DNA of 64,000 nucleotides. Origin: Methanomethylovorans hollandica DSM 15978 (lineage in GTDB: Archaea > Halobacteriota > Methanosarcinia > Methanosarcinales > Methanosarcinaceae). The notes beneath the pieces were generated by a model. That model searched no databases. It was given only the letters and a program-made list of their open reading frames with translations, and was not told the DNA's origin. This document shows positions 1 through 64,000 of the stretch, piece by piece (within the stretch, counting starts at the first letter, position 1; each line of letters begins with the position of its first letter). The position numbers and the translations under genes are program-made. The stretch spans positions 1,426,001-1,490,000 of the forward strand of contig NC_019977.1 of assembly GCF_000328665.1 (NCBI RefSeq), written 5' to 3'.

Positions 1-147
1 ATAAAGAATGCCGGAGGAAAGGCAATAGCTGAAGATGAGAGATCATGTGTTGTTTATGGGATGCCAAAAGCCATAGTTGATCGTGGACTTGCGGATCGTG
101 TGGTACCCCTTGAGATGATAGCCACAGCAATTCAGCAGCTCATATGA
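1..147 (+). CDS. cheB: CheB methylesterase, C-terminal 48 codons (partial)
   Basis: The window opens inside a gene whose last 48 codons read through to a TGA at 145-147. The segment contains AGGKAIAEDERSCVVYGMPK and ends PLEMIATAIQQLI, the usual C-terminus of the CheB glutamate methylesterase/deamidase domain, which removes methyl groups from chemoreceptors after phosphorylation by CheA. The response-regulator receiver domain and the catalytic Ser/His lie upstream, outside the window. cheA follows within 50 bases on the same strand, so this is the middle of a chemotaxis operon. Identification rests on this short conserved tail plus the neighbours. Confidence 0.85.
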   Translation: MKNAGGKAIAEDERSCVVYGMPKAIVDRGLADRVVPLEMIATAIQQLI

Positions 148-193
148 AAGCATCATACGATGGTTGAAAGTCACTGTTGGTGATATTATGGAA

Positions 194-2278
194 ATGTCGG
201 AATACAAAGAGATATTTAAAGCTGAATCTGAAGAGCATCTGCAGCAGCTTAATGAGGCATTGCTGGGATTGGAACAAAACCCTGAAGATATGGAATATAT
301 CAACAATATGTTCCGGTCTGCCCATACCTTAAAAGGGATGTCCGCAACTATGGGATTCAACACTATTGCACAGCTTACCCATGAAATGGAAAACATCATG
401 GATATGATCAGGAAGTCTCAGATGACTCTGACCGAGAAAATAATCGCGATACAATTCGAATGTCTGGATACCCTGGAAGTACTGGTTGAGAATATTGATA
501 ATCCTGATGCTGTGGACGTGTCAACACTGCAATGTAAACTCCACAGTATAATGAGCTTACCTTCAACTGCACAGGATACAGTGGCAGTTTCAGAACCTAT
601 TACCAATCTGACATATCCTGCCCCTCCAAAGAACATCGATACTGAAATGCCTGCTGCGCAGAGCATTAGTGTTACAGAAGAAGTAAGCTGCAAAGAAGTT
701 ATCAACAAAGAAATTAAGTTCACCCAGGAAGAACTGGCTGAGATCCAACTTACAAGAGCGCATGATCAGGAAGTACTTATCGTTAAAGTGTTTCTGGATG
801 AATCATGTGTCCTCAAGGCAGCCCGTTCAAGCATGGTGCTTATGAACCTCAACAAGCTCGGAAAAGTCATTAAAACCAAACCTCCGGAAAAAGAACTTGA
901 AGATGAAAAGTTCGATTTCAGCTTTCTGGTAGTTGCTGCAACTTCTCAGAGCATGGGGTCAATACAGCACAGGATAGAAAACATTTCAGAAGTTACTAAA
1001 GTTGAAATAATTCCCTTATATACTCACAAAAAAGATGCTGTGGACCATGGAGAAAAAGTTAGAGAAGAAAAGATCTTAGACCTGGCAAACAAAAATACCA
1101 TCCAACAAAAGAAAAACGAATCCGTAAAGACCGGACAGAGCATCAGGGTCAATATTGAGAGACTGGATAATCTCATGAATCTGGTCGGAGAACTCATTAT
1201 TAATAAGATTAGACTGAACCAGCTAGCTACGGATATAAGATCAAAGGATATTGAAGAGGCTCTTGGAACCCTGGACAGACTCACCAATGAGATACAAACA
1301 GAGGTAATGGAATCAAGAATGGTCCCCATCGATCAGATCTTTAGCCGTTTCCCGAGGATGGTAAGAGATCTGGCAAAATCTGAAGGCAAGCAGATCAGTC
1401 TTGTGATAGAGGGTAAGGAAATTGAGCTTGACAGAACGGTCCTGGATGAGATAGGAGATCCATTAGTACATTTGTTGAGAAATGCTGTGGACCATGGTGT
1501 GGAATCACCTCAAGAACGTGCAAAAGCAGGTAAATCATCTGAAGGACTTGTACGCCTGGCAGCATCTAGACAAAGGAATACAGTGCTTATTGAAGTGCAG
1601 GACGACGGCAAAGGCATGGACCCTGCAAAGTTAAGAGATGCTGCTGTAAAGAAGGGCTTAATGAGCAAAGAAGAAGTTTCAAAGCTCTGTGATGAAGAAG
1701 CATTTAATCTGATATTCCTCCCGGGTTTTAGCACCAATGCCGTGATTACAGATGTATCTGGCCGGGGAGTTGGAATGGATGTTGTCAAGACAAAGATCGA
1801 ATCTTTAGGAGGAAATGTTTCAGTTAAATCCGTACTTGGAGAAGGCAGTATTGTTACGCTTCAGTTGCCTCTTACTATTGCTATCATCCAATCATTGATG
1901 ATAAGAACAGCAGGTGAAACGTACGCTATACCTCTTAACAATGTGGTAAGAGATGTAGGTATAAGATCAAAGGATATAAAGACAATAGAGGGCCAGGAAG
2001 TCATCCTGCTGCGCGGAGAGGTCTTACCGCTTTTAAGACTTAACAGTACTCTGGATTGTCCTGTTAAAGTCAACGACAAAGAGAACCTCATAGTTGTAGT
2101 GGTGGAAAAGATGGGAAACCACTTTGGTTTTGTAGTTGATGAACTGTTGGGGCAGCAAGAGGTCATAATCAAATCCCTTGACAGTAAAGTGCTGCGTAGC
2201 GTAAAAGGATTTGCAGGTGCCACTATTCAGGGAGATGGCACTGTTTGTTTGATACTTGACATTGGAACATTGGTCTGA
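194..2278 (+). CDS. cheA: Chemotaxis sensor histidine kinase CheA
   Basis: CheA autophosphorylates on a histidine in response to receptor state and passes phosphate to CheY and CheB. Visible domains are an N-terminal Hpt (P1) with AHTLKGMSATMGF carrying the phospho-His near residue 45, a P2-like domain around 190-290, a P3 dimerisation helix pair near 330-390, and the P4 ATPase with HLLRNAVDHGVE (N box), DDGKGMDP (G1) and SGRGVGMDVV (G2). A P5 CheW-like domain fills the last 140 residues. Length (694 aa) is normal. I prefer ATG 194 because GGTGAT at 179-184 sits 9 bases upstream. ATG 188 and TTG 164 are in frame but worse placed. It is co-directional with cheB and the following che genes. Confidence 0.95.
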   Translation: MSEYKEIFKAESEEHLQQLNEALLGLEQNPEDMEYINNMFRSAHTLKGMSATMGFNTIAQLTHEMENIMDMIRKSQMTLTEKIIAIQFECLDTLEVLVENIDNPDAVDVSTLQCKLHSIMSLPSTAQDTVAVSEPITNLTYPAPPKNIDTEMPAAQSISVTEEVSCKEVINKEIKFTQEELAEIQLTRAHDQEVLIVKVFLDESCVLKAARSSMVLMNLNKLGKVIKTKPPEKELEDEKFDFSFLVVAATSQSMGSIQHRIENISEVTKVEIIPLYTHKKDAVDHGEKVREEKILDLANKNTIQQKKNESVKTGQSIRVNIERLDNLMNLVGELIINKIRLNQLATDIRSKDIEEALGTLDRLTNEIQTEVMESRMVPIDQIFSRFPRMVRDLAKSEGKQISLVIEGKEIELDRTVLDEIGDPLVHLLRNAVDHGVESPQERAKAGKSSEGLVRLAASRQRNTVLIEVQDDGKGMDPAKLRDAAVKKGLMSKEEVSKLCDEEAFNLIFLPGFSTNAVITDVSGRGVGMDVVKTKIESLGGNVSVKSVLGEGSIVTLQLPLTIAIIQSLMIRTAGETYAIPLNNVVRDVGIRSKDIKTIEGQEVILLRGEVLPLLRLNSTLDCPVKVNDKENLIVVVVEKMGNHFGFVVDELLGQQEVIIKSLDSKVLRSVKGFAGATIQGDGTVCLILDIGTLV

Positions 2279-2297
2279 TACCAAAGGAGATGTAATC

Positions 2298-2912
2298 ATG
2301 CCTGAAATCGATGAGATGACAAAGGGTGCCTTTCAGGAAGCTGGGAACATAGGAATGGGGCATTTAGCTACTTCCCTATCAAAAATGGTTGACCGTGAGG
2401 TCAAGATAGATATTCCGAAAGTGGACATATATCCACTGCAAAGGATCATAGCCGAAGCTTCAGAGGGTGCTCAGAAAAGTGTGGTAGGAGTACATTTAAA
2501 GATAAGTGGTGATGTTACGGGAGGAACACTTATATTGCTACCAAAATATTCAGCCCTTTCCTTTGTAGATCTGCTAAGAAAGAAGCCTATAGGTACAACT
2601 CATGCTATCCAGGAAGAAGAAATAAAGAAACTCAGGGAAATGGGAATGCGCCTGTGCGCTGCATACATGAGAGTAGTTAATGAGTTTCTGGGGATCAATC
2701 TACAGATCGGTGAGCCAGAGATCAGTGTGGACATGGAAGGCGTCGGGAATTTTATTAGAGAAACTGTAGGGTCCATGGCAGATGAGTTCATTGTAGTGAA
2801 AGGAGTGGGCTATATACCGTCTACAAATTCCCGTAATGAGTTCAACATGCTCTTTGAACCGGGTGCATCAGATGTAATTGTTGCCGCGATCATGAAAAAG
2901 ATGATGGGATAA
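2298..2912 (+). CDS. cheC: CheC-family phosphatase, paralogue 1
   Basis: A 204-residue CheC/CheX/FliY-type protein, expected to dephosphorylate CheY-P. The first active-site signature E-x2-N-x22-P is intact (EAGN, then Pro 22 residues after the Asn). The second signature is degenerate: in EMGM a Met replaces the catalytic Asn, although the spaced Pro is kept. ATG 2298 is chosen because AAGGAGAT at 2284-2291 is a good ribosome binding site; the open frame extends upstream into the cheA end but lacks a better start. The gene lies 19 bases after cheA and is the first of three CheC-family genes in this operon. Confidence 0.85.
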   Translation: MPEIDEMTKGAFQEAGNIGMGHLATSLSKMVDREVKIDIPKVDIYPLQRIIAEASEGAQKSVVGVHLKISGDVTGGTLILLPKYSALSFVDLLRKKPIGTTHAIQEEEIKKLREMGMRLCAAYMRVVNEFLGINLQIGEPEISVDMEGVGNFIRETVGSMADEFIVVKGVGYIPSTNSRNEFNMLFEPGASDVIVAAIMKKMMG

Positions 2913-2984
2913 TAAATGCTGCCTGAGGCATGATCCAAAAAAATATTTTAGATAGAGTGAATGTAAGTCTAAGGAGTTGATCAG

Positions 2985-3806
2985 ATGTTAAAGCTGGAGT
3001 GCTCTGAAGAACAGGATTACTTGAAGTTAAAAAACCTCATTAAAAAAAACCTGGGTTTCAATAGCGAGCAATATAAGGATTCACATTTCAAACGAAGAGT
3101 TAACGTAAGAATGAGGGTAACCAATTCAAAAAATTTTGGAGAATATGTACAATATCTTAATACTCACACAGATGAGTACACACATCTGATGGATACTCTC
3201 ACAGTTAATGTAACTAATTTCTTCAGGAACTCCGAAACATATGAGGTTGTGGAGAAGGAAGTGCTGCCCTCTATAATCAAATCAAAAAGTACAGGGCTTC
3301 GGAATATACGAATATGGAGTGCAGGGTGCTCTATGGGTGTTGAAGCCTATTCCATAGCCATACTCCTTAAAAAACTACTGGGAAATGATTTCTCCAGATA
3401 TAATATCCAAATTACCGGCACTGATATTGACAAAGATATTCTAAGAAGAGCGGAAGAAGCGATATATACAGAAGTGGAAATGAAAGAAGTGCCTGAAGAC
3501 ATCCGTATTAAATATTTTGACCATGATGGGGAATGTTATCATTTAAAAGATGAGATCAAAAAAGTAGCTAAATTCCGCAGGAACGATCTTATTTCCGGAG
3601 AGAAACTCACCGGTTTTGATGCCATATTTTGCCGCAATGTCACCATATATTTTGAAAGGCATCTACAGGAAAAACTGTACATGGACTTTTACAATGGCCT
3701 TAATAAAGATGGTTTTTTTGTAATGGGTAAAACCGAAACACTGATAGGTCCGTCAAAAGACATGTTCAGAGCATTTGACCCAAGGGAAAGGATCTATCAA
3801 AAATAA
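2985..3806 (+). CDS. cheR: Chemoreceptor glutamate methyltransferase CheR
   Basis: CheR transfers a methyl group from S-adenosylmethionine to receptor glutamates, opposing CheB. The 273-residue protein has the N-terminal all-alpha CheR domain followed by the SAM-binding Rossmann domain. The SAM motif reads IWSAGCSMGVEAYS, a slight variant of the usual SAGCSTGEEPYS. FDAIFCRNVTIYF is the conserved NV-IYF segment, and GKTETLIG lies near the end. A GGAGT site at 2971-2975 precedes ATG 2985. It lies between two CheC-family genes on the same strand. Confidence 0.92.
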   Translation: MLKLECSEEQDYLKLKNLIKKNLGFNSEQYKDSHFKRRVNVRMRVTNSKNFGEYVQYLNTHTDEYTHLMDTLTVNVTNFFRNSETYEVVEKEVLPSIIKSKSTGLRNIRIWSAGCSMGVEAYSIAILLKKLLGNDFSRYNIQITGTDIDKDILRRAEEAIYTEVEMKEVPEDIRIKYFDHDGECYHLKDEIKKVAKFRRNDLISGEKLTGFDAIFCRNVTIYFERHLQEKLYMDFYNGLNKDGFFVMGKTETLIGPSKDMFRAFDPRERIYQK

Positions 3807-3840
3807 AAAAACTGGCTGCTCAACTGAAAGAGAGGATCAT

Positions 3841-4458
3841 ATGGTTTACGATATTTCCAAACTTACAGACTTTCATTACAGCGCTTTAAAAGAGATAAGC
3901 AATATAGGAATAGGTAATGCGGTCACTTCTCTGGCAGAGATGATGGGAAGTGAAATAAAGATAATGACCCCGAGCCTCAAAGTTGCCAGGATAGAGAAAG
4001 TAACAGAGTTTTCCGGAGGGGCCGATAAACTGGTTTCGGGAGTCCTTATGGAGCTGGCAGGGGGGGTCAATGGTTATATGGTCATACTTCTGCCACCGGA
4101 AAGTGCACAACTTATCTGCAACACTATGACAAAAAAGGAATACTCAGACATCACAGATCCCATGAACGAGTCGCTCATATCAGAAGTAGGTCACATCCTG
4201 GGAAGTACTTATATTACCGCTTTTTCCGATTTTCTTAAAGTGGATGTTTTTGCATCGGCCCCATTCCATACATATGACATGATAGGTGCCATAATGGACA
4301 ATATACTTATTCATATGAGCCAGGAAGTTGAACATGCCATAATTCTGGATACCCTGTTCACGCTAAAAGGTAATGATATGCATGGGAAACTTCTCACTCT
4401 GTTCGATCCCATATCTCTAGAATTGATTTTAAAGCATGTAGACGCGATGTTCTGTTGA
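3841..4458 (+). CDS. cheC: CheC-family phosphatase, paralogue 2
   Basis: A 205-residue CheC homologue. Signature 1 is complete (EISN followed by Pro after 22 residues). In signature 2 the catalytic Asn is His (EVGH), while the spacing to the Pro is preserved. ATG 3841 follows AGAGGATC at about 3830-3837 and is preferred to an upstream in-frame codon inside cheR. The CheD gene follows after 10 bases; CheC-CheD pairing is known from Thermotoga and Bacillus, where CheD stimulates CheC, so this paralogue is the likeliest CheD partner. That partnership is inferred from position only. Confidence 0.85.
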   Translation: MVYDISKLTDFHYSALKEISNIGIGNAVTSLAEMMGSEIKIMTPSLKVARIEKVTEFSGGADKLVSGVLMELAGGVNGYMVILLPPESAQLICNTMTKKEYSDITDPMNESLISEVGHILGSTYITAFSDFLKVDVFASAPFHTYDMIGAIMDNILIHMSQEVEHAIILDTLFTLKGNDMHGKLLTLFDPISLELILKHVDAMFC

Positions 4459-4468
4459 TCGACTGAAT

Positions 4469-4942
4469 ATGATAGTGGTAGGAATGGCAGATTATGCTGT
4501 GACTCGAAGTCCGGATAAATTGACAACCCTGGGCCTGGGATCATGCGTAGGTATTGCCCTCTATGATCCCGTGGCAAAAATAGGAGGATTGATACACATC
4601 ATGCTGCCAACTATTGAAAATGCACGTTTTACAGATAACTGTGCCAAATTTGCTGATAGCGGCATACCTATTGTCATACAAGAGATGGTAAGTATCGGAG
4701 CAGTGCGCAGAAGACTGGTAGCTAAAATAGCCGGTGGAGCAAAGATGTTCTCTTTTAACAGCGATGTGAACCTGAACATCGGAGAACGGAATATACAGGC
4801 CACAAAAATTGTACTTACAGAAATGAAAATACCTCTAATTGCAGAAGATGTGGGAAAGAATTATGGGCGTACTGTTGTGCTGGATACTGATACAGGAGTT
4901 TACCATATTAAAAGCGCAATAAAAGGAGAAAACTTAATTTAA
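4469..4942 (+). CDS. cheD: Chemoreceptor glutamine deamidase CheD
   Basis: CheD deamidates receptor glutamines and binds CheC. The 157-residue protein has the catalytic Cys in TLGLGSCVGIALYD (C26) and the His in GGLIHIMLP (H43), matching the C27/H44 pair of Thermotoga CheD. Later conserved segments include AKIAGGAKMF and IPLIAEDVGKNYGRT. The length is typical. It starts 10 bases after the second cheC gene and 50 bases before the DUF835 gene. Confidence 0.93.
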   Translation: MIVVGMADYAVTRSPDKLTTLGLGSCVGIALYDPVAKIGGLIHIMLPTIENARFTDNCAKFADSGIPIVIQEMVSIGAVRRRLVAKIAGGAKMFSFNSDVNLNIGERNIQATKIVLTEMKIPLIAEDVGKNYGRTVVLDTDTGVYHIKSAIKGENLI

Positions 4943-4992
4943 TAGACAAGAATTTATATTAATTGTTTGAATATATTCATTTGGAGGTAGAA

Positions 4993-6000
4993 ATGCTTAG
5001 TCCGGACCTTACGCTCTTACATATTGTATTCATATCTGTCTCCCTCCTAGGAGGAATGCTTGCTATTTATTTCTGGATAAAGGTATATAAAGATACAAAA
5101 AGAGGTTCTGTTGCATGGCTCCTTCTTGCTCTGACAGCAATATTCCTCATTACTACTGCTATCTTCCCGGCTTTGGCAGTGGGGAATACTGACCAGAACG
5201 TAGTTGAGACCATATTATTGTTCCTTGGTTTCTGGAGTGCTGTATACACAAGTATTTTTGCTGCAGCGGGCTTTTTGATGTTCAGGGCATTTAAGACCGT
5301 CCCCCGTCAGGACCTGGGGAATTTTCTCATCGAAGGCATGGTATTCAGAAAAAGCGAGGGAAAACAGGCTGACGATGATGCAAGCACTGCTGAAAGTATA
5401 GCCGGGCTATTAAAATGGTCAACGCTGATCGAATACACTCCAAGGACCCGCTATGAGGATTCAGTAATAGAAATGTGTCTGCGCTTTTATGGTGAAACCA
5501 TGAATGTAGTGCTGGTCTCAACTGAACCGCGCACTTCCATTTACAAGGAAAGGCTTGGAGAACTGTTGGACATCGGAGCTATGAAATTCATTGAACTGTC
5601 CGGTACTGAGGACAAACTGGTAGAAAAAGATGGGATCATCATATTGCCGGCAAGAGAACTTGATAGCTTCTTCGACCTTACAGGTAAACTTCCTGCAGGC
5701 TGCGCCCTGATATTCGAACCGCTGTCCCATATGCTTTTAGCAGAAGGAGAAGACCGCACATATTCCTTCACATCTAAAATGGCTGAGCAATTTACATCCA
5801 AAGAGATCGTGTTTGTTGGTATGATCAATAGCCTTGCACATCAAAAAGAAGTTGTTAGCAGATTCGAAGGGCTTTTTGTGAATATTGCAGAAGAATCCGA
5901 GAACAGTATAAAAATAGTAAAAGGCGGCAAAGATGAGTTTATTCGATTTTATGCAGGTAAAAGCTTCTTCCTTGAGACGGAAATGATAAATAAAGCTTAA
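4993..6000 (+). CDS. Membrane protein with DUF835-like cytoplasmic domain
   Basis: A 335-residue protein with three predicted membrane helices in the first ~105 residues (LTLLHIVFISVSLLGGML, WLLLALTAIFLITTAIF and ILLFLGFWSAVYTSIFAA), then a soluble region of about 210 residues. The soluble part (from TLIEYTPRTRYEDSVIEM to the Phe-rich end) resembles the archaeal DUF835 family by its ExxxxVLVSTEPR, IIILPARELDSFF and FVGMIN-type segments; these proteins have no established biochemistry. GGAGGT at 4983-4988 selects ATG 4993 rather than TTG 4963. Its place between cheD and a third cheC suggests a role in taxis or signalling, which is inference from context. Confidence 0.7.
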   Translation: MLSPDLTLLHIVFISVSLLGGMLAIYFWIKVYKDTKRGSVAWLLLALTAIFLITTAIFPALAVGNTDQNVVETILLFLGFWSAVYTSIFAAAGFLMFRAFKTVPRQDLGNFLIEGMVFRKSEGKQADDDASTAESIAGLLKWSTLIEYTPRTRYEDSVIEMCLRFYGETMNVVLVSTEPRTSIYKERLGELLDIGAMKFIELSGTEDKLVEKDGIIILPARELDSFFDLTGKLPAGCALIFEPLSHMLLAEGEDRTYSFTSKMAEQFTSKEIVFVGMINSLAHQKEVVSRFEGLFVNIAEESENSIKIVKGGKDEFIRFYAGKSFFLETEMINKA

Positions 6001-6012
6001 AGAGTTTGTCAT

Positions 6013-6657
6013 ATGATACAGCTTTCAGGTTTCCAGTCAGATGCGCTGAGGGAGATAGGGGGCATTGGTATGGGCAATGCCACAACCGCTCTCTCCCAGC
6101 TTTTGAGCAGCAGGGTTCAGCTGAACCTGTCAAATTCACAGATAATGGACATTGCATCGATGGCCTCAATGATGCCTTCATCTATGACCCTCGTAGCTAT
6201 AATGATGGATCTGACCGGAGACCTGACTGGCACAATGATGATGCTTTTAGATCCTGGTAGTGCTGTGACCCTTTGTTCCAATCTTTTGAGAGAACATGCA
6301 CTGGAAGAGAATCCGGAAATGTATGAGTCTGCGCTTAGTGAAACTGTCAATATCCTGGCCGGATCCTATCTGAATAACATATGCGAGTTCCTGGGAACAA
6401 GAGTGTTGCATTCAACTCCTGAAATCGTTTTAGAAGATGCAGAGACGGTATTTTCCCGGATCAAGGACAGATCAGATGCAACTTCCTCTGAAGTGCTGAA
6501 CATAGAAACAATGTTCCAGGTACAGGGTCTGTGCAACGCTCAAGGTAATTGCACTCTTTATGGCGATATGTTCGTGTTCCTTGATGAGGAGTCTGTAGGT
6601 GCATTGCTTATTCTAATTGAGAAGTTACTGGATGGCCGATGGGAGATTAGAAAATGA
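6013..6657 (+). CDS. cheC: CheC-family phosphatase, paralogue 3
   Basis: A 214-residue CheC homologue with the active-site pattern opposite to the other two. Signature 1 is lost (EIGG with Gly for Asn, and Ser at the Pro position), whereas signature 2 is intact (ETVN followed by Pro after 22 residues). It starts 12 bases after the DUF835 gene without a strong ribosome binding site, so translational coupling is likely. A perfect 7-bp hairpin at 6748-6765 lies 90 bases after its stop. Confidence 0.82.
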   Translation: MIQLSGFQSDALREIGGIGMGNATTALSQLLSSRVQLNLSNSQIMDIASMASMMPSSMTLVAIMMDLTGDLTGTMMMLLDPGSAVTLCSNLLREHALEENPEMYESALSETVNILAGSYLNNICEFLGTRVLHSTPEIVLEDAETVFSRIKDRSDATSSEVLNIETMFQVQGLCNAQGNCTLYGDMFVFLDEESVGALLILIEKLLDGRWEIRK

Positions 6658-6747
6658 TATCACCAAGCCAAATTTGTCTTGATGCAACAGGATAATTCAA
6701 CAATTGATAGCCTTTTCCTGACTGCTCCGCAATGCAAACGGAAGCTT

Positions 6748-6765
6748 GTGATGTAAAGACATCAC
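6748..6765 (+). terminator. Hairpin after the third cheC gene
   Basis: GTGATGT AAAG ACATCAC is a perfect 7-bp stem with a 4-base loop, 90 bases after the cheC stop. An AT-rich tract follows but there is no uninterrupted T run, so it may be a terminator, a processing site or a regulatory hairpin. The TATA-like sequences after it suggest that the next gene has its own promoter. Confidence 0.35.
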
Positions 6766-6881
6766 CCATAAGATACGTATTTATAAAAATAATAATATAT
6801 CTATAGAATAGACGACAGCTTCTGTGATATAATATAGGAAAACAGCAGAGTTTCGGGAATTTCAAACGGAGGATATGGATC

Positions 6882-7508
6882 ATGATGGATATAGCATTAT
6901 ATTCACTTGTTGACGATATGGTAAGCAAGGCAGGCACGGAGGGTGTAGTGGAATACTGGCTGCGGGTCGGAGAGAGTTACGCAGAAAGAATGGGAAAAGA
7001 GGCATATGTTGGCTGGCCAGCTTTCAACGTAGCAATGAAAGAAGGCAGAACCTCTCTGACAATTGAAGGTGAAATAAATGTACTTACAGATCTTGCGATC
7101 ACAGATAAGGACGGAGATGTGATAGGCTATGTGTATGCATTGAAGATGTGCCCCATGGCTCCTACTATGATCAGGTTCATCCAGAAGATCGGCCCGATCC
7201 CCGGTTCTGATGAAGATGTCGCAGACAGCTATAATAATCGTATCCGGGACTCAGCGGTCTCGAATTATTGTATAACTCACCAGCGCTTCCGGGAGATAGC
7301 TGCAAACAACATAACTGTTGCAAAGCAGCTCCTTGAATGCCTGCATCTTGCAAACAAAGGACGTATGGGAGAAGTAAAGATGTTACAAGAAAACCTTACC
7401 AGGATCAATGTGGATGAAAGACACATTAAAAGCATTCTAAGAAGTGCATCATGTGTCTTCGCACTGATCGTGAAGGGTAAATCTGCCGGTGAGGAGATAA
7501 TGGAATAA
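6882..7508 (+). CDS. Unknown protein with Cys/His motifs, paralogue A
   Basis: A 208-residue soluble protein that I do not recognise. It is a paralogue of the next gene. Both share an N-terminal segment (Sxx-DD/ED...KxGxEGxxxY), a KxCP motif (C90-P91 here) and a Y-N-x2-I-x2-SA...C-x2-HQ-x-R motif (C130, H133). Conserved Cys and His suggest metal, haem or thiol chemistry, but no function can be assigned. GGAGG at 6867-6871 precedes the start (ATG 6882 or 6885). It follows the che operon after a 224-base gap and may be transcribed separately. Confidence 0.75.
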   Translation: MMDIALYSLVDDMVSKAGTEGVVEYWLRVGESYAERMGKEAYVGWPAFNVAMKEGRTSLTIEGEINVLTDLAITDKDGDVIGYVYALKMCPMAPTMIRFIQKIGPIPGSDEDVADSYNNRIRDSAVSNYCITHQRFREIAANNITVAKQLLECLHLANKGRMGEVKMLQENLTRINVDERHIKSILRSASCVFALIVKGKSAGEEIME

Positions 7509-7518
7509 GGTGAAGCAA

Positions 7519-8124
7519 ATGGCAGAAACAATAGCCTCTAATCCTTTTGTTGACGTGTCTGTATTCCTCTTCTTTGAGGATATCTCTGATAAACAGGGTG
7601 TTGAAGGTTTCACGAACTATATCGTAGGACAGGCAAAATCTCTTGCAAGGTCTGTTCCCGAAGAGGAATACAATAACTGGGAAGAGTTTGCCAATGCAGT
7701 GGTAAACGGAGAATCTGTGCTTTCATCCTTCGAGAACATTAAACAGATCAGCCCAAATGGTTTTGTAACGAAGGTATGTCCATTCTCAAAGGCCATAAGT
7801 GAATATATCAAACGTCTTGGTAACTTCAATCCTGTACATATGGAAGCCACTGATCACTACAATCATACAATACAACCTTCTGCTGCCCACAGTGCCTGTA
7901 TGATGCATCAGACATACCGCAATGAGGTAGCAAAGAGGATCAGGATCGGAGGGAAACCCTTAGAGTACGCGCAAATAGCAGCAAAGGCATATACAGGCAA
8001 GATCGCATTGCCTCCCGAGTCCTGGAAAAAAGTACTGCTGGAAAAAGCTGGCATTTCCGAAACACAGGGTTTTATGGAAATGCGTGAAAATTCGTGTCTG
8101 TATGTACTCTACGTGCATGATTGA
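7519..8124 (+). CDS. Unknown protein with Cys/His motifs, paralogue B
   Basis: A 201-residue paralogue of the preceding gene with the same KVCP motif and the SAHSACMMHQTYR variant of its C-x2-HQ-x-R motif. ATG 7519 is preferred because GGTGA lies just upstream, about 10 bases after the previous stop; GTG 7510 belongs to that site. The tandem arrangement suggests that the two proteins form a heteromeric unit. A hairpin with a T tract follows at 8137-8180. Function unknown. Confidence 0.72.
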   Translation: MAETIASNPFVDVSVFLFFEDISDKQGVEGFTNYIVGQAKSLARSVPEEEYNNWEEFANAVVNGESVLSSFENIKQISPNGFVTKVCPFSKAISEYIKRLGNFNPVHMEATDHYNHTIQPSAAHSACMMHQTYRNEVAKRIRIGGKPLEYAQIAAKAYTGKIALPPESWKKVLLEKAGISETQGFMEMRENSCLYVLYVHD

Positions 8125-8136
8125 TGATAAGTTTTT

Positions 8137-8180
8137 AGATGCTCCTGTATCTTTCCGGAAAGAAGCATCTTTATTTTTTC
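8137..8180 (+). terminator. Terminator after the paralogue pair
   Basis: AGATGCT (8137-8143) pairs with AGCATCT (8164-8170), with a smaller inner TTTCCGGAAA palindrome, and is followed by TTATTTTTTC. It lies 13 bases after the stop of the second paralogue and looks like an intrinsic terminator. Confidence 0.65.
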
Positions 8181-8294
8181 CTTAATTTCAAATTAATAGT
8201 TCTAAGATATAGATGAAGATAAAAAAGTTACATTATAATTCCATTAAATTTCCCATTGACACGTACAGTAGATGTTTATTTGAAATGCATTAAT

Positions 8295-8314
8295 GGATAA
8301 TAAGCTTATTATCC
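8295..8314. promoter_or_regulatory. Perfect 20-bp palindrome upstream of the methyltransferase gene
   Basis: GGATAATAAGCTTATTATCC is a perfect palindrome about 85-105 bases before the methyltransferase start. It could be an operator for a dimeric regulator; no regulator is identified. The rest of 8181-8390 is AT-rich and holds two short ATTGACAC-containing segments but no gene. Confidence 0.4.
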
Positions 8315-8399
8315 GTGAAAATAACTATTGACACCTAAAAGTACTGATAATGCGAAATATGCATTCCAATTAAACTGACCTCAAAGGATGAAAAAAATA

Positions 8400-9158
8400 A
8401 TGGAAGAAAAAGACTTTGATCACACTTCATATCCGCGAAAATTGAATCTGGGTTGTGGGTTTGATAAAAAAGAAGGGTATCTGAACATTGATTTCAATGA
8501 TTTCCACGATCCGGATATGGTAGCTAATGTCTGTAACCTTGAAATGCTCCCCTGCGGATACTATGAGGAAATTATTGCTTATGATGTGCTTGAACACATA
8601 ACACGCAACAAGACAAAGCTTGTCCTTTCCGAATGGAACCGTCTGTTGAAAAAAGGTGGTATCCTCCATTTACAGGTTCCTGATCTTCTGGGAATACTAT
8701 CCCTGTTAATGCAAGATGCATATCAGTCCTTAGAACAGCAGGAGGTATTGGTGCACTGCCTTTTTGGTTCACAGCAATATCATGGGGACTTTCATCACAC
8801 AGGATTTACAGAAATGATCATTAGAAGTTACCTTGAGGAAACTGGTTTTGAAACTGAGAGCGTTGCAAGAAAAGATGAATGGCTCTTGCAGGTAAGCGCA
8901 AAAAAGATCAAAGAGTGCGTTCTGGGAGAGTTGCTTTCCATACAGGATCACACGGAGTTCGTTGCAACAGCTTATGTGAACATACTTGAGAGAAAACCTG
9001 ACAAAGATGGATTCAAATATTATACTGAAAGACTGATAAGCGGGGAGATGGATAAAGGATCGGTGCTGATATCACTATTGTATTCGGATGAAAAGAAAAA
9101 GCTCAGCGAACGTGTGTCCGGTACACCTGCCGGATCTTCTGGTCGAATAAAGAGATAA
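8400..9158 (+). CDS. Class I SAM methyltransferase with DUF4214-like C-terminus
   Basis: The N-terminal ~170 residues form a SAM-dependent methyltransferase: LNLGCGFDKKEGYLNID is motif I, and EEIIAYDVLEHI and NRLLKKGGILHLQVPD are the later strands. The C-terminal 60 residues (EFVATAYVNILERKPDKDGF through KGSVLISLLYSDE) match the DUF4214 pattern, found in surface-layer and glycan-associated proteins. A substrate in surface or glycan chemistry is therefore possible but unproven. ATG 8400 has AAAGGATG about 9 bases upstream; ATG 8388 is the alternative start. Confidence 0.75.
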   Translation: MEEKDFDHTSYPRKLNLGCGFDKKEGYLNIDFNDFHDPDMVANVCNLEMLPCGYYEEIIAYDVLEHITRNKTKLVLSEWNRLLKKGGILHLQVPDLLGILSLLMQDAYQSLEQQEVLVHCLFGSQQYHGDFHHTGFTEMIIRSYLEETGFETESVARKDEWLLQVSAKKIKECVLGELLSIQDHTEFVATAYVNILERKPDKDGFKYYTERLISGEMDKGSVLISLLYSDEKKKLSERVSGTPAGSSGRIKR

Positions 9159-9209
9159 TCTTCCAACACATTGATCCTGATTAGCACATAAAGGTTTAAT
9201 AAGTGGTAA

Positions 9210-10490
9210 ATGGAATTTTTACTTATGGAGCCTATGCTAATCTTTTTATTTGCACTGCTGATCGTTCTTATACTGACAACGTATGTAAGGCTTCACCCTT
9301 TTCTCAGTCTGGTAATAACTTCACTGCTTATAGGAATAATGGCAGGCAGACCTGAAGAAGCATTGAATACCATGTCCTTTGGCATGGGGAAAGTATTCGC
9401 CCAGTTTGCCATAATAATTACCGCTGGCAGTATCTTAGGTATAGTACTGGAAAAAACCGGAGGCATGGACGTTATTGCCAGTGATCTGATCAGAGTATCT
9501 AAAAGACCACTGCTTGCTCTTAACATATTGGGATTCCTGTTTGCTGTACCTTTTATGTGCTCTATTCTTGCCTACGTGGTATTTGCTCCTCTGGCTAAGG
9601 ATTTTAGCCTTAAATTGAAGATACCGGCCGGAATACCCGCAACCTCACTTGTACTTGGTACACTGGCATCCTTTGGTCTTCTGTATCCTTCACCTGTTGT
9701 ACTCAGTGCCGCCAGTGAGATGCATGCGGATATTGCGAAAGTGTTTTTCATAGGACTTATGATAGCTTTTCCCATATCATTACTGGGATACAGATATGCA
9801 TCAAGATCGACAAAGATCAAGGAACATGATTATGTCCTTCAAGCAGAATCCCTGCAGAAAGCATCAAAAAGCAGACTAGCAGCATATCTTCCCATAGGTC
9901 TTCCCATTCTGCTGATACTTGCAGGTACGTTCTTAACTCATCCATTGATATCATTCATAGGAAATCCCAATGTAGCCTTATTGATTGGTGTGCTGCTTTG
10001 TCTGGTATTGTCACGATCGTATGGGAAGGAGCTGCATGAATGGGTAGAAAAAGCTATCAGACGCAGTGGAATTGTATTGCTTGATCTCTGCGCAGGAGGA
10101 GCGCTCGGAGCCACGTTTACAATGACAGGAGCAGGCGAAGCTTTGGGTAAAATGTTCCTGGATCTTGCTTTTCCTGCTCTCTTGATACCTTTTCTGGTAG
10201 CTGTGGCTGTGCAGACGGTACAGGGTTCCCGTGTGGTCACGATGCTTATAGCACCTGCTCTGATAATACCCATCCTTCCACAACTTGGACTTCCTGTTGA
10301 GATCAGTCTCCTTTCCATGGCATGTGGCACATTCCTGATATCGCATGTAAACGATCCCTTTTTCTGGATATTCAGAGATCTTGCAGAACTTGAAACCAGC
10401 GAAGCACTCAGATACTATACGTTCGGAGGCATCCTGATGGGATTAACAGGCTTGCTGCTGCTCGGATGTGTATATTGGATAGCGTTTTAA
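9210..10490 (+). CDS. DUF401-family integral membrane permease
   Basis: A 426-residue, strongly hydrophobic protein with about 10-12 membrane segments throughout. Conserved features resemble the DUF401 family of archaeal/thermophile permeases, distantly related to GntP-type organic acid transporters: paired Gly-rich segments (GSILGIVLEKTGGMDVIA and GGALGATFTMTGAGEALG) and a late SHVNDPFFWIFRDL segment. The substrate is unknown. It converges on the fpo operon; the shared intergenic region carries the fpo terminator. Confidence 0.75.
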   Translation: MEFLLMEPMLIFLFALLIVLILTTYVRLHPFLSLVITSLLIGIMAGRPEEALNTMSFGMGKVFAQFAIIITAGSILGIVLEKTGGMDVIASDLIRVSKRPLLALNILGFLFAVPFMCSILAYVVFAPLAKDFSLKLKIPAGIPATSLVLGTLASFGLLYPSPVVLSAASEMHADIAKVFFIGLMIAFPISLLGYRYASRSTKIKEHDYVLQAESLQKASKSRLAAYLPIGLPILLILAGTFLTHPLISFIGNPNVALLIGVLLCLVLSRSYGKELHEWVEKAIRRSGIVLLDLCAGGALGATFTMTGAGEALGKMFLDLAFPALLIPFLVAVAVQTVQGSRVVTMLIAPALIIPILPQLGLPVEISLLSMACGTFLISHVNDPFFWIFRDLAELETSEALRYYTFGGILMGLTGLLLLGCVYWIAF

Positions 10491-10520
10491 AAATCAGGCA
10501 GCCCAGTTATAACAAGAGCA

Positions 10521-10561
10521 AAAAATAAAAAAAGATAAGACCGGGATAATTATCCGGTCTT
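10521..10561 (-). terminator. Terminator of the fpo operon
   Basis: Read on the minus strand, AAGACCGG and CCGGTCTT (10537-10544 with 10554-10561) form an 8-bp GC-rich stem that begins in the fpoO stop codon. It is followed by a run rich in T, interrupted by single A residues, down to 10521. This fits an intrinsic terminator for the 10-kb fpo transcript. Confidence 0.8.
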
Positions 10562-10922
10562 AGTGATGCTCATGCTGTTCTTTTTCTTTTTGCCTTTGCC
10601 AGCTTTTGTCGGCTTCCTGAACAGCAGCAAGACATTTCTTGCAGAGCATTGCAGTGTCCTCTTCTTCTCCTTTTGAGAAAGAAGGCCTGGATATTTGTAC
10701 GGGCTGCAGCTGGGCAACAGCGCTGCACAGGTCACATTTACCAACAGTGCCGGATGCACTGAATGTGGTGAATCTGTCAGCAGTCTCTTTTGCTGCCTTC
10801 AGACATGGTTCACACAGTCCTTTCCAGATACCTTCCGGATACGAGTTCTCAAACCGGGGCACAAAAACCCTTACTGGGACAACAGTGGGTATTGAAACAC
10901 TACATAGATCGCAATCTGCCAT
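10560..10922 (-). CDS. fpoO: F420H2 dehydrogenase subunit FpoO
   Basis: A 120-residue soluble protein with four CxxC-type pairs (CDLC, CEPC, CDLC, CKKC), a likely metal or iron-sulfur binding arrangement, and a His-rich C-terminus. FpoO is the last gene of the Methanosarcina fpo operon and has no counterpart in bacterial complex I; its role in electron transfer is not settled. The gene starts 13 bases after fpoN and ends at the operon terminator. Confidence 0.88.
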   Translation of the reverse strand: MADCDLCSVSIPTVVPVRVFVPRFENSYPEGIWKGLCEPCLKAAKETADRFTTFSASGTVGKCDLCSAVAQLQPVQISRPSFSKGEEEDTAMLCKKCLAAVQEADKSWQRQKEKEQHEHH

Positions 10923-10935
10923 ATTCTTTACCTCC

Positions 10936-12378
10936 TTAGATCAACACCTTTGCGGCTTCCATTGCCCAATAAAGGAACGGCTCTGACCAGAAACCAATAG
11001 CTAATACGAATATCGCTGCAATGATCATTGCAAATGTGTAAGGCTTGGGTTCTGAGATCTTTTCCCCATCAGAAGGCAGGAAATACATGTATTTTACTAC
11101 CCTGGCGTAATAGAACAATGAGATCGCACTGTTGAGTATCGCGATCACTGCAAGCCACACCATTCCTGCCTCTATAGTAGATGCAAAGAGAACGAACTTG
11201 CTCATATAACCTGCTGTAAGAGGTATACCTGCAAGGGCAAAGAGGAAGATCGTCATGCAAAGAGCAGTGACCGGCATACGTCTGCCAAGTCCCCGGAAAT
11301 TATCAATGTCGTCAGGAGTTTCTGAATCCTTTTTCTCCGAAAGGACCATGTATACGACCGCTCCAGTGGCTATGAATGCGCCTGCTTTCATGAAACCATG
11401 TGACAGAGCATACAATATTGCACCTGCCAGAGCTGTTTTGCTCATAACCACAAAGGCCATGGTTATATAACCTGCCTGGGCGACCGAAGAATACGCAAGC
11501 ATTCTCTTGACGCTTGTCTGTGAGAGAGCCACAACGTTACCAAGAGTCATGGTGATCACTGCAAGCACTGCAAAAGCTGTAGTCCATTCAGCCTGCAGAG
11601 CGATCAGAGCGATCATGAACACCTTGAAAGCTGCCACAAAGCCCATTTTCTTTGAACCTGCTGCAAGTAATGAGGACACAACTGAAGGAGAACCCTGGTA
11701 AGTATCGGGTGCCCACATGTGGAATGGAACGAGAGCTATCTTAAAGCCAAGACCTGCGATCATCAGGACCACAGACAACAGTCCCATTGGGCTTCCAAGC
11801 AGGAGATCGATATTTGCTGCCACGCCAGGAATGCTGGTGGTGCCTGTGGCACCATATATGAATGAGATACCGAAGAGCATAAGAGCTGCTGACAGTGATC
11901 CGATCATAAAGTACTTCATGGAAGCTTCAAGGGATATTGGATTCTTCTTCTCGAAACCTGCCAAAGCATACGTAGCAAGACTTGCCAGCTCAAAGGCAAC
12001 GAACAGTACCATGAGGTCATTGGCGGATGCCACGAACATCATACCAGCTGTTGCAAAGATCATCAGCGAGTAGAATTCCTCTGTATGGGAATTGCCTTCA
12101 GTATACTTAATAGATGCTATGGATACCAGCAAAGCTACTGAAAGGAAGATTATCTTGAAAAACTGAGATAATGCATCAAATGAAAGTGTGTCATTAAATA
12201 GCATACCTTCACGGCCAAGGCTCATTATGACAAGCACAAGGGATGCAAGTACACCCAGAGATGCAAGATAACCCAATATCTTCTTTGCGTTCGTATTAAG
12301 GAATAATCCTATAAGTAGAACCACAAGACCCGTCCCCACCAGGGTGAGTTCAGGTGTGAGTAATGTGAGATCTGCCAT
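10936..12378 (-). CDS. fpoN: F420H2 dehydrogenase subunit FpoN (NuoN-like)
   Basis: A 480-residue membrane subunit of the antiporter-like (Mrp/NuoLMN) family with about 14 helices, forming one proton channel of the Fpo complex. Diagnostic segments are FELASLATYALAGFEKKN, PFHMWAPDTYQGSP (the conserved helix 7-8 region) and KRMLAYSSVAQAGY. It lies between fpoM (3 bases upstream) and fpoO. Confidence 0.96.
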   Translation of the reverse strand: MADLTLLTPELTLVGTGLVVLLIGLFLNTNAKKILGYLASLGVLASLVLVIMSLGREGMLFNDTLSFDALSQFFKIIFLSVALLVSIASIKYTEGNSHTEEFYSLMIFATAGMMFVASANDLMVLFVAFELASLATYALAGFEKKNPISLEASMKYFMIGSLSAALMLFGISFIYGATGTTSIPGVAANIDLLLGSPMGLLSVVLMIAGLGFKIALVPFHMWAPDTYQGSPSVVSSLLAAGSKKMGFVAAFKVFMIALIALQAEWTTAFAVLAVITMTLGNVVALSQTSVKRMLAYSSVAQAGYITMAFVVMSKTALAGAILYALSHGFMKAGAFIATGAVVYMVLSEKKDSETPDDIDNFRGLGRRMPVTALCMTIFLFALAGIPLTAGYMSKFVLFASTIEAGMVWLAVIAILNSAISLFYYARVVKYMYFLPSDGEKISEPKPYTFAMIIAAIFVLAIGFWSEPFLYWAMEAAKVLI

Positions 12379-12381
12379 CTA

Positions 12382-13872
12382 TCACACCCCCACAACAGCC
12401 ATCAGGCTGACCAGTTTTTCGGAATTTGTTATCATCATATCCAGCACCGGACTGGGGTTCAGTCCAAAGTAAAGTATCAGTATCGCAATGACAGCCATTG
12501 AGAATGTCTGGGATGCGGAAATATCTTTCAAAGCCCCGAACTTCTCATTGTATACGCCGAACATTGTTCTCTGCATTGCCCACAAGTGATATGCCGCTGT
12601 GATGATTATGGCCAGTATAGCTATGATCACGTAAGTGGGCTGATTGATGTATGTGAATGTCAGCACCAGGAACTCTGCAATGAATCCTGTAAGCCACGGA
12701 AGTCCCAGTGAGGCCATGAAAGCCAGCATCATGATCACAGCAAGCTTTGGCATCTTTCTGGCAAGCCCTCCAAGTTCATTGATGATCCTGGTACCCGTTG
12801 CATTGTTGATGACCCCACACGCCATGAACATTATACTCATGATGAGTCCATGTGAGAACTGCTGGAACATGGCTCCTGAAACTGAGAGAGAGACAACACC
12901 TGCAGCTCCAAGCGTTACATAGCCCATATGGCTTACACTGGAATATGCCACCATGCGTTTGAGATCTTTCTGTGCCAGCGCAAGGAAAGCACCGTAAAGG
13001 ATGCTCACTGCACCAAGCGCTGCCATGATAGCGATCATAAGGTTCATGGATGGTGTGAAGGGTAGTATAGGCAAGATTACCCTGAACAATCCGTAACCGC
13101 CTATCTTAAGCAGAACGAAGAGCACACTGCCTGCGGTAGGTGCTTCAACGTATGCATCAGGCAGCCAGGAATGGAACGGAAATGCAGGGATCTTCACCAG
13201 GAAACCGAACAACAGTGCCACGAATATGAGATCACGAGATACTCCGCTGGCTATGAACTGGAACTGTGAAAGCAGATGTTCAATACCCATGTTCGGAGTA
13301 CCTGTCTGTTTCCAGGCGGCGAAATAGAGGCCAAATATACCCAGCAACATCACAAGTGAACCCACGTGTGTGTAAATAAAGAACTTGATCGATGCCTTAT
13401 GCTTCCCGGGCCCTCCCCAGATGCTCACCATAAAGAAGAGCGGTACCAGGGTCAGTTCCCAGAACACGTAGAACAGGAAGAAATCAAGCGCTAAGAACAC
13501 ACCTATAACAGCTCCCTGAGTTGCAAGTATCAGAGCATAGAATCTGTTGGGCTGTTTCTTGTCATCATTCCATGTAAACAGTATGAGCAAGGGTATGACT
13601 ATAGCGTTCAGCAGAACTAGTGGCATGGAGATGCCATCTATACCCAGCTGATAATTGATCCCAAGGCTTGGCACCCATTGAGCAAATTCCTGGAACTGCA
13701 TCTGAGATGTCGTACTGTCAAAATTGAAGTACGTGAACATGCTCAGTGCCAGTACCACAACTGATGAGAATAGGGCAAAAACCCTTGCTTGTTCTTTAGT
13801 CTTTGTGAGTAGAGTAAGTACTGCGAATAAAAGTGGGATCAGTACTATTAAAGATAGAATGGGTATTGCCAT
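12382..13872 (-). CDS. fpoM: F420H2 dehydrogenase subunit FpoM (NuoM-like)
   Basis: A 496-residue antiporter-like proton-channel subunit. Visible hallmarks are FYVFWELTLVPLFFMVSIWGG with the conserved Glu, PAFPFHSWLPDAYVEAPTAGS, and KRMVAYSSVSHMGY. It begins directly before the fpoL stop region, with GAGGT about 9 bases before ATG 13872, and sits between fpoL and fpoN as in Methanosarcina. Confidence 0.96.
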   Translation of the reverse strand: MAIPILSLIVLIPLLFAVLTLLTKTKEQARVFALFSSVVVLALSMFTYFNFDSTTSQMQFQEFAQWVPSLGINYQLGIDGISMPLVLLNAIVIPLLILFTWNDDKKQPNRFYALILATQGAVIGVFLALDFFLFYVFWELTLVPLFFMVSIWGGPGKHKASIKFFIYTHVGSLVMLLGIFGLYFAAWKQTGTPNMGIEHLLSQFQFIASGVSRDLIFVALLFGFLVKIPAFPFHSWLPDAYVEAPTAGSVLFVLLKIGGYGLFRVILPILPFTPSMNLMIAIMAALGAVSILYGAFLALAQKDLKRMVAYSSVSHMGYVTLGAAGVVSLSVSGAMFQQFSHGLIMSIMFMACGVINNATGTRIINELGGLARKMPKLAVIMMLAFMASLGLPWLTGFIAEFLVLTFTYINQPTYVIIAILAIIITAAYHLWAMQRTMFGVYNEKFGALKDISASQTFSMAVIAILILYFGLNPSPVLDMMITNSEKLVSLMAVVGV

Positions 13873-15888
13873 TTAGAATACCTCCAGGATCAGCTTAACG
13901 AGAATTATAAGTAAACTGACACCAGTTACCACTGAAGTGGCATAGTTTTGTACCACACCTGTCTGAAGTACTCTCAGACCATCTGAGGCTTCGGTGAATA
14001 TGTGACCTATTAGATTGACCGTCCAGTCAAAGCCTCTGTCAATCGCTCTTCCGGCAAGTGCAAGACCTTCGTATATAACCTTAACTGCAAGGAATTGCGT
14101 AAAGATAGAGTTCTGGTAGTACCTGTTGTAAAGCAGCTTGTAGACAGGATTCTTCCTGGAAACAATGCTGGACATGTCAATGATCCGCATACCATAGATA
14201 AGATATGAGATCAACAGACCTGCCACGGCAACGATAACAGGCATCCAGAGGATCAGCAAGGGCTCGCCTCCGGCACCGTGTGATGCCAGATGATACTTAC
14301 CGATCTCTGCAAGTGCATGGATATCCATGTTAACGAAGTTGTTGGCAAATGTTTCTTCCAGGAATTTTCCGAAGCCTGTCTTTGTGATTGCACCAAAGAC
14401 AAGTGCCAGAACACCCAATATCATGAGGGGAACGGTCATCACAGATGGAGATTCGTGCCCTCCGTAATTGGTCCTTGGCTTACCTGTAAAGGTCATGAAG
14501 ATCAACCTGAATATATAGATAGATGTAAGCAAGGCAGCGACTATCGAGAATAAATAGGGCAACCAGTTTTCTGTGGACTCACCGAAGAGGTATGCTGCTT
14601 CGATTATAGGGTCCTTACTGAAGAAACCACTTACACCAATAGAAGTGCCCGGGATACCGAAACCTGCCAGAGCCAGAGAAGCAATGAGCATGGTTATGAA
14701 TGTTATAGGCATGACCTTCTTCACGCCACCCATTTGACGGATATCCTGAGTTCCAACTGCGTGGATCACACTTCCTGCGCACAGGAAGAGAAGTGCCTTG
14801 AAGAATGCATGGTTGATGAGGTGGAACAGTGAATCTCCCACTGCGGTTACTCCGATGACTGCACCCATTCCAAGTCCAAGCATCATATATCCAAGCTGAC
14901 TGATAGTGGAAAATGCCAGAACACGCTTAATATCGTTCATGACAAGTCCCATGGTAGCCGCAAATAGAGCGGTGAAGGCTCCAAGATATGCAACTATGAT
15001 CAGTGAATGGGGAGCTGCAATGAACATGGGGAATGTCCTTGCAACCAGGTATACACCGGCTGTAACCATCGTTGCCGCATGGATAAGAGCAGAAACAGTA
15101 GTCGGACCTTCCATTGCATCCGGCAGCCACACATGCAGAGGGAACTGACCGGATTTACCCACAGCGCCTCCGAAGAAGAGCAGAGTTACAATTGTCAGAT
15201 GACTTACTTCATATCCGAAGATCTGTGTATTGAGAGCTGCTATTTCAGGTATGTGAGTGAAGATCTCATCGAACCTCAGAACATATACGCCTTCGGGTAT
15301 GGAACCATTGTATATCCTGAAGATATCGGAAAATAGCAGGATGATACCTGCAAGGAACATCACGTCACCAACCCTTGTGGTCAGGAAAGCCTTCTTTGCT
15401 GCAGAAGCTGCTGATGGTTTTTCGAACCAGAAGCCAATGAGCAGGTAAGAACACAGACCCACAAGTTCCCAGCATATGAAGAACTGAAGAATGTTATCAG
15501 AAAGAATTACTCCTAGCATCGCAGCTGTGAAGAGGGCTGTCTCTGCAAAGTACCTGGGCTGAGCTTTGTCATGGGACATGTAGCCAACAGCATATATGTG
15601 GATGAGCAAACTGACAAAGGTAACCATGGACAGCATCACAGCTGCCAGGGGATCAATAAGGACACCCACATTAAGTATGGCAAACCAGTTGTATGATTGA
15701 GAAACAACCAGACCCGGGTTCTGCAACAGGTTCAGTGTGATCATCAATGAAATTATAAACGAGGTAAAGATAGCAATAATGGGGATGATAGCTCCGCCAT
15801 TTGGCAGCTTCTTGCCCAGGAAGAACGTGAGCAAAAACGCCAGTGCCGGAAGTACAGGTATTAAAAATGCCATGTCTTCTATCGCCAT
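13873..15888 (-). CDS. fpoL: F420H2 dehydrogenase subunit FpoL (NuoL-like)
   Basis: The largest antiporter-like membrane subunit (671 aa), with about 16 helices and a C-terminal extension including the lateral-helix region. Hallmarks are FFICWELVGLCSYLLIGFWF, QFPLHVWLPDAMEGPTTVSA, KRVLAFSTISQLGYMMLG and HAFFKALLFLCAGSVIHA. GAGGTGG just upstream favours ATG 15888 over GTG 15897. It follows fpoK closely. Confidence 0.96.
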   Translation of the reverse strand: MAIEDMAFLIPVLPALAFLLTFFLGKKLPNGGAIIPIIAIFTSFIISLMITLNLLQNPGLVVSQSYNWFAILNVGVLIDPLAAVMLSMVTFVSLLIHIYAVGYMSHDKAQPRYFAETALFTAAMLGVILSDNILQFFICWELVGLCSYLLIGFWFEKPSAASAAKKAFLTTRVGDVMFLAGIILLFSDIFRIYNGSIPEGVYVLRFDEIFTHIPEIAALNTQIFGYEVSHLTIVTLLFFGGAVGKSGQFPLHVWLPDAMEGPTTVSALIHAATMVTAGVYLVARTFPMFIAAPHSLIIVAYLGAFTALFAATMGLVMNDIKRVLAFSTISQLGYMMLGLGMGAVIGVTAVGDSLFHLINHAFFKALLFLCAGSVIHAVGTQDIRQMGGVKKVMPITFITMLIASLALAGFGIPGTSIGVSGFFSKDPIIEAAYLFGESTENWLPYLFSIVAALLTSIYIFRLIFMTFTGKPRTNYGGHESPSVMTVPLMILGVLALVFGAITKTGFGKFLEETFANNFVNMDIHALAEIGKYHLASHGAGGEPLLILWMPVIVAVAGLLISYLIYGMRIIDMSSIVSRKNPVYKLLYNRYYQNSIFTQFLAVKVIYEGLALAGRAIDRGFDWTVNLIGHIFTEASDGLRVLQTGVVQNYATSVVTGVSLLIILVKLILEVF

Positions 15889-15890
15889 TT

Positions 15891-16193
15891 TTACCACCTC
15901 AATACATTGATCTTGTCAAGATCGATCATGTCCCTTACTCTATAGATGGACATAAGGATCGCGAAACCAATGGCTGCCTCAGCTGCTGCAAGAGAAATAG
16001 AATACAAAGCAAATACTTGCCCCGTAAGGTCTGCATTATAGCTTGAGAATGCAACCAGATTGATATTGGCAGCGTTCAGCATAAGCTCCACACACATAAG
16101 CATTCTGATACCACTTCTCTGGGTCATGAATCCAAACAGACCTATTGAGAATATGATCGCTGAAAGTGCAAGATAATAAAATAATGGTATCAT
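15891..16193 (-). CDS. fpoK: F420H2 dehydrogenase subunit FpoK (NuoK-like)
   Basis: A 100-residue, three-helix membrane subunit. [20 protein letters not shown] carries the conserved Glu of helix 2 used in proton transfer, followed by [17 protein letters not shown] with the second Glu. Its start overlaps the end of the second fpoJ gene by 4 bases. Confidence 0.95.
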
Positions 16194-16492
16194 TCGGTAC
16201 CATCTCCTTTTGCCATGTAGATAGCTCCCATAAGGGTAGACAGTAATACTATCGAAAGTATTTCAAATGGTATAACAAAGTCAGTAAATATCAACATACC
16301 TATTCCCTGAATGTTACTCTGGTCCATAGCGTTTTGCGGGATCTGATCCACAGTGTTCCAGTTGGTAAAGCCTACTGATATGAGAACTATTGCAAGGAAA
16401 AGAATAGCTACCATCATACCTGCTATACGCGGTCTGAAGAAGTTGTACACTGCAGTCAGGATCTGCATAACAGTAAAATGTTTATTCAGCAT
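16190..16492 (-). CDS. fpoJ: F420H2 dehydrogenase FpoJ, C-terminal half
   Basis: About 100 residues with two membrane helices, corresponding to the C-terminal half of NuoJ. In Methanosarcina FpoJ is encoded as two consecutive genes, and the same split occurs here. The segment [38 protein letters not shown] is the NuoJ helix 4-5 region. ATG 16492 overlaps the stop region of the first fpoJ gene by 11 bases; the longer frame to TTG 16507 is less likely. Confidence 0.88.
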
Positions 16493-16769
16493 CCTTATCA
16501 CTTCCAAACTGCTTTTTCGTGAGCATGACCGCGAACAGTATCAGTACACCGATAGCTCCCACGTACACTAGTACCTGAATGACCCCAAGGAACTGGGCAT
16601 TCAGCAGTATGTACAAACCTGCTACGACGAACATGACAGCTATCAGGGACAATGCAGACCTGACTATATCCTTCGCTGTGACAACTAACAGGGCGAAAGA
16701 TATGGCTAACAGGGCCATTACAGCAAATACAATTATTTCCAGAACATCTGCAATTATTGAGGTGTCCAT
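16482..16769 (-). CDS. fpoJ: F420H2 dehydrogenase FpoJ, N-terminal half
   Basis: A 95-residue protein with three helices, matching the N-terminal half of NuoJ: ALLVVTAKDIVRSALSL, LLNAQFLGVIQVLVYVGAIG and VLILFAVMLTKK are the conserved segments. It overlaps fpoI by 16 bases and the second fpoJ gene by 11, consistent with translational coupling. Confidence 0.92.
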   Translation of the reverse strand: MDTSIIADVLEIIVFAVMALLAISFALLVVTAKDIVRSALSLIAVMFVVAGLYILLNAQFLGVIQVLVYVGAIGVLILFAVMLTKKQFGSDKDAE

Positions 16770-17197
16770 CTGCTTACCTCCTCACCAGCTTCTTTTTCAG
16801 CGTTTATGTCAACCTCTCTTGCCAGCATTTCCGGCGTGAAGAGAAGATCATTGTGCTCCCATCTAATGACACCTGTCAGGTATACCTTGGTGCTTGAAAG
16901 AGCTTCTTTAGGACACTGGTCTATACACAGCCCACAAAACAGGCAATGCCCGACATCGATAGATGGGAACCATCTCTTCTTGCTGCTGTCTGGACCGATC
17001 CTGGCCTTGACTATCTTGATCGCGTTGTTAGGACAGGTGTTAGCACATATCCCACAACCTATACACTTGCTTTTATCCAGCCTTTGAAGACCCCTGAACC
17101 TATCGGCGAGCCTGGTGGGCTCTTCCGGACACATCCTGGTTACCGTGGGCTTGAAATAAATATGATTTAATGCTTTTTTAATATTTTTTAGAACCAT
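16754..17197 (-). CDS. fpoI: F420H2 dehydrogenase subunit FpoI (2x[4Fe-4S], NuoI-like)
   Basis: A 147-residue ferredoxin-like subunit with two complete [4Fe-4S] motifs: CIGCGICANTCP near residue 45-56 and CLFCGLCIDQCP near 84-95. It passes electrons from the FpoF input module towards FpoB. The N-terminus begins MVLKNIKKALNHIYFKP. It lies 4 bases after fpoH. Confidence 0.96.
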   Translation of the reverse strand: MVLKNIKKALNHIYFKPTVTRMCPEEPTRLADRFRGLQRLDKSKCIGCGICANTCPNNAIKIVKARIGPDSSKKRWFPSIDVGHCLFCGLCIDQCPKEALSSTKVYLTGVIRWEHNDLLFTPEMLAREVDINAEKEAGEEVSRWTPQ

Positions 17198-17201
17198 ATT
17201 G

Positions 17202-18227
17202 TCACACTCCCAGCAAGGCCAGTAATATGACCCATCCCAGATTCAGTAAAGACAGGGGCAAAAGCCTCTTCCAGCTCAGGTCTACTACCTGATCGATCCT
17301 GAACCTGGGAACAGCCCATCTGATCATTATGATCGCCAATATAACTATGGCTACCTTGCCCAGGAAGAAGGCTGTGGGCAGGATGATCCCAAGGAGCATG
17401 TTAGAGGTAAGCATTGCAGGTAGGTTCCATCCACCCAAAAACAGCAGGACCACAAGCATGGACCCAAGTATCAGGTGAATATATTCTGCGAAGAAACCAA
17501 GACCGAAACGCATACCTGTGTATTCTGTGATCCACCCGGCAATGAGTTCTTCCTCGGATTCGTTCTGGTCAAAAGGCAGGCGACCCATATCCGCCATGAG
17601 AGCTATAAAGAACACTATGAACCCAAGGGGCTGCATGATAATGAACCATAATGGACTTTGAGCCTGTGCAATGTCTACAATATTCAAAGACCCTGCCATT
17701 ATAGCCACACTTACGATACAGATCCCAAGGGGAACCTCATAACCGATCATACGTGCGAAGTTTCTGAATGCGCCCAACAGGGAATACTTGTTGTTTGAGC
17801 TGTATGCTATCATAAAAATACCAATTACAGAAACAGCAGACACAGCCTCAATGTAAAGAATACTTATATCCATATCAGTGGCTGCTATGGGATAAGTATT
17901 ACCATTTATGATCACAGCGCCGAAAGGAATAGCCACAAGCATCAGGAAAACGGATCCCATGAGGACTATCGGTGCAAAGACAAAGAGAAGTTTATCAGCA
18001 TTAGCAGGTATAATGTCTTCCTTTGTGAACAATTTTATTGCATCTGCTACCAGCTGGAAAATTCCATGGGGACCGACCCTGTTAGGACCATGACGCTGCT
18101 GAATGTCAGCCGATAGTTTACGCTCGAACCAAACAGCTAACATTGCACCCATGAATATAGCACCCATAAGGCAAAGTCCCAGAATGCCGCGTATCCAGGG
18201 ATTGAAAAGAATTTCTGGTATTTCCAT
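17202..18227 (-). CDS. fpoH: F420H2 dehydrogenase subunit FpoH (NuoH-like)
   Basis: A 341-residue membrane subunit with 8-9 helices that forms the quinone (here methanophenazine) chamber with FpoB and FpoD. Conserved features are ERKLSADIQQRHGPNRVGP near the N-terminus and LPFDQNESEEELIAGWITEY, the acidic loop. The ribosome binding site GGTGA overlaps the fpoD stop; ATG 18227 has better spacing than ATG 18230 or GTG 18236. Confidence 0.95.
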   Translation of the reverse strand: MEIPEILFNPWIRGILGLCLMGAIFMGAMLAVWFERKLSADIQQRHGPNRVGPHGIFQLVADAIKLFTKEDIIPANADKLLFVFAPIVLMGSVFLMLVAIPFGAVIINGNTYPIAATDMDISILYIEAVSAVSVIGIFMIAYSSNNKYSLLGAFRNFARMIGYEVPLGICIVSVAIMAGSLNIVDIAQAQSPLWFIIMQPLGFIVFFIALMADMGRLPFDQNESEEELIAGWITEYTGMRFGLGFFAEYIHLILGSMLVVLLFLGGWNLPAMLTSNMLLGIILPTAFFLGKVAIVILAIIMIRWAVPRFRIDQVVDLSWKRLLPLSLLNLGWVILLALLGV

Positions 18228-18232
18228 CATTA

Positions 18233-19357
18233 TCACCTGTCAACCTCACTTGTACATGTGTCCATGCTGCCGGCAATTGCCACAATATCAGCAAGTGGCA
18301 CCCCTTTCAGAAGTGGGGGTAATGCCTGCAATGTAGGATATACGGGTCCTCTGATCTTGACACGATACGGTTTATCAGAACCGTCAGAAACCATATAGAA
18401 TCCCATTTCACCTCTTGGGTCCTCCACACGGTGGAACACTTCTCCGGCCGGTATCCTCATGACAGGGGATCTGCGTCCATAGGCAGTTCCCTCCGGGAAT
18501 ATAGGTCCCTTAGGTATCTGATCTAGGCATTGCTCTACTATGTACATACTCTCCCGCATCTCATCAAGGCGCACCTGCACCCGGGCGAACACATCCCCTG
18601 CCGTCTGGGTACATACTTTGAAATCCAGGTCCTTGTAAACAAGATAAGGTTCGTCCTTACGGATATCAAAGGCAACTCCAGTTGCACGCAGCGGAGGTCC
18701 GGATACTCCGATATCCTTCGCAACCTCGGCTGTAAGCGTACCGATACCCACTGTTCTTGCCTTATATATGGAATCTGTACTGAACAGCTCCTCATAAGTG
18801 TCAATGGCCTTTCTCAGATTCCCAAAGACATACTTTACATCATCCGCGAAACCTTCGGGAAGATCATCCTTTACACCACCAAAGCGCAGGAAAGAATGCG
18901 TGATGCGTGCTCCTGTAACAGAGTCAATAACACTCATAAGATCTTCCCTTTCCTTGATGGTATACATGAACATGCTCACAAAACCAACAAAAGAAGCATA
19001 TTCTCCCATGCCCAGCAAATGGCTCTGTAGCCTGGAAAGCTCTTCCATGATCACACGAATGTACTGTGCCCTTTCCGGTACTTCTATATCGGCAAGTTTT
19101 TCCACACAACCAACATAGGCTTCTTCGTTGGTCAGAGCAGCAAGATAGCATATCCTGTCCACGATCGTTATGCCCTGCAGGTATGTCTTGCTCTCAAGTA
19201 TTTTCTCGATCCCTTTGTGGAGCCATCCGGCCTCTACTTCAGAATCTATAACAGTCTCACCCCTCAGCTTTACATTGAGCCTGAAGGGGCCCGGCAGCAT
19301 AGGGTGTTGTGGGCCCATATGCACTATCATTTCAGAAGGTCCAACTTCATCATACAT
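18233..19357 (-). CDS. fpoD: F420H2 dehydrogenase subunit FpoD (NuoD-like)
   Basis: The 374-residue 49-kDa-type subunit, homologous to [NiFe]-hydrogenase large subunits without the metal ligands. Conserved segments include HMGPQHPMLPGPFRLNVKLRGE, GWLHKGIEKI, YVGCVEKLADIEVPERAQYIR and the C-terminal GSMDTCTSEVDR. It helps to form the methanophenazine reduction site. Start ATG 19357 is preceded by GAGGT. Confidence 0.96.
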   Translation of the reverse strand: MYDEVGPSEMIVHMGPQHPMLPGPFRLNVKLRGETVIDSEVEAGWLHKGIEKILESKTYLQGITIVDRICYLAALTNEEAYVGCVEKLADIEVPERAQYIRVIMEELSRLQSHLLGMGEYASFVGFVSMFMYTIKEREDLMSVIDSVTGARITHSFLRFGGVKDDLPEGFADDVKYVFGNLRKAIDTYEELFSTDSIYKARTVGIGTLTAEVAKDIGVSGPPLRATGVAFDIRKDEPYLVYKDLDFKVCTQTAGDVFARVQVRLDEMRESMYIVEQCLDQIPKGPIFPEGTAYGRRSPVMRIPAGEVFHRVEDPRGEMGFYMVSDGSDKPYRVKIRGPVYPTLQALPPLLKGVPLADIVAIAGSMDTCTSEVDR

Positions 19358-19366
19358 AATAAAACC

Positions 19367-19843
19367 TCATACCAGATTCCTGGCTGTTTTGTTGGGGAAA
19401 CCTTTGTAATCTTTTCTGAGCGGCCATTCACCAAGCAGTTCCTGAGGAAGCACCAGAGGCCGAAGGTTCGGATGATTGAGATATTTAACACCAAAAAGTT
19501 CGTACGTTTCTCTTTCATACCAATTGGCATTCCAGTATACAGAAACAACGGACTCGACTTCAGGATTATCCCGTGGCAATACGGCCTTTAAAGTCAACAG
19601 TACCGAATGTTCATAAGAACCGATAACATATACCACTTCAATCTCGTTCCTGTCAGGATAATCGACACCTAATTCACAAGAAAGATGTCCGAAAGAAAGT
19701 GTTTCCTTGAGATATTGACATATATCCTTCACGCTCTCAGGCTTTACCTTGACATGGATCCTGATATCAGATTCCACCTGTGCATCGTAGATGACACCTG
19801 GGAACTGACCGGAAAGGGAATCTATCATAGCTTTAGCATCCAT
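19367..19843 (-). CDS. fpoC: F420H2 dehydrogenase subunit FpoC (NuoC-like)
   Basis: A 158-residue 30-kDa-type subunit. WYERETYELFGVKYLNHPNLRPLVLP is the signature region, followed by GEWPLRKDYKGFP. ATG 19843 is preferred, since GGTGATC lies just before it and the GTG at 19852 is part of that site. It lies between fpoB and fpoD with short spacers. Confidence 0.95.
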   Translation of the reverse strand: MDAKAMIDSLSGQFPGVIYDAQVESDIRIHVKVKPESVKDICQYLKETLSFGHLSCELGVDYPDRNEIEVVYVIGSYEHSVLLTLKAVLPRDNPEVESVVSVYWNANWYERETYELFGVKYLNHPNLRPLVLPQELLGEWPLRKDYKGFPNKTARNLV

Positions 19844-19853
19844 TATGATCACC

Positions 19854-20405
19854 TCAGTATTCAGTACCCTTGTCCTTCTTTGCGGTTATCTTCTCCTGCA
19901 GTTCATAAAACGCCTGGATAAGAGCCTCGCATCTTGGGGGACAGCCCGGAACATATATGTCTACCGGAAAAACTTCATCTATGTTCTGACGAGTGCTGTA
20001 TGATTCGTAAAATGGGCCGCCGCTGATCGCACAGTCTCCAAAGGCTATAATCCATTTTGGTGCTGGCATCTGATCCCATACCCTCTTAAGTGCAGGGAAA
20101 TATTTTTTTGTCACGTAGCCACTGATGATCAGTACATCGGCATGCCTGGGAGAGTTCCTTGGAATGATACCAAAACGATCGGTGTCATAGTGTGCCATAC
20201 CTGTGGAAAGCAATTCCACACCACAGCAACCCATAGCATTTACAGTGAACCAGAGAGAGTTTTTCCTTCCCCAGTTAATGATATCCTGTGCTTTTGTCTT
20301 CTTTAAGAAGTCACTGATAGCACTAGTGCTTGTGGTCATGACACCTGGTATCTCTTCTTGCATGTCATCTTTATTATTAGTGGAAACAGGCTCTACTTCT
20401 GCCAT
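19854..20405 (-). CDS. fpoB: F420H2 dehydrogenase subunit FpoB (NuoB-like, N2 cluster)
   Basis: A 183-residue subunit carrying the terminal [4Fe-4S] N2 cluster, bound by the tandem Cys of NAMGCCGVEL and the Cys of GDCAISGG and VPGCPPRCEAL. It hands electrons to methanophenazine. It overlaps fpoA by 13 bases. Confidence 0.96.
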   Translation of the reverse strand: MAEVEPVSTNNKDDMQEEIPGVMTTSTSAISDFLKKTKAQDIINWGRKNSLWFTVNAMGCCGVELLSTGMAHYDTDRFGIIPRNSPRHADVLIISGYVTKKYFPALKRVWDQMPAPKWIIAFGDCAISGGPFYESYSTRQNIDEVFPVDIYVPGCPPRCEALIQAFYELQEKITAKKDKGTEY

Positions 20406-20785
20406 TTAAGTGCCTCCTTCTTGATAAGATATAAGTATCCGAACAATACAACGAAAATAAAGATCAGCATTTCAATGGTTGCTATAGTCGTTATGCTTGG
20501 TTCTCTGAAAATAGTAGCCCATGGATACAAAAAAAGGACCTCTATATCGAACAAGACAAATGCAATGGCATACAAGTAATATTCAACATTGAACTGGATC
20601 CTCGCACTCCCAGTGGGAACGGAACCCGCCTCATATGTTTCATATTTTACAGGAGATTTGCTCCTCGGACTTAACTGCTTCACAAGAAGCATGGTCACCG
20701 GAGGCATTAAAAGCGCCACTACTAGAATTATCGCAACCGGAATGTAACTGTAGATTATGTTGCTAACATCGATTATTCCTGACAT
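20393..20785 (-). CDS. fpoA: F420H2 dehydrogenase subunit FpoA (NuoA-like)
   Basis: A 130-residue, three-helix membrane subunit and the first gene of the fpo operon. KYETYEAGSVPTGSARIQFNVEYYLYAIAFVLFDIEVLFLYPW is the typical NuoA loop and helix 2 region. GGTGA lies about 8 bases before ATG 20785. The promoter must lie in 20786-21080; TATA-like stretches occur near 20824 and 20855 on the minus strand, but I cannot choose between them. The region 20786-21083 holds no gene. Confidence 0.95.
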   Translation of the reverse strand: MSGIIDVSNIIYSYIPVAIILVVALLMPPVTMLLVKQLSPRSKSPVKYETYEAGSVPTGSARIQFNVEYYLYAIAFVLFDIEVLFLYPWATIFREPSITTIATIEMLIFIFVVLFGYLYLIKKEALKWQK

Positions 20786-21083
20786 AGTGATTCACCTGAA
20801 GATTACAACAATATACAGGTTATTTGTATAATTCTTTTTTTATGAAAAAGAGTATACTGTAACCTATTCTCAATGAATGTTGGTTCAGAATACGTTAAAG
20901 GTTATTAAATTTTGTGTTATGGCAAGTTGCAATTAGCCTTTTTAGCTATGTTTTTATCATGCAGACATCGCCATTACACTAAAAGGTGTGAACCCATAGA
21001 CAAAGGTTCTGCAGAAGAAATGCATCTTAATTGAACCGCAAGAGGGCGCAGAGCACACAGAGAATCAAAAAATATACAAAAAA

Positions 21084-21106
21084 CTCAGCTCATTATTAGA
21101 GCTGAG
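21084..21106 (-). terminator. Terminator of the zinc-ribbon gene
   Basis: CTCAGCTC (21084-21091) pairs with GAGCTGAG (21099-21106) around the stop codon at 21096-21098. On the minus strand it is followed by TTTTTTGTATATTTTTTG. This looks like an intrinsic terminator separating this gene from fpoA. Confidence 0.7.
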
Positions 21107-21599
21107 GAGAATAGTATTTTTTGATCAAAGTATCACATTCGGAGCAGGAAACTATCATCCAGTGCCCTACATCCGTGCGCACATATTTTTCAAAGATCGA
21201 AGAGCCACAATTCGGACACACATAATAGTCCTTGAAATAGTAATGGTAGAAATGTGGCGTTGTTTCAAGCCACTTCAGTACCATTTGCATGTGTGTGAAG
21301 TATTTCTGCTTAAGGGGAGCAGCATTGCTCTCAAGGGCACCTTGCACACGACTGGCTACATGCCGGATATGGCTTTCAGATTTATCTGTGAGCTTTTTGT
21401 AGTCCGATATATATCTTATCGTGTGATCCAGATATTGCAGATAGGCCTTATGCGCCTTAGGTTCCCTTTTCCAGATGGTCTGTATGAAGTATTCTCCCAT
21501 CACATCTTCCATGATATCTGCACATGTTGTACAGATATTATAATCCTTAAAATGACGGGAATCCTGCTCACCCCCGCATATAACACATGTTTCCATCAT
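21096..21599 (-). CDS. Cys-rich zinc-ribbon protein of unknown function
   Basis: About 167 residues with four Cys pairs: CVIC and CTTC near the N-terminus, and CPNC and CSEC near the C-terminus, so two zinc-ribbon-like knuckles flank a helical, basic middle (residues 40-125). No enzyme motif is visible. GGGGTGA precedes ATG 21599 and ATG 21596, and either may be used; the longer frame from TTG 21620 contains that site and is unlikely. The DUF22 gene lies 26 bases upstream on the same strand. Confidence 0.7.
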   Translation of the reverse strand: MMETCVICGGEQDSRHFKDYNICTTCADIMEDVMGEYFIQTIWKREPKAHKAYLQYLDHTIRYISDYKKLTDKSESHIRHVASRVQGALESNAAPLKQKYFTHMQMVLKWLETTPHFYHYYFKDYYVCPNCGSSIFEKYVRTDVGHWMIVSCSECDTLIKKYYSPQL

Positions 21600-21624
21600 G
21601 TCACCCCTGATTATCCTCAACTTA

Positions 21625-22044
21625 TCAAGTAATCGATATCGGCTTCATGGCTTCCCGGGTAAACATTATGGGGAATATGTTCAGCACTGCAAGCAGATCG
21701 CCACTGTGCACTTTTCCGGACTCCTGCCCCAGCACATAAGCATATGTGATAGTGCGTTCAGTGTCCACCGGCTTGGCACCTCCATCTGTACCCACCTTTA
21801 TGAGAGAAACGAACGCATGGTGAGTAAATGTGCAAGGTATGGCGATCGTGTCAGGCTCGATACTGATATCCTTCACACGCAGTTTCTTGAACTCACCTGC
21901 CCTGATGTCTGCATCCTCTGTGGCTATCACCATTTCCCACTTTGCTCTTGTGGCGATGGTGAATTCGTATGTTGCAGCGCTTATTTTCTTACACTTGATG
22001 TCACCGTTCTCACGACAAACGACCTGAACTATTTCCTGCTTCAT
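21625..22044 (-). CDS. DUF22 family protein
   Basis: A 139-residue archaeal DUF22-type protein, beta-rich, with VVCRENGDIKCKKISAATYEF, RAKWEMVIATEDADIRAGE and YAVLGQESGK-like segments. Function is unknown; DUF22 proteins are largely confined to methanogens and relatives. GGTGATGCA directly before ATG 22044 fixes this start over 22080. It is probably co-transcribed with the zinc-ribbon gene downstream. Confidence 0.75.
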   Translation of the reverse strand: MKQEIVQVVCRENGDIKCKKISAATYEFTIATRAKWEMVIATEDADIRAGEFKKLRVKDISIEPDTIAIPCTFTHHAFVSLIKVGTDGGAKPVDTERTITYAYVLGQESGKVHSGDLLAVLNIFPIMFTREAMKPISIT

Positions 22045-22161
22045 TGCATCACCATGAATAGTTGGTCTATTATAGTACATATAGATTTCGAGAAAACTTC
22101 ATTAATAATCATTACATATGGTGGGCAGAAAAAACAAGATGTAAAAAATATGTATGAACGC

Positions 22162-22611
22162 TCATTTCCTTAACATAATACACGTTTTCTCTTTATGACA
22201 TTTAGTAGTGAGAAGACTATTTGATTCAAGCACACCATCTATGTTGGTTAGTACATGGATAACATTCTCTTTCAATGAATGGATATCACAGGTCCTTACC
22301 TTTAACAGAAGATCATAAGGCTCCAGAAGTTCATAGATCTCAAGCACATCATTGATATTCTTGAGTTTATTGATCACACTTATCCTTTTACTCTGTTCTA
22401 TTCTAAGACCTATATAGGTAGTTACATTTAACCCGATGCTCATAGGATCGATCAAAATGGTGAATTGCTTGACAACCCCGCTGCTCTGAAGTTTTTCGAT
22501 CCTTTTGTGAACAGTAGATGTAGCAAGCCCGAGATTGCTGGCTATTTCAGTGCTGTGAATCCTGGAATTATGTGTGAGGTGTTCCAAAATAGCAAAGTCT
22601 AGATCGTCCAT
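22162..22611 (-). CDS. Lrp/AsnC family transcriptional regulator
   Basis: A 149-residue regulator: the N-terminal helix-turn-helix (DLDFAILEHLTHNSRIHSTEIASNLGLATSTVHKRIEKLQSSGVV) is followed by a RAM-like alpha-beta domain with YIGLRIEQSKRISVINKLKNINDVLEIYELLEPYDLLLKV. Such proteins sense amino acids or small ligands and often control nearby genes. The target is unknown; the solute-binding protein gene 1.5 kb away is a speculative candidate. Confidence 0.88.
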   Translation of the reverse strand: MDDLDFAILEHLTHNSRIHSTEIASNLGLATSTVHKRIEKLQSSGVVKQFTILIDPMSIGLNVTTYIGLRIEQSKRISVINKLKNINDVLEIYELLEPYDLLLKVRTCDIHSLKENVIHVLTNIDGVLESNSLLTTKCHKEKTCIMLRK

Positions 22612-22688
22612 ATTAATATATTTAATAGTTTATGGTATATGATAGTTTTCTTTCGGCCAGCAATAAGAAATCAATGTAACATGAGCTG

Positions 22689-23828
22689 TCAATAACCAAC
22701 GACTAAAGGCGTTGGCTTGCGATTCAAATTCCCTTTCGGGCAGACCGCTATAGGCATATTGACTAATGCCCTTGCTGCTATGTTTTTAGCAGCATTATAA
22801 TCGGCGTGTTCAGTATGACCACAATCTAAACACTTAAATTCTGCCTGAGAAGTTCTGTTGTTCTTGTCTATGTATCCACATACAGAACATTCTCTGCTAG
22901 TGTTTCTTGGGTTAACTGATACAAAAGGCACTCCTATTAACTTTGATTTATATTCTAAAAAGAGCTTAAGTTGACTGAAAGCCCATTTCCCGAATTGTTC
23001 ACGCTGTGCTTTCTTAACAGTAGTCCTAGAGCGAATATGTGTCAGTTCCTCTACAGCAATTGCTCTATTCATGTCTTTAGCTACCTGAACAATTTGTTTA
23101 GCAATAATATGATTGGTGTTAGTTTTAAAACGTCTTTCCTTGCCCGATATTTTCTTCAGGTGGCGTTTAGCTGACTTTGTACCAACACTCTGAAGAGTTG
23201 ACTTTAGCTTAGAAAAGTGTTCTCTCACTTCATTGCATTTATCGCTGGAGTAGATCACTCCATCGCTGGTTGTTGCAATGTTAACAACACCCATATCTAC
23301 ACCTAATACTCCTTCTGGAGTCAAAGGTATTTCTTCTGGTACATCTACAACAATGCATAGGTACAGATCCCCTTTGATATATATCAGGTCAACTTGTCCT
23401 TTTATCCTACTCATTTTCAGCTTTGCATAACTACCATATACCATCGGAACAACGATTCTGCCTTCTAGAGTTGTTATGCTTGCTTTATCAAGTCCTTTAA
23501 AAGATAACACTCTCTGGTCATAGACAATTGCACCAAACTTATCAAAAAGATGCAAGCACGTCTTATCGATCTTATAAGATTCAACGACCTTTGAAATTGC
23601 TCTAATCGCTAACTGTGCTGGAAGATTGAACTCTTTACGAATATCATAGTAACATTTCTGTTGGAGCTTAAACTTATTGTAACATTTCAGTTCAAATGCT
23701 ATTTTTGAAATGCTATTACATGCATTGTTAAATTGTTCCATAGTATCTACTAACTTCTTTTTCTGTTCTACAGCAGGATAGAGTTTAGCTTTCAAAGTTA
23801 GTAGCATAGTATTGATATAATACTTCAA
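22689..23828 (-). CDS. tnpB: TnpB RNA-guided nuclease, element 1
   Basis: A 379-residue TnpB with an intact RuvC core: Asp in LGVDMGVVNIATTSDG, Glu in IAVEELTHIRSR and Asp in HADYNAAKNIAARA, with a four-Cys zinc finger (CSVC...CLDC) before the last motif. The C-terminal residues PTPLVVGY are encoded within the right-end hairpin, as is common in this family, where the 3' end also supplies the guide (omega) RNA. A later start at ATG 23807 is possible. The protein is distinct from the other tnpB genes in the window. Confidence 0.88.
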   Translation of the reverse strand: MKYYINTMLLTLKAKLYPAVEQKKKLVDTMEQFNNACNSISKIAFELKCYNKFKLQQKCYYDIRKEFNLPAQLAIRAISKVVESYKIDKTCLHLFDKFGAIVYDQRVLSFKGLDKASITTLEGRIVVPMVYGSYAKLKMSRIKGQVDLIYIKGDLYLCIVVDVPEEIPLTPEGVLGVDMGVVNIATTSDGVIYSSDKCNEVREHFSKLKSTLQSVGTKSAKRHLKKISGKERRFKTNTNHIIAKQIVQVAKDMNRAIAVEELTHIRSRTTVKKAQREQFGKWAFSQLKLFLEYKSKLIGVPFVSVNPRNTSRECSVCGYIDKNNRTSQAEFKCLDCGHTEHADYNAAKNIAARALVNMPIAVCPKGNLNRKPTPLVVGY

Positions 23829-23890
23829 TGCATATGTAGTTATCGTGTAGCAGATACGGCATTCCTCCCACGGCTAAAGCTCGTGGGCTT
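22689..23890 (-). mobile_element. tnpB-only IS200/IS605-type element 1
   Basis: The element carries a single tnpB and has hairpins at both ends with a shared CTAAAG loop: 22696-22715 (CCAACG...CGTTGG, overlapping the tnpB 3' end) and 23867-23887 (CCCACG...CGTGGG). No tnpA is present between the hairpins, so it would need a transposase in trans. Exact ends were not determined. Confidence 0.7.
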
Positions 23891-24163
23891 CCTGCCTGCT
23901 TAATCGTGAAAATATGTGAAAATATGAATATGCATAAGGCAGCAAAATGCTGCCAGGAATTTTAAATGAACTTCTTTTTTATTTTATAATTAAATGAGAT
24001 ATTTTGCTTCTCCTTTAAAAATTAATCTAAATTTATATCAGAAACATATCAGTTGTTCATATACACAACCGAAAATTTCAGTCATGCAAAAAACGAAAGC
24101 CTTATTAATAGATGCCTTTTATGCTTATTATCTATTATTTTAAAAAAGGCCAGGTGATCTATT

Positions 24164-24940
24164 TTGAAAAAAATACTAAACTTCCTAGTATTAGGACTGA
24201 TGATTGCGGTCCTGGTAACGACCTCAGGATGCACGGACAAGAATGCTGGAGCAAACAGTACCCAGAAAACATACGTAGTTGGTACAGAACCTTATTTCCC
24301 TCCATTCGAATATGCTGAAGAAAACAATAGCAAGAATATAGTTGGTTTTGATGTTGATCTCATCAACGCCATAGCTGCAGACCAGGGATTCAAAGTTCAA
24401 TGGAAGGATCTTGAATTCGATGCGCTGATACCGGCTCTGCAGTCAGGGCAGATCGACATGATCGCTTCAGGCATGACCATCACAGAAGAGCGTGAAAACG
24501 CTGTAGACTTTACCGAACCTTATATCAATGCGGGGCTGGCCCTTGCGGTTGCTGTCAGCAATGAAGAGATAAAAGGTGTTGATGACCTCAAGGGCAAGGT
24601 CGCTGCCGTACAGCAGGGTTCAACCGGCTCTCATGAAGCTGAAAAGCTAAAAGCTGAAGGCAAGATCGGAGATATAATCTATCTTGCACATGTGAACGAT
24701 ATAATTCTGAACATCCAGAACGAACGTGCAGACTTTACCATAAATGATCTGCCAGTGACCCAGGCTTTTATGAGCCAGAATCCGGGCGTCATAAAGATCG
24801 TGGATGATGAACTTACAAGTGATTCGTATGGTTTTGCAGTAAAGAGCGGGAACACTGAACTTCTCACTATGCTCAACCAGGGTCTTGAAAACGTCAAACA
24901 GGACGGAACATACGATCAGATAATGACAAAGTACTTCTGA
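24164..24940 (+). CDS. ABC transporter solute-binding lipoprotein (polar amino acid type)
   Basis: A 258-residue SBP family 3 protein. An N-terminal signal with lipobox (LVTTSGC) anchors it outside the membrane. YVVGTEPYFPPFEYAEE, VGFDVDLINAIAADQGF, DALIPALQSGQIDMIASGMTITEERENAVDFTEPY are characteristic of glutamine/cystine/basic amino acid binding proteins. The start is TTG 24164, preceded by GGTGATC at 24152-24158. No permease or ATPase gene follows within 10 kb, so it must work with a transporter encoded elsewhere. The tail GCATGC...GCATGC plus T-rich sequence after the stop may be a weak terminator. Confidence 0.9.
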   Translation: MKKILNFLVLGLMIAVLVTTSGCTDKNAGANSTQKTYVVGTEPYFPPFEYAEENNSKNIVGFDVDLINAIAADQGFKVQWKDLEFDALIPALQSGQIDMIASGMTITEERENAVDFTEPYINAGLALAVAVSNEEIKGVDDLKGKVAAVQQGSTGSHEAEKLKAEGKIGDIIYLAHVNDIILNIQNERADFTINDLPVTQAFMSQNPGVIKIVDDELTSDSYGFAVKSGNTELLTMLNQGLENVKQDGTYDQIMTKYF

Positions 24941-25081
24941 ATTTTCCAGTTGCATGCGACTTTTGTTGCATGCCATAATTTTTATCCAGATCTGTCCAGG
25001 TCCGGTTAACTCCTTATAGGGATCTTCTAATTAGAACCTGAACTTAAAAACATATTGAGGATTTCGATCAATCTCTTTGTG

Positions 25082-25365
25082 ATCGATTGATACAATTTTT
25101 TATCAATGACAGGAAGCTAAGGAGCAAATAGCAAGCTTTGCGCCCTTGTGTCCTTGCGTTTAAAATTATTTGCATTAAGATATTAATATGAACCTAAACA
25201 ATCAACTAAAGAAATTAATGTTAAATTATAATTTTATTTTATAATTAGTAAAATACGTACACAATTATTATCAACGCAAAGGCGCTAAGAAGCCAGGACT
25301 GCCACACTCTTTGTTTCTTTGAACCTTGGCTTCTTTGTGCTGCGGATGCTTGCAGTAAATAAGTG
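25082..25365. repeat. Two copies of the CGCAAAG hairpin repeat around an AT-rich core
   Basis: Copies at about 25082-25178 and 25243-25365. Each has the pattern TACAATTTTTAT, then an AACGCAAAGGCGC-type arm, a short spacer, the complementary CTTTGCGCC...TTGCGTT arm and ATTTGCA. The segment 25156-25295, including the AT-rich core, recurs with roughly 80% identity at 32663-32802, and 25061-25180 recurs at 36101-36220. No gene lies between 24941 and 25387. Confidence 0.7.
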
Positions 25366-25395
25366 GAGAAAAGGTAGCAAATCACTAAATAGAAA

Positions 25396-25607
25396 GGTTC
25401 TCTTCAACATCGTGTGGGTAATTGCAGCACCGATACATCACCAATCCCCTATAAAATAACAATGCACTGTATACAAGTATCTACTGAATTTAGGAATATG
25501 CATCATGTAACATAGTTGTCAATACCGCCAAGACCTGGTCACTAAATCAGAAAACGCTTTTGTTCCAAATACCTTAAGAATTTACCCACTCAATGTTGTG
25601 GAGATCC
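25396..25607. mobile_element. 212-bp ISL3-type MITE with perfect target duplication
   Basis: The ends match those of the complete ISL3 element at 38588-39862: the left end TCTCTTCAACATCGTGTGGG and the right end CCCACTCAATGTTGTGGAGA are essentially identical over about 27 bases. The interior is unrelated and non-coding. It is flanked by the perfect 8-bp direct repeat AATAGAAA (25388-25395 and 25608-25615), as expected for ISL3 transposition, so it moved as a unit, probably using the full element's transposase. Confidence 0.9.
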
Positions 25608-25653
25608 AATAGAAATATATGCAAGTGCATAACTATATGTAATTGGTGATGTT

Positions 25654-25716
25654 ATGAAAAGATTCACTGTTTCTCTCCCCGATGAACTTAAAAAAGAGAT
25701 GGATGTTTTCCCTGAT
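25654..25716 (+). pseudogene. VapB-like RHH antitoxin fragment
   Basis: GGTGAT at 25645-25650 precedes ATG 25654, and the frame reads MKRFTVSLPDELKKEMDVFP, the N-terminal strand and first helix of a ribbon-helix-helix antitoxin. After about 22 codons the frame enters the end of the IS605-like element and stops soon after. A truncated PIN toxin lies on the other side of that element, so this appears to be a vapBC locus broken by transposition. Confidence 0.6.
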
Positions 25717-25814
25717 GTGAACTACCACTCAGCTAAAGACCGAGTGGCTTCCTGCTTCATTCCTTGAACTATCGTTCACAAGTCCACAGGCTCTTCCCGT
25801 AGTTCCTACGGTGC

Positions 25815-26927
25815 TCAAAGACATATTAGATTTTGGTCGATGAGAGCAAATTTCTTGATATTGATAGCAGCGTTGATGTCCCTATCGTGCTTTGTAGCAC
25901 ATTCTGGACATTCCCATTCTCTATCTCTCAATTGAAGCTCTTTGTTATGGTATCCACACATACTACAGAGCTTTGAAGATGGCTCAAACTGTCCAATCCT
26001 CAGTACAGTTTTTCCCAACCATGCAGCTTTGTATTCCAGTTTTGTTACAAAGCTACTCCATGCTGAATCGCCTATTGATTGTGCTAAGTTGTGATTCTTA
26101 ATCATTCCTTTAACATTCAGAGTTTCCAATGCTATTGCTTGGTTCTCGCTAATCAGTTTAAAAGATAGTTTATTCTGGAAATCGTTTCTCTGATTTGCTA
26201 TTTTGTCATGGAGTGATGAAAGCCTTTGTTTAGCCTTTGCTCTATTCTGAGAGCCTTTTTGTTTCTTTGATACTCTTTTTTGTAATACCTTCAATCGTTG
26301 TAAGGAGTTCTTCAAGTGTCTTGGGTTCTCAATCTTTTCACCAGTAGAGAGTACAGCAAAATCTTTGATACCAACATCTATTCCAACCGTAGTGGAATCT
26401 GAGAACTCTTGCTTTACTGGAATTTCGTTTCCATCCTCAACAAGAATGCTGATATAGTAATATCCTTTACATGACTTTGATACTGTAGCTGTTTTAAGTT
26501 CTCCCTCAAAAACTCTGTGGAGTACAGCTTTGATTTCTCCAATCTTGGGAAGTTTCACAGTATTGTTGTCAAAGTTCACCGTGTAATGCTGTGGTACTGG
26601 AAAAGACTGTATTGGATTCTTCTTTGATTTGAATCTAGGAAATCCATTTTTCTCTCTAAAGAATCGAGTGAAAGCCGATTCAACCTGCTTTGTCATGCCT
26701 TGCAATGACTGAGAATTAACTTCTCCTAACCATTTGTTAGATTCTTTCAATGCAGGAATCATCTTGTTCAAATCGAATCTGGAAACAGATTTTCCAGTCT
26801 GTTCGTATGTTATGATTTTCTGGTCTAACGCCCAATTGTAGACAAACCTACAGCTACCTATGTGCTGATTCAATTGCACAGCTTGGGTAAGAGTAGGATA
26901 TAGTCTAAACTTGAACGCTTTCAGCAT
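25815..26927 (-). CDS. tnpB: TnpB RNA-guided nuclease, element 2
   Basis: A 370-residue TnpB with N-terminal MLKAFKFRLYPTLTQAVQL, RuvC residues Asp in GIDVGIKDFAVLS, Glu in IALETLNVKGM and Asp in HDRDINAAINIKK, and a four-Cys zinc finger (CSMC...CPEC). All catalytic residues are present. The sequence downstream of the stop to the hairpin at 25725-25747 is the likely right-end/omega-RNA region. A close, frame-disrupted relative lies at 55952-57067. Confidence 0.9.
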   Translation of the reverse strand: MLKAFKFRLYPTLTQAVQLNQHIGSCRFVYNWALDQKIITYEQTGKSVSRFDLNKMIPALKESNKWLGEVNSQSLQGMTKQVESAFTRFFREKNGFPRFKSKKNPIQSFPVPQHYTVNFDNNTVKLPKIGEIKAVLHRVFEGELKTATVSKSCKGYYYISILVEDGNEIPVKQEFSDSTTVGIDVGIKDFAVLSTGEKIENPRHLKNSLQRLKVLQKRVSKKQKGSQNRAKAKQRLSSLHDKIANQRNDFQNKLSFKLISENQAIALETLNVKGMIKNHNLAQSIGDSAWSSFVTKLEYKAAWLGKTVLRIGQFEPSSKLCSMCGYHNKELQLRDREWECPECATKHDRDINAAINIKKFALIDQNLICL

Positions 26928-27017
26928 ACAAAGGTATTATATGCTTTAACAACATATACAGCTTTTGGTAAAAATTAGTGTACTATCCATATCATAAGGC
27001 TGAAACAGGAGTCTACT

Positions 27018-27161
27018 CACCGATTATGGAAAGCAAAAAGAGAGTATATATGTGAGCATTATTGGGGAGAAAACACATTATGGAGTGATGGATATTTTGT
27101 ATCCACCATTGGAAATGTTAGTAAGGAAGCTATGGAATATTACATTCGGAATCAGGGATGA
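27018..27161 (+). pseudogene. TnpA (Y1 transposase) C-terminal remnant
   Basis: The frame reads HRLWKAKREYICEHYWGENT followed by LWSDGYFVSTIGNVSKEAME and ends YYIRNQG-stop, the typical IS200/IS605 TnpA C-terminus. Only about 47 residues remain of a normal ~140; the HUH motif, and possibly the catalytic Tyr helix, are missing, because tnpB begins only 90 bases away. The element therefore cannot encode its own transposase. Confidence 0.7.
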
Positions 27162-27218
27162 GTGTACGCTTATATCCCCTGAGCTAAAGACTCAGGGGTT
27201 TTACGCTGCTTTTTATAA

Positions 27219-27452
27219 ATGGAGTTTTTCATTGATGTAAATATTATCCTGCCTGCATTAATAGCAGCGAAAGGAAAGACATTTCCACTTATCTACAATG
27301 ATCATTTAAAGTTATTTGCATCTAAATTTTTACTTGAGGAAGTCGAGAAATACAAAAAACGATGTAGAAATGCTCATGATTTCCGATCAGTACAGAGATT
27401 TGTCGGTGAAAGCGTATTCGGTGAAATGATTCTAACGTGTCAGAGACAATAG
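27219..27452 (+). pseudogene. Truncated PIN-domain (VapC-like) toxin
   Basis: A 77-codon frame begins MEFFIDVNIILPALIAAKGK and continues with LLEEVEKYKKRCRN, the N-terminal half of a PIN ribonuclease with the first Asp and a central Glu. The C-terminal half, with the other metal-binding acids, is absent; the frame ends in the 3' end of the convergent nucleotidyltransferase gene. With the RHH fragment on the other side of the element it suggests a destroyed vapBC pair. Confidence 0.55.
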
Positions 27453-28184
27453 TTGTTCAATAATCTTCCTGGCAAAACCTTGTGATATCCTGCCGTATTT
27501 CTCTATGCCTTCATTTGTTTCGTACACTGAGATCAAGGATCTTTCAAGGAAAGGATAATTTCTAAATAACTTACCGAGTACATATATATTCAAATCTCTT
27601 CCTCCGTGTTCCGGATCCAGTAATGCCAGAACATCAGCTCGATCCTTTACGACCTTTCCTGTTTCCCAAAGCAGATCGTCACATAGGTCATGATCTATCC
27701 GGTACTGTCGATCCCATATTGCTTTCAGTTTAAGCACCAATAATGTTACTCTGTTGGGAACAGCTACTTCGATGCCGCCACGGATATTTCTCATTTCCGT
27801 ATTTTCTTCAAGGATGTGCAGGTCCATAAATATGTCTTCAATTCCTTCAAAAAGATAGGGCTTCTGCAACGTGGCAAAATCAATGATTATAGGACCGGCT
27901 TCTGTCAACTTTTGCACGCTTGTGGATAGGCCTGGAAGCCTGTATGGTTCAAATCCTCTTTTTTCTCTCAGATGATGCATTATTCCTTTACGTGTCCGGC
28001 TATTTGTGACCAGATCGATATCTATAGATCCGAACCAGGGATTATAGGAATCTACTGCCCAACCCCCTATGAGTACTGCCTTAGGTCCAGCATCATCATA
28101 CTTTTCTCGCAGATATTGTATAATTTCATTTAACTCTGCCAGAGATAGTGCAATTATTCTTTGGCTGGGCTCATATTGTGCCAT
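27432..28184 (-). CDS. AbiEii-like nucleotidyltransferase toxin candidate
   Basis: A 250-residue protein with the nucleotidyltransferase core AVLIGGWAVDSYNPWFGSID followed by IDLV: a GG motif, then Ser and a D-x-D metal pair. In AbiE-type type IV toxin-antitoxin systems such an enzyme is the toxin and modifies tRNA. It overlaps the upstream gene by 14 bases, as expected for a coupled pair. It could instead be a general minimal nucleotidyltransferase. Confidence 0.7.
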   Translation of the reverse strand: MAQYEPSQRIIALSLAELNEIIQYLREKYDDAGPKAVLIGGWAVDSYNPWFGSIDIDLVTNSRTRKGIMHHLREKRGFEPYRLPGLSTSVQKLTEAGPIIIDFATLQKPYLFEGIEDIFMDLHILEENTEMRNIRGGIEVAVPNRVTLLVLKLKAIWDRQYRIDHDLCDDLLWETGKVVKDRADVLALLDPEHGGRDLNIYVLGKLFRNYPFLERSLISVYETNEGIEKYGRISQGFARKIIEQLLSLTR

Positions 28185-29181
28185 ACTCTGAAACCATCTG
28201 TTTTGTCACATCCATTGCAGAATAACCCATGCCTGCAAGGTCAAGCAGCGTCTGAGCCGGTGATACTATCCTGATACCTTCTATTTCCCGGGTGTTCTGA
28301 AAAAGTTCTCTGTCATGCTGGTAGATAAGCACTAAAACTCCTTTTTGCGAGCTGGACTTAAAAAGTTCCCTGAAATAGTCTAAATGTTCTCTTTTCATGT
28401 AAAGATATACAGCATCATGACGTACACCATAACCAGTGTACAGTGCTGCAGCAGTGTATGAGGTGAACCCAAAGGGCATATCATCCTGGGCCTTAAAGGC
28501 TGATGTTATCTCTTTTGCTGCAACTGCAGCTTCATCGAAATTGATCCGTATTTCACCGAGCCTGAGATTGGAAAACGGCCTTTCCCATGCAACACCATTG
28601 AGGAGCTTGTTCACATCCGAAATGCTTACATGGTTATTTTCCTGTTTAACGATATTCTGCTGCATCAATGTTCTGATGGTCTTGTATGCCCATCCGTAGG
28701 ACACGTTTTCCAGAAGTGAGAGCTGCCGAATTGAGGTTTTTTTCTCTTTGAGCAGGCGGGATATCACTTTCCATGCCTTTTCAGATGTTATCCTCTGGCC
28801 TGTGGGTGTGTATTGCTCCCTGCTTTCAGATTTTAATGACCAGGGAAGTTTTATTGCCTGCATGTCCAGCTGTTCCATAAGGTTTTCTTCCCGTTGGGGG
28901 AAATATTTAGCAGCAATGACCAGCTGCATCTTTTCTGTGTTTTTGTTGCGCAGCCAGAGGTCACGGAGGAGATTCAACCGTGAGATCGTATCGATGGTAA
29001 CCCTGGATCTTATCTCAATTAAATAAACCACATCAGCCTTTTTAAGCAGCAGGTCAGGAGTAAAAGGCAGATCCCCGAAGTCTGTTTCAACATCGGCTTT
29101 TTCCAAGCCTTCCGGAATACCTATAAAGTCCCGGACATATGCGCGGATATTTGTGTATTCTTCTGCTTGCTGCATTACCAT
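28171..29181 (-). CDS. AbiEi-like antitoxin/regulator with REase-like N-terminus
   Basis: A 336-residue protein in three parts. Residues ~35-125 resemble a restriction-endonuclease fold (PDLLL...IEIRSR, with Arg where PD-(D/E)xK enzymes have Lys). Residues ~145-195 form a winged helix (TSIRQLSLLENVSYGWAYKTIRTL). The C-terminal region has VSPAQTLLDLAG, typical of AbiEi antitoxins. ATG 29181 is chosen; the TATA element at about 29206-29214 would place the start point within a few bases of it, so the mRNA may be leaderless. A 28-bp palindrome spans this start. Confidence 0.65.
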   Translation of the reverse strand: MVMQQAEEYTNIRAYVRDFIGIPEGLEKADVETDFGDLPFTPDLLLKKADVVYLIEIRSRVTIDTISRLNLLRDLWLRNKNTEKMQLVIAAKYFPQREENLMEQLDMQAIKLPWSLKSESREQYTPTGQRITSEKAWKVISRLLKEKKTSIRQLSLLENVSYGWAYKTIRTLMQQNIVKQENNHVSISDVNKLLNGVAWERPFSNLRLGEIRINFDEAAVAAKEITSAFKAQDDMPFGFTSYTAAALYTGYGVRHDAVYLYMKREHLDYFRELFKSSSQKGVLVLIYQHDRELFQNTREIEGIRIVSPAQTLLDLAGMGYSAMDVTKQMVSEYGTI

Positions 29182-29207
29182 AGTTATCACTATATAGTGA
29201 TAACTAT
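29180..29207. promoter_or_regulatory. 28-bp perfect palindromic operator of the AbiE-like operon
   Basis: The sequence is a perfect inverted repeat; each half reads ATAGTTATCACTAT on its own strand. It runs from the start codon of the AbiEi-like gene up to the TATA box, so a bound dimer would block transcription. AbiEi proteins are known to autoregulate through inverted repeats, and this is an excellent candidate site. Confidence 0.7.
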
Positions 29208-29492
29208 ATAAAGATATCAGTAATACATATCACTTGTTAATGAAGAGCATATATAGGTATCACTGATAGGCTCTAGAGATAAGCTGTAATAATAAGCTAG
29301 AGAAGATTTCGATAAACTTCATTTTTAATCGATCTGCACAATATATTCTCAACGCAAAGTAGCAAAGATGAAACGTGCCGCCTGCAGCAGTGTGTTGTTT
29401 TGATACAAAATGCATAAATATTCTGAAGAACATCAACATCTGTTCAAAGGTCATCTGGCATTTTCAGAATATATAACAGAAAACAAAAAATG

Positions 29493-29720
29493 TTATAGCA
29501 TTCTTTTAAAGTCTTCAATGCTTAATCCGATATCTTTGATTATAGAACTTACGATCTTGGGATGCAAACTCTTTCCAGTATGGTAGGGTATTACAATTCT
29601 TTTTGCATCATTATTTCTGAATACCATGTGACTTCCTGACTGTCTAACAAGCTGAAATCCAAGACTTTCAACAATTCTGATCAACTGCTTAGCTGTTACC
29701 CTTGGCAGTTTTTCACTCAT
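29493..29720 (-). CDS. hicA: HicA-type mRNA interferase toxin
   Basis: A 75-residue double-stranded-RNA-binding-like toxin: the conserved catalytic His is in RQSGSHMVFRN, followed by VIPYHTGKSLHPKIVSSIIKDIGLS. It cleaves mRNA when free of HicB. Its ATG overlaps the hicB stop (ATGA), the usual coupled arrangement with the antitoxin first. Confidence 0.92.
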   Translation of the reverse strand: MSEKLPRVTAKQLIRIVESLGFQLVRQSGSHMVFRNNDAKRIVIPYHTGKSLHPKIVSSIIKDIGLSIEDFKRML

Positions 29721-29941
29721 GCAGTGACCTCAACGGCTACCAGGCTGAATGAGTTGATATCTGAAATAAGATCCTCACATTCTTCCATATCCTGCAGGAC
29801 CAGCCTAATTGCATCTTTGATGTTCTCAAGTGCTTCTTCGTATGTATCGCCCTGAGAATAACACCCCTTAAGGGCCGGACACATCGCAAAATACCCGTCT
29901 TCATCTTTTTCTATTACAACAGGTAATGTGTATTTCTTCAT
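29717..29941 (-). CDS. hicB: HicB-type antitoxin
   Basis: A 74-residue partial-RNase-H-fold antitoxin: VVIEKDEDGYFAMCPALKGCYSQGDTYEEALENIKDAI is the signature. It lacks the extra DNA-binding domain of long HicB proteins. It lies directly upstream of hicA in one operon. Confidence 0.92.
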   Translation of the reverse strand: MKKYTLPVVIEKDEDGYFAMCPALKGCYSQGDTYEEALENIKDAIRLVLQDMEECEDLISDINSFSLVAVEVTA

Positions 29942-30145
29942 GCTTGCACCTTATTTTTAATATCCACACCTTGCTATTAAAAACTTCCTTTCCTGAGCAT
30001 GCTGCGAATTGTATGGATACGGCTGGCAATATTATGGAGCATGTTCTCAATGTTCATTGATGGATCCATGCTGTTCGATAGCCCTGATGTCGCGTAAAAA
30101 GAACTCATGTGGATTATTATTCACATGATCCGACCAAATTTGATC

Positions 30146-30262
30146 TCATTCACCAAACCATTCGTCTCTTGATATTTCACCATAATAGGGATCATCGTCT
30201 TCAATAATTTCGTATCTGGCTTTTTCAAGGGCTGCCTGAATGTATTCAACATCTACAGGCAG
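30146..30262 (-). pseudogene. HicB/DUF1902-like antitoxin fragment
   Basis: On the minus strand the frame reads VEYIQAALEKARYEIIEDDD followed by PYYGEISRDEWFGE and a stop. It resembles the N-terminal strand pair of a HicB-like antitoxin (IxxALEKAxYExxEDxxxYGEIP). There is no start codon, because the 5' side runs into the left end of tnpB element 3. It is a remnant. The rest of 29942-30365 holds no other supported gene. Confidence 0.45.
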
Positions 30263-31602
30263 GAGTCCCCTTGCGGAAGCTGGGGGAGGAATGCCGTGCA
30301 TATTAACCGATTACAACTAAATATTTACATGTTATCTATAAATACTTGCGTGTGAATTACTATGCATGGAATCTACTAGAACTATCCAACTGAAAATAGC
30401 TGATCCTGATTTTGATCTAGTAGAAACCATAAAGAAATATGCACAAGGTATGAACTACGTTTCTGAAATTGTTTTTGATAATGAGAAAGTAATACCTGCT
30501 AGGAAGTTACAACCTTTAGTTTACAACCACTTAAGAGAAGAACTTGGTTTGAAATCTCAGGTTAGTTGTAATATACCCAGACAAGTAGCTGGTACCTATA
30601 AAACAATTGTAGAACTTGCTAAACAAGGTTTGAGTTATTGGCAAAAGATAGTATATTCTCCTACATCGATGATATTGTCGTATAAGAGAGATTATACTAT
30701 AACTGAAAACTCAGTTAGTATAACTACTTTTAGCAGTGGAAGGAAGACCTACCAACTTGTTAATTACCCTTATGCAATGCAGTTTTTTAAGTCTCCCTGG
30801 AAGTTTGGAGCATCGAAAGTAGTCAAACATGATGATGGATCATATTACTTCCATCTGACCGTATATCAGGAAATACCCGATAAACGAACTGAAGATGCTT
30901 CTACATTCATGGGAATTGATGTTGGTATGAACTATCTGGCTGTTGCATCTACCACCGATAAGAAATGTAAGTTTTTTGCTGGTGGAGAGATTAAGAACCA
31001 GAGAAATATCTACAAGAACATGAGAGCAAGGTTACAGTCTAAGGGAACTTCATCGGCTAAAAGTGTGATGAAACAATTAGCTGGTAAAGAGAAACGTCTA
31101 ATGAAAGATGTAAACCATTGCATATCTAAAGCTATTGTTAAATTTGCAGCAGAGAACAATGTTTCAGTAATCGGGTTTGAAGATCTGACTGGTATAAGAA
31201 CACGAACTGAACACAATATATCAAAGAAACATCGGTACCATCACAGCAGTTGGGCTTTCAGACAACTGCAATCATTTGTAGCGTATAAAGCGAAATTAGC
31301 TGGAATTATTACCGAATATGTAGATCCTGCATTTACTTCCCAGACATGTTTCCGCTGTAATCATATTAGCAGGAACAATCGACACAGCCTCAAATTCCAT
31401 TGTGAAATTTGTGGTTATGAGGTGAATGCTGATCTTAATGCTGCAAGTAACTTAGAGCATAGAACACGAGATTTTAGGTATACCTTAGAATCTCAGGGGT
31501 GTCAGTCAATCACCCATACGCACGAGATGATCTGATATTATTATCAGTGACATGCAAGCCCTTTCCTCGACACGCTGTAGCGTGGCAGGGAGGGGTAATT
31601 GA
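30262..31602 (+). mobile_element. tnpB-only IS200/IS605-type element 3
   Basis: The left end is estimated at the purine-rich GGAAGCTGGGGGAGGAATGC segment near 30278-30297, similar to GGGAGGAATGCCGT at the left end of element 1. The right end is near 31590-31602, with CACGCTGTAGCGTG (31570-31583) and GGGAGGGGTAATTGAC, matching the GGGAGGGGTAGTTCAC right end of element 5. No tnpA is present. Confidence 0.6.
30366..31535 (+). CDS. tnpB: TnpB RNA-guided nuclease, element 3
   Basis: A 389-residue TnpB with Asp in MGIDVGMNYLAVAS, Glu in VIGFEDLTGIRTR and Asp in NADLNAASNLEHR, and a CFRC...CEIC zinc finger. The catalytic set is complete. Its sequence is diverged from elements 1, 2 and 4, so it represents an independent arrival. 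Start ATG 30366 follows a TATA-like AT-rich stretch. Confidence 0.88.
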   Translation: MESTRTIQLKIADPDFDLVETIKKYAQGMNYVSEIVFDNEKVIPARKLQPLVYNHLREELGLKSQVSCNIPRQVAGTYKTIVELAKQGLSYWQKIVYSPTSMILSYKRDYTITENSVSITTFSSGRKTYQLVNYPYAMQFFKSPWKFGASKVVKHDDGSYYFHLTVYQEIPDKRTEDASTFMGIDVGMNYLAVASTTDKKCKFFAGGEIKNQRNIYKNMRARLQSKGTSSAKSVMKQLAGKEKRLMKDVNHCISKAIVKFAAENNVSVIGFEDLTGIRTRTEHNISKKHRYHHSSWAFRQLQSFVAYKAKLAGIITEYVDPAFTSQTCFRCNHISRNNRHSLKFHCEICGYEVNADLNAASNLEHRTRDFRYTLESQGCQSITHTHEMI

Positions 31603-31639
31603 CTAAGCATTTGTAGCATTCGTGAAGTTTGCTATAAGA

Positions 31640-31855
31640 TATAGTTAACAACAGATATGTGTCTTCACCAGTCCTTTACGACATTGCAGCTTTGCGTTAA
31701 AAAACAGTTGCAGTAACAAATCTGTACAATATATTCTCAACGCAAAGGCGCTAAGACGCCAAGGCGCAAAGAAGTAAAGAAAAGAATAACAGGTTTGTGC
31801 CCCCGCGATACTGCGGCTTCACATTAAAGATCTATCAGTAAGAAACAAACATAGC
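31640..31855. repeat. CGCAAAG hairpin repeats between tnpB element 3 and relE
   Basis: A partial copy lies at about 31640-31715 (CAGCTTTGCGTTAAAA, then GCAGTAACAAATC) and a fuller copy at 31722-31855 (TACAATATATTCTCAACGCA, then AGGCGCTAAGACGCC). The other sequence between 31603 and 31994 shows no gene. Confidence 0.65.
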
Positions 31856-31994
31856 CGGAGAACTATTGAGCAAATCATCCAGATTATAGATACTTACTGC
31901 ATAGTAACATTACTATAACTTTTGATCACTGCTGCTTTCATATAGATCTGCATATGTCCCTTTCGTTTCATCGTTACAGAACGTAGGATTGATC

Positions 31995-32258
31995 TCAGAG
32001 CTTGCGGTAGATCACACTTCGATGACCAATGTCGATTACGAAGACAATTAGTTTGTCGCCGTCAATGCTCATGATCACACGATATTCTCCTATCCTTAAT
32101 GAATACAAAGGAGATCCCGGAGATCCTCTGAGTTTCTTTACGTGAGCTTTTGGGTCCTCTTGTATCTCCTTGATAGCAATGACTATTCTTTTCGCTACGT
32201 CAGTAGGAAGTTTCTGCAAATCTCTTCTTGCTCCGGGAGAATACAGGATGGAATACAT
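31995..32258 (-). CDS. relE: RelE/ParE-family toxin
   Basis: An 87-residue RelE-superfamily mRNA endonuclease: SILYSPGARRDLQKLP at the N-terminus, LYSLRIGEYRVIMSIDGDKL in the core and VIDIGHRSVIYRKL at the end are diagnostic. The start ATG overlaps the antitoxin stop (TGATG), so the two are translationally coupled. Confidence 0.9.
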   Translation of the reverse strand: MYSILYSPGARRDLQKLPTDVAKRIVIAIKEIQEDPKAHVKKLRGSPGSPLYSLRIGEYRVIMSIDGDKLIVFVIDIGHRSVIYRKL

Positions 32259-32491
32259 CAACTAAGCCCCAGTTCAGCTTCAATTGCTTCCTGGGTGTAG
32301 TATTTCCCCTTTTTCAGGTCTTGAAGAGCCTCTGCGATCCTTTCAAGGGTTGCATCGCTCAAAGGCTCGTTATCATATGCTATGTTCAGCAGACGGGCGA
32401 TCACATCATTATATGATTCCCTGGAATGCAGTTTCAGATCATCAAGCCTACCTTTCAGCTTTGGATCAACTTTTATTGTAGTTGCGTGCAT
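32258..32491 (-). CDS. relB: RelB-like antitoxin of the RelE toxin
   Basis: A 77-residue protein starting MHATTIKVDPKLKGRLDDLK, a ribbon-helix-helix-like DNA-binding N-terminus of the kind found in archaeal antitoxins, with a helical toxin-binding C-terminus (ERIAEALQDLKKGKYYTQEA). It lies directly upstream of the toxin. A palindromic ATATACTATGGTATAT-type sequence at about 32489-32505, just upstream of the start, may be its operator. Confidence 0.82.
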   Translation of the reverse strand: MHATTIKVDPKLKGRLDDLKLHSRESYNDVIARLLNIAYDNEPLSDATLERIAEALQDLKKGKYYTQEAIEAELGLS

Positions 32492-32639
32492 ATACTATGG
32501 TATATGTAGGTATACCATAAATACCTGTTCTTTATACATGGAAAAAACAACCACTCGTCCATTATAAAAGGATTTGAATGCAAATTCACAGGCATCAGGG
32601 ATATGAAATAATGCTCCTCCATTTGGGATAATTATCTTG

Positions 32640-32885
32640 AAGGATGTGATCATTGCAATTTTGCGTTTAAAATTATTTGCATTAAGAGATTAATGAACCT
32701 AAAAAATGAACATAAGAAATTAATATTAAATTATAATATTGTTTTATAATTAATAAAGTATGTACACAATTTTTATTAACGCAAAGGCGCTAAGACGCCA
32801 AGGCGCAAAGAGTAACTAAATAAGTTTTACGTCTTCATGCCCTTACAGCTTTGTGTTAAATAGGATTTGTAATACCAAATGGATG
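32640..32885. repeat. CGCAAAG hairpin repeat with AT-rich core
   Basis: The segment 32663-32802 is about 80% identical to 25156-25295 and includes GCGTTTAAAATTATTTGCAT, the AT-rich core and AACGCAAAGGCGCTAAGACG. A full hairpin unit occupies about 32758-32885. No gene is seen between 32492 and 32952. Confidence 0.75.
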
Positions 32886-32952
32886 TGGATTAAAACAATA
32901 ACAGAGATCACAAAAAGATGCACTTGAACCCGGAAAACAAATAAATGAATCT

Positions 32953-33171
32953 TCACAGCAGCGGTAGAGTCTTTACATCGGCGATACAAAGATCCGGGCG
33001 TGTTAAACAGTTTCTGCATATGCAGATCTCCAAAATGTAATAACCCAATTTCATTTTTTCGGGCTCGTGTACCATACCCTTGCTTATTCCGAAGGACAGG
33101 GTACTGTAAGCTGTAAGCGATGGGTCAATTCCAGTATTTTTCTTTTTGTGACCGTAGATGTCATGTAACAA
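32953..33171 (-). pseudogene. Fragment sharing the 5' end of the Hint-Doc gene
   Basis: A 72-codon frame begins MLHDIYGHKKKNTGID, nearly identical in DNA and protein to residues 12-26 of the Hint-Doc gene (LHDIYGHKRKNSGID), then diverges completely. The rest (three Cys, no recognised domain) may be non-coding. About 49 bases are shared. It appears to be a recombination junction or a decayed relative. 33172-33384 holds no gene I can support. Confidence 0.35.
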
Positions 33172-33384
33172 CCTGCGTCACTTGATGGTACGCCCCATCC
33201 GTTCTTGTTCAAAAAGTCTAATGGAAAGGCAACACCTTCGATAATAACCATTAGACAATATGGGATGTGTGGACGCCCTATATATATTTGAGTGTGCAGT
33301 ATCAGAAAGAGTATCTATAATTAGAGACAATATTACCTTTTTTCAAACCGTATCCCGTGATCGCCAGAAAAGAGAAAAAGTAGA

Positions 33385-33555
33385 TTAGTCGTCTAATTTG
33401 AACTGTTTCCTAAGCTCTGGCTCGAAATCCCCGTGTCCGAACTTCTTAAGAATGGCCAGCTTTTCTTCGAATGTTTCCCTCATCCATTTTTTGTGATCTT
33501 CCGGAGGTATATACTCGATCATTCCCGGCTTATATTCCTCTACAATCCTGGACAT
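33385..33555 (-). CDS. Small charged protein, possible immunity or antitoxin partner
   Basis: A 56-residue frame with ATG 33555, starting MSRIVEEYKPGMIEYIPPED and rich in Lys/Glu. GGTTGATC precedes the start. It lies 208 bases downstream of the Hint-Doc gene on the same strand, where an immunity gene would be expected, but it has its own AT-rich promoter (TATTTATATG near 33609-33620, shared with the divergent plus-strand gene). I do not recognise the family. Confidence 0.5.
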   Translation of the reverse strand: MSRIVEEYKPGMIEYIPPEDHKKWMRETFEEKLAILKKFGHGDFEPELRKQFKLDD

Positions 33556-33639
33556 TATGGATCAACCACTTTGATGAGGATATCTTTTGATATATCAGCA
33601 GACACCACATATAAATAATTCTAAGTTGTAGTCTACATC

Positions 33640-33768
33640 ATGGACAAAAAACAAACAACCCACCAGAATAATAAAGAAGTACCTGTTCTGGAAATAAAGA
33701 TTGGAAAGCATCTAAAGAACAGTATGCATGATAATGATGCACTATTAAAAGAACTTGCAGAGTTATAG
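33640..33768 (+). CDS. Small hypothetical protein, probably leaderless
   Basis: A 42-codon frame (MDKKQTTHQNNKEVPVLEIK at its N-terminus), hydrophilic and probably helical towards the C-terminus. ATATAAATA at 33609-33617 lies about 25-30 bases before the ATG, so the mRNA probably begins at or beside the start codon. It overlaps the 3' end of the convergent doc gene by 6 bases and would produce antisense RNA to that end. Function unknown. Confidence 0.4.
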   Translation: MDKKQTTHQNNKEVPVLEIKIGKHLKNSMHDNDALLKELAEL

Positions 33769-34719
33769 CTCTGCTGTATTCCTTCTTATCCACTCTTCTA
33801 TTGCGTCCACTGACATTTTATACTCAGCCACTGTGATTAGCATTTTCTTAGTGGTATTTTTATCCGCGACAATTTTGTATCCTCCATTTCTGAGGATAAC
33901 ATCGGCTAATGCAAATGCAGTTCTTTTGTTGCCATCAAAAAATGCGTGAGCCGTTGTGATGGTATGCAATGCTATGGCTGCATTTGCGAAAACAGTTTTT
34001 AAGGGGCTCAATTTATACTGAATAAGGTGATCAATAGTGGCTTCAATCATTGTACCATTTGTGCCGCCATATTTCTCAATGAGAGTATCATGGAGCGTAA
34101 TGATATCTTTCGTCTTCAAGCCGTCCATTAGTAGGGATGGGGTATTATTCGATATACTCTTTTTGGGAACTTCCACTCTGAGAGAAACACTCACGCCCTT
34201 CTCAAAAATAATCCTTGCTGCAAGATCCTGATCCAGAACATACTTAGAGATCCTGTACTTATCGTTGAACTTGTCGATGTTCTCAAATGCTTTGTCAACC
34301 TTTGCAGAATCGTCTAGGACACCTGAGAAATCCCTGTTCTCAAATATCATGTTTTTGTCGATCTCTTTTGTGATTGGTACTGGAACAAGGCCAGATCTGC
34401 AGTTGTGCACTACAATACCGTTTGCAATATAGCTCTCATCTTCCAAGACCGCTATATTGTATACCTGCTTAGGCTCGGATGGCTGTGAAACAATGACAAA
34501 TCCGTATCCTTTGACTGTGCATACCATGTCATCTACATTCAGCTGTCCAGCTTCCACCCACTGGTATACACCGTTGTACATATCCCATTGAAGTATGGGG
34601 TGGTTCGGTGTGATACGAATATGATAAGACGACGTATGCAGGTCAATTCCAGAGTTTTTCCTTTTGTGACCGTAGATGTCATGCAACAACAGAGCACACA
34701 AAGAGTGCGCATAGCCCAC
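33763..34719 (-). CDS. Truncated Hint (intein)-Doc protein with MuF-like junction
   Basis: A 318-residue frame with two domains. Residues ~12-105 are the C-terminal part of a Hint/intein domain: RITPNHPILQW (block B-like Thr-x-x-His), WVEAGQLNVDDMV, and VYNIAVLEDESYIANGIVVH with terminal HN-C (blocks F and G). The residues after the splice junction, CRSGLVPVP, resemble the conserved NCRxxLVPV end of phage MuF (SPP1 gp7) head proteins. Residues ~185-318 are a Doc/Fic domain with TAHAFFDGNKRTAFALAD. The N-terminal Cys block of the intein and the MuF body are missing, so this looks like the 3' part of a MuF polymorphic toxin gene. GTG 34719 is only the first available start. Confidence 0.6.
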   Translation of the reverse strand: MGYAHSLCALLLHDIYGHKRKNSGIDLHTSSYHIRITPNHPILQWDMYNGVYQWVEAGQLNVDDMVCTVKGYGFVIVSQPSEPKQVYNIAVLEDESYIANGIVVHNCRSGLVPVPITKEIDKNMIFENRDFSGVLDDSAKVDKAFENIDKFNDKYRISKYVLDQDLAARIIFEKGVSVSLRVEVPKKSISNNTPSLLMDGLKTKDIITLHDTLIEKYGGTNGTMIEATIDHLIQYKLSPLKTVFANAAIALHTITTAHAFFDGNKRTAFALADVILRNGGYKIVADKNTTKKMLITVAEYKMSVDAIEEWIRRNTAEL

Positions 34720-34759
34720 AACCGCACAACATACGGTCCGAATGCAGCCTTGCTTGCAA

Positions 34760-34780
34760 ACCCTTAAATAATTTATATCA
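34760..34780 (+). promoter_or_regulatory. TATA-type promoter of wecB
   Basis: CCCTTAAATAATTTATATCA at about 34761-34780 is the strongest TATA-like stretch before wecB and would give a 5' untranslated region of about 90-110 bases. This assignment is by eye only. Confidence 0.4.
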
Positions 34781-34896
34781 TATCATGCATCTCATACAAA
34801 AATATCCGAAGCTTCGCAAGTGGTGGATGTAACCGGATTAAAAACTACAATCCTGCGGATGGTACGAACTGTGATAATTATTAAAGAGGCTTTGTT

Positions 34897-35967
34897 TTGA
34901 AAATAGCTATCATTCTGGGCACCCGCCCGGAGATCATCAAGATGAGCCCTGTGATCAGGGAATGTGAAAGACGCGGTTTTGAATATTACATTCTCCACAC
35001 CGGCCAGCATTACAGCTACGAGATGGACAGGATCTTTTTTGATCAGTTGCAGCTCCCGGCAGCCAAGTATAACCTGGACGTGGGCTCGGGCTATCACGGT
35101 GCACAGACCGGTAAGATGCTCGCCGGCATTGAGCAGATCCTCATGGAAGATACACCGGATGTGGTGCTGGTGCAGGGTGATACCAATACCGTGCTTGCAG
35201 GAGCCCTGGCGGCTGCCAAGCTGCACATCAAGGTAGGCCATGTGGAAGCGGGCCTGAGGAGTTTTGACAGGACCATGCCTGAGGAGATCAACCGTATCAT
35301 GGCCGACCATATTTCCGATTACCTTTTCGCACCCACCGCAACCTCGAAGCAGCATCTGCTTGCCGAGGGCATCCCGCAAGAAAAGATCTTCGTCACAGGC
35401 AATACCGTGGTGGACGCCGTGTACCAGCACCTGGAGATCTCTAAACACACCGCCAGTCCCCTTAAGGACATGGAGCTTCAGGAGAAAGGCTATTTCCTCA
35501 CCACCGTACACCGGGCTGAGAACACGGACAGCAAAACACGCCTATCCGCCATACTCGATGGTTTTGGGCAGGTCTGTGCAGAATGCTCCTTACCCATCCT
35601 TTTCCCGGCTCACCCCCGTACCGTGAAGATGATCCATGAATTCAACCTCTCGATCCCCGAAAGTGTGCGCATCATCGATCCCGTAGGCTACCTGGAATTC
35701 CTGCAGCTTGAAAGCGGTGCAAGACTGATCCTCACCGACAGCGGCGGCCTCCAGGAAGAAGCCTGTATCCTGAGTGTGCCCTGTGTTACATTAAGGGATA
35801 ACACGGAGAGGCCGGAGACTGTGGATGTGGGGGCTAATATCATTTCAGGGAAGAATATCATTGCAGGCGTCAGACAGATGATGCAGGCGGGGAATGGCTG
35901 GAAGAATCCCTATGGAGAAGGGGATGCAGGTAAAATTATGATCGATGAACTAATTGCGAATGTGTAA
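34897..35967 (+). CDS. wecB: UDP-N-acetylglucosamine 2-epimerase (non-hydrolysing)
   Basis: A 356-residue WecB/MnaA-type enzyme converting UDP-GlcNAc to UDP-ManNAc for surface polysaccharide or glycan synthesis. Conserved regions are ILGTRPEIIKMSPVI, HTGQHYSYEMDRIFF, VQGDTNTVLAGALAA, HVEAGLRSFDRTMPEEINR and LTDSGGLQEEACILSVPCVTLRDNTERPET. The start is TTG 34897 (MKIAIILGTRPE). GC content is visibly higher than in the AT-rich glycan genes that follow, so it probably has a different history. Confidence 0.95.
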   Translation: MKIAIILGTRPEIIKMSPVIRECERRGFEYYILHTGQHYSYEMDRIFFDQLQLPAAKYNLDVGSGYHGAQTGKMLAGIEQILMEDTPDVVLVQGDTNTVLAGALAAAKLHIKVGHVEAGLRSFDRTMPEEINRIMADHISDYLFAPTATSKQHLLAEGIPQEKIFVTGNTVVDAVYQHLEISKHTASPLKDMELQEKGYFLTTVHRAENTDSKTRLSAILDGFGQVCAECSLPILFPAHPRTVKMIHEFNLSIPESVRIIDPVGYLEFLQLESGARLILTDSGGLQEEACILSVPCVTLRDNTERPETVDVGANIISGKNIIAGVRQMMQAGNGWKNPYGEGDAGKIMIDELIANV

Positions 35968-36100
35968 ATTATCGGGTGTTACTATATGACAACCGGGTTC
36001 CGCTGCACTGCAGCTTGCTGCAGTTGCCCGGAAGGATGTGCACTTTTAGTTGTGCCTGTCTGATGTGTCAGGCCTGTATTATTATATAATGTAAAGTATT

Positions 36101-36222
36101 TTGATCAATCTCTTTGTGATCGATTTATACAATTTTTATGACTGCCAGGATGCTAAGGAGCAAATAGCAAGCTTTGCGCCCTTGCGTCTTTGCGTTAAAA
36201 ATGATCTGCAGTAACAAATCAA
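36101..36222. repeat. CGCAAAG hairpin repeat copy after wecB
   Basis: The segment GATCAATCTCTTTGTGATCG through TTGCGTCTTTGCGTTAAAAA and GCAGTAACAAAT matches 25061-25180 closely. The complementary arms are GCTAAGGAGCAAATAGCAAG and CTTTGCGCCCTTGCGTC. 35968-36100 and 36501-36931 contain no supported gene; a short frame at 36560-36708 ending PLISPGLGFL may be a remnant. Confidence 0.7.
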
Positions 36223-36384
36223 GAGATCAGTAACTTCCTCTTGATAACTAATATAACAGCCTATGCACTATATTTTTCAACAAATGATGTGTATCGGATA
36301 TGAGGGCCACATCACAATACTTAAATATCTATAGAAAACTAATGTGCTGTTACAAATTTCATATGTAAATCTATAGATTTCGGT

Positions 36385-36500
36385 GAAATTATAGTTAAAT
36401 ACCGATGGTTTGTAACTTATAAATGCTAAAATCGCATTTAATAGATGGTGATGGTAGTGCCATAAGTTTCAAACAAATGGTTGACAACTATAAAACTGTA
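36385..36500. repeat. Structured 115-bp repeat, copy 1
   Basis: The outer arms TTTGTAACTTAT (36409-36420) and ATAAGTTTCAAA (36462-36473) pair at 11 of 12 positions. The inner arms AAATGC (36421-36426) and GCATTT (36434-36439) pair perfectly around TAAAATC. The second copy at 43078-43192 has GAATGC and GCATTC instead, a compensatory change. A further palindrome, AAATCTATAGATTT, lies just upstream at about 36367-36380. It is about 430 bases before the flippase gene. Confidence 0.75.
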
Positions 36501-36931
36501 TAGAATGGGTGTTGTTACGATGTTAGAATGTGCACCGATAGTGTCAGCAGTTTTGAGCTGGTGATCACAGGCGCAGGGCGTACATTGTTTGCTTACATGT
36601 TCCAGAAGACTTGTAGTTTGCCCTTCATAACTACAGTCCATAGGCTTGTAAACGTCTTCCTATTCGGTATGATACCGCTGATTTCTCCGGGTCTGGGATT
36701 TTTGTAAAAGAAAAATAAGGATAAAAAATATGGAAAGCATAAACACCATGCAAGATGCCTAATCTTTCTTAGTAGCTCTTCAACTATGCGAATTTACATG
36801 CAATGTATTTGAAATGATCTAAATTAAGAAAATATTTGAGTAGGAAATCATTGTAATGGATACACCTGGTATTAATTACTCTTATCTGTAATTTATGTAT
36901 ACTTGCATTTTATTTTCCCGGACTGTTTAAT

Positions 36932-38392
36932 ATGAGTGTTAGGAAGGAATTATTGCAAAAATTCGGATTAATTGGATTTGCAAATCTTGTTTTCTCACTT
37001 AATAGTATAATACTACTACCAGTATTAACAAAAAATCTTAGTATCCTTGAATATGGAATTTGGGCACAAGTAGTTGTTACTGTAGGTTTTGCTCCTTTAC
37101 TTCTTATGTTTGGCTTACAGTATTCTATGGCACGTTTCATTCAATCTGTCGATAGTAAGAAGGATATTCAAGAGATATTCTATTCAGTATTATCATTTGT
37201 TGCTATAATCAGTTTACTTGCTTCTATATGTGTCTACATAGGTGCAGATATTATTTCTTTCTTATTGTTTGATGGAGAAGTAGCTATAGCACAATTGCTA
37301 TCTGTTATTATTTTCACTGAATCAATTAATGCAGTTTTGATCCATTTTTTCAGATCCATTCAAGAAACCAAAAAATATACTATTTTTTTACTCATGCAAA
37401 CTTTAATTCATATATTCTTGACATCTACTTTGGTTTTACTCGGTCAAGGAATCTATGGAGCTACCTTTGCTATTATAATAAAAGGTATTTTGATGTTCAT
37501 AGTAATGTTTTATTTTGTGATTAAAAAAATAGGATTTAAATTACCAAAGTTCAAATTTTTGAGAGAACACATAGCTTTTGGGCTACCTACTATGCCTAGC
37601 GAGCTTTCAACCGGGATAGTTAGTTCAAGTGATAGAGTTATAATATCATATCTATTAGGGCCTATATTTGTTGGATATTATGCACCAGCATATACCTTAG
37701 GGAATAATATTATGTTTGGTTTAATAGCGCCAATTTCTTTGATATTACCTCCATTTCTTGCAAAGCTATATGATGGTAAAGATATTGTAAATGTAAAAAA
37801 TATAATAGAGAATACTTTAAAATACTTCTTGTTTATTGGCATACCTGCTGTTTTTGGCTTATCTATTTTATCTAAACCAATATTGGAACTTTTGACAACT
37901 AATGAGATTGCTTCTGAAGGCTACTTCATTTTATCTATTACTGCAATAAGCACTCTATTATTTGGTGTGTCAACGATAATAAATCAAATATTCATACTCA
38001 AAAAGAAGACACAAATAATTGGAAAGATCTGGCTTACATCAGCAATACTAAAGGTAACTTTAAACTTCTTTATAATACCTCATATAGGAATTATAGGAGC
38101 AGCATTTGTAACATTAATTGTATTTATGTTTAGTTTAACATTTTCTATGTATTATTGCTTAAAATTGATCCGGCTGAAGATGGACTATATTTTTATCAGC
38201 AAAGGTATACTAGCATCTGTATTAATGGCTCTTCCAATTTTAATTGTACATCCCATTGGATTTATTGAAATGTCAATGTGGATTGTAATATCAATATTTC
38301 TTTATATCTCAATAATGCTCTGTTTCCACGCCTTCAAAAAGGAAGAGGTTGAGTATTTAAGAAATAAAATATCTTCGACGTTAAATAGATGA
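36932..38392 (+). CDS. Polysaccharide/oligosaccharide flippase (Wzx/MATE-like)
   Basis: A 486-residue membrane protein with 12-14 helices of the polysaccharide biosynthesis (MVF/RfbX) superfamily. Recognisable parts are the N-terminal FGLIGFANLVFSLNSIILLPVLTKNLS, the central IAFGLPTMPSELSTGIVSSSDRVIISYLLGPIFVGYYAPAY, and a C-terminal HIGIIGAAFVTLI. It should move lipid-linked glycans across the membrane. The gene is very AT-rich, unlike wecB. The ISL3 element lies 195 bases downstream; the stretch between holds no gene. Confidence 0.88.
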   Translation: MSVRKELLQKFGLIGFANLVFSLNSIILLPVLTKNLSILEYGIWAQVVVTVGFAPLLLMFGLQYSMARFIQSVDSKKDIQEIFYSVLSFVAIISLLASICVYIGADIISFLLFDGEVAIAQLLSVIIFTESINAVLIHFFRSIQETKKYTIFLLMQTLIHIFLTSTLVLLGQGIYGATFAIIIKGILMFIVMFYFVIKKIGFKLPKFKFLREHIAFGLPTMPSELSTGIVSSSDRVIISYLLGPIFVGYYAPAYTLGNNIMFGLIAPISLILPPFLAKLYDGKDIVNVKNIIENTLKYFLFIGIPAVFGLSILSKPILELLTTNEIASEGYFILSITAISTLLFGVSTIINQIFILKKKTQIIGKIWLTSAILKVTLNFFIIPHIGIIGAAFVTLIVFMFSLTFSMYYCLKLIRLKMDYIFISKGILASVLMALPILIVHPIGFIEMSMWIVISIFLYISIMLCFHAFKKEEVEYLRNKISSTLNR

Positions 38393-38587
38393 AAGTAGAT
38401 GAAAAATTATTATTTGCCTGCGAAGTTACGCTAAAAAAATAAACATTAATGTGTTGAATATAGTAACTTTTACTTGACGATTTGTTACAGGTATAAATTT
38501 TGAAAACTATAGTATTTAGAAAATTATTTTATTATCAATTATCTTTTTTAATAAAAAACATCCTTCGTAAATTGATATGTATATAAT

Positions 38588-39862
38588 GGCTCTCTTCAAC
38601 ATCGTGTGGGTAATGTCAATTTTCCTGCCATCAGATAGATCATGGTATTCCTGTATTTTTCCGTCTTTAGACCATAAGATCTTTTAAAAGCAGTTTTAAT
38701 TTTATTGTTTATTCCCTCTGCAACTCCATTGTTTATACCATTCTTCATTGCTTCAAGAATTCCCTGCGCATGTTTTTTGATCGCTTTTGACACTGAAATT
38801 ATCTCTGGGATATTGCTATGGGTTCCCCAATAATGCCATTTATCAAGGTATTCCCTTGCTATTGATGTCTCTTTTATTGTCCACAATCTTTGAAGGGCCA
38901 ATCTAAACTGGTATGCCTTAGCAGTTTTTGTATCAAGGTTCTTAATAGATTCCATGATAACGTTTTCTTTCTCTGACAATCTATCAGGATTCTTTAACCA
39001 CATAAACCTGGTATTCTTAAGAACATGGTTTTCTTTTGATTCAGTTCTTCTAACTCTATCAACTGAATCATTCATCATCTTTATCACATGGAACTTATCA
39101 AAAACGATCGTAGCTTTTGGGAAATATTCCCTGGCTCCACTTTTGAATGCAGGATACATATCCATAGATATGTATTGGATCTGTTCGTGATCTACCTTGC
39201 CAGCGATCTCTGTTCTGAATTTTTGGAACACATCCTTTCCTTTTCCATTTTCGATGTGTATGACTCTTGCTTCTTCCATATCATAGAACAAAGTGACGTA
39301 GTTATGGCCCTTTTTAACAGCTATCTCGTCTACTCCGATCGTTTTAATATATGATATATCCCTTTCTTCTTTTGCTTTGTCTACATAATGACTAAGTATT
39401 CTCCACACAGAATCCTCATGAATATGTACAATATCAGCTACAGAAGCTACTGGCATTTCTTTGCACATAGCAACGATCAATGCTTCAAAGAACAAGGTAA
39501 ATCCAGTGTTCTGTCTGGTCCATGGAAGATCGATCAACTTCACACCATGTCCATTACACTTTATTCTGGGAACCTTTGCATGAAGATAGGTTTCGTAATG
39601 GAAGAAATCTAGGTGTCTCCATACTCTTTCTTTTGTATCATGAATAGGGCATAACTCATTACATACAGGACAGAGAAATTTGCTTCCTTTTATAAAATCA
39701 AGGTAAATATCCATCCTTTTCTTAGAAGTATCGAGATTTAGTTCTTTTACAAACCAGGGAGGAATTATTCCCAGAGCAAGTTGAATGAGGTCTTTGTCTT
39801 CCATTAAAAAAGGTTTAGATGAAGTAACATATTAATTTACCCACTCAATGTTGTGGAGATCC
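38588..39862 (-). mobile_element. Complete ISL3-family insertion sequence
   Basis: 1275 bp with imperfect terminal inverted repeats of about 25 bases (GGCTCTCTTCAACATCGTGT at the left; the right end reads ACTCAATGTTGTGGAGATCC) and a perfect 8-bp target duplication TATATAAT (38580-38587 and 39863-39870). It carries one intact transposase gene. The insertion replaced the original 3' end of the QueC-like gene. The ends also match the MITE at 25396-25607. Confidence 0.93.
38596..39804 (-). CDS. ISL3 family transposase
   Basis: A 402-residue transposase with an N-terminal zinc finger (CPVCNELCPIHD), a helix-turn-helix region (KEMPVASVADIVHIHEDSVWRIL) and the ISL3 DDE catalytic domain: first Asp in TIGVDEIAVKKGHNYVTL, second Asp in YISMDMYPAFKSGAREYFP, and the late Glu in GVAEGINNKIKTAFKRSYG. 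Full length and apparently functional. Confidence 0.92.
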   Translation of the reverse strand: MEDKDLIQLALGIIPPWFVKELNLDTSKKRMDIYLDFIKGSKFLCPVCNELCPIHDTKERVWRHLDFFHYETYLHAKVPRIKCNGHGVKLIDLPWTRQNTGFTLFFEALIVAMCKEMPVASVADIVHIHEDSVWRILSHYVDKAKEERDISYIKTIGVDEIAVKKGHNYVTLFYDMEEARVIHIENGKGKDVFQKFRTEIAGKVDHEQIQYISMDMYPAFKSGAREYFPKATIVFDKFHVIKMMNDSVDRVRRTESKENHVLKNTRFMWLKNPDRLSEKENVIMESIKNLDTKTAKAYQFRLALQRLWTIKETSIAREYLDKWHYWGTHSNIPEIISVSKAIKKHAQGILEAMKNGINNGVAEGINNKIKTAFKRSYGLKTEKYRNTMIYLMAGKLTLPTRC

Positions 39863-40603
39863 TATATAATTAACAATTGAACTTAGATTACTTTCACGTA
39901 CAGTATTAATTTTATGTTTTATCAATGTTATTTTTGAATGTTCTGGGACCCTTCTACTCAGACCTTCTTTTCTTGTGTCTTTGCAAGGATTGCACATTCC
40001 ACATGGTTTTCCATTTATTGGATAGTGACAAAACCATGTTTCATCCATAATATGCTTAAAACACATCTCACTAGCTTTTTGTTCCATATCCAGTTTTGTC
40101 ATGTATAATACTGGAAAGTTGTAGTACCTAAAAATTTGCAAATAACTATCTTCAGAAACATTATCTAAAATATAAAACACATCATTATCTTCAGTAACTT
40201 TTTTAATATTATTTTTTATAAGGTTAAAAGGCTTTGTATCTTTTTCAATACATAATTCCAATGTCAGATTATTTTTATCTGCAAAACTCCCTAACCAGAC
40301 ATATTGAGAACCTAACTTGAAGGACTTAATTATATTGTTGTACATTTGTTTAATCTCAGGCTTTTCACAAATCTCGGCCTTCAGAACAGTTTCGGTTTTT
40401 AAGATTCTATGATATGCATCCTCATCTAATTGTTTTATAAGAACTTTTATTTTATCCATTGATTTTTGTTCATGTTCAATTGATTTTCTCTCTTCATCAA
40501 TTATATAATATGGTTGTACAACTTTTTTCTTCACAATGACTAAGTCGAGTAACCTATAAGTTGAATCCCAACCTCCAGTCCATAACAAATTATATGTTTT
40601 CAT
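39845..40603 (-). CDS. QueC-like PP-loop enzyme, 3' end altered by ISL3
   Basis: A 252-residue N-type ATP pyrophosphatase resembling 7-cyano-7-deazaguanine synthase: the PP-loop WTGGWDSTYRLLDL is at the N-terminus and a C-terminal zinc site CHYPINGKPCGMCNPC is present. In a glycan locus it may form an amidated or modified sugar or base rather than the queuosine/archaeosine precursor. The last five codons and the stop (39845-39862) come from the ISL3 terminal repeat. Without the insertion the frame would continue about 14 residues, beginning HINLRRMFF. Confidence 0.72.
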   Translation of the reverse strand: MKTYNLLWTGGWDSTYRLLDLVIVKKKVVQPYYIIDEERKSIEHEQKSMDKIKVLIKQLDEDAYHRILKTETVLKAEICEKPEIKQMYNNIIKSFKLGSQYVWLGSFADKNNLTLELCIEKDTKPFNLIKNNIKKVTEDNDVFYILDNVSEDSYLQIFRYYNFPVLYMTKLDMEQKASEMCFKHIMDETWFCHYPINGKPCGMCNPCKDTRKEGLSRRVPEHSKITLIKHKINTVRESNLSSIVNYIGSPQH

Positions 40604-41060
40604 ATATATCCCTTTTAATATATTTTAACTTTTAATCTAAAGAAAATTTCGATTAACTTACCTTCCTCGTATTTATTAATAAATATTGCCTCTATTTACT
40701 ATTAAATCTCAACTTCTTGGGATCATAATCTTATGAATTAATGTCTATTTCCATTAAGGATTGTTCCAATTATAGGTTTTGTAAAAATCCCGATTTAAAG
40801 GACAAATATAACCTTGACATACCCCTATCAAAGTAATGAACTACTAGTTTGGAGTTAATTCTTTTACTTGACTATAGTACTTTTCAAAAAAGTTATTTTA
40901 TGATATAATTTCTTCTTAAACTTCTGTGCCATTATCCTGTAGCAGATACCCTTCATTCTATTTGTGTTTTTTTGTCGTAAGTGGTGCTCAGGAGTTAAAT
41001 CCATTTTGAATTATTATGTTAAATAAGATGGACAATAAGATTTCTACATATTGTACATCC
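40604..41060. other. AT-rich intergenic region, no gene seen
   Basis: 457 bases of AT-rich sequence between two minus-strand genes. It should contain the promoter of the QueC-like gene and the end of the preceding transcript. No convincing open frame, hairpin terminator or repeat was found. Confidence 0.5.
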
Positions 41061-43025
41061 TCACTTTTTATATGTGGTTATCATTCCATTGGTGTATATT
41101 TGTGAAATATTTAGATTAAAATCAAGATCTTGCTTCGTATTCGGGTTGATTTTTTCTTTTCTAGTAGAACCTACATGATACCTACTATCAGCCATTCTTC
41201 CAAAATTAAATCCAACCGTTTCATCAAATTTATTAAATACGATATATGAATTCGAAGTAATATTTTCAGCGTCTACTAGGATATTACCTCCATCTTCATA
41301 ATATATATAATTAGTTAATGGAACCTGAATTTCAGAAATAAATCCAGGATTTACAACAATGCTTGGACTTGTAGAAACATTAGTATTTGAAATATCTGTA
41401 TTATGGTTCATTTCAATCCATAACAAACTTTTTATTTCATAATCAGTTTCGTATATTTTCCAATAAGGTTGTTCTCCAACAAAGGGACTTGTTTCAAAAC
41501 CTGCAATCGTACTAGATGAAGAGAAAAACTGTAGTATTAAGATTAATAATACAAAAATAGTTTTTTTAGCATTATTGTGACGGTTTATATTTCCAAAAAT
41601 CCAAAATATAGAAGCACTTGCAAGAAATACCAAAGACATTTGTTGCATAAATGCATAAATTCTGTTAGGTAATAAATAATATAAGTTTAAAACGGCTCCA
41701 ACTCCAATTAAACCAAGAAATACAACAAACAAAAGCGAAATAACATTACTAAATAGCGAGCGGTGTCTTATATAATAAAAAAGTCCAATAACAGAAAGGC
41801 AAAGCAGAATTGAACTCCCAATTTCGTTCAAGAATATATTTCCAAGTGGCAATTCATCATAAAATGTAATAGATTTAGAGTATGTAGTTATATCTCCTGT
41901 AAATACTTGGATATATGAATCAACAATATTTACAAAACTTTTAAATATGGATGAATAATACATCCAATGGGTTAAAAGCATTAAAATAAAAATTGTAAAA
42001 ACACCAAAAGATTTAACTTTATATCTTTTAAAATCTGCTTTAAAAAGTAACTCTACTAATAATACAGATGCAATCATAAAAAACATAATAAATGCACTAT
42101 AATGATGTAAAAAAATTATATATGCTGCCATAATAATAGACAAAATAGTTGTATTAACTTTTTTACCACTAATATTTTTTAGGAGCAAAAAGAAAAAAAA
42201 CAGAACTGCTGGGTACATGTATGATAAATGTGAAGGGTGAGATCCCCAATAAATTAAATAGTCACAGCAACAATACAATAAAGCTGACAATAATCCAAAT
42301 CTGGTGTCAACCATCATTCTGCCAATCATAAATATGAGTAGCACGCCTAAAGACATAGTAATTGCACCTAATAAATTATAAATTATTAGCGGAGAGTATG
42401 GTTGAGTAAAATACATTGTGATCGCCACTAATAAATGATGCATTGGAAAACCAGAGTATACATAACCAGTAGGTACTGTTCCAGTTTCAATAATAGGTAA
42501 TATTATATTATATACATGATAAAAATTGTCCGGGTTCCCAATACCTAAGGGGTACAATATTTGATTGCTGATAGATAAATTACAAAACAGCAATACACAT
42601 TTTAAAATTGTTGTTTTGAATGTTTTTTTTGAATTGAGAAAAAAAATGTCTATCGCGATACTAGCTGTACAAATTGAAATAAACAGATAGTACCATACTG
42701 TTTTTGTATAAAACCCATCCAAAAGTGTTAGAAGACTTAGAGAATAGAATATAAAAAATATTATGGAAAATGCATGTTTGTAAGGAGTATATGGATAATT
42801 ATAATTTCCTTCTTTTAATTCGCTATTAGCAAATTGCTGTTTAAATATAATGAAAATAATTAATCCAATTATTGCTGCAAATACTAAAAAAAGATAACTG
42901 ATATAGTTTAGAGAGTATAAAAAGAAAAGTACAAATGTTAATATTAATAAAGACAAATATTCAAATTTACGAAAAAATAATTGAGAGAATTTACTCAGAG
43001 TTTGCAATACTTTTTCTTTAAACAT
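41061..43025 (-). CDS. Large membrane protein, GT-C-like, glycan locus
   Basis: A 654-residue protein with about 12-14 membrane helices in the first ~490 residues and a soluble extracytoplasmic C-terminus of ~160 residues (from SPFVGEQPYWKIYETDYEIK). After the fifth helix an Asp-containing loop, GIGNPDNFYHVYNIILP, and a following HHLL and HPSHLSYMYP resemble GT-C fold glycosyltransferases, which use lipid-phosphate sugars. The exact family is not recognised. GGTGAT before ATG 43025 sets the start, rather than TTG 43037. Confidence 0.6.
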   Translation of the reverse strand: MFKEKVLQTLSKFSQLFFRKFEYLSLLILTFVLFFLYSLNYISYLFLVFAAIIGLIIFIIFKQQFANSELKEGNYNYPYTPYKHAFSIIFFIFYSLSLLTLLDGFYTKTVWYYLFISICTASIAIDIFFLNSKKTFKTTILKCVLLFCNLSISNQILYPLGIGNPDNFYHVYNIILPIIETGTVPTGYVYSGFPMHHLLVAITMYFTQPYSPLIIYNLLGAITMSLGVLLIFMIGRMMVDTRFGLLSALLYCCCDYLIYWGSHPSHLSYMYPAVLFFFFLLLKNISGKKVNTTILSIIMAAYIIFLHHYSAFIMFFMIASVLLVELLFKADFKRYKVKSFGVFTIFILMLLTHWMYYSSIFKSFVNIVDSYIQVFTGDITTYSKSITFYDELPLGNIFLNEIGSSILLCLSVIGLFYYIRHRSLFSNVISLLFVVFLGLIGVGAVLNLYYLLPNRIYAFMQQMSLVFLASASIFWIFGNINRHNNAKKTIFVLLILILQFFSSSSTIAGFETSPFVGEQPYWKIYETDYEIKSLLWIEMNHNTDISNTNVSTSPSIVVNPGFISEIQVPLTNYIYYEDGGNILVDAENITSNSYIVFNKFDETVGFNFGRMADSRYHVGSTRKEKINPNTKQDLDFNLNISQIYTNGMITTYKK

Positions 43026-43077
43026 ACATATCACCAATATCTATAAGACTTATACAATAGCACTTTGTATGTATTCA

Positions 43078-43192
43078 AATAATTATAATTAAGCACGATG
43101 GTTTGTAACTTATGAATGCTAAAATCGCATTCAATAGATGATGATGTTAATAACATAAGTTTCAAACAAATGGTTAATAACACTATAATTAT
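43078..43192. repeat. Structured 115-bp repeat, copy 2
   Basis: Same layout as copy 1: outer arms at 43101-43112 and 43154-43165, inner arms GAATGC (43113-43118) and GCATTC (43126-43131), an identical TAAAATC loop and an identical 22-base spacer length. It begins about 55 bases upstream of the start of the minus-strand membrane protein gene. The rest of 43193-43436 shows no supported gene. Confidence 0.75.
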
Positions 43193-43436
43193 CAAATACA
43201 CTCATTTATCTATAATAGTGAAACTTTGTGGTTATTATTTAAATCTTTTTTCTGTAAAGCTGATTGATTTATTATTGATTAATAACTATTTTTTGATTGT
43301 ATGCTTGCTATATTCCAACAGAATAATGGATTTTTTAGATTCATCAGCTTTCATGCCTGTTTATTCATCTCATGGAATATTTTTCATATTGGGTAATTCT
43401 TGTCAATAAAATACACTACCATAATATATTTGTACT

Positions 43437-44723
43437 TCAATCGTTCTCTGAACTTATGTTTGAAATAATTGATCTTAACTTTCCAGTCGAACCTCTTTTT
43501 ATTCTATCAGTCAATTTGACCTTGACTAAAACCTCATTTTTGAGGTATTTTTGAGCCTCCAATTTTATTTGCTCTAATTTATCACTTGTTAGATTTTGTG
43601 AAACAACTATATTTATTGACATTTCATCAGGTTTTTCTTGAACAATCTGATATTCCAAAATTTCCTCCGTCTGTTTTATCAACAATGATAAAACTCTTGG
43701 AGATATAAGTTTTCCACTAGGTAGAATTATAAAGTCATCGCATCTCCCTTCTAAGGATTTCATAAGAGGTAGGCTTCTTCCACAAGAGCACATTTCTTCA
43801 GTAGGGATTCCCACATCTCCAACTTCATATCTGATGAGAGGCATAGCATAATTGTAAAGACAAGTGTAAACTATATTCCCACTATCTCCAGCAGAAATAT
43901 TTTCTCCATCTTGAACAAATTCAGTGATCACACTGTCCACATCAAGATGGTAACCACAATGTTCAGAACATTCCCATCCAGTTCTATTTACTTCAATGCA
44001 ACCAAATAAGTCAACTAATTCCACATCAAAGGATGAATTGATCAATTCCCGCGTATTAGAATCAAGCATTTCTGCTGTAGTAAATATATTTTTGGGATTA
44101 ATTTGTTTAAGCGAATTGTTTTCAATATATAATGATATTAGTTTTAATTGAGAAGGATAACCTACTATAGTAGCAGGATCTATTTTTATTAATGTATTAA
44201 CCTGATCTTCAATAGTATCAAAGATGCTTAAAGTTTGCAGGTTAAAAACACCTAGTTTCTGAAACCATGAAGGATTATTTGAAGTTCTTGCATCACCTAT
44301 ATTTACCCATTTATCTCGAACTTTCAATCCATTTTCCATCATCGATCTCAAATTTATTGCTTTACTAAAATCATCAGCTGCAATATCATATACAGCTTTT
44401 AAAGGTTTTCCAGTGGAACCGCTTGTAGGAATTATCTTGCACTTATTCAGGTCCACATTTTTTGCAAGGATTGTTCCAAGACTATGCTCTCTTACCTCTT
44501 GCTTAGTAGTAAAAGGTATTTTTTTCATGTCATCTATTGTTCTAATGTCTTCAGGTCTTATTCCTGCATCTTTGAATTTCCTGTTGTAGAACTCAGTATT
44601 ATAATAAGCATGCTTGACAATGGCTCTGAGCTTTTTATTCTGCAATTCTTTTAGTTCTGATGGTTTAAGCCATTGATTTTTACGAGCCTGATGAAGGAAC
44701 CTGAATTTATTGAGAGATCCCAT
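43437..44723 (-). CDS. CapK/PaaK-like adenylate-forming enzyme
   Basis: A 428-residue protein of the phenylacetate-CoA ligase (PaaK) superfamily, as found in capsule loci (CapK). The ATP-binding loop PTSGSTGKPLKAVYD, ITTAEML-type and LVDLFGCIEVNRTGWEC segments, and a C-terminal RGSTGKLRSI with the late Lys are present. A four-Cys set (CSEHCGYH, CSCG) may bind zinc. In this context it probably activates an acid for transfer to a glycan; the substrate is unknown. It is the last gene of the minus-strand glycan operon. Confidence 0.82.
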   Translation of the reverse strand: MGSLNKFRFLHQARKNQWLKPSELKELQNKKLRAIVKHAYYNTEFYNRKFKDAGIRPEDIRTIDDMKKIPFTTKQEVREHSLGTILAKNVDLNKCKIIPTSGSTGKPLKAVYDIAADDFSKAINLRSMMENGLKVRDKWVNIGDARTSNNPSWFQKLGVFNLQTLSIFDTIEDQVNTLIKIDPATIVGYPSQLKLISLYIENNSLKQINPKNIFTTAEMLDSNTRELINSSFDVELVDLFGCIEVNRTGWECSEHCGYHLDVDSVITEFVQDGENISAGDSGNIVYTCLYNYAMPLIRYEVGDVGIPTEEMCSCGRSLPLMKSLEGRCDDFIILPSGKLISPRVLSLLIKQTEEILEYQIVQEKPDEMSINIVVSQNLTSDKLEQIKLEAQKYLKNEVLVKVKLTDRIKRGSTGKLRSIISNISSEND

Positions 44724-44735
44724 AATTATTACCCT

Positions 44736-45674
44736 TTAGGCGAACCATTCAACAAATTTTTTTAATCCTTTCTCTATGCTTATTGATGGTTCATATTGAA
44801 TTAGTTTTTGTGCTCTAGACACATCCGAAAGCGTATTTTCAGCATCTCCTTTTTGTGACACGGTATATTCTACTGCTGATTTTGATTCAATTATGTATTT
44901 CAGAGTAATTATTAAATCATTAACACTAATTCGATTCCCGCTTCCTATATTCAAAACCTTACCATCAGTAACTTTACAATTAAGCAATTTAATATTTGCT
45001 TCGACAACATCATCGATATAAGTAAAATCCCTTGTTTGTTCCCCATCTCCATAAACAGTTATTGGCTCATTTGCCAGCATTTTTTTTGTAAATATGGATA
45101 TGGCAAGATCTGGTCTCATTCTGGGTCCATAAACAGTAAAGTAACGTAGAGAAGTAGTTGGCAACCCATAAACTTCATAGAACACACGACAGTAATGTTC
45201 CGCAGCAAGTTTACTGACGCCATAGGGAGATACTGGTTCTGTAGGATGTTTTTCATCAAAAGGCAGGTAGCTCACTTTTCCATAGACTGAAGAAGAAGAA
45301 GCATTTATTACTTTTTTTACGTCTGCTTCAAGAGATGCCTTGAGTACGTTCAGTGTTCCCACTACATTTATATTATTAGGTTTGAATGGATCTTCCACAG
45401 ATATGCGTACTCCTGCCTGAGCAGCCTCGTGATAAACGTAATCCACAGTGCTGTCAATGATCTGCTTCATACTCTCAAGATGTGTAATATCAGCATTTAC
45501 AAAAGTGACATCCCCGCTGTTAAGGGCAATATCCAGGTTCCTCTTTTTTAGTTCAACAGAATAATAGGGGTCAAGGTTATCAACGATTACGATCTCATGA
45601 CCATCTTTAGCTAGTTTTTCTGCAATGTGGGAGCCTATAAAGCCCGCACCACCGGTAACTATTATCTTAGAAAT
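44736..45674 (-). CDS. NAD-dependent nucleotide-sugar epimerase with apparent ATT start
   Basis: An SDR epimerase/dehydratase (312 aa if started at 45674). Upstream of the first ATG (45470) the frame still encodes the essential N-terminal Rossmann motif, SKIIVTGGAGFIGSHIAEKL and IVIVDNLDPYYS, so the true gene must begin near 45674. No ATG, GTG or TTG is available after the in-frame TGA; the first plausible codon is ATT at 45674, overlapping the preceding gene's TAA as TAATT with AGGAG upstream. Catalytic YGVSK and RYFTVYGPRMRPD are present. It resembles UDP-glucose/GlcNAc 4-epimerases. Confidence 0.8.
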   Translation of the reverse strand: MSKIIVTGGAGFIGSHIAEKLAKDGHEIVIVDNLDPYYSVELKKRNLDIALNSGDVTFVNADITHLESMKQIIDSTVDYVYHEAAQAGVRISVEDPFKPNNINVVGTLNVLKASLEADVKKVINASSSSVYGKVSYLPFDEKHPTEPVSPYGVSKLAAEHYCRVFYEVYGLPTTSLRYFTVYGPRMRPDLAISIFTKKMLANEPITVYGDGEQTRDFTYIDDVVEANIKLLNCKVTDGKVLNIGSGNRISVNDLIITLKYIIESKSAVEYTVSQKGDAENTLSDVSRAQKLIQYEPSISIEKGLKKFVEWFA

Positions 45675-46777
45675 TATATCAACTCCTCATAAAGTGAAAT
45701 TGTTTTTTTGACGGTATCTAGCCAGGAATATCCATTCAAAACTTGTTGTCGTCCGTGATTCCCCATATTTGCTGCAAGTTGGGGGTCTGACAAGATAGTA
45801 GAAATGCTATCAGCCAGAGATTGTGGATCTTTTGTAGGAACTAAAAAACCACTACCTTCTACAATATCGACCAACTGAGGTAATCTAGAACAAACTATGG
45901 GAACACCACATGACATAGCCTCTAAAATGGTTCGTGGCACGCCTTCTTCAAGGCTTGGCAGTACAAATATGCTTGATTGATGGTATAATTGGACTATTTC
46001 AGAGTTAGGAATAAAATCCTTCAAAATAATACTATTTTCAAGACCATAATTGTGTATTTTTCGAATTATTTTGTCTTTATCTGGACCTGTTCCAACCATT
46101 GTTAAAATTATTTTGGGATAATCAGATTTTAATATGTTCAACGCATCAACTAAATAATCAACACCTTTTCCTTTTACATATCTGCCAATCCAGAGTAATT
46201 TTTGTTGATTCAAAGGTGCATTTTCAGGTGGGATAAATAAATCAGTATCAATACCATTGTGTACAAGAGATATTTTTGTAGAAAATACACCCATTTTTAT
46301 GATTATATCTTTCTCTTCTTGTGTATAGCAAATAATCCTGTCTGCAGATCTAAATATTAATTTTGCGACAGTTGAATTGTATAAGCTTTGAAACCACTTT
46401 GGAGCAGTTTGTGATCTAAGTCCATGATTAGTAATTACTAAAGGTGAAGAACCAATTGTCCTTATGACTGAACACAAAATTGTAGAAAAATATAGGTGTC
46501 CATGTGCATGTATAATATCATAATTATAGCGGTTTTTATACAAACTTTTAAACATCCTTAAATTAATAGGATTGCCTAATAATTTAACAAGGGGTTTAAA
46601 TTGGTACACATTATAATTTGTTGCAGATTCTATTGAAGATTTAGAGCCTAATGAAGTGGTATAAACATCTACAGAATGTCCGAATATAACTTGTCGTTTT
46701 GACATTTCATGAGCATGTATTCCAATACCACCTACAACATAAGGATATAAATCTGAAATAACACGCAATATTTTCAA
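45674..46777 (-). CDS. Glycosyltransferase family 4
   Basis: A GT-B fold retaining glycosyltransferase of about 367 residues: the N-terminus is KILRVISDLYPYVVGGIGIH, and the nucleotide-sugar domain shows WIGRYVKGKGVDYLVDALN and the E-x7-E region FVLPSLEEGVPRTILEAMSCGVPIV. GAGGT at about 46786-46790 favours TTG 46777; the longer frame from ATG 46828 adds 17 non-conserved residues. It overlaps the following epimerase gene by one base. Confidence 0.9.
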   Translation of the reverse strand: MKILRVISDLYPYVVGGIGIHAHEMSKRQVIFGHSVDVYTTSLGSKSSIESATNYNVYQFKPLVKLLGNPINLRMFKSLYKNRYNYDIIHAHGHLYFSTILCSVIRTIGSSPLVITNHGLRSQTAPKWFQSLYNSTVAKLIFRSADRIICYTQEEKDIIIKMGVFSTKISLVHNGIDTDLFIPPENAPLNQQKLLWIGRYVKGKGVDYLVDALNILKSDYPKIILTMVGTGPDKDKIIRKIHNYGLENSIILKDFIPNSEIVQLYHQSSIFVLPSLEEGVPRTILEAMSCGVPIVCSRLPQLVDIVEGSGFLVPTKDPQSLADSISTILSDPQLAANMGNHGRQQVLNGYSWLDTVKKTISLYEELI

Positions 46778-46870
46778 AATTAATACCTCGTCTGCTAGAT
46801 GAAATCTTTTTTCAACAGTTTTTTTCAAAAATATTTCTCAGAAAAAATTGATAATTTTTAAGTAATCGGT

Positions 46871-47947
46871 TTAAATAGATTTAATTTCATTTAATCTCTC
46901 AAGGATGAATTTCTCATCTAATCCCACCTGGTTGAGAACTTCCTTAATTTCATCTAAATATACTACATTTTCGGCAGCTAAGCGTTTTAATGCTTCTTCA
47001 CGAGTTATAATGCCTTCTCGAACCATTATGGCATATAAATCGTCTTTTTCAGTCATATTTAGTGTGTTTAAGTACATTAAATCTTTTAAATGACTTACTT
47101 TACAATCAAATCTCCAAGATGAATTTAGGTTTTGAGGATAATCCCATCCTATCTCATTCTTAATTCGTGATAGAACTTCTTGTTCATCCCATGGAATATA
47201 ATAGAACAGATCTATGAACTTTATATCAGATGCAAATAACCGAGGACCGAGTGCATGTGGATCGCCATATAAATAACCTTTAACCATAGTCGGTATGCAT
47301 TTAGGATGATAATAAGCTGGAGTTTTAGCAGTATTTGCCAACACACCATAAAGTATTTTTACAAAAGTAGACTTGTGGTCTTGATCTCGTGATATATTGA
47401 TTAATTCTTTTTTAAAAGACGTGTCTTCATAGGGATTATGACCTACAACAACACATTTAATATCATTCATTTTAGCATATTTTATAATCTCACAGAAAAC
47501 CACTTTACATGAAATACACATCATAGGGATTGTTGCTGGGGATGGATGTTTGAGCCAAACTTTAAAATTATGTTCAAATGTCTTTTCATGTGTATTATTT
47601 TTAGATTCAAATGAAATTAAATCTACACCCAGCTTTTTTACTGCATTATCTATGTTTCTTTTTGCCTGAGGGTCTGTAAATGGATTATAGTAATTTACTG
47701 CCAGAACTCGCATATTGTAATCTTTAACAAGTTTAAGTAAGGCATAAGAACTGTCTCTTCCTCCACTCAATCCTATTATACAATCATATTTTTTGTCTTT
47801 TTGTTTCAGTGCATTAAGCACAGATTTCAATTTTTCTTCGCCTTCATACTTTACCTTTTTATAAGTATGACAATAATTGCAAACTCCATTTTCATCAAAG
47901 GAAATGTTTGGAGTTGTATCAGGAAGAACACATTTTGTACATCTCAT
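46871..47947 (-). CDS. N-acetyl sugar amidotransferase (WbpG/PseA-like)
   Basis: A 358-residue PP-loop enzyme. CTKCVLPDTTPNISFDENGVC with CNYC is the N-terminal Cys cluster, CIIGLSGGRDSSYALLKLV is the PP-loop, and CISCKVVF and VVGHNPYED follow. WbpG/PseA-type proteins convert an acetamido group of a nonulosonate or ManNAc-type sugar to an acetamidino group using ammonia from a HisFH-like partner. No HisF or HisH homologue is adjacent in the window. Confidence 0.85.
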   Translation of the reverse strand: MRCTKCVLPDTTPNISFDENGVCNYCHTYKKVKYEGEEKLKSVLNALKQKDKKYDCIIGLSGGRDSSYALLKLVKDYNMRVLAVNYYNPFTDPQAKRNIDNAVKKLGVDLISFESKNNTHEKTFEHNFKVWLKHPSPATIPMMCISCKVVFCEIIKYAKMNDIKCVVVGHNPYEDTSFKKELINISRDQDHKSTFVKILYGVLANTAKTPAYYHPKCIPTMVKGYLYGDPHALGPRLFASDIKFIDLFYYIPWDEQEVLSRIKNEIGWDYPQNLNSSWRFDCKVSHLKDLMYLNTLNMTEKDDLYAIMVREGIITREEALKRLAAENVVYLDEIKEVLNQVGLDEKFILERLNEIKSI

Positions 47948-47978
47948 TATCTAGGCCTCATACTTTAAATCAGGATTT

Positions 47979-48875
47979 TCAATCGCTCTTTTTTATATTT
48001 TGGGCAAATTGTACCATTGAATTTAATATTAGTCCACTGAAGATCCCAAAAACACCCACTAAAATAAATGTCATCGCCAGCAATGCCTTACCAATCCAGA
48101 AGCCGTCACCTGATCTATAACCATATATTGTCCAGAATCCAAAAACCAGTCCTAAGAACATACAAATAAACCCAGGCACCCCGAAATACAGCAGTGGATG
48201 CTTTCTTTCAAACTGGTTCAAAATAGAGCTTAACACCGCTGCTCCATGCCGTAATGGGTTGAACGTGGAACCTTCTACATCATATCTGCATGTGATGGGC
48301 ACTTCCTTGATCCTCAGGCTGGCACTGCTGGCGTCTGCGAGCATCTCGGACTCGATGCCCATGCCGTTGTTGTTAAAAGTGAATGTGTCAAAGGTGTTGC
48401 CGGCAAAGGCACGAAAACCGCTCTGGGAATCGTTGATCTTTGACTCGAAGCTTCCGCCCAGGTTAGTGGCGAAGGTAAGGACTTCCTGGCCTAAACGGCG
48501 GTATTTGGGCACTTGCAGATCGTGGCCTTTAAGGAAACGGGCACCGTTGACCATGTCGGCATCCTTCTGGAGAATGGGTTCTAAAAGCCGGGGAATTTCA
48601 TCGGGATTGTGCTGGCCGTCCCCGTCCAGGGTCACCAGGATATCCACGTTGTTGTCCATGGCCCATTTAAAAGCAGTGCGAAGAGCAGCACCCTTGCCTG
48701 CATTCTTCTCATGGCGCAGTACCGTGGCTCCCATAAGCTCGGCTACTTTATACGTGCAGTCAGCACTGCCATCATCGATGACCAGCACCTCGTCCACGTA
48801 CTGGCGTGTACGGGCGATGACACTGCCTATGCCGATCTCCTCGTTATACGCAGGTATAGCAGCAACAATTGTCAT
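47979..48875 (-). CDS. Glycosyltransferase family 2 (DPM1-like) with C-terminal membrane helices
   Basis: About 298 residues: the GT-A domain (IVAAIPAYNEEIGIGSVIART, VIDDGSADCT, VTLDGDGQHNPDEIP, NDSQSGFRAF) is followed by two membrane helices (YFGVPGFICMFLGLVFGFW and ALLAMTFILVGVFGIFSGL). Such enzymes make polyprenyl-phosphate sugars for use by GT-C transferases, which fits the membrane protein at 41-43 kb. ATG 48875 is chosen over GTG/ATG 48896 because a GGGGTG site precedes it. GC content is higher than in the adjacent genes. Confidence 0.88.
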   Translation of the reverse strand: MTIVAAIPAYNEEIGIGSVIARTRQYVDEVLVIDDGSADCTYKVAELMGATVLRHEKNAGKGAALRTAFKWAMDNNVDILVTLDGDGQHNPDEIPRLLEPILQKDADMVNGARFLKGHDLQVPKYRRLGQEVLTFATNLGGSFESKINDSQSGFRAFAGNTFDTFTFNNNGMGIESEMLADASSASLRIKEVPITCRYDVEGSTFNPLRHGAAVLSSILNQFERKHPLLYFGVPGFICMFLGLVFGFWTIYGYRSGDGFWIGKALLAMTFILVGVFGIFSGLILNSMVQFAQNIKKSD

Positions 48876-48896
48876 ACCAGACACCCCTGTACACAA

Positions 48897-49302
48897 GGCA
48901 TGGGTGGAAGCCTGATACTATTGTTATCTTGCTGGTCTCCCTCCGTTTTGTTCCTTAATCCTATCTGCATAATATGAAAATCAATACAATGTCTCATAAT
49001 ATAAATCTTTTTAATCAGCATCAAAAGTATATTGATAAAAGATTTAAAATATGTAGCAGCAATAGAGGAATCAAGGCTCAGCGGGCGTATATACCGGGCG
49101 CGGGGTATTTCCGGACAGCTGCCCGAAGGATTGTGAATTTGTTTTAAGTCCGCAAATTATCGGTTGTGTAGAGCAGCCGGTCCTGAGGGCACAGCAGTTG
49201 CCGCAAAATTTACCGCCGCTTACCGCCATTGTCCCGACGGGGGAGTAAAGGACCTGCCAGACTGCAATTCCTGGGGCGGGTTTGCAGCAGGCGGTCTTAA
49301 GA
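48897..49302. other. Intergenic region with a GC-rich segment holding a decayed small-protein copy
   Basis: 48897-49070 is AT-rich. 49075-49300 is markedly GC-rich. On the minus strand it contains a degraded match to the 41-residue Cys protein encoded at 51452-51577 (an RDNGGK-like stretch near 49200-49230, interrupted by a stop). A 105-codon open frame there (49071-49388) overlaps the surface protein gene and looks spurious. Confidence 0.35.
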
Positions 49303-51189
49303 TCATGTGTTTCTTTTCTTTTTTCGATGCTCATATCCCAGGGCAATTGCTTCCAGCAACAGGAGGCCCGCGAAGAAGAGCCATACACCGGACAGATCTG
49401 TCGGCCCCTGCTCTGTTACGATCTCCCCCTGGGTAAGCGTGGTGTCCGTACCTCCGGGGATACCCTTCGCAGTACCCGCAGCAGTATCAGTGCCTGCAGC
49501 AGTACCCGCAAGAGATGCAGCTGCTTTTTCCGCCGTGATGGCAAATACCGAGAAACCCGATACATCTGACTCATATACCGTGTAATCCGCTGTGCTGTTA
49601 ACCAAGGTGACAGGCAGCAGTTCCCAGGCAGTGCCATCGTATCTCTGCAACCTTATGTCCTCTGGCTGTACATCCATATCTGCCATCCAGGCATTGTTTA
49701 CTTTGAATTGCACCCGAGGATCCCGGATGTTAGCCTCAGTGGCGAATTTGGCATTGCCCACCCAGATGTTAATGTATCTGTATACAAGCCCTGCAGGAGC
49801 GCTATTCACAAGCCTGGACCTGTTATGCAGCACTTCTATGGTGGACTTGATCTCGCCTGCATTCTTCAGGGCATAGAAACTAACCGCCTGGATGTCATTA
49901 CCAGGTCTTGTGAACTCATAGGTGACATCGGCATTCATTCTGACATATGCATTGGCTGCATCTTTAAGCGCAATATTCGCATAATCCTCACCGCTTCCGG
50001 CACTACCGCCGCCACCGCCTCCGCCACCACGGCTGCTGCTACTGCCACTGCTACTACCGCCTCCTCCCCCGCCTGCGCTGGTATCTGCAGAAGACGTTGT
50101 AAGACCGATACTGACAGCATATCCCTGTAGTCCGCTCACATTGTACGGGATCAGCGTGTAGTTATAGGCCGTACCGCTGCTCAGGTTACTGTCCACATAA
50201 GATGCCGATCCGGTCACATTGCCGAGGATGGCATCATCCCGGCCGATTTGCACCAGGGTAGTGTCATTGGAAGCTTCCCAGACCAGTGTTATGGAACTTT
50301 CCGTGACATTAGTTGAGATATTGTATATCCCGGGAAGCTGCAGGGTAGTGGCTGAGCCATTGGCCCACGCTGCACTGATGTTTCCGTACATATCCGCAGT
50401 ACATATGCTGATATTGTAGGTCATGCCTTCAGCAAGCTGCGTTGCATTGTAGTAGCTTTCGGAAGTATTTGTGACAAATGTACTGTTCATGTACACCATC
50501 ACATGACTGAAGTTTTGATCATCCGGCTTTACCCAGCTCCAGTTAAGCCAGCTTGCACCTGCGGATGTTACCTTTAGGTCCGTTACAGATAGGGAAATTA
50601 TATCCTCGGCTGTGATCCGGGATGCATCGAATATTTCCTCAGCCTCCAAAAGATCCGTAACGGCCTGCTGTACTTCCTCTGCAGTTGCATCGGCGTCATC
50701 AAGAGCGGTCTGAGCCATGTCAATGGCTGCATTTAATGCATCAATTGCGGATTGCGGGTATTGGTCTATGTCAGTGCCGATAGTTGCATTTTCCGCTTTG
50801 GCACTCACTGCAGTGATATTGGCTTGCAGTTCTGTTTTGTCAATTGCGGTTATCCTGGCTGCATCGAATATTTCCTCAGCTGCCAAAAGATCTGCAACTG
50901 CCTGCTGTACTGCCTCCGCAGTTGCATCGGTGTCATCAGCAACTGTTTGAGCTATGTCAATGGCTGCATTTAATGCATCAATTGCAGATTGCGGATATTG
51001 GTCTATGTCAGTACCGATAGTTGCATTTTCCGCTTTGGCACTCACTGCAGTGATAGTTGATGTTAATTCGCCTTTATCAACAATTTCCTCTATAGCTATG
51101 CATGTTCCCATAGCCATTAGCGAAAACAAAAAAAAGATACAAAAATAACTTGCTCCTTTTCCAAGATAAGTAGATCTCTTCAATGTCAT
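49303..51189 (-). CDS. Surface protein with FIVAR repeats, Fn3 domains and PGF-pre-PGF domain
   Basis: About 628 residues. An N-terminal signal helix (YFCIFFLFSLMAMGTCIAI) is followed by two nearly identical ~79-residue FIVAR-type helical repeats (AENATIGTDIDQYPQSAIDA occurs twice). Two fibronectin-III-like domains with many N-x-S/T sites come next, then a Gly/Ser-rich linker, a PGF-pre-PGF domain (VTYEFTRPGNDIQAVSFYAL to SDVSGFSVFAITAEK), and a C-terminal helix WLFFAGLLLLEAIALGYEHR with a basic tail. It is presumably a cell-surface, glycosylated, possibly adhesive protein. ATG 51189 is preferred, with GGTGGT upstream. Confidence 0.82.
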   Translation of the reverse strand: MTLKRSTYLGKGASYFCIFFLFSLMAMGTCIAIEEIVDKGELTSTITAVSAKAENATIGTDIDQYPQSAIDALNAAIDIAQTVADDTDATAEAVQQAVADLLAAEEIFDAARITAIDKTELQANITAVSAKAENATIGTDIDQYPQSAIDALNAAIDMAQTALDDADATAEEVQQAVTDLLEAEEIFDASRITAEDIISLSVTDLKVTSAGASWLNWSWVKPDDQNFSHVMVYMNSTFVTNTSESYYNATQLAEGMTYNISICTADMYGNISAAWANGSATTLQLPGIYNISTNVTESSITLVWEASNDTTLVQIGRDDAILGNVTGSASYVDSNLSSGTAYNYTLIPYNVSGLQGYAVSIGLTTSSADTSAGGGGGGSSSGSSSSRGGGGGGGGSAGSGEDYANIALKDAANAYVRMNADVTYEFTRPGNDIQAVSFYALKNAGEIKSTIEVLHNRSRLVNSAPAGLVYRYINIWVGNAKFATEANIRDPRVQFKVNNAWMADMDVQPEDIRLQRYDGTAWELLPVTLVNSTADYTVYESDVSGFSVFAITAEKAAASLAGTAAGTDTAAGTAKGIPGGTDTTLTQGEIVTEQGPTDLSGVWLFFAGLLLLEAIALGYEHRKKKRNT

Positions 51190-51451
51190 TTGTATTTGTA
51201 CCACCGGTTCTGAGGATATGTATTTTAAGTCAGTTCTCTTTTTTATTATGATGATGATGGTACGTTGTTCTTAACACTATTTAACTTTGTTCAAAAAACT
51301 TAGTTTCGGAATATATTTCATGGGTTCTGTGTAAGGGCCAAAAAAGTAAAACAAAAATTATGAAATAAAAAAGGAACATGCCGAAAAAAGAGTTCAGCAG
51401 TGCATGTAAATGTTTGTTATATGAAATTTCTGCAAGGTGCTTTGTAACACG

Positions 51452-51577
51452 TCAGGAATTATAGGCTGCGTAAACATGGAGGCGGTACTTCCCGCAGTAT
51501 TTATCGCCATTGTCCTGGGTGCAGGTGGCTGAGTAGGAGTCTGCAAAACCGCACCTGTGATAGAACTTGCACTTCAT
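51452..51577 (-). CDS. Small four-Cys protein (41 aa)
   Basis: ATG 51577 is preceded by AGGAG about 14 bases upstream. The 41-residue product has four Cys (C3, C9, C19, C28) in a C-x5-C-x9-C-x8-C pattern and an YCGKYR segment, resembling short Cys-rich archaeal proteins that probably bind a metal. Too short for routine ORF calling. A decayed copy appears near 49200-49230. No function can be given. Confidence 0.55.
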   Translation of the reverse strand: MKCKFYHRCGFADSYSATCTQDNGDKYCGKYRLHVYAAYNS

Positions 51578-51699
51578 GTTAGCATTTACTCCTGGTCAGG
51601 TGTTGTATCATTAACATAATATATAATTAACATTATAAATATTTGTGTTTTTTTATATTCAGTCACAGCTGGATATGGAAGGTGTTGACAATTAGATCT

Positions 51700-51806
51700 T
51701 GTAAGGGACGCATACAATTTTCATTACCGCAAAGACGCAAAGGAGAAAATAACAATCTTTGCGCCTTTGCGTCTTTGCGTTAAAATGATTTCGCAGTAAC
51801 AAATGA
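51700..51806. repeat. CGCAAAG hairpin repeat copy
   Basis: ATACAATTTTCATTACCGCA begins a unit with arms CGCAAAGACGCAAAGGAG and CTTTGCGCCTTTGCGTCTTT, ending GCAGTAACAAATG. The two arms form a long hairpin. 51578-51951 otherwise has no gene. Confidence 0.75.
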
Positions 51807-51951
51807 ATTGAAACAAAAACAACAACGGAGAGAAATCTAATTTAAGTTATGAAGAACTTTGCGTTTTTAACTGAATTAACTAAGAAAGCTTTGCACCCTG
51901 GCGATAAAATGCTTTACAGAAAAAAGTAACAGGGATCAAAACAGTCAACTA

Positions 51952-53174
51952 CCAACGACTAAAGTCGTTGGCTTGTAATTAAGTACCTTAAATACTCACT
52001 ACGTTCGGCTGGTTGACAGGCAGCCTACTCAGACAAGATGTACCCGACTGAGCAATGTTTCGAGCAGCATTAAGATCAGCATGTAATTGGAGTCCACAGT
52101 TATGGCAACGATAAGCATTACCGTTCCTGTTCTCTTTCAGAATGTTCCCACATCTGGAACACTTCTGACTGGAGAATCTAGGATCAACGGTAATTACAAG
52201 TTTACCAACAGCTTCAGCTTTATATCGGATAAACTGTTCAAGCTGGTAAAAACTCCAGTTGTTCAATTTACGAGTAAAATTCTTACCACGTCTTGTCTGA
52301 ACTCGAATACTAGTAAGATCTTCAAGAGCAAATACATTATAAGGCATTGCCACGATTTCCTTAGAAATACAGTGGTTAACGTCTTTCACAAACCGTCTTT
52401 CTTTTCCGCTGATCTTCTTCAAAAGTTGTTTAGCGGACTTAGTGCCTTTGGATTGAAGTTTCTGCCTGATATATGCGTATTTTGCTCTCACTGCTTTGAT
52501 TTGAAAACCATTAAAGAATTTATTGTTAGAACATACAGCTACATTGACTATTCCTCTATCTATCCCAAGCACTTTATTTCCAGATTGTTTAGGAGATTCT
52601 GTACGCATCACAAGATGCAACCAAAACTCATTCTTCTGTTGGATATACTTGATAGTAGAGGATTGTACAGACCAATTGAGATACTTACTATAATATTCAG
52701 GAATAGTATAGGTTGCTTCGATTCTGCCAGCAATGGTAGACATTGTAGCAAACATGTGTTTCAGAACAACCCTAAGCGTTCTCTGGTTAAATCTGGCTGC
52801 TGCAAGTGGTTTAGCAACAGGAAGTATTTTCAGCTTAACGCCTTTAAGAGCTTCCGCTGCAACATCCCTGGCAGCCTGTACCAAAGAACTATTCAGTTCT
52901 GGAAACTGTTCGCGAATAGAATAGTATGTAGCATGGTGGATAATTATCTTAGAACTAGTATGGTGTTCAAAACCATAGTTAGCAGCTATGTTAACTGCTT
53001 TATTATACATCATAATAGTTTCTTTAAGTTTAGGCTCGTCAATTTCATTGAGTCTAAGTCTAAGTTTTATGGTCCTATCCACCTTCATATGTACAAGATA
53101 ATACTATATATAACCAACGTCAAGAGGTGCACAAGAGGTGAGGGTTCGTTTTCTCCAACGACTAAAGTCGTTGG
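51952..53174 (-). mobile_element. tnpB-only IS200/IS605-type element 4
   Basis: The identical 20-base palindrome CCAACGACTAAAGTCGTTGG lies on both sides of the gene, at 51952-51971 and 53155-53174, marking the two ends of a ~1.2-kb element. No tnpA is present. Confidence 0.75.
51988..53088 (-). CDS. tnpB: TnpB RNA-guided nuclease, element 4
   Basis: A 366-residue TnpB: Asp in LGIDRGIVNVAVCSNN, Glu in VFALEDLTSIRVQTRRG and Asp in HADLNAARNIAQSG, with a CSRC...CHNC zinc finger. All catalytic residues are intact. It is most like element 3 in layout but only moderately similar. The sequence between its stop and 51952 is the expected omega-RNA region. Confidence 0.88.
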   Translation of the reverse strand: MKVDRTIKLRLRLNEIDEPKLKETIMMYNKAVNIAANYGFEHHTSSKIIIHHATYYSIREQFPELNSSLVQAARDVAAEALKGVKLKILPVAKPLAAARFNQRTLRVVLKHMFATMSTIAGRIEATYTIPEYYSKYLNWSVQSSTIKYIQQKNEFWLHLVMRTESPKQSGNKVLGIDRGIVNVAVCSNNKFFNGFQIKAVRAKYAYIRQKLQSKGTKSAKQLLKKISGKERRFVKDVNHCISKEIVAMPYNVFALEDLTSIRVQTRRGKNFTRKLNNWSFYQLEQFIRYKAEAVGKLVITVDPRFSSQKCSRCGNILKENRNGNAYRCHNCGLQLHADLNAARNIAQSGTSCLSRLPVNQPNVVSI

Positions 53175-53220
53175 TCTCCACGACCCTCTGCACTCCCATT
53201 TATCATGATCTGAATTTTTT

Positions 53221-53814
53221 TCAGTCCTCGCGCTTAAATGGATCATACGTGAACCCGAAGCCCAGGTATCTCAGGGACAGGAAGGCCATGAGCACCACAA
53301 GGACGAAAGAGAGCAATCCTGCAAGGGCTGTAACATAGTACATGACACCCATTGCTGACAAGCCGGTATTCAGATACGGGAAGAGACTGAAGGGCTCGTT
53401 GTACAGCGGATACAGATACGTGATGATACCATTGTCCATGTCGTCCAGCAGCAGATGAGAGAGCGAAGCTGCCTCTGCGAATACTCCTACGGCCAGAGCT
53501 TTGTGCCACTGCCTGTACAGCACCATACCAGGTAAGACGCCGCCCACAAAGGCAATGCTGGCGAATAATAATGAATGCGTGGGCAGGGTACCTATGTTAC
53601 AGTGATCACCCCGGGCACCGTACAGGAGCAGATTGATGACCGCAGATATATCCGGGAACAGCGAGAAAAAGCTGCCTATACCAAACAATACCAGGAAATA
53701 CCACCAGTCGCTGCGCTGTAGCTTGCCCCGGCGGAAAGCTTTTGCAAAACCATACAATGCTATCGGAAACAGCAGTAATACGAAGAATATCAGATGTCCT
53801 GCAGGATATGGCAT
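53221..53814 (-). CDS. YdjM-like membrane-bound metal-dependent hydrolase 1
   Basis: A 197-residue membrane protein of the YdjM/DUF457 type: the N-terminal MPYPAGHLIFFVLLLFPIAL, FSLFPDISAVINLLLYG (Asp), THSLLFASIAFVGGVLPG (THS) and SHLLLDDMDNGIITYLYPLY (His/Asp) are the conserved metal-binding segments, with about five helices. The biological role of this family is poorly defined. It is paralogous to 55025-55675; an IS630 element lies between the two. Confidence 0.75.
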   Translation of the reverse strand: MPYPAGHLIFFVLLLFPIALYGFAKAFRRGKLQRSDWWYFLVLFGIGSFFSLFPDISAVINLLLYGARGDHCNIGTLPTHSLLFASIAFVGGVLPGMVLYRQWHKALAVGVFAEAASLSHLLLDDMDNGIITYLYPLYNEPFSLFPYLNTGLSAMGVMYYVTALAGLLSFVLVVLMAFLSLRYLGFGFTYDPFKRED

Positions 53815-53925
53815 ATGGATATATATAACTAAAATATTTTATAATCCTATCGGTCAGTTCTATCATAAACGAACAATTTCCGCAAAAGAATGCAATGTGG
53901 TTTGGAAAAGTACAGTTATTTATAG

Positions 53926-54465
53926 TCAATTACTTAACTTTTCTAACTTATTATTTAGGAACTTTTCGATCCATTTTCTTGCGAAACTAAGCTTTGATGA
54001 ACAACTGATAAACGTTTCAGCAATCAGATTTTTCATGTGGCCTAGATCTTTCACAAAATTACAAGAAATGACTCTTTTGATGCTCTTCCATATGAATTCT
54101 ATGGGGTTCAAGTCTGGCGAATATGGAGGTAAATAAACCAATTCGATATCATTTGCCAGTGCAAAATTCACTGTATCTTTTGCTCGATGTGATCTGAAAT
54201 TATCAAGAATGACTACAATTCTCTTTCCCATATTACTGTTTTTGACAGTTGATAGAAATAAGCATACATCTTCTTTAGTTGAATGCTCCTTAAAATCAAT
54301 AACAGAATTACCATTCAATGCATAAAACCCGAAGGAGTTTGCTTTTAGCCGGGTTGTGTTTTTAAACATAACTGGTTTGTCGAAAGACCATAGACGAACT
54401 GTATTTGCTGTTGTCTGCGGTGATGATTCATCAAGAAAACCAATTACACAATCCCTCTCAATCAC
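53926..54465 (-). CDS. IS630 transposase, DDE-domain frame (orfB)
   Basis: 179 residues with the DDE triad intact: Asp in VIGFLDESSPQ, Asp in IVVILDNFRSHRAKD and Glu in LPPYSPDLNPIEFIWKSIKR. It begins with GTG 54465, 8 bases inside the end of orfA and in the +1 frame relative to it. A full IS630 transposase is normally one ~340-residue product, so expression probably needs a frameshift or slippage at A7 just upstream. Confidence 0.85.
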   Translation of the reverse strand: MIERDCVIGFLDESSPQTTANTVRLWSFDKPVMFKNTTRLKANSFGFYALNGNSVIDFKEHSTKEDVCLFLSTVKNSNMGKRIVVILDNFRSHRAKDTVNFALANDIELVYLPPYSPDLNPIEFIWKSIKRVISCNFVKDLGHMKNLIAETFISCSSKLSFARKWIEKFLNNKLEKLSN

Positions 54466-54949
54466 GGGTAAGTTTTTTTAAACTATCTTCTGCATCTTCT
54501 GGCCTTCTGTAATCATGCGAATATGGTTTGGCATGATGCATGCCAAACTTTTTTAAGATCTCCAATATTTGTTTACCTGTATATATGACATTGAACCTAT
54601 TGAAAATAAGTTCCTTAACTTCTTTTGTTGACCAATCATCCCTCTGATGTAAAATCTCTTTTAATTCCTCTTTTTGTTCATCCAAAAGTTTGGAAGGACA
54701 ACCTCCAGCAAACCGAGGTATCAAACCATCATAGCCATCCTTGTTCCAACGTTCTTGCCACTGATAAGCTACAGGTTTAGAGGTTCCTACGAGCTTGGCG
54801 GATTCTGCAACAGAAGCACCTTCATAGCGATGTTTAACAAAATAAAGACGCTGTAATACTCTTGTGTCTTTTTCTAATGACTTTATTCTTTTAAGCAATT
54901 CCTCGGATGAAAGATGATGTTCAATTGGAATTTGTTCAGGTTTAGCCAT
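54458..54949 (-). CDS. IS630 transposase, HTH frame (orfA)
   Basis: 163 residues with tandem helix-turn-helix regions (VAESAKLVGTSKPVAYQWQERWNKDGYDGLIPRFAGGCPS and the second winged-helix part KEILHQRDDWSTKEVKELIFNRF). It ends EDSLKKLTRD, with the run of seven A at the KK codons. It supplies the DNA-binding half of the transposase. Confidence 0.85.
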   Translation of the reverse strand: MAKPEQIPIEHHLSSEELLKRIKSLEKDTRVLQRLYFVKHRYEGASVAESAKLVGTSKPVAYQWQERWNKDGYDGLIPRFAGGCPSKLLDEQKEELKEILHQRDDWSTKEVKELIFNRFNVIYTGKQILEILKKFGMHHAKPYSHDYRRPEDAEDSLKKLTRD

Positions 54950-55024
54950 AATCTATTATTAGGTGCAGTAAGTAATAAAAGTTTGGTTAGCAACTATAAT
55001 TTCCAAAGTGTGGACAGCATGTAC

Positions 55025-55675
55025 CTATTTAAATGAGTAGCCAGGCGGCATAGCAGTTTTACCAGATGTATTTTCTCTCTCATTGGTCCTTGCTGCAAGA
55101 GGTTGGTACTTATACCCAAAGCCCAGATAGTTCAGGGACCATATGGTCATCAGCAGTATAGATGATATGATCATGACAGTGACCATGCCAGCCAGGTTAT
55201 AGTACATGAAGTTCACCTCTGACAGATCAATGTTCATATAGGAGAACAGGTTCATGGATCCGCTGTAGAATGGATATAAATAACTTATACCAGCACCGGC
55301 CACATCGTCCAGCAGCAGATGCGAAAGGGAAGCAGCCCAGGTAAATACACCCAAAGCCACAGCTTTGCCCCTATGCATGTATAGCAGCTGGCCCAGCAGG
55401 GCTGTACTGAAGAAAGCAAGGCTACAGAACACTAAAGAATGGGTGGGTATTGGCCCTGCCATGGTGTGTTCCAGATTACCGTGCAGCAGGTAATTCCACA
55501 CAGCGGGTATATCCGGCAGCAATGAGAAAAAACCTCCAAGGATTAGCAGCAATATCAAATGCCACCAATCGGTCCAATGCACTCCCTCCCTGCGGGCAGT
55601 GTTTACAAAACCGTATAAAGCAGATGACGATAAACAAAACACGAAGAACATCAGATGCACGACTGGATATGGCAT
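55025..55675 (-). CDS. YdjM-like membrane-bound metal-dependent hydrolase 2
   Basis: A 216-residue paralogue of the 53.2-53.8 kb gene: MPYPVVHLMFFVFCLSSSAL, FSLLPDIPAVWNYLLHG, PTHSLVFCSLAFF and SHLLLDDVAGAGISYLYPFY align one to one, with the same predicted helices. It differs by a longer charged tail. The two genes probably arose by tandem duplication before the IS630 insertion. Confidence 0.75.
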   Translation of the reverse strand: MPYPVVHLMFFVFCLSSSALYGFVNTARREGVHWTDWWHLILLLILGGFFSLLPDIPAVWNYLLHGNLEHTMAGPIPTHSLVFCSLAFFSTALLGQLLYMHRGKAVALGVFTWAASLSHLLLDDVAGAGISYLYPFYSGSMNLFSYMNIDLSEVNFMYYNLAGMVTVMIISSILLMTIWSLNYLGFGYKYQPLAARTNERENTSGKTAMPPGYSFK

Positions 55676-55849
55676 ATGCTATAAAATTGATCTGAACATT
55701 TAATAATTTAATGTATTGATCCCCGCAGAAAAATGAATTGTATATCCTTAACGATTGTAATGCAATATGCATTACCTTATATTTCCACAGCTTCCGCATC
55801 CTGTCTGACCCTTCCCGGATACCCTCTTTGGGGACAGACTGGTGAACTA

Positions 55850-57185
55850 CCCCTCCCTGCTTTCTGATGAAAGCGATGAAGGGGCTTCTTGTTTCATTCT
55901 TCGAACCACTGTTCGCAAGTCCACAAGCTCATCCCCTGCGTTCCACAGGTGTCAGATTACTATAAGATTTTGCTCTTGAATAGAGAATTTCTTGATATTG
56001 ATTGCAGCATTTATATCTCTGTCATGCTTTGTTTTGCAATCTGGACACGTCCAGTCCCTATCCGCAAGTGTTAGCTTTCCGTTATGATAGCCACACACAT
56101 TACAGATTCTTGTACTTGGCTCAAACTGTCCAATATGGAGTATGGTTTTTCCAAACCATTCAGCTTTGTATTCCAGTTTAGTTACAAAACTACCCCATCC
56201 AGCATCGGAAATTGATTGAGCAAGACAATGATTTTTTAACATACCTTTAACATTCAGAGTTTCCAGAGCTATTGCTTGGTTCTCGCTAATCAGTCTAAAA
56301 GAGAGTTTATTCTGGAAATCATTTCTCTGATTTGCTATTTTGTCATGGAGTGATGCAAGTCTTTGTTTAGCCTTTGCTCTGTTCTGTGGGCCTTTCTGTT
56401 TCCTTGATACTCTTTTCTGTAATACCTTCAATCGCTGTAAGGAGTTCTTCAGATACTTTGGATTTTCAACTTTTTCTCCGTTTGAGAGAACAGCAAAGTC
56501 TTTGATACCTATATCTATTCCAATTGTAGTTGATTCTGAAAAGTTCTGCTTATTAGGAATTTGGTTTTCCATCTTCGACAAGAATACTTATATAATATTT
56601 TTCCGTACATGTCCTTGAAATGGTTGCGGTTTTAAGTTTACCTTCAAACCTTCTATGAAGTATGGTTTTGACTTCTCCTATTTTTGGGATCTTAATTATT
56701 TGCTTCTCGAAATCTACAGAGTAATGTTGTGGCATCTGATAAGACTGGACTGGGTTTTTTTAGATTTGAATTTGGGAAATCCTGCTTTCTCTCTAAAGAA
56801 TTTTGTAAATGCTGATTCTACATTTACTAAAGAGGCAAGCAGAGCCTGTGAATTAGCTTCTTTCAACCATTCATTAGAACGTTTCACTTCGTGGACTAAA
56901 ATGCGTTGCAAATCAAACCTTGATATTGATTCCTTAGTTTGTTCATAAGTTTTTATTTTCTGTCCTAAAGCCCAATTATATACAAATCTACACGCACCAA
57001 AATGAACTTTTATTATTTCCTCTTGTTTTTTGGTTGGGTAGATTCGGAATTTGTAGGCTTTTAACATATTATATAATATGGTTTAGAGATAGGTATAGGT
57101 TTCTCTAAACATGTTGTGTTATGACATGTACGCATTCACCTCCCACCTGCCAGCTTACGGCTGGCGAGGAAGGAGACTTCTGCTG
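55850..57185 (-). mobile_element. Degraded tnpB element 5
   Basis: The right end near 55850 carries GGGAGGGGTAGTTCAC (minus strand), like element 3. The left end near 57150-57185 has the hairpin GCCAGCCGTAAGCTGGC (minus strand). The single tnpB inside is frameshifted. It appears to be an inactive relative of element 2. Confidence 0.6.
55952..57067 (-). pseudogene. tnpB: Frameshifted tnpB, element 5
   Basis: Three consecutive frames together match element 2 TnpB along its length: 57067-56714 (MLKAYKFRIYPTKKQEEIIK), 56735-56553 (PQHYSVDFEKQIIKIPKIGE) and 56581-55952 (TTIGIDIGIKDFAVLSNGEK through HDRDINAAINIKK). Relative to element 2, one A is missing from the A run at about 56755 and one A is extra at about 56565; both are homopolymer indels. 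The catalytic residues are otherwise preserved, so decay is recent, or these are sequencing errors. Confidence 0.8.
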
Positions 57186-57309
57186 TAGAAGTTAAACGAT
57201 ATATTATTTTTTATTTTACATTTATATTAATTAAACCATACAATCCTTACTATATACGTGCTCCAATTAAATAGGTTTATATGCAGTAAGATACTAATGA
57301 AAGATTTGT

Positions 57310-57585
57310 ATGTTGACCACTGTAGTATCTACAACAGCTGTAAACGCAGTATCATCTGCTACTACAACAGCTGCCGGAGCTATATCCATGACAACACCCA
57401 TGGGACTTTCTGAATATGGTGTGCTTGCCGTTATTGGATTAATAGCCTTTTTATCCGCAAAAGAAATACTATCTGCGTGCAGCAAATGGAACAGTAATAT
57501 TAACTGTATGCTGAATATGAGCATATTACCACTTCTGTTTTCCTTTGCTGCTATCGTTATATATAAGGTAGCAGAGATTATATAA
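57310..57585 (+). CDS. Small membrane protein (91 aa), unknown
   Basis: A 91-residue protein with a Ser/Thr/Ala-rich N-terminus, a first helix GVLAVIGLIAFLSAKEIL and a second helix LPLLFSFAAIVIYKVAEII. TTTATATG at 57277-57284 lies ~26-33 bases before ATG 57310, so the transcript is probably leaderless or nearly so. A perfect 18-bp palindrome with T tract overlaps the stop codon. Promoter, frame and terminator together support a real gene. Confidence 0.6.
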   Translation: MLTTVVSTTAVNAVSSATTTAAGAISMTTPMGLSEYGVLAVIGLIAFLSAKEILSACSKWNSNINCMLNMSILPLLFSFAAIVIYKVAEII

Positions 57586-57597
57586 TCTCTTTTCTTA
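57573..57597 (+). terminator. Terminator of the 91-aa membrane protein gene
   Basis: AGAGATTATATAATCTCT is a perfect palindrome at 57573-57590, directly followed by TTTCTT, and includes the stop codon. Confidence 0.6.
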
Positions 57598-57717
57598 CTA
57601 CCTTATATAGCATTTTTTTACTCTTGAAAGTGTATATTGATCAAGGCCTCAGTGTACTTGCAAGACGACATAAATGTTATAATTTACCTGTAATTTTGTT
57701 TAAAGGATAAATTCACT

Positions 57718-57766
57718 GGGTCTTTAGCTCAGAGGATATAAGCATGCATTCTAAGTATGCATTCGC
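57718..57766 (+). other. tRNA-like 5' half (possible tRNA-Arg remnant)
   Basis: GGGTCTTTAGCTCAGAGGAT has the acceptor and D-arm look of a tRNA, followed by an anticodon-like arm CATGC ATTCTAA GTATG with anticodon TCT. No T-arm (GGTTCGAATCC-like) or matching 3' acceptor strand follows. If real it is a truncated gene copy. Confidence 0.25.
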
Positions 57767-57944
57767 CCCTGAGCTTGTAAGAAAGTCTTTTGATGCTGCC
57801 GTCAATGGACGCTTCTGCAGAATATCATCTTCTTGTAAATAGCTTCCGGAGAATATGAATGATCAATTAAAAATGGAGGATTGAAATCCTCTTTAATTTA
57901 TTAGAATTCTCTGTTGTTTTTAAATCTAAGATCATATTCATTCC

Positions 57945-58200
57945 TTAATGCAAATTATTTTTATCGCAAGGTCGCAAAGGCGCAAAGCTTGTTAGTTTCT
58001 TCTTGGCACCTTAGAGTCTTAGTGCCTTTGAGTTAATGAAAAATTGTGTACTTTACTCACTTAATTTTATTTTTAAAGCAACATAATACATGATTCAATT
58101 TTTATTTCTCTATCATTGATTTCTTACTGCAAAATATTTTTAACGTAAAGACTCAAGGGCGGAAAGACGCAAAGCTTGTTATTTGCCCTTGGCATTGATT
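57945..58200. repeat. Two CGCAAAG hairpin repeat copies, inverted orientation
   Basis: Copies at about 57945-58062 (AATGCAAATTATTTTTATCG, then CGCAAAGGCGCAAAGCTTG, then the complementary half ending AATTGTGTAC) and 58118-58200 (TTTTTAACGTAAAGACTCAA). The flanking motifs are the reverse complement of those at 25 and 32 kb. 57767-58454 holds no supported gene. Confidence 0.65.
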
Positions 58201-58461
58201 AAACTCTTTTTTAGGATTATATGGTATAAACGATTTGTTCTGATGTCTGGAAGAATCGTTTCACGATTATTCCCCCTGATATAAAGTCAGGCTTCAAGTC
58301 CGATGATAGCATTAACCCACATGGTAATGATATTGCATCCATAATGAGAACTCTGGTTTCTTATCTTCTATAGAAGCCCTGAAAATGTACTTCATAATCA
58401 GCATTGGTCATAGGATGTGTAAAAAAGCAGAAATAAAAAATAGAAGCTTGCTAAGATAATA

Positions 58462-58490
58462 AATAAAAGTAGGAGGTAGTTTACCTACTT
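58462..58490 (-). terminator. Terminator of the secreted Asn-rich protein gene
   Basis: AAGTAGG (58467-58473) pairs with CCTACTT (58484-58490) just after the stop. On the minus strand TTTATTTATT follows the hairpin. Confidence 0.55.
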
Positions 58491-58492
58491 AA

Positions 58493-59479
58493 TTAAAAGC
58501 CTAACCAGCTCAAGATCTGCCAGACATAATCTATTATGCTGTTCTTCTTAACTACTGGTTCTTCGTTAATCTCTTCGAGAATTGCAATTTCTGCATTCAT
58601 CTCAGGCATTGCCGTTTCATTCTCAAAGGTCATATTCTCAGTGATTAATATCTTTGCTTGGCCTGTACCGCTGCCACTACTTCTAGCTGTTTCTTGAACC
58701 TCTTCTTCAAGATCTGCACCATTGATTCCATCACCTGCGGTCTGGCCATTGCTGCAATCCCTTAAGGTCACTATTACTGTCTTATCTTTGACCTTCATAA
58801 TGTATTCGCCAGCTGGTCTTTCTGTGCAGCATTCCTGCTTGAAGTGACCTGTCTCGTCAGCCTTAACTTCCAGGTGCGCTATAAAAGTGAGCTTTACAGT
58901 TTCCACTTTATCTGTGGTCTGGTTATCTGTGGTCTGGTTATCTGTAGTCTGATTTGTTTCCTCATCAACACAGTTGGTCACAGCACCTGAAAGTGCTCCT
59001 GTTGCGTTACCACTGACCACAAGGTTATAATTGCCCTTTGGAACGCGTGTTGACACACTAGCTTTGCCTGCAGATGCAGCAAAAGTTTTGGAGAGATCAA
59101 AACCGAATATGTTTGTGGTTATAGTAAGGTCTTGTACATCCTGTGCCTTGATAGTAGCTGTTGTACCTGGAGGTATGGCTATATTTTCTTGTTTGTATTC
59201 AAATTTACCATCTACGACTGGCACCTCTACCACATAAATTGTAGTAATGGGTACATAATCTCCAGGGCCTACATCACCTTCAATGAGGATCGGACCGCTA
59301 TCTACACACAGGTCAAGACCAGGACTTATTGTCAGGTTTTCCACAGGCCATGCAAGAGCACAACTTGCTGATAACAAGAGGATCAGCATTGCACTGACCA
59401 GCAGAACGGAAGTGCGGCCAAGCGATTTAGAGCCGGGACTACGCACATTATTAGAAATACTTAATGATTTAATGTTCAA
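58493..59479 (-). CDS. Secreted protein with Asn/Thr repeat, unknown
   Basis: A 328-residue protein. After a basic N-terminus the signal helix SVLLVSAMLILLLSASCALA probably ends near residue 43. The body contains beta-rich segments, a short tandem repeat of TDNQT units at about residues 177-190, six Cys, and a hydrophobic C-terminus (IIDYVWQILSWLGF). It starts with TTG 59479, supported by GGAGGT seven bases upstream, and has its own terminator. It is probably exported and glycosylated. No family recognised. Confidence 0.65.
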   Translation of the reverse strand: MNIKSLSISNNVRSPGSKSLGRTSVLLVSAMLILLLSASCALAWPVENLTISPGLDLCVDSGPILIEGDVGPGDYVPITTIYVVEVPVVDGKFEYKQENIAIPPGTTATIKAQDVQDLTITTNIFGFDLSKTFAASAGKASVSTRVPKGNYNLVVSGNATGALSGAVTNCVDEETNQTTDNQTTDNQTTDKVETVKLTFIAHLEVKADETGHFKQECCTERPAGEYIMKVKDKTVIVTLRDCSNGQTAGDGINGADLEEEVQETARSSGSGTGQAKILITENMTFENETAMPEMNAEIAILEEINEEPVVKKNSIIDYVWQILSWLGF

Positions 59480-59949
59480 TTAAACAACCTCCTACTTTTT
59501 TATGCATAGTAGAAATTACTCGTACATAAACATGTTCATATATTATTTGACTTTTACTTAAAGTTATCTATTAGAGCATTCATTTTAGATTTCTAATCAG
59601 AACTTTAACTTAAAAATCTATCCGTTATTTAGTTAACTTTACACTTTTTTCTGAGGCACAGCAACCATATATCTTAAAATAATTTCAATAAATCTTATTA
59701 TTTGAAAGGTATCTTATTCTTACATTCTGCAAGTGCCCTATAATTCTGCCAATTATCTGAATTGTAGATGTTTGTCAAACTTTAATAATACTATTTAACA
59801 TAATAATAACACACATTGTGATGAATATTGGGCTTTGTTCGTACAAATTGCTGAAAAAAGAAAATACCTGTTTTTTCTAGATATCTGCGGAAGGTTGGTT
59901 ATATGCTATATCTAAAATTTTGACCTCTAATAATATTTTATTGCATTTA

Positions 59950-60045
59950 ATTTTTAACACAAATTCGCAGGGTCATAAGAAGAGAACTTTGTTTTTTCTT
60001 CCTTTGCTCCTTTGCGTTGATAAAATATTGTATAGATCGTTTCAA
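59950..60045. repeat. CGCAAAG hairpin repeat copy upstream of the second flippase
   Basis: TTCGCAGGGTCATAAGAAGA through CCTTTGCTCCTTTGCGTTGA and ATATTGTATAGATCG matches the family in weak form. The segment 59590-59620 (TTCTAATCAGAACTTTAACT) also resembles 25025-25050. The rest of 59480-60232 is AT-rich, with no supported gene; it must contain the promoters of the flanking divergent genes. Confidence 0.5.
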
Positions 60046-60232
60046 AAGGGATTTATACTACTCCTCTTAAAATTCTCCACAGCAAGACCTAAAAATATAT
60101 GGAGTATACACTCTATATAAGGAAGTAGAATATAGATAATATCGGCTGGAAACATACAGCAAAGCAAATCTATTTGTATGAACTGGCGGAAATGCTGCAA
60201 GGCAGTGGAAATTATAAGGCAGGATTTTAATT

Positions 60233-61495
60233 ATGGTTCTGAAGTTTCAAAATGCAGCAAACATCGCTCAGCATTTGCATGACCCCCTGTTCAATAATTC
60301 CATATTCATCATGCTTGCATCCCTCTCAAGCGCTGGTTTTGGATTCATGTTCTGGGTGCTGGCTGCCAAGACATATGCTACCGAAGACGTGGGTACTGCA
60401 ACTGCGATCATTTCGTCCATGGGGCTTATCATGATGCTCGCAAAGTTAGGTCTGGATGCTTCGATGATCAGATTCTTTCCTGGTAACGATAAAAAGAAGA
60501 TCTTCAGCACTGCTATAATTGTTGTAACGTGCTTTGCATTGCTGTTCGGCACGATCTTTATCATATGCGTGGATTTGCTTGCGCCTGAACTTCGTTTACT
60601 GAAGTCCCCTGCAAACGCAGCTTTATTCCTGATATTTCTTGCTGCAAACTCAGCAACTGCATTATCATGCATCTCTTTTGTGGCGGTCAGAAAAGCTTCC
60701 CTGCAATTGTTCCAGAGCATAATAGTGAGCTCAAGGATCCTGTTTCTCATACCTCTTGCAGTACTTGGCACAATGGGTATCTTTTGCTCGCTGGGCATTT
60801 CCTTGCTCATTGCGCTCATAACTGCCTATATCCTTCTTGCAAGATCAGGTGTCATGCCCGGATTTATAGCCGACTGGAAATTTCTGGATGAATCGTTCCA
60901 TTATTCTGCAGGGAGTTATATCGCAGGTCTCTTTATTGCAGGACCTGGCCTGATCCTTCCTGTCATGGTCCTCAATATGCTTGGAGCCAAGCAGGCAGCT
61001 TACTATTTTATTGCTTATGCAGTTGCTACATTGCTTTTTAAAATACCCGCTGCTGTCAGTACATCACTCTTTGTCGAAGGCAGCTATGGTGAAGATATTA
61101 AGAAAACTGCAGCAAGGTCCGTGTTGTTTACTTATCTGTTACTGATACCTGCTTCCTTTATAATGTATCTGTGCAGCCATTGGGTGCTAGCGGCTATAGG
61201 TGCGGAGTATGCAGCAGAAGGGGTAAGCTTGCTGCAGGTGATGGTAGTCTCCGGTCTATTGGCCGGACTGAATTCCACATATTTTGCTGTGCAGAGAATA
61301 CGGAAGGATATGAAAGGACTGATAGCACTTAGCGCAGTGATAGGAGGAGGGATACTTGGAGCCGGTTATGTACTCATGCCCACGTTCGGCGTATTGGGGG
61401 CGGGATACGCATGGGTGGCAGGAAATGGGATAGGTAACCTGTTGGTTGCCATAATGTTCCGGATGAGAAATGGTATTGATGATAATGTGTATTGA
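60233..61495 (+). CDS. Oligosaccharide flippase (Wzx-like) 2
   Basis: A 420-residue membrane protein with ~12 helices of the polysaccharide biosynthesis superfamily: FIMLASLSSAGFGFMFWVLAAKTYATEDVGTATAIISSMGL is the typical N-terminal helix 1-2 region, and SYIAGLFIAGPGLILPVMVLNMLGAKQAAYYFIAYAVATL the centre. Paralogous in function to the flippase at 37-38 kb but not closely similar. It converges on the archaeosortase cluster. Confidence 0.85.
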   Translation: MVLKFQNAANIAQHLHDPLFNNSIFIMLASLSSAGFGFMFWVLAAKTYATEDVGTATAIISSMGLIMMLAKLGLDASMIRFFPGNDKKKIFSTAIIVVTCFALLFGTIFIICVDLLAPELRLLKSPANAALFLIFLAANSATALSCISFVAVRKASLQLFQSIIVSSRILFLIPLAVLGTMGIFCSLGISLLIALITAYILLARSGVMPGFIADWKFLDESFHYSAGSYIAGLFIAGPGLILPVMVLNMLGAKQAAYYFIAYAVATLLFKIPAAVSTSLFVEGSYGEDIKKTAARSVLFTYLLLIPASFIMYLCSHWVLAAIGAEYAAEGVSLLQVMVVSGLLAGLNSTYFAVQRIRKDMKGLIALSAVIGGGILGAGYVLMPTFGVLGAGYAWVAGNGIGNLLVAIMFRMRNGIDDNVY

Positions 61496-61516
61496 TGACA
61501 ATGCGTATTGTTCAGG

Positions 61517-62380
61517 TTATTTAGGATAATCAGTACCCGTATGTTGTTTCCCTGCCGCCTTCAGATACACATAAATAAAGATCATGAACCATACAGGGAA
61601 CAGGACATAACCTGCATTGTCATGCATCTTCCACATTGCAACTGATCCGAAATGATAATTCGTGGCCACCAGGAGCAGCAGCCGGAATATATTCTGTACG
61701 GATGTTCCCAGTATCCCAAAAAGGAACAATGGCAAGATGCGATCGTTCCTGGGTCTGACATCTATCAGCATAAGAGCAAAGACAGTAAGAAATATAGCCA
61801 GCGAGGCACTTCCCGAACATCCTACATCAATGAATACAAGACTGCTTGAACCGGCAGCATCGGTCAGATAAAGTAACTGCCCCTCAAAACCCACAGGGTA
61901 CACCAGAGATGAAAAGTATGCTACGATCTTCGTGGTGATAAGTGCATATTGTGTCCCAATGGCTCCATCAAAGATCTTTGGGAAGGAAACCGAGAACCCA
62001 TATACAAAGACTAGCAGCGATGGCAGATAGGCTGCTGCTCCGAAGAATACCATGAACATGCCAGTGAATATCAAAAAGACAGTGAAAACCACGAATGCTA
62101 GATTAGAAGAGAGCGGCATCAATAAGGATATAACTGCAATAAACACACCTGCTACCACATAAGACTGTTCAGCAAGCATTCCTTCATTATTCATTTGACT
62201 TAATATTGCATCTTTCTTTAGCCATCCAAAGGTAATACATAACATGAGAATCACAAAGTGATGTGCAGTAAATGGCTCCTCGACTACACTATTACGTTGT
62301 GAAAAAAAGATTTTAATAATTGAAATTACTATGGAAATAGCAAGCCACATCAAGAGTTTGTTTTTCATGTTCTGATTCAT
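61517..62380 (-). CDS. Archaeosortase (exosortase family), probable PEF-CTERM type
   Basis: A 287-residue membrane enzyme with eight or so helices. The exosortase/archaeosortase triad is visible: Cys188 in VFIDVGCSGSASL, Arg233 in SVQNIFRLLLL and His253 in KMHDNAGYVLF. Archaeosortases cut C-terminal tripartite signals of surface proteins and link them to lipid. A PEF-CTERM-like protein is encoded two genes upstream, so an ArtC-type specificity is likely. The gene is separated from its upstream neighbour by only 2 bases. Confidence 0.88.
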   Translation of the reverse strand: MNQNMKNKLLMWLAISIVISIIKIFFSQRNSVVEEPFTAHHFVILMLCITFGWLKKDAILSQMNNEGMLAEQSYVVAGVFIAVISLLMPLSSNLAFVVFTVFLIFTGMFMVFFGAAAYLPSLLVFVYGFSVSFPKIFDGAIGTQYALITTKIVAYFSSLVYPVGFEGQLLYLTDAAGSSSLVFIDVGCSGSASLAIFLTVFALMLIDVRPRNDRILPLFLFGILGTSVQNIFRLLLLVATNYHFGSVAMWKMHDNAGYVLFPVWFMIFIYVYLKAAGKQHTGTDYPK

Positions 62381-62382
62381 TA

Positions 62383-62823
62383 TTACTCGTTATTAAATAC
62401 AAAAAAGGCTTCTTCAAATGGTTCTGGCTTATCGTCCATATATACCACAAACTTTGCAACACGTAAAGTTGAGTTGATGGTTTGGTTTTTTGATACAGGT
62501 ATCTCATTAGGCAGCACATCTCTTTGATAGAAAAAAGTCTTGCTTTTTTTAACAGTGACATTCAAACTATGCTTCAACTCTTCAGCATAATATGTATTTA
62601 TCGAAAAATTATGGCTTATAGTATCATTGTTAGCAAGAAAAACAGATATTTTTGAATAATTGCCGTACAAATCATCATACATATCTATTCTACTTATTTC
62701 AGCCACTGGCTTTGATGAACTTTCAGAGAGTCCTGAAAGTACGCCTTGGGCAAACAACACAATTATGCTTCCAAGAATTAAAAGAGATAAAATGTAGAAT
62801 AATCTGATCTTATCTTTTGGCAT
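62383..62823 (-). CDS. Membrane-anchored protein of the archaeosortase cluster, unknown
   Basis: A 146-residue protein with one N-terminal helix (LFYILSLLILGSIIVLFAQG) and an extracytoplasmic beta-rich domain containing several N-x-S/T sites (GNYSKI, NDTISH, NVTVKK). Tight spacing on both sides places it in one operon with the archaeosortase and the PEF-CTERM protein, suggesting an accessory role. No family recognised. Confidence 0.65.
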   Translation of the reverse strand: MPKDKIRLFYILSLLILGSIIVLFAQGVLSGLSESSSKPVAEISRIDMYDDLYGNYSKISVFLANNDTISHNFSINTYYAEELKHSLNVTVKKSKTFFYQRDVLPNEIPVSKNQTINSTLRVAKFVVYMDDKPEPFEEAFFVFNNE

Positions 62824-62824
62824 T

Positions 62825-63310
62825 TCAATAAACCGCCATATTACGACGTAATGTCAGATACAGAAAACCTACTATGAAAATTAATAAGCACGATCCGATT
62901 GGAAACTCTGGAAGAGGGGCAACAATAAAATAAGCATCACTTTCTTCTTTAATTTTACCATTCATTTTATACTCTATAGCGTGAACACGCCATCTACCAT
63001 CTTTATCGAGACCCCCAGTATACAAACCAGCAGAGAATTTTTTATTATCAATAGTATCATCCTCAGTAAACCCTCTATATTCTATGGGACCTCCAATGGG
63101 ATCATAATACCAATGGAATACCATTCTTTTACCACTAGCATCGTCCACAGTTATCGTATCAATAATGTTTAAAGAACCATATATAAATTGTGTGGGCTCC
63201 TTGGGATCCATAGTTCCAGTGAATACATGAGTATGTGCAGCCTCAGCAACCGACACAAATCCCACTAAAACAATTAACAACAAAGCATACTTAAACAACT
63301 TCATTTTCAT
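62825..63310 (-). CDS. Secreted PEF-CTERM-like surface protein
   Basis: A 161-residue protein with an N-terminal signal peptide (KYALLLIVLVGFVSVAEAA, cleavage near residue 25) and a C-terminal tripartite sorting signal: PLPEFPIG at residues 132-139, a hydrophobic helix (SCLLIFIVGFLYLTL) and basic RR. This fits PEF-CTERM, the target of the neighbouring archaeosortase. The middle ~105 residues are predicted extracellular and not recognised. Confidence 0.78.
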   Translation of the reverse strand: MKMKLFKYALLLIVLVGFVSVAEAAHTHVFTGTMDPKEPTQFIYGSLNIIDTITVDDASGKRMVFHWYYDPIGGPIEYRGFTEDDTIDNKKFSAGLYTGGLDKDGRWRVHAIEYKMNGKIKEESDAYFIVAPLPEFPIGSCLLIFIVGFLYLTLRRNMAVY

Positions 63311-64000
63311 CCCACCTTCCCTATGATCAAAGCCACCTGAGTGAACACCATACCAATGAATATAACGAACAGTACTCCTGACAATCTGCCAAACCTTATA
63401 CGCAGGTCTCCTATGAACTTAAATGATTTTTGAGAGAGCGAAGGTTCTGTCAGTTCAAGATATATCAGTAATATAATCAGGACTATAGAGAAGATCACGC
63501 TTACATTGAGAGTTGAATTGTCTCCGAATGCCTGATCATAGTAGGCCATGGTGGTCATATAGCTCATTACTGACGTGGAGAACGATGCAAAGCTTACAAA
63601 ACTGCTCCAGACCTGTGGTGGGTATGCAGGCAGTGACATGTATTCATCATGGGTCTTTCCATCCATATTGGACTTTACTAAAAAGGTGATCTGTTCTCCC
63701 ATTTCCAGGGGATTTACATAAGTGTACTGATATTTTTTATTTGACAGAGGAGCCAGTTCCGTTGCACCCTCCATCATCAGTTTCCCGTTGGCATATAGTT
63801 CATAATCAGCTGAAGATGCCTGAAGGGACGGATTATTGAGATTGAAAGTAACTACTACAGGCACTCCTTCTGAGGGCACCTGGGGAAAGACAGACACGGA
63901 CACCGGAGCAGCAGCATCGTGTAAGCCAACAACCAGACTTGCCATTACCAGCACAGAAAACCATATTACAAGAGTCTTTGAAACATATTGCCTATCCGAA
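63307..64000 (-). CDS. Exported protein with C-terminal membrane helices (5' end outside window)
   Basis: The frame is open to the right edge of the window (SDRQYVSKTLVIWFSVLVMA upstream of the first internal start at 63954), so the gene begins beyond 64000. A signal-like helix is followed by a beta-sandwich-like domain with VSVFPQVPSEGVPVVVTFNL, and later helices at VSVIFSIVLIILLIYLEL and VLFVIFIGMVFTQVALIIG. It overlaps the PEF-CTERM gene by 4 bases and so belongs to the same operon. Function unknown. Confidence 0.7.
   Translation of the reverse strand, partial: SDRQYVSKTLVIWFSVLVMASLVVGLHDAAAPVSVSVFPQVPSEGVPVVVTFNLNNPSLQASSADYELYANGKLMMEGATELAPLSNKKYQYTYVNPLEMGEQITFLVKSNMDGKTHDEYMSLPAYPPQVWSSFVSFASFSTSVMSYMTTMAYYDQAFGDNSTLNVSVIFSIVLIILLIYLELTEPSLSQKSFKFIGDLRIRFGRLSGVLFVIFIGMVFTQVALIIGKVG

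What the first reader, a model, noticed from the sequence alone, without database searches (positions are those of the whole stretch)
33763..34719. Remnant of a possible MuF-intein-Doc phage toxin
An intein C-terminus (blocks B, F and G ending HN-C) is followed by CRSGLVPVP, matching the NCRxxLVPV end of MuF phage head proteins, then by a Doc/Fic domain with an intact HAFFDGNKRTA motif. A MuF-linked Fic toxin with an intein placed exactly at the conserved MuF Cys would be an unusual architecture, especially in an archaeon.
Basis: partly seen in the sequence, partly recalled or inferred. Interest (0 to 1): 0.7.

Follow-up and report, generated by a model that had tools for sequence, protein, structure and literature searches.

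The report
Archaeal virus relic with Doc toxin–antitoxin
A broken piece of an archaeal virus's head gene, cut off inside a self-splicing protein insert, still carries a complete Doc growth-arrest toxin, and facing it tail-to-tail is a tiny gene whose relatives sit beside Doc toxins across methane-cycling and related archaea and are probably an undescribed family of Doc antidotes.

Summary
The 318-aa minus-strand ORF at 33763-34719 contains intein blocks B, F and G ending HN|C, a MuF tail, and a Doc domain with an intact HAFFDGNKR motif. MuF identity is shown: an intact MuF gene of a provirus in the same genome matches residues 106-185 at 59%, aligned on the invariant Cys, with no intein there. 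A related virus contig (L071) has MuF fused to intein block A at that Cys, then a stop, an HNH gene in another frame, then intein C-half plus MuF tail (a 'fractured' gene). Vibrio and Gordonia phages carry inteins at the same Cys, so the intein placement is not unique.

The window copy is a relic: MuF N-terminus and intein block A are gone, so it cannot splice. No intact MuF-intein-Doc was found in about 580 archaeal genomes or in IMG/VR.

A 42-aa plus-strand ORF (33640-33768), with a TATA box, runs tail-to-tail into doc. Relatives lie convergent with doc in 33 of 54 loci and downstream on the same strand in about 8 more, and match no family library searched. It is probably the antitoxin. Whether Doc was part of the MuF protein, or a separate gene, is unresolved.

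The parts
33763..34719 (-). 318-aa ORF: truncated intein + MuF tail + Doc
34591..34614 (-). intein block B (ITPNHPIL, residues 36-43)
34417..34464 (-). intein block F (VYNIAVLEDESYIANG)
34399..34416 (-). intein block G and splice junction IVVHN|C; Cys107 codon 34399-34401 = invariant MuF Cys
34165..34401 (-). MuF C-terminal tail (residues 107-185), homologous to intact MuF of the provirus in the same genome up to that protein's last residue
33766..34128 (-). Doc toxin domain (residues 198-318), Met198 at the start position of free-standing Docs
33916..33948 (-). Fic/Doc catalytic motif HAFFDGNKRTA
33640..33768 (+). 42-aa candidate antitoxin, tail-to-tail with doc, 6-nt overlap
   Evidence: profile built without it finds it at E=4.7e-6, next best 3.9 of 2353 segments; 94%-identical second copy keeps it
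33610..33617 (+). TATA box TATAAATA starting 30 nt before the candidate antitoxin ATG, kept in the second copy
   Evidence: similar boxes before relatives
33385..33555 (-). 56-aa ORF of unknown function between the toxin module and the protease-like fragment
33175..33251 (-). start of the next head gene (protease-like position), cut after ~26 codons
   Evidence: 81% DNA identity to L006, 71% to L005
33123..33172 (.). 50-nt direct repeat, left copy, abutting the cut protease-like fragment
34641..34690 (.). 50-nt direct repeat, right copy, about 26 nt before intein block B

Best explanation
This is a ~1.5-kb relic of a tailed provirus of methanogens (MuF minor-head gene to start of the next head gene). 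In the ancestor the MuF gene held an intein at its invariant Cys, which spliced itself out after translation, and the MuF C-terminal effector slot held a Doc toxin. The small convergent gene behind it made the antitoxin that protects the lysogen. By analogy with other MuF proteins the toxin would enter the next cell with the viral DNA and halt translation by modifying aEF1A at the Thr equivalent to EF-Tu Thr382. Today the MuF N-terminus and intein block A are gone, so no splicing or virion role remains; only the Doc module and its antitoxin gene look intact. Shown by sequence: intein C-half, MuF tail, site identity, Doc, convergent conserved partner. Inferred: antitoxin activity, substrate, virion delivery, that Doc was translated as part of MuF.
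For: Intact MuF in the same genome aligned through the Cys. MuF + intein block A at the same Cys in a virus whose portal is 47% identical to that provirus; IntC + MuF tail 49% identical. Same-site inteins in Vibrio and Gordonia phages. MuF relatives with other C-terminal domains at the same slot. Second Doc copy also beside the start of the next head gene. Convergent partner: profile E=4.7e-6 against next best 3.9; 32 of 45 listed genome-wide hits (E at or below 0.001) in 186 genomes lie convergent to a doc; 33 of 54 doc loci convergent, about 8 downstream on the same strand. Host aEF1A keeps the Thr (GRFAIRDMGMTIAAG).
Against: No other MuF-Doc fusion in ~580 archaeal genomes or by pattern scan of IMG/VR. 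MuF homology ends at the stop position of the intact MuF, and Doc has an own Met plus a TATA-like stretch 12 codons later. pN is about equal to pS between the two Doc copies, from only 8 changes. No toxicity or rescue data. Thirteen antitoxin hits have no detected doc beside them.
Confidence: 0.66

Rival explanations
1. The doc-antitoxin pair is a free-standing TA module that landed directly behind the viral MuF gene; the joined reading frame is accidental (loss of the MuF stop) and Doc is made from its own ATG at 34128. It serves as an ordinary addiction or abortive-infection module.
For: Met198 aligns with the starts of free-standing Docs; the intact MuF stops at residue 185 of the alignment; no fused relatives; TATA-like AGTATATC upstream of the ATG; a 36-nt linker in frame without a stop is not improbable.
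Against: The same slot carries fused domains in relatives. A non-fused MuF-doc pair was not found either.
Confidence: 0.35
2. The convergent small ORF is not an antitoxin but another conserved neighbour, for example a regulator or a host-target mimic.
For: No biochemical data; no detectable match to Phd or any solved structure; 13 of 45 hits without a detected doc.
Against: It tracks doc in two different gene orders (convergent and co-directional). Most of these loci have no other recognisable antitoxin, while the Methanosarcina doc clade lacking it has an upstream antitoxin-like gene instead.
Confidence: 0.15
3. The whole segment is functionless decaying provirus DNA, flanked by a 50-nt duplication.
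For: Loss of MuF N-terminus and intein block A; truncated next head gene; second copy has lost the Doc start; pN about equal to pS.
Against: Doc and antitoxin frames and the TATA box are intact in the window copy; too few changes to judge selection.
Confidence: 0.35
4. It is an orphan C-terminal cassette kept as a recombination reservoir for a full-length MuF, as orphan CTs are in CDI and Rhs systems.
For: Orphan MuF-tail cassettes without the N-terminus also occur in G121 (L033, a full MuF lies about 5.5 kb away) and G143 (L038).
Against: Here the full MuF lies about 250 kb away and is only 59% identical over the tail, so recombination would be rare.
Confidence: 0.1

Closest known systems
MuF polymorphic toxins of temperate phages (PMC5576092, PMC3482391)
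   Same: MuF head domain with exchangeable C-terminal toxin and adjacent immunity gene; zincin-like and other C-terminal domains in the archaeal relatives
   Different: Tox-Doc is listed in PMC3482391 only with T5SS and T7SS, not with MuF; PMC5576092 has no hit for Fic or intein in its text; here the partner gene is convergent
Inteins in MuF-like minor capsid proteins (Gordonia phage Sitar, Vibrio phages 1.265.O and 1.266.O)
   Same: intein inserted exactly before the conserved C-R Cys; block F/G region 49% identical over 55 aa to Vibrio 1.266.O
   Different: archaeal virus lineage; window copy truncated; relative L071 is split with an HNH gene between the halves
Fractured genes / split inteins with free-standing endonuclease (known from memory, Dassa 2009)
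   Same: L071: IntN ~90 aa, stop, HNH gene, IntC 37 aa
   Different: host gene is MuF; contig related to archaeal proviruses; splicing not tested
Phd-Doc type II TA (TIGR01550)
   Same: Doc toxin, HxFxDxNKR motif
   Different: partner is 42-60 aa, downstream, usually convergent, matches no family; no Phd-like gene detected next to doc here

Membership tests
MuF polymorphic toxin | MuF N-terminal domain (TIGR01641 / PF04233) | tested here: not met
   absent from the window ORF itself, only the tail remains; present in relatives L005, L027, L028, L071
MuF polymorphic toxin | C-terminal toxin domain in the same polypeptide | tested here: inconclusive
   open frame MuF tail to Doc, but own Met and MuF end coincide
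MuF polymorphic toxin | adjacent immunity gene | tested here: inconclusive
   conserved convergent partner found; immunity not assayed
Intein | blocks F and G with HN|C | tested here: met
Intein | block A (Cys1) for splicing | tested here: not met
   no block A recognised in the 339-aa open frame; present in relative L071
Doc (TIGR01550) | profile above curated cut-off and HxFx[DN]xNKR | tested here: met
   68.3 against cut-off 38.65 bits; HAFFDGNKR
Phd-Doc TA system | upstream same-strand Phd antitoxin | tested here: not met
   no such ORF upstream of Doc; small partner is convergent instead
Phd-Doc TA system | antitoxin neutralises Doc | not testable with these tools
   needs an expression assay

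The most novel reading that the evidence does not exclude
An undescribed antitoxin family of ~42-60 residues, too short for an obvious DNA-binding domain, defined by a C-terminal motif LTxxExxxLxESMxxNDxLLKxLAxM. It partners archaeal Doc toxins, mostly encoded tail-to-tail from its own TATA promoter and in other lineages co-directionally downstream; a methanogen virus carried the pair at its MuF head-protein effector slot.
Probability: 0.6. Interest if true: 0.6.

Novelty: new variant of a known kind. Interest (0 to 1): 0.52.

Why it matters
It extends the MuF-intein site to a virus lineage of methanogens, including a split-intein arrangement with an HNH gene in a capsid gene (testable trans-splicing). 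It points to an unannotated partner for archaeal Doc toxins, most of which here appear to lack a Phd gene. Convergent toxin-antitoxin genes imply control unlike the usual operon autoregulation, and the 42-aa size makes the neutralising element easy to test.

Tried and rejected
AlphaFold model of P0001 with 3 sequences: mean pLDDT 42, not used. Phage and plasmid collections with P0001: nothing useful. Idea that the antitoxin is a Phd tail: no detectable profile match to Phd or to any solved chain, kept only as a resemblance by eye. Idea that the 50-nt repeat is intein sequence in another frame: only suggestive (shuffle p between 0.03 and 0.16), unresolved. Doc frames with long N-terminal extensions in G498, G433 and G253 were checked as possible MuF-Doc fusions: no MuF seen. 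No Rfam or tRNA hit in the window. Literature searches for MuF + intein and for convergent Doc antitoxins found nothing relevant in the library held.

Full report
WHAT IS THERE. The window lies at C2:1426001-1490000 of a 2.71-Mb methanogen genome in two contigs. The size suggests Methanomethylovorans hollandica; that name is from memory, not tested. The minus-strand ORF 33763-34719 reads, from its N-terminus: about 28 residues without an intein motif, intein blocks B, F and G ending HN, then Cys107, a MuF tail (107-185), a 12-residue linker and a Doc domain (198-318). Pfam, NCBIfam, PHROG and PDB searches agree on intein C-terminus and Doc.

MuF IS SHOWN, NOT ONLY SUGGESTED. The same genome holds a provirus (L005) with terminase, portal, MuF and capsid-type genes. 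Its MuF protein, TIGR01641 E=1.8e-23, aligns with window residues 106-185 at 59% identity. An alignment of 14 MuF proteins from the order places window Cys107 on an invariant Cys.

THE INTEIN SITE. None of the intact MuF genes of Methanosarcinaceae read here has an intein at that Cys, but L071 (IMG/VR UViG_3300034257_000039; portal 47% identical to that of L005) does: MuF...HHHC|LIQGTKIETSFGEK...stop at 4957, then an HNH endonuclease ORF (PF01844) in another frame, then an ORF ending VYNLAVLKDESYIANGVIVHN|CRSALLPV plus MuF tail. That is the layout of a fractured gene with a split intein of ~90 + 37 residues; trans-splicing is inferred. In bacteria, Vibrio phages 1.266.O and 1.265.O and Gordonia phage Sitar carry whole inteins at the same Cys. 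The window intein lacks block A, so it cannot splice.

THE C-TERMINAL SLOT. After the conserved tail, MuF relatives end, or continue into a THNHP-containing domain (L027, L029-L032, L067) or a zincin-like domain (L028, L062, L068). THNHP types are followed by a conserved same-strand gene (CDAFPxGIPxEIWxGxNxHxxxYPGDxGxxFE), a candidate immunity gene. So a toxin in this slot would be expected. Doc in this slot was not seen again in about 580 genomes. Because the intact MuF stops where the window homology stops, and Doc has its own Met 12 codons later, a fused toxin and two adjacent genes both remain possible.

THE CONVERGENT PARTNER. In the nearest archaeal doc loci a small ORF faces doc and overlaps or abuts its 3' end. 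A profile from 23 such ORFs, window excluded, finds the window ORF 33640-33768 at E=4.7e-6; the next of 2353 segments has E=3.9. A search of 186 genomes with 13 of these proteins gave 45 hits at E at or below 0.001 (list). Of these, 32 lie beside a doc, all convergent; 13 have no detected doc (13 of the hits trained the model). Among 54 doc loci, 33 have it convergent and about 8, mostly in other families of the phylum, have it downstream on the same strand, for example LRPEYRKALEESMKEYDDLLRALAKL. Methanosarcina docs without it have an upstream 83-aa antitoxin-like gene. Orientation labels follow the Doc tree: 7 changes against 19.6 in shuffles, clustered but not single-origin. Conservation of the partner through a change of gene order is the strongest evidence that it is functionally tied to doc. 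The overlap with doc is 6 nt in the window and about 22 nt at most elsewhere, too short to explain a 25-residue motif. TATA-like boxes precede many of these ORFs. No Pfam, NCBIfam, PADLOC or PDB family fits.

HOW IT WOULD WORK. Established for P1 Doc (from memory): phosphorylation of EF-Tu Thr382, blocked by Phd. The host's aEF1A keeps the equivalent Thr. Inferred: the small protein caps Doc; in the intact virus the toxin acted in a newly infected or competing cell, and the prophage was protected. In the present genome only the toxin pair could still act.

STATE OF THE RELIC. Left end: the next head gene is cut after about 26 codons. A 50-nt direct repeat sits at both ends of the viral piece, cause unknown. 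A second relic (L006) has Doc cut at its first few residues, the same partner gene and the same downstream start. pN and pS between the copies are equal within very small counts.

VERDICT. The intein is a further member of a known kind and the MuF-Doc link is not proven. The convergent partner family is what deserves follow-up.

Noticed in passing
L005 (G000:C2:1200000-1219999) 2019-4547 and 2623-3591: Terminase gene of the provirus in the same genome has an intein, and a 322-aa HNH endonuclease ORF lies nested in it in the +1 frame. Both frames have homologues at the same +1 offset in Gordonia phage Clown terminase (33% id E=2e-43; 30% id E=3e-37). Compare the hidden out-of-frame HNH in a phage methylase insertion (PMC11855218), which is not an intein.
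   Followed up: partly
L071 3989-6132: MuF gene split by intein halves with an HNH gene between them, in a contig related to archaeal proviruses.
   Followed up: partly
L033 6759-7471: An HNH gene 59% identical to that of L071 (over 31-226) sits convergent right behind an intein-free MuF gene.
   Followed up: no
L131 (G048) 659-970: A 103-aa protein ends in the antitoxin-like motif after an unrelated N-terminal part, with no doc detected beside it.
   Followed up: no
L005 9330-9548: A 72-aa ORF convergent with the intact MuF, overlapping its stop by 4 nt, unlike the antitoxin family.
   Followed up: no
window 29493-32491: Cluster of HicAB and ParE-type/DUF7557 toxin-antitoxin genes and an IS605-type TnpB left of the relic.
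   Followed up: partly
window 33123-33172 and 34641-34690: 50-nt direct repeat, 92% identical, flanking the viral piece; not found elsewhere in the genome by the DNA search.
   Followed up: partly
L027 3103-3330 and relatives: Conserved small gene with CDAFPEGIPxEIW motif directly behind MuF genes with THNHP or zincin-like domains; candidate immunity gene.
   Followed up: no
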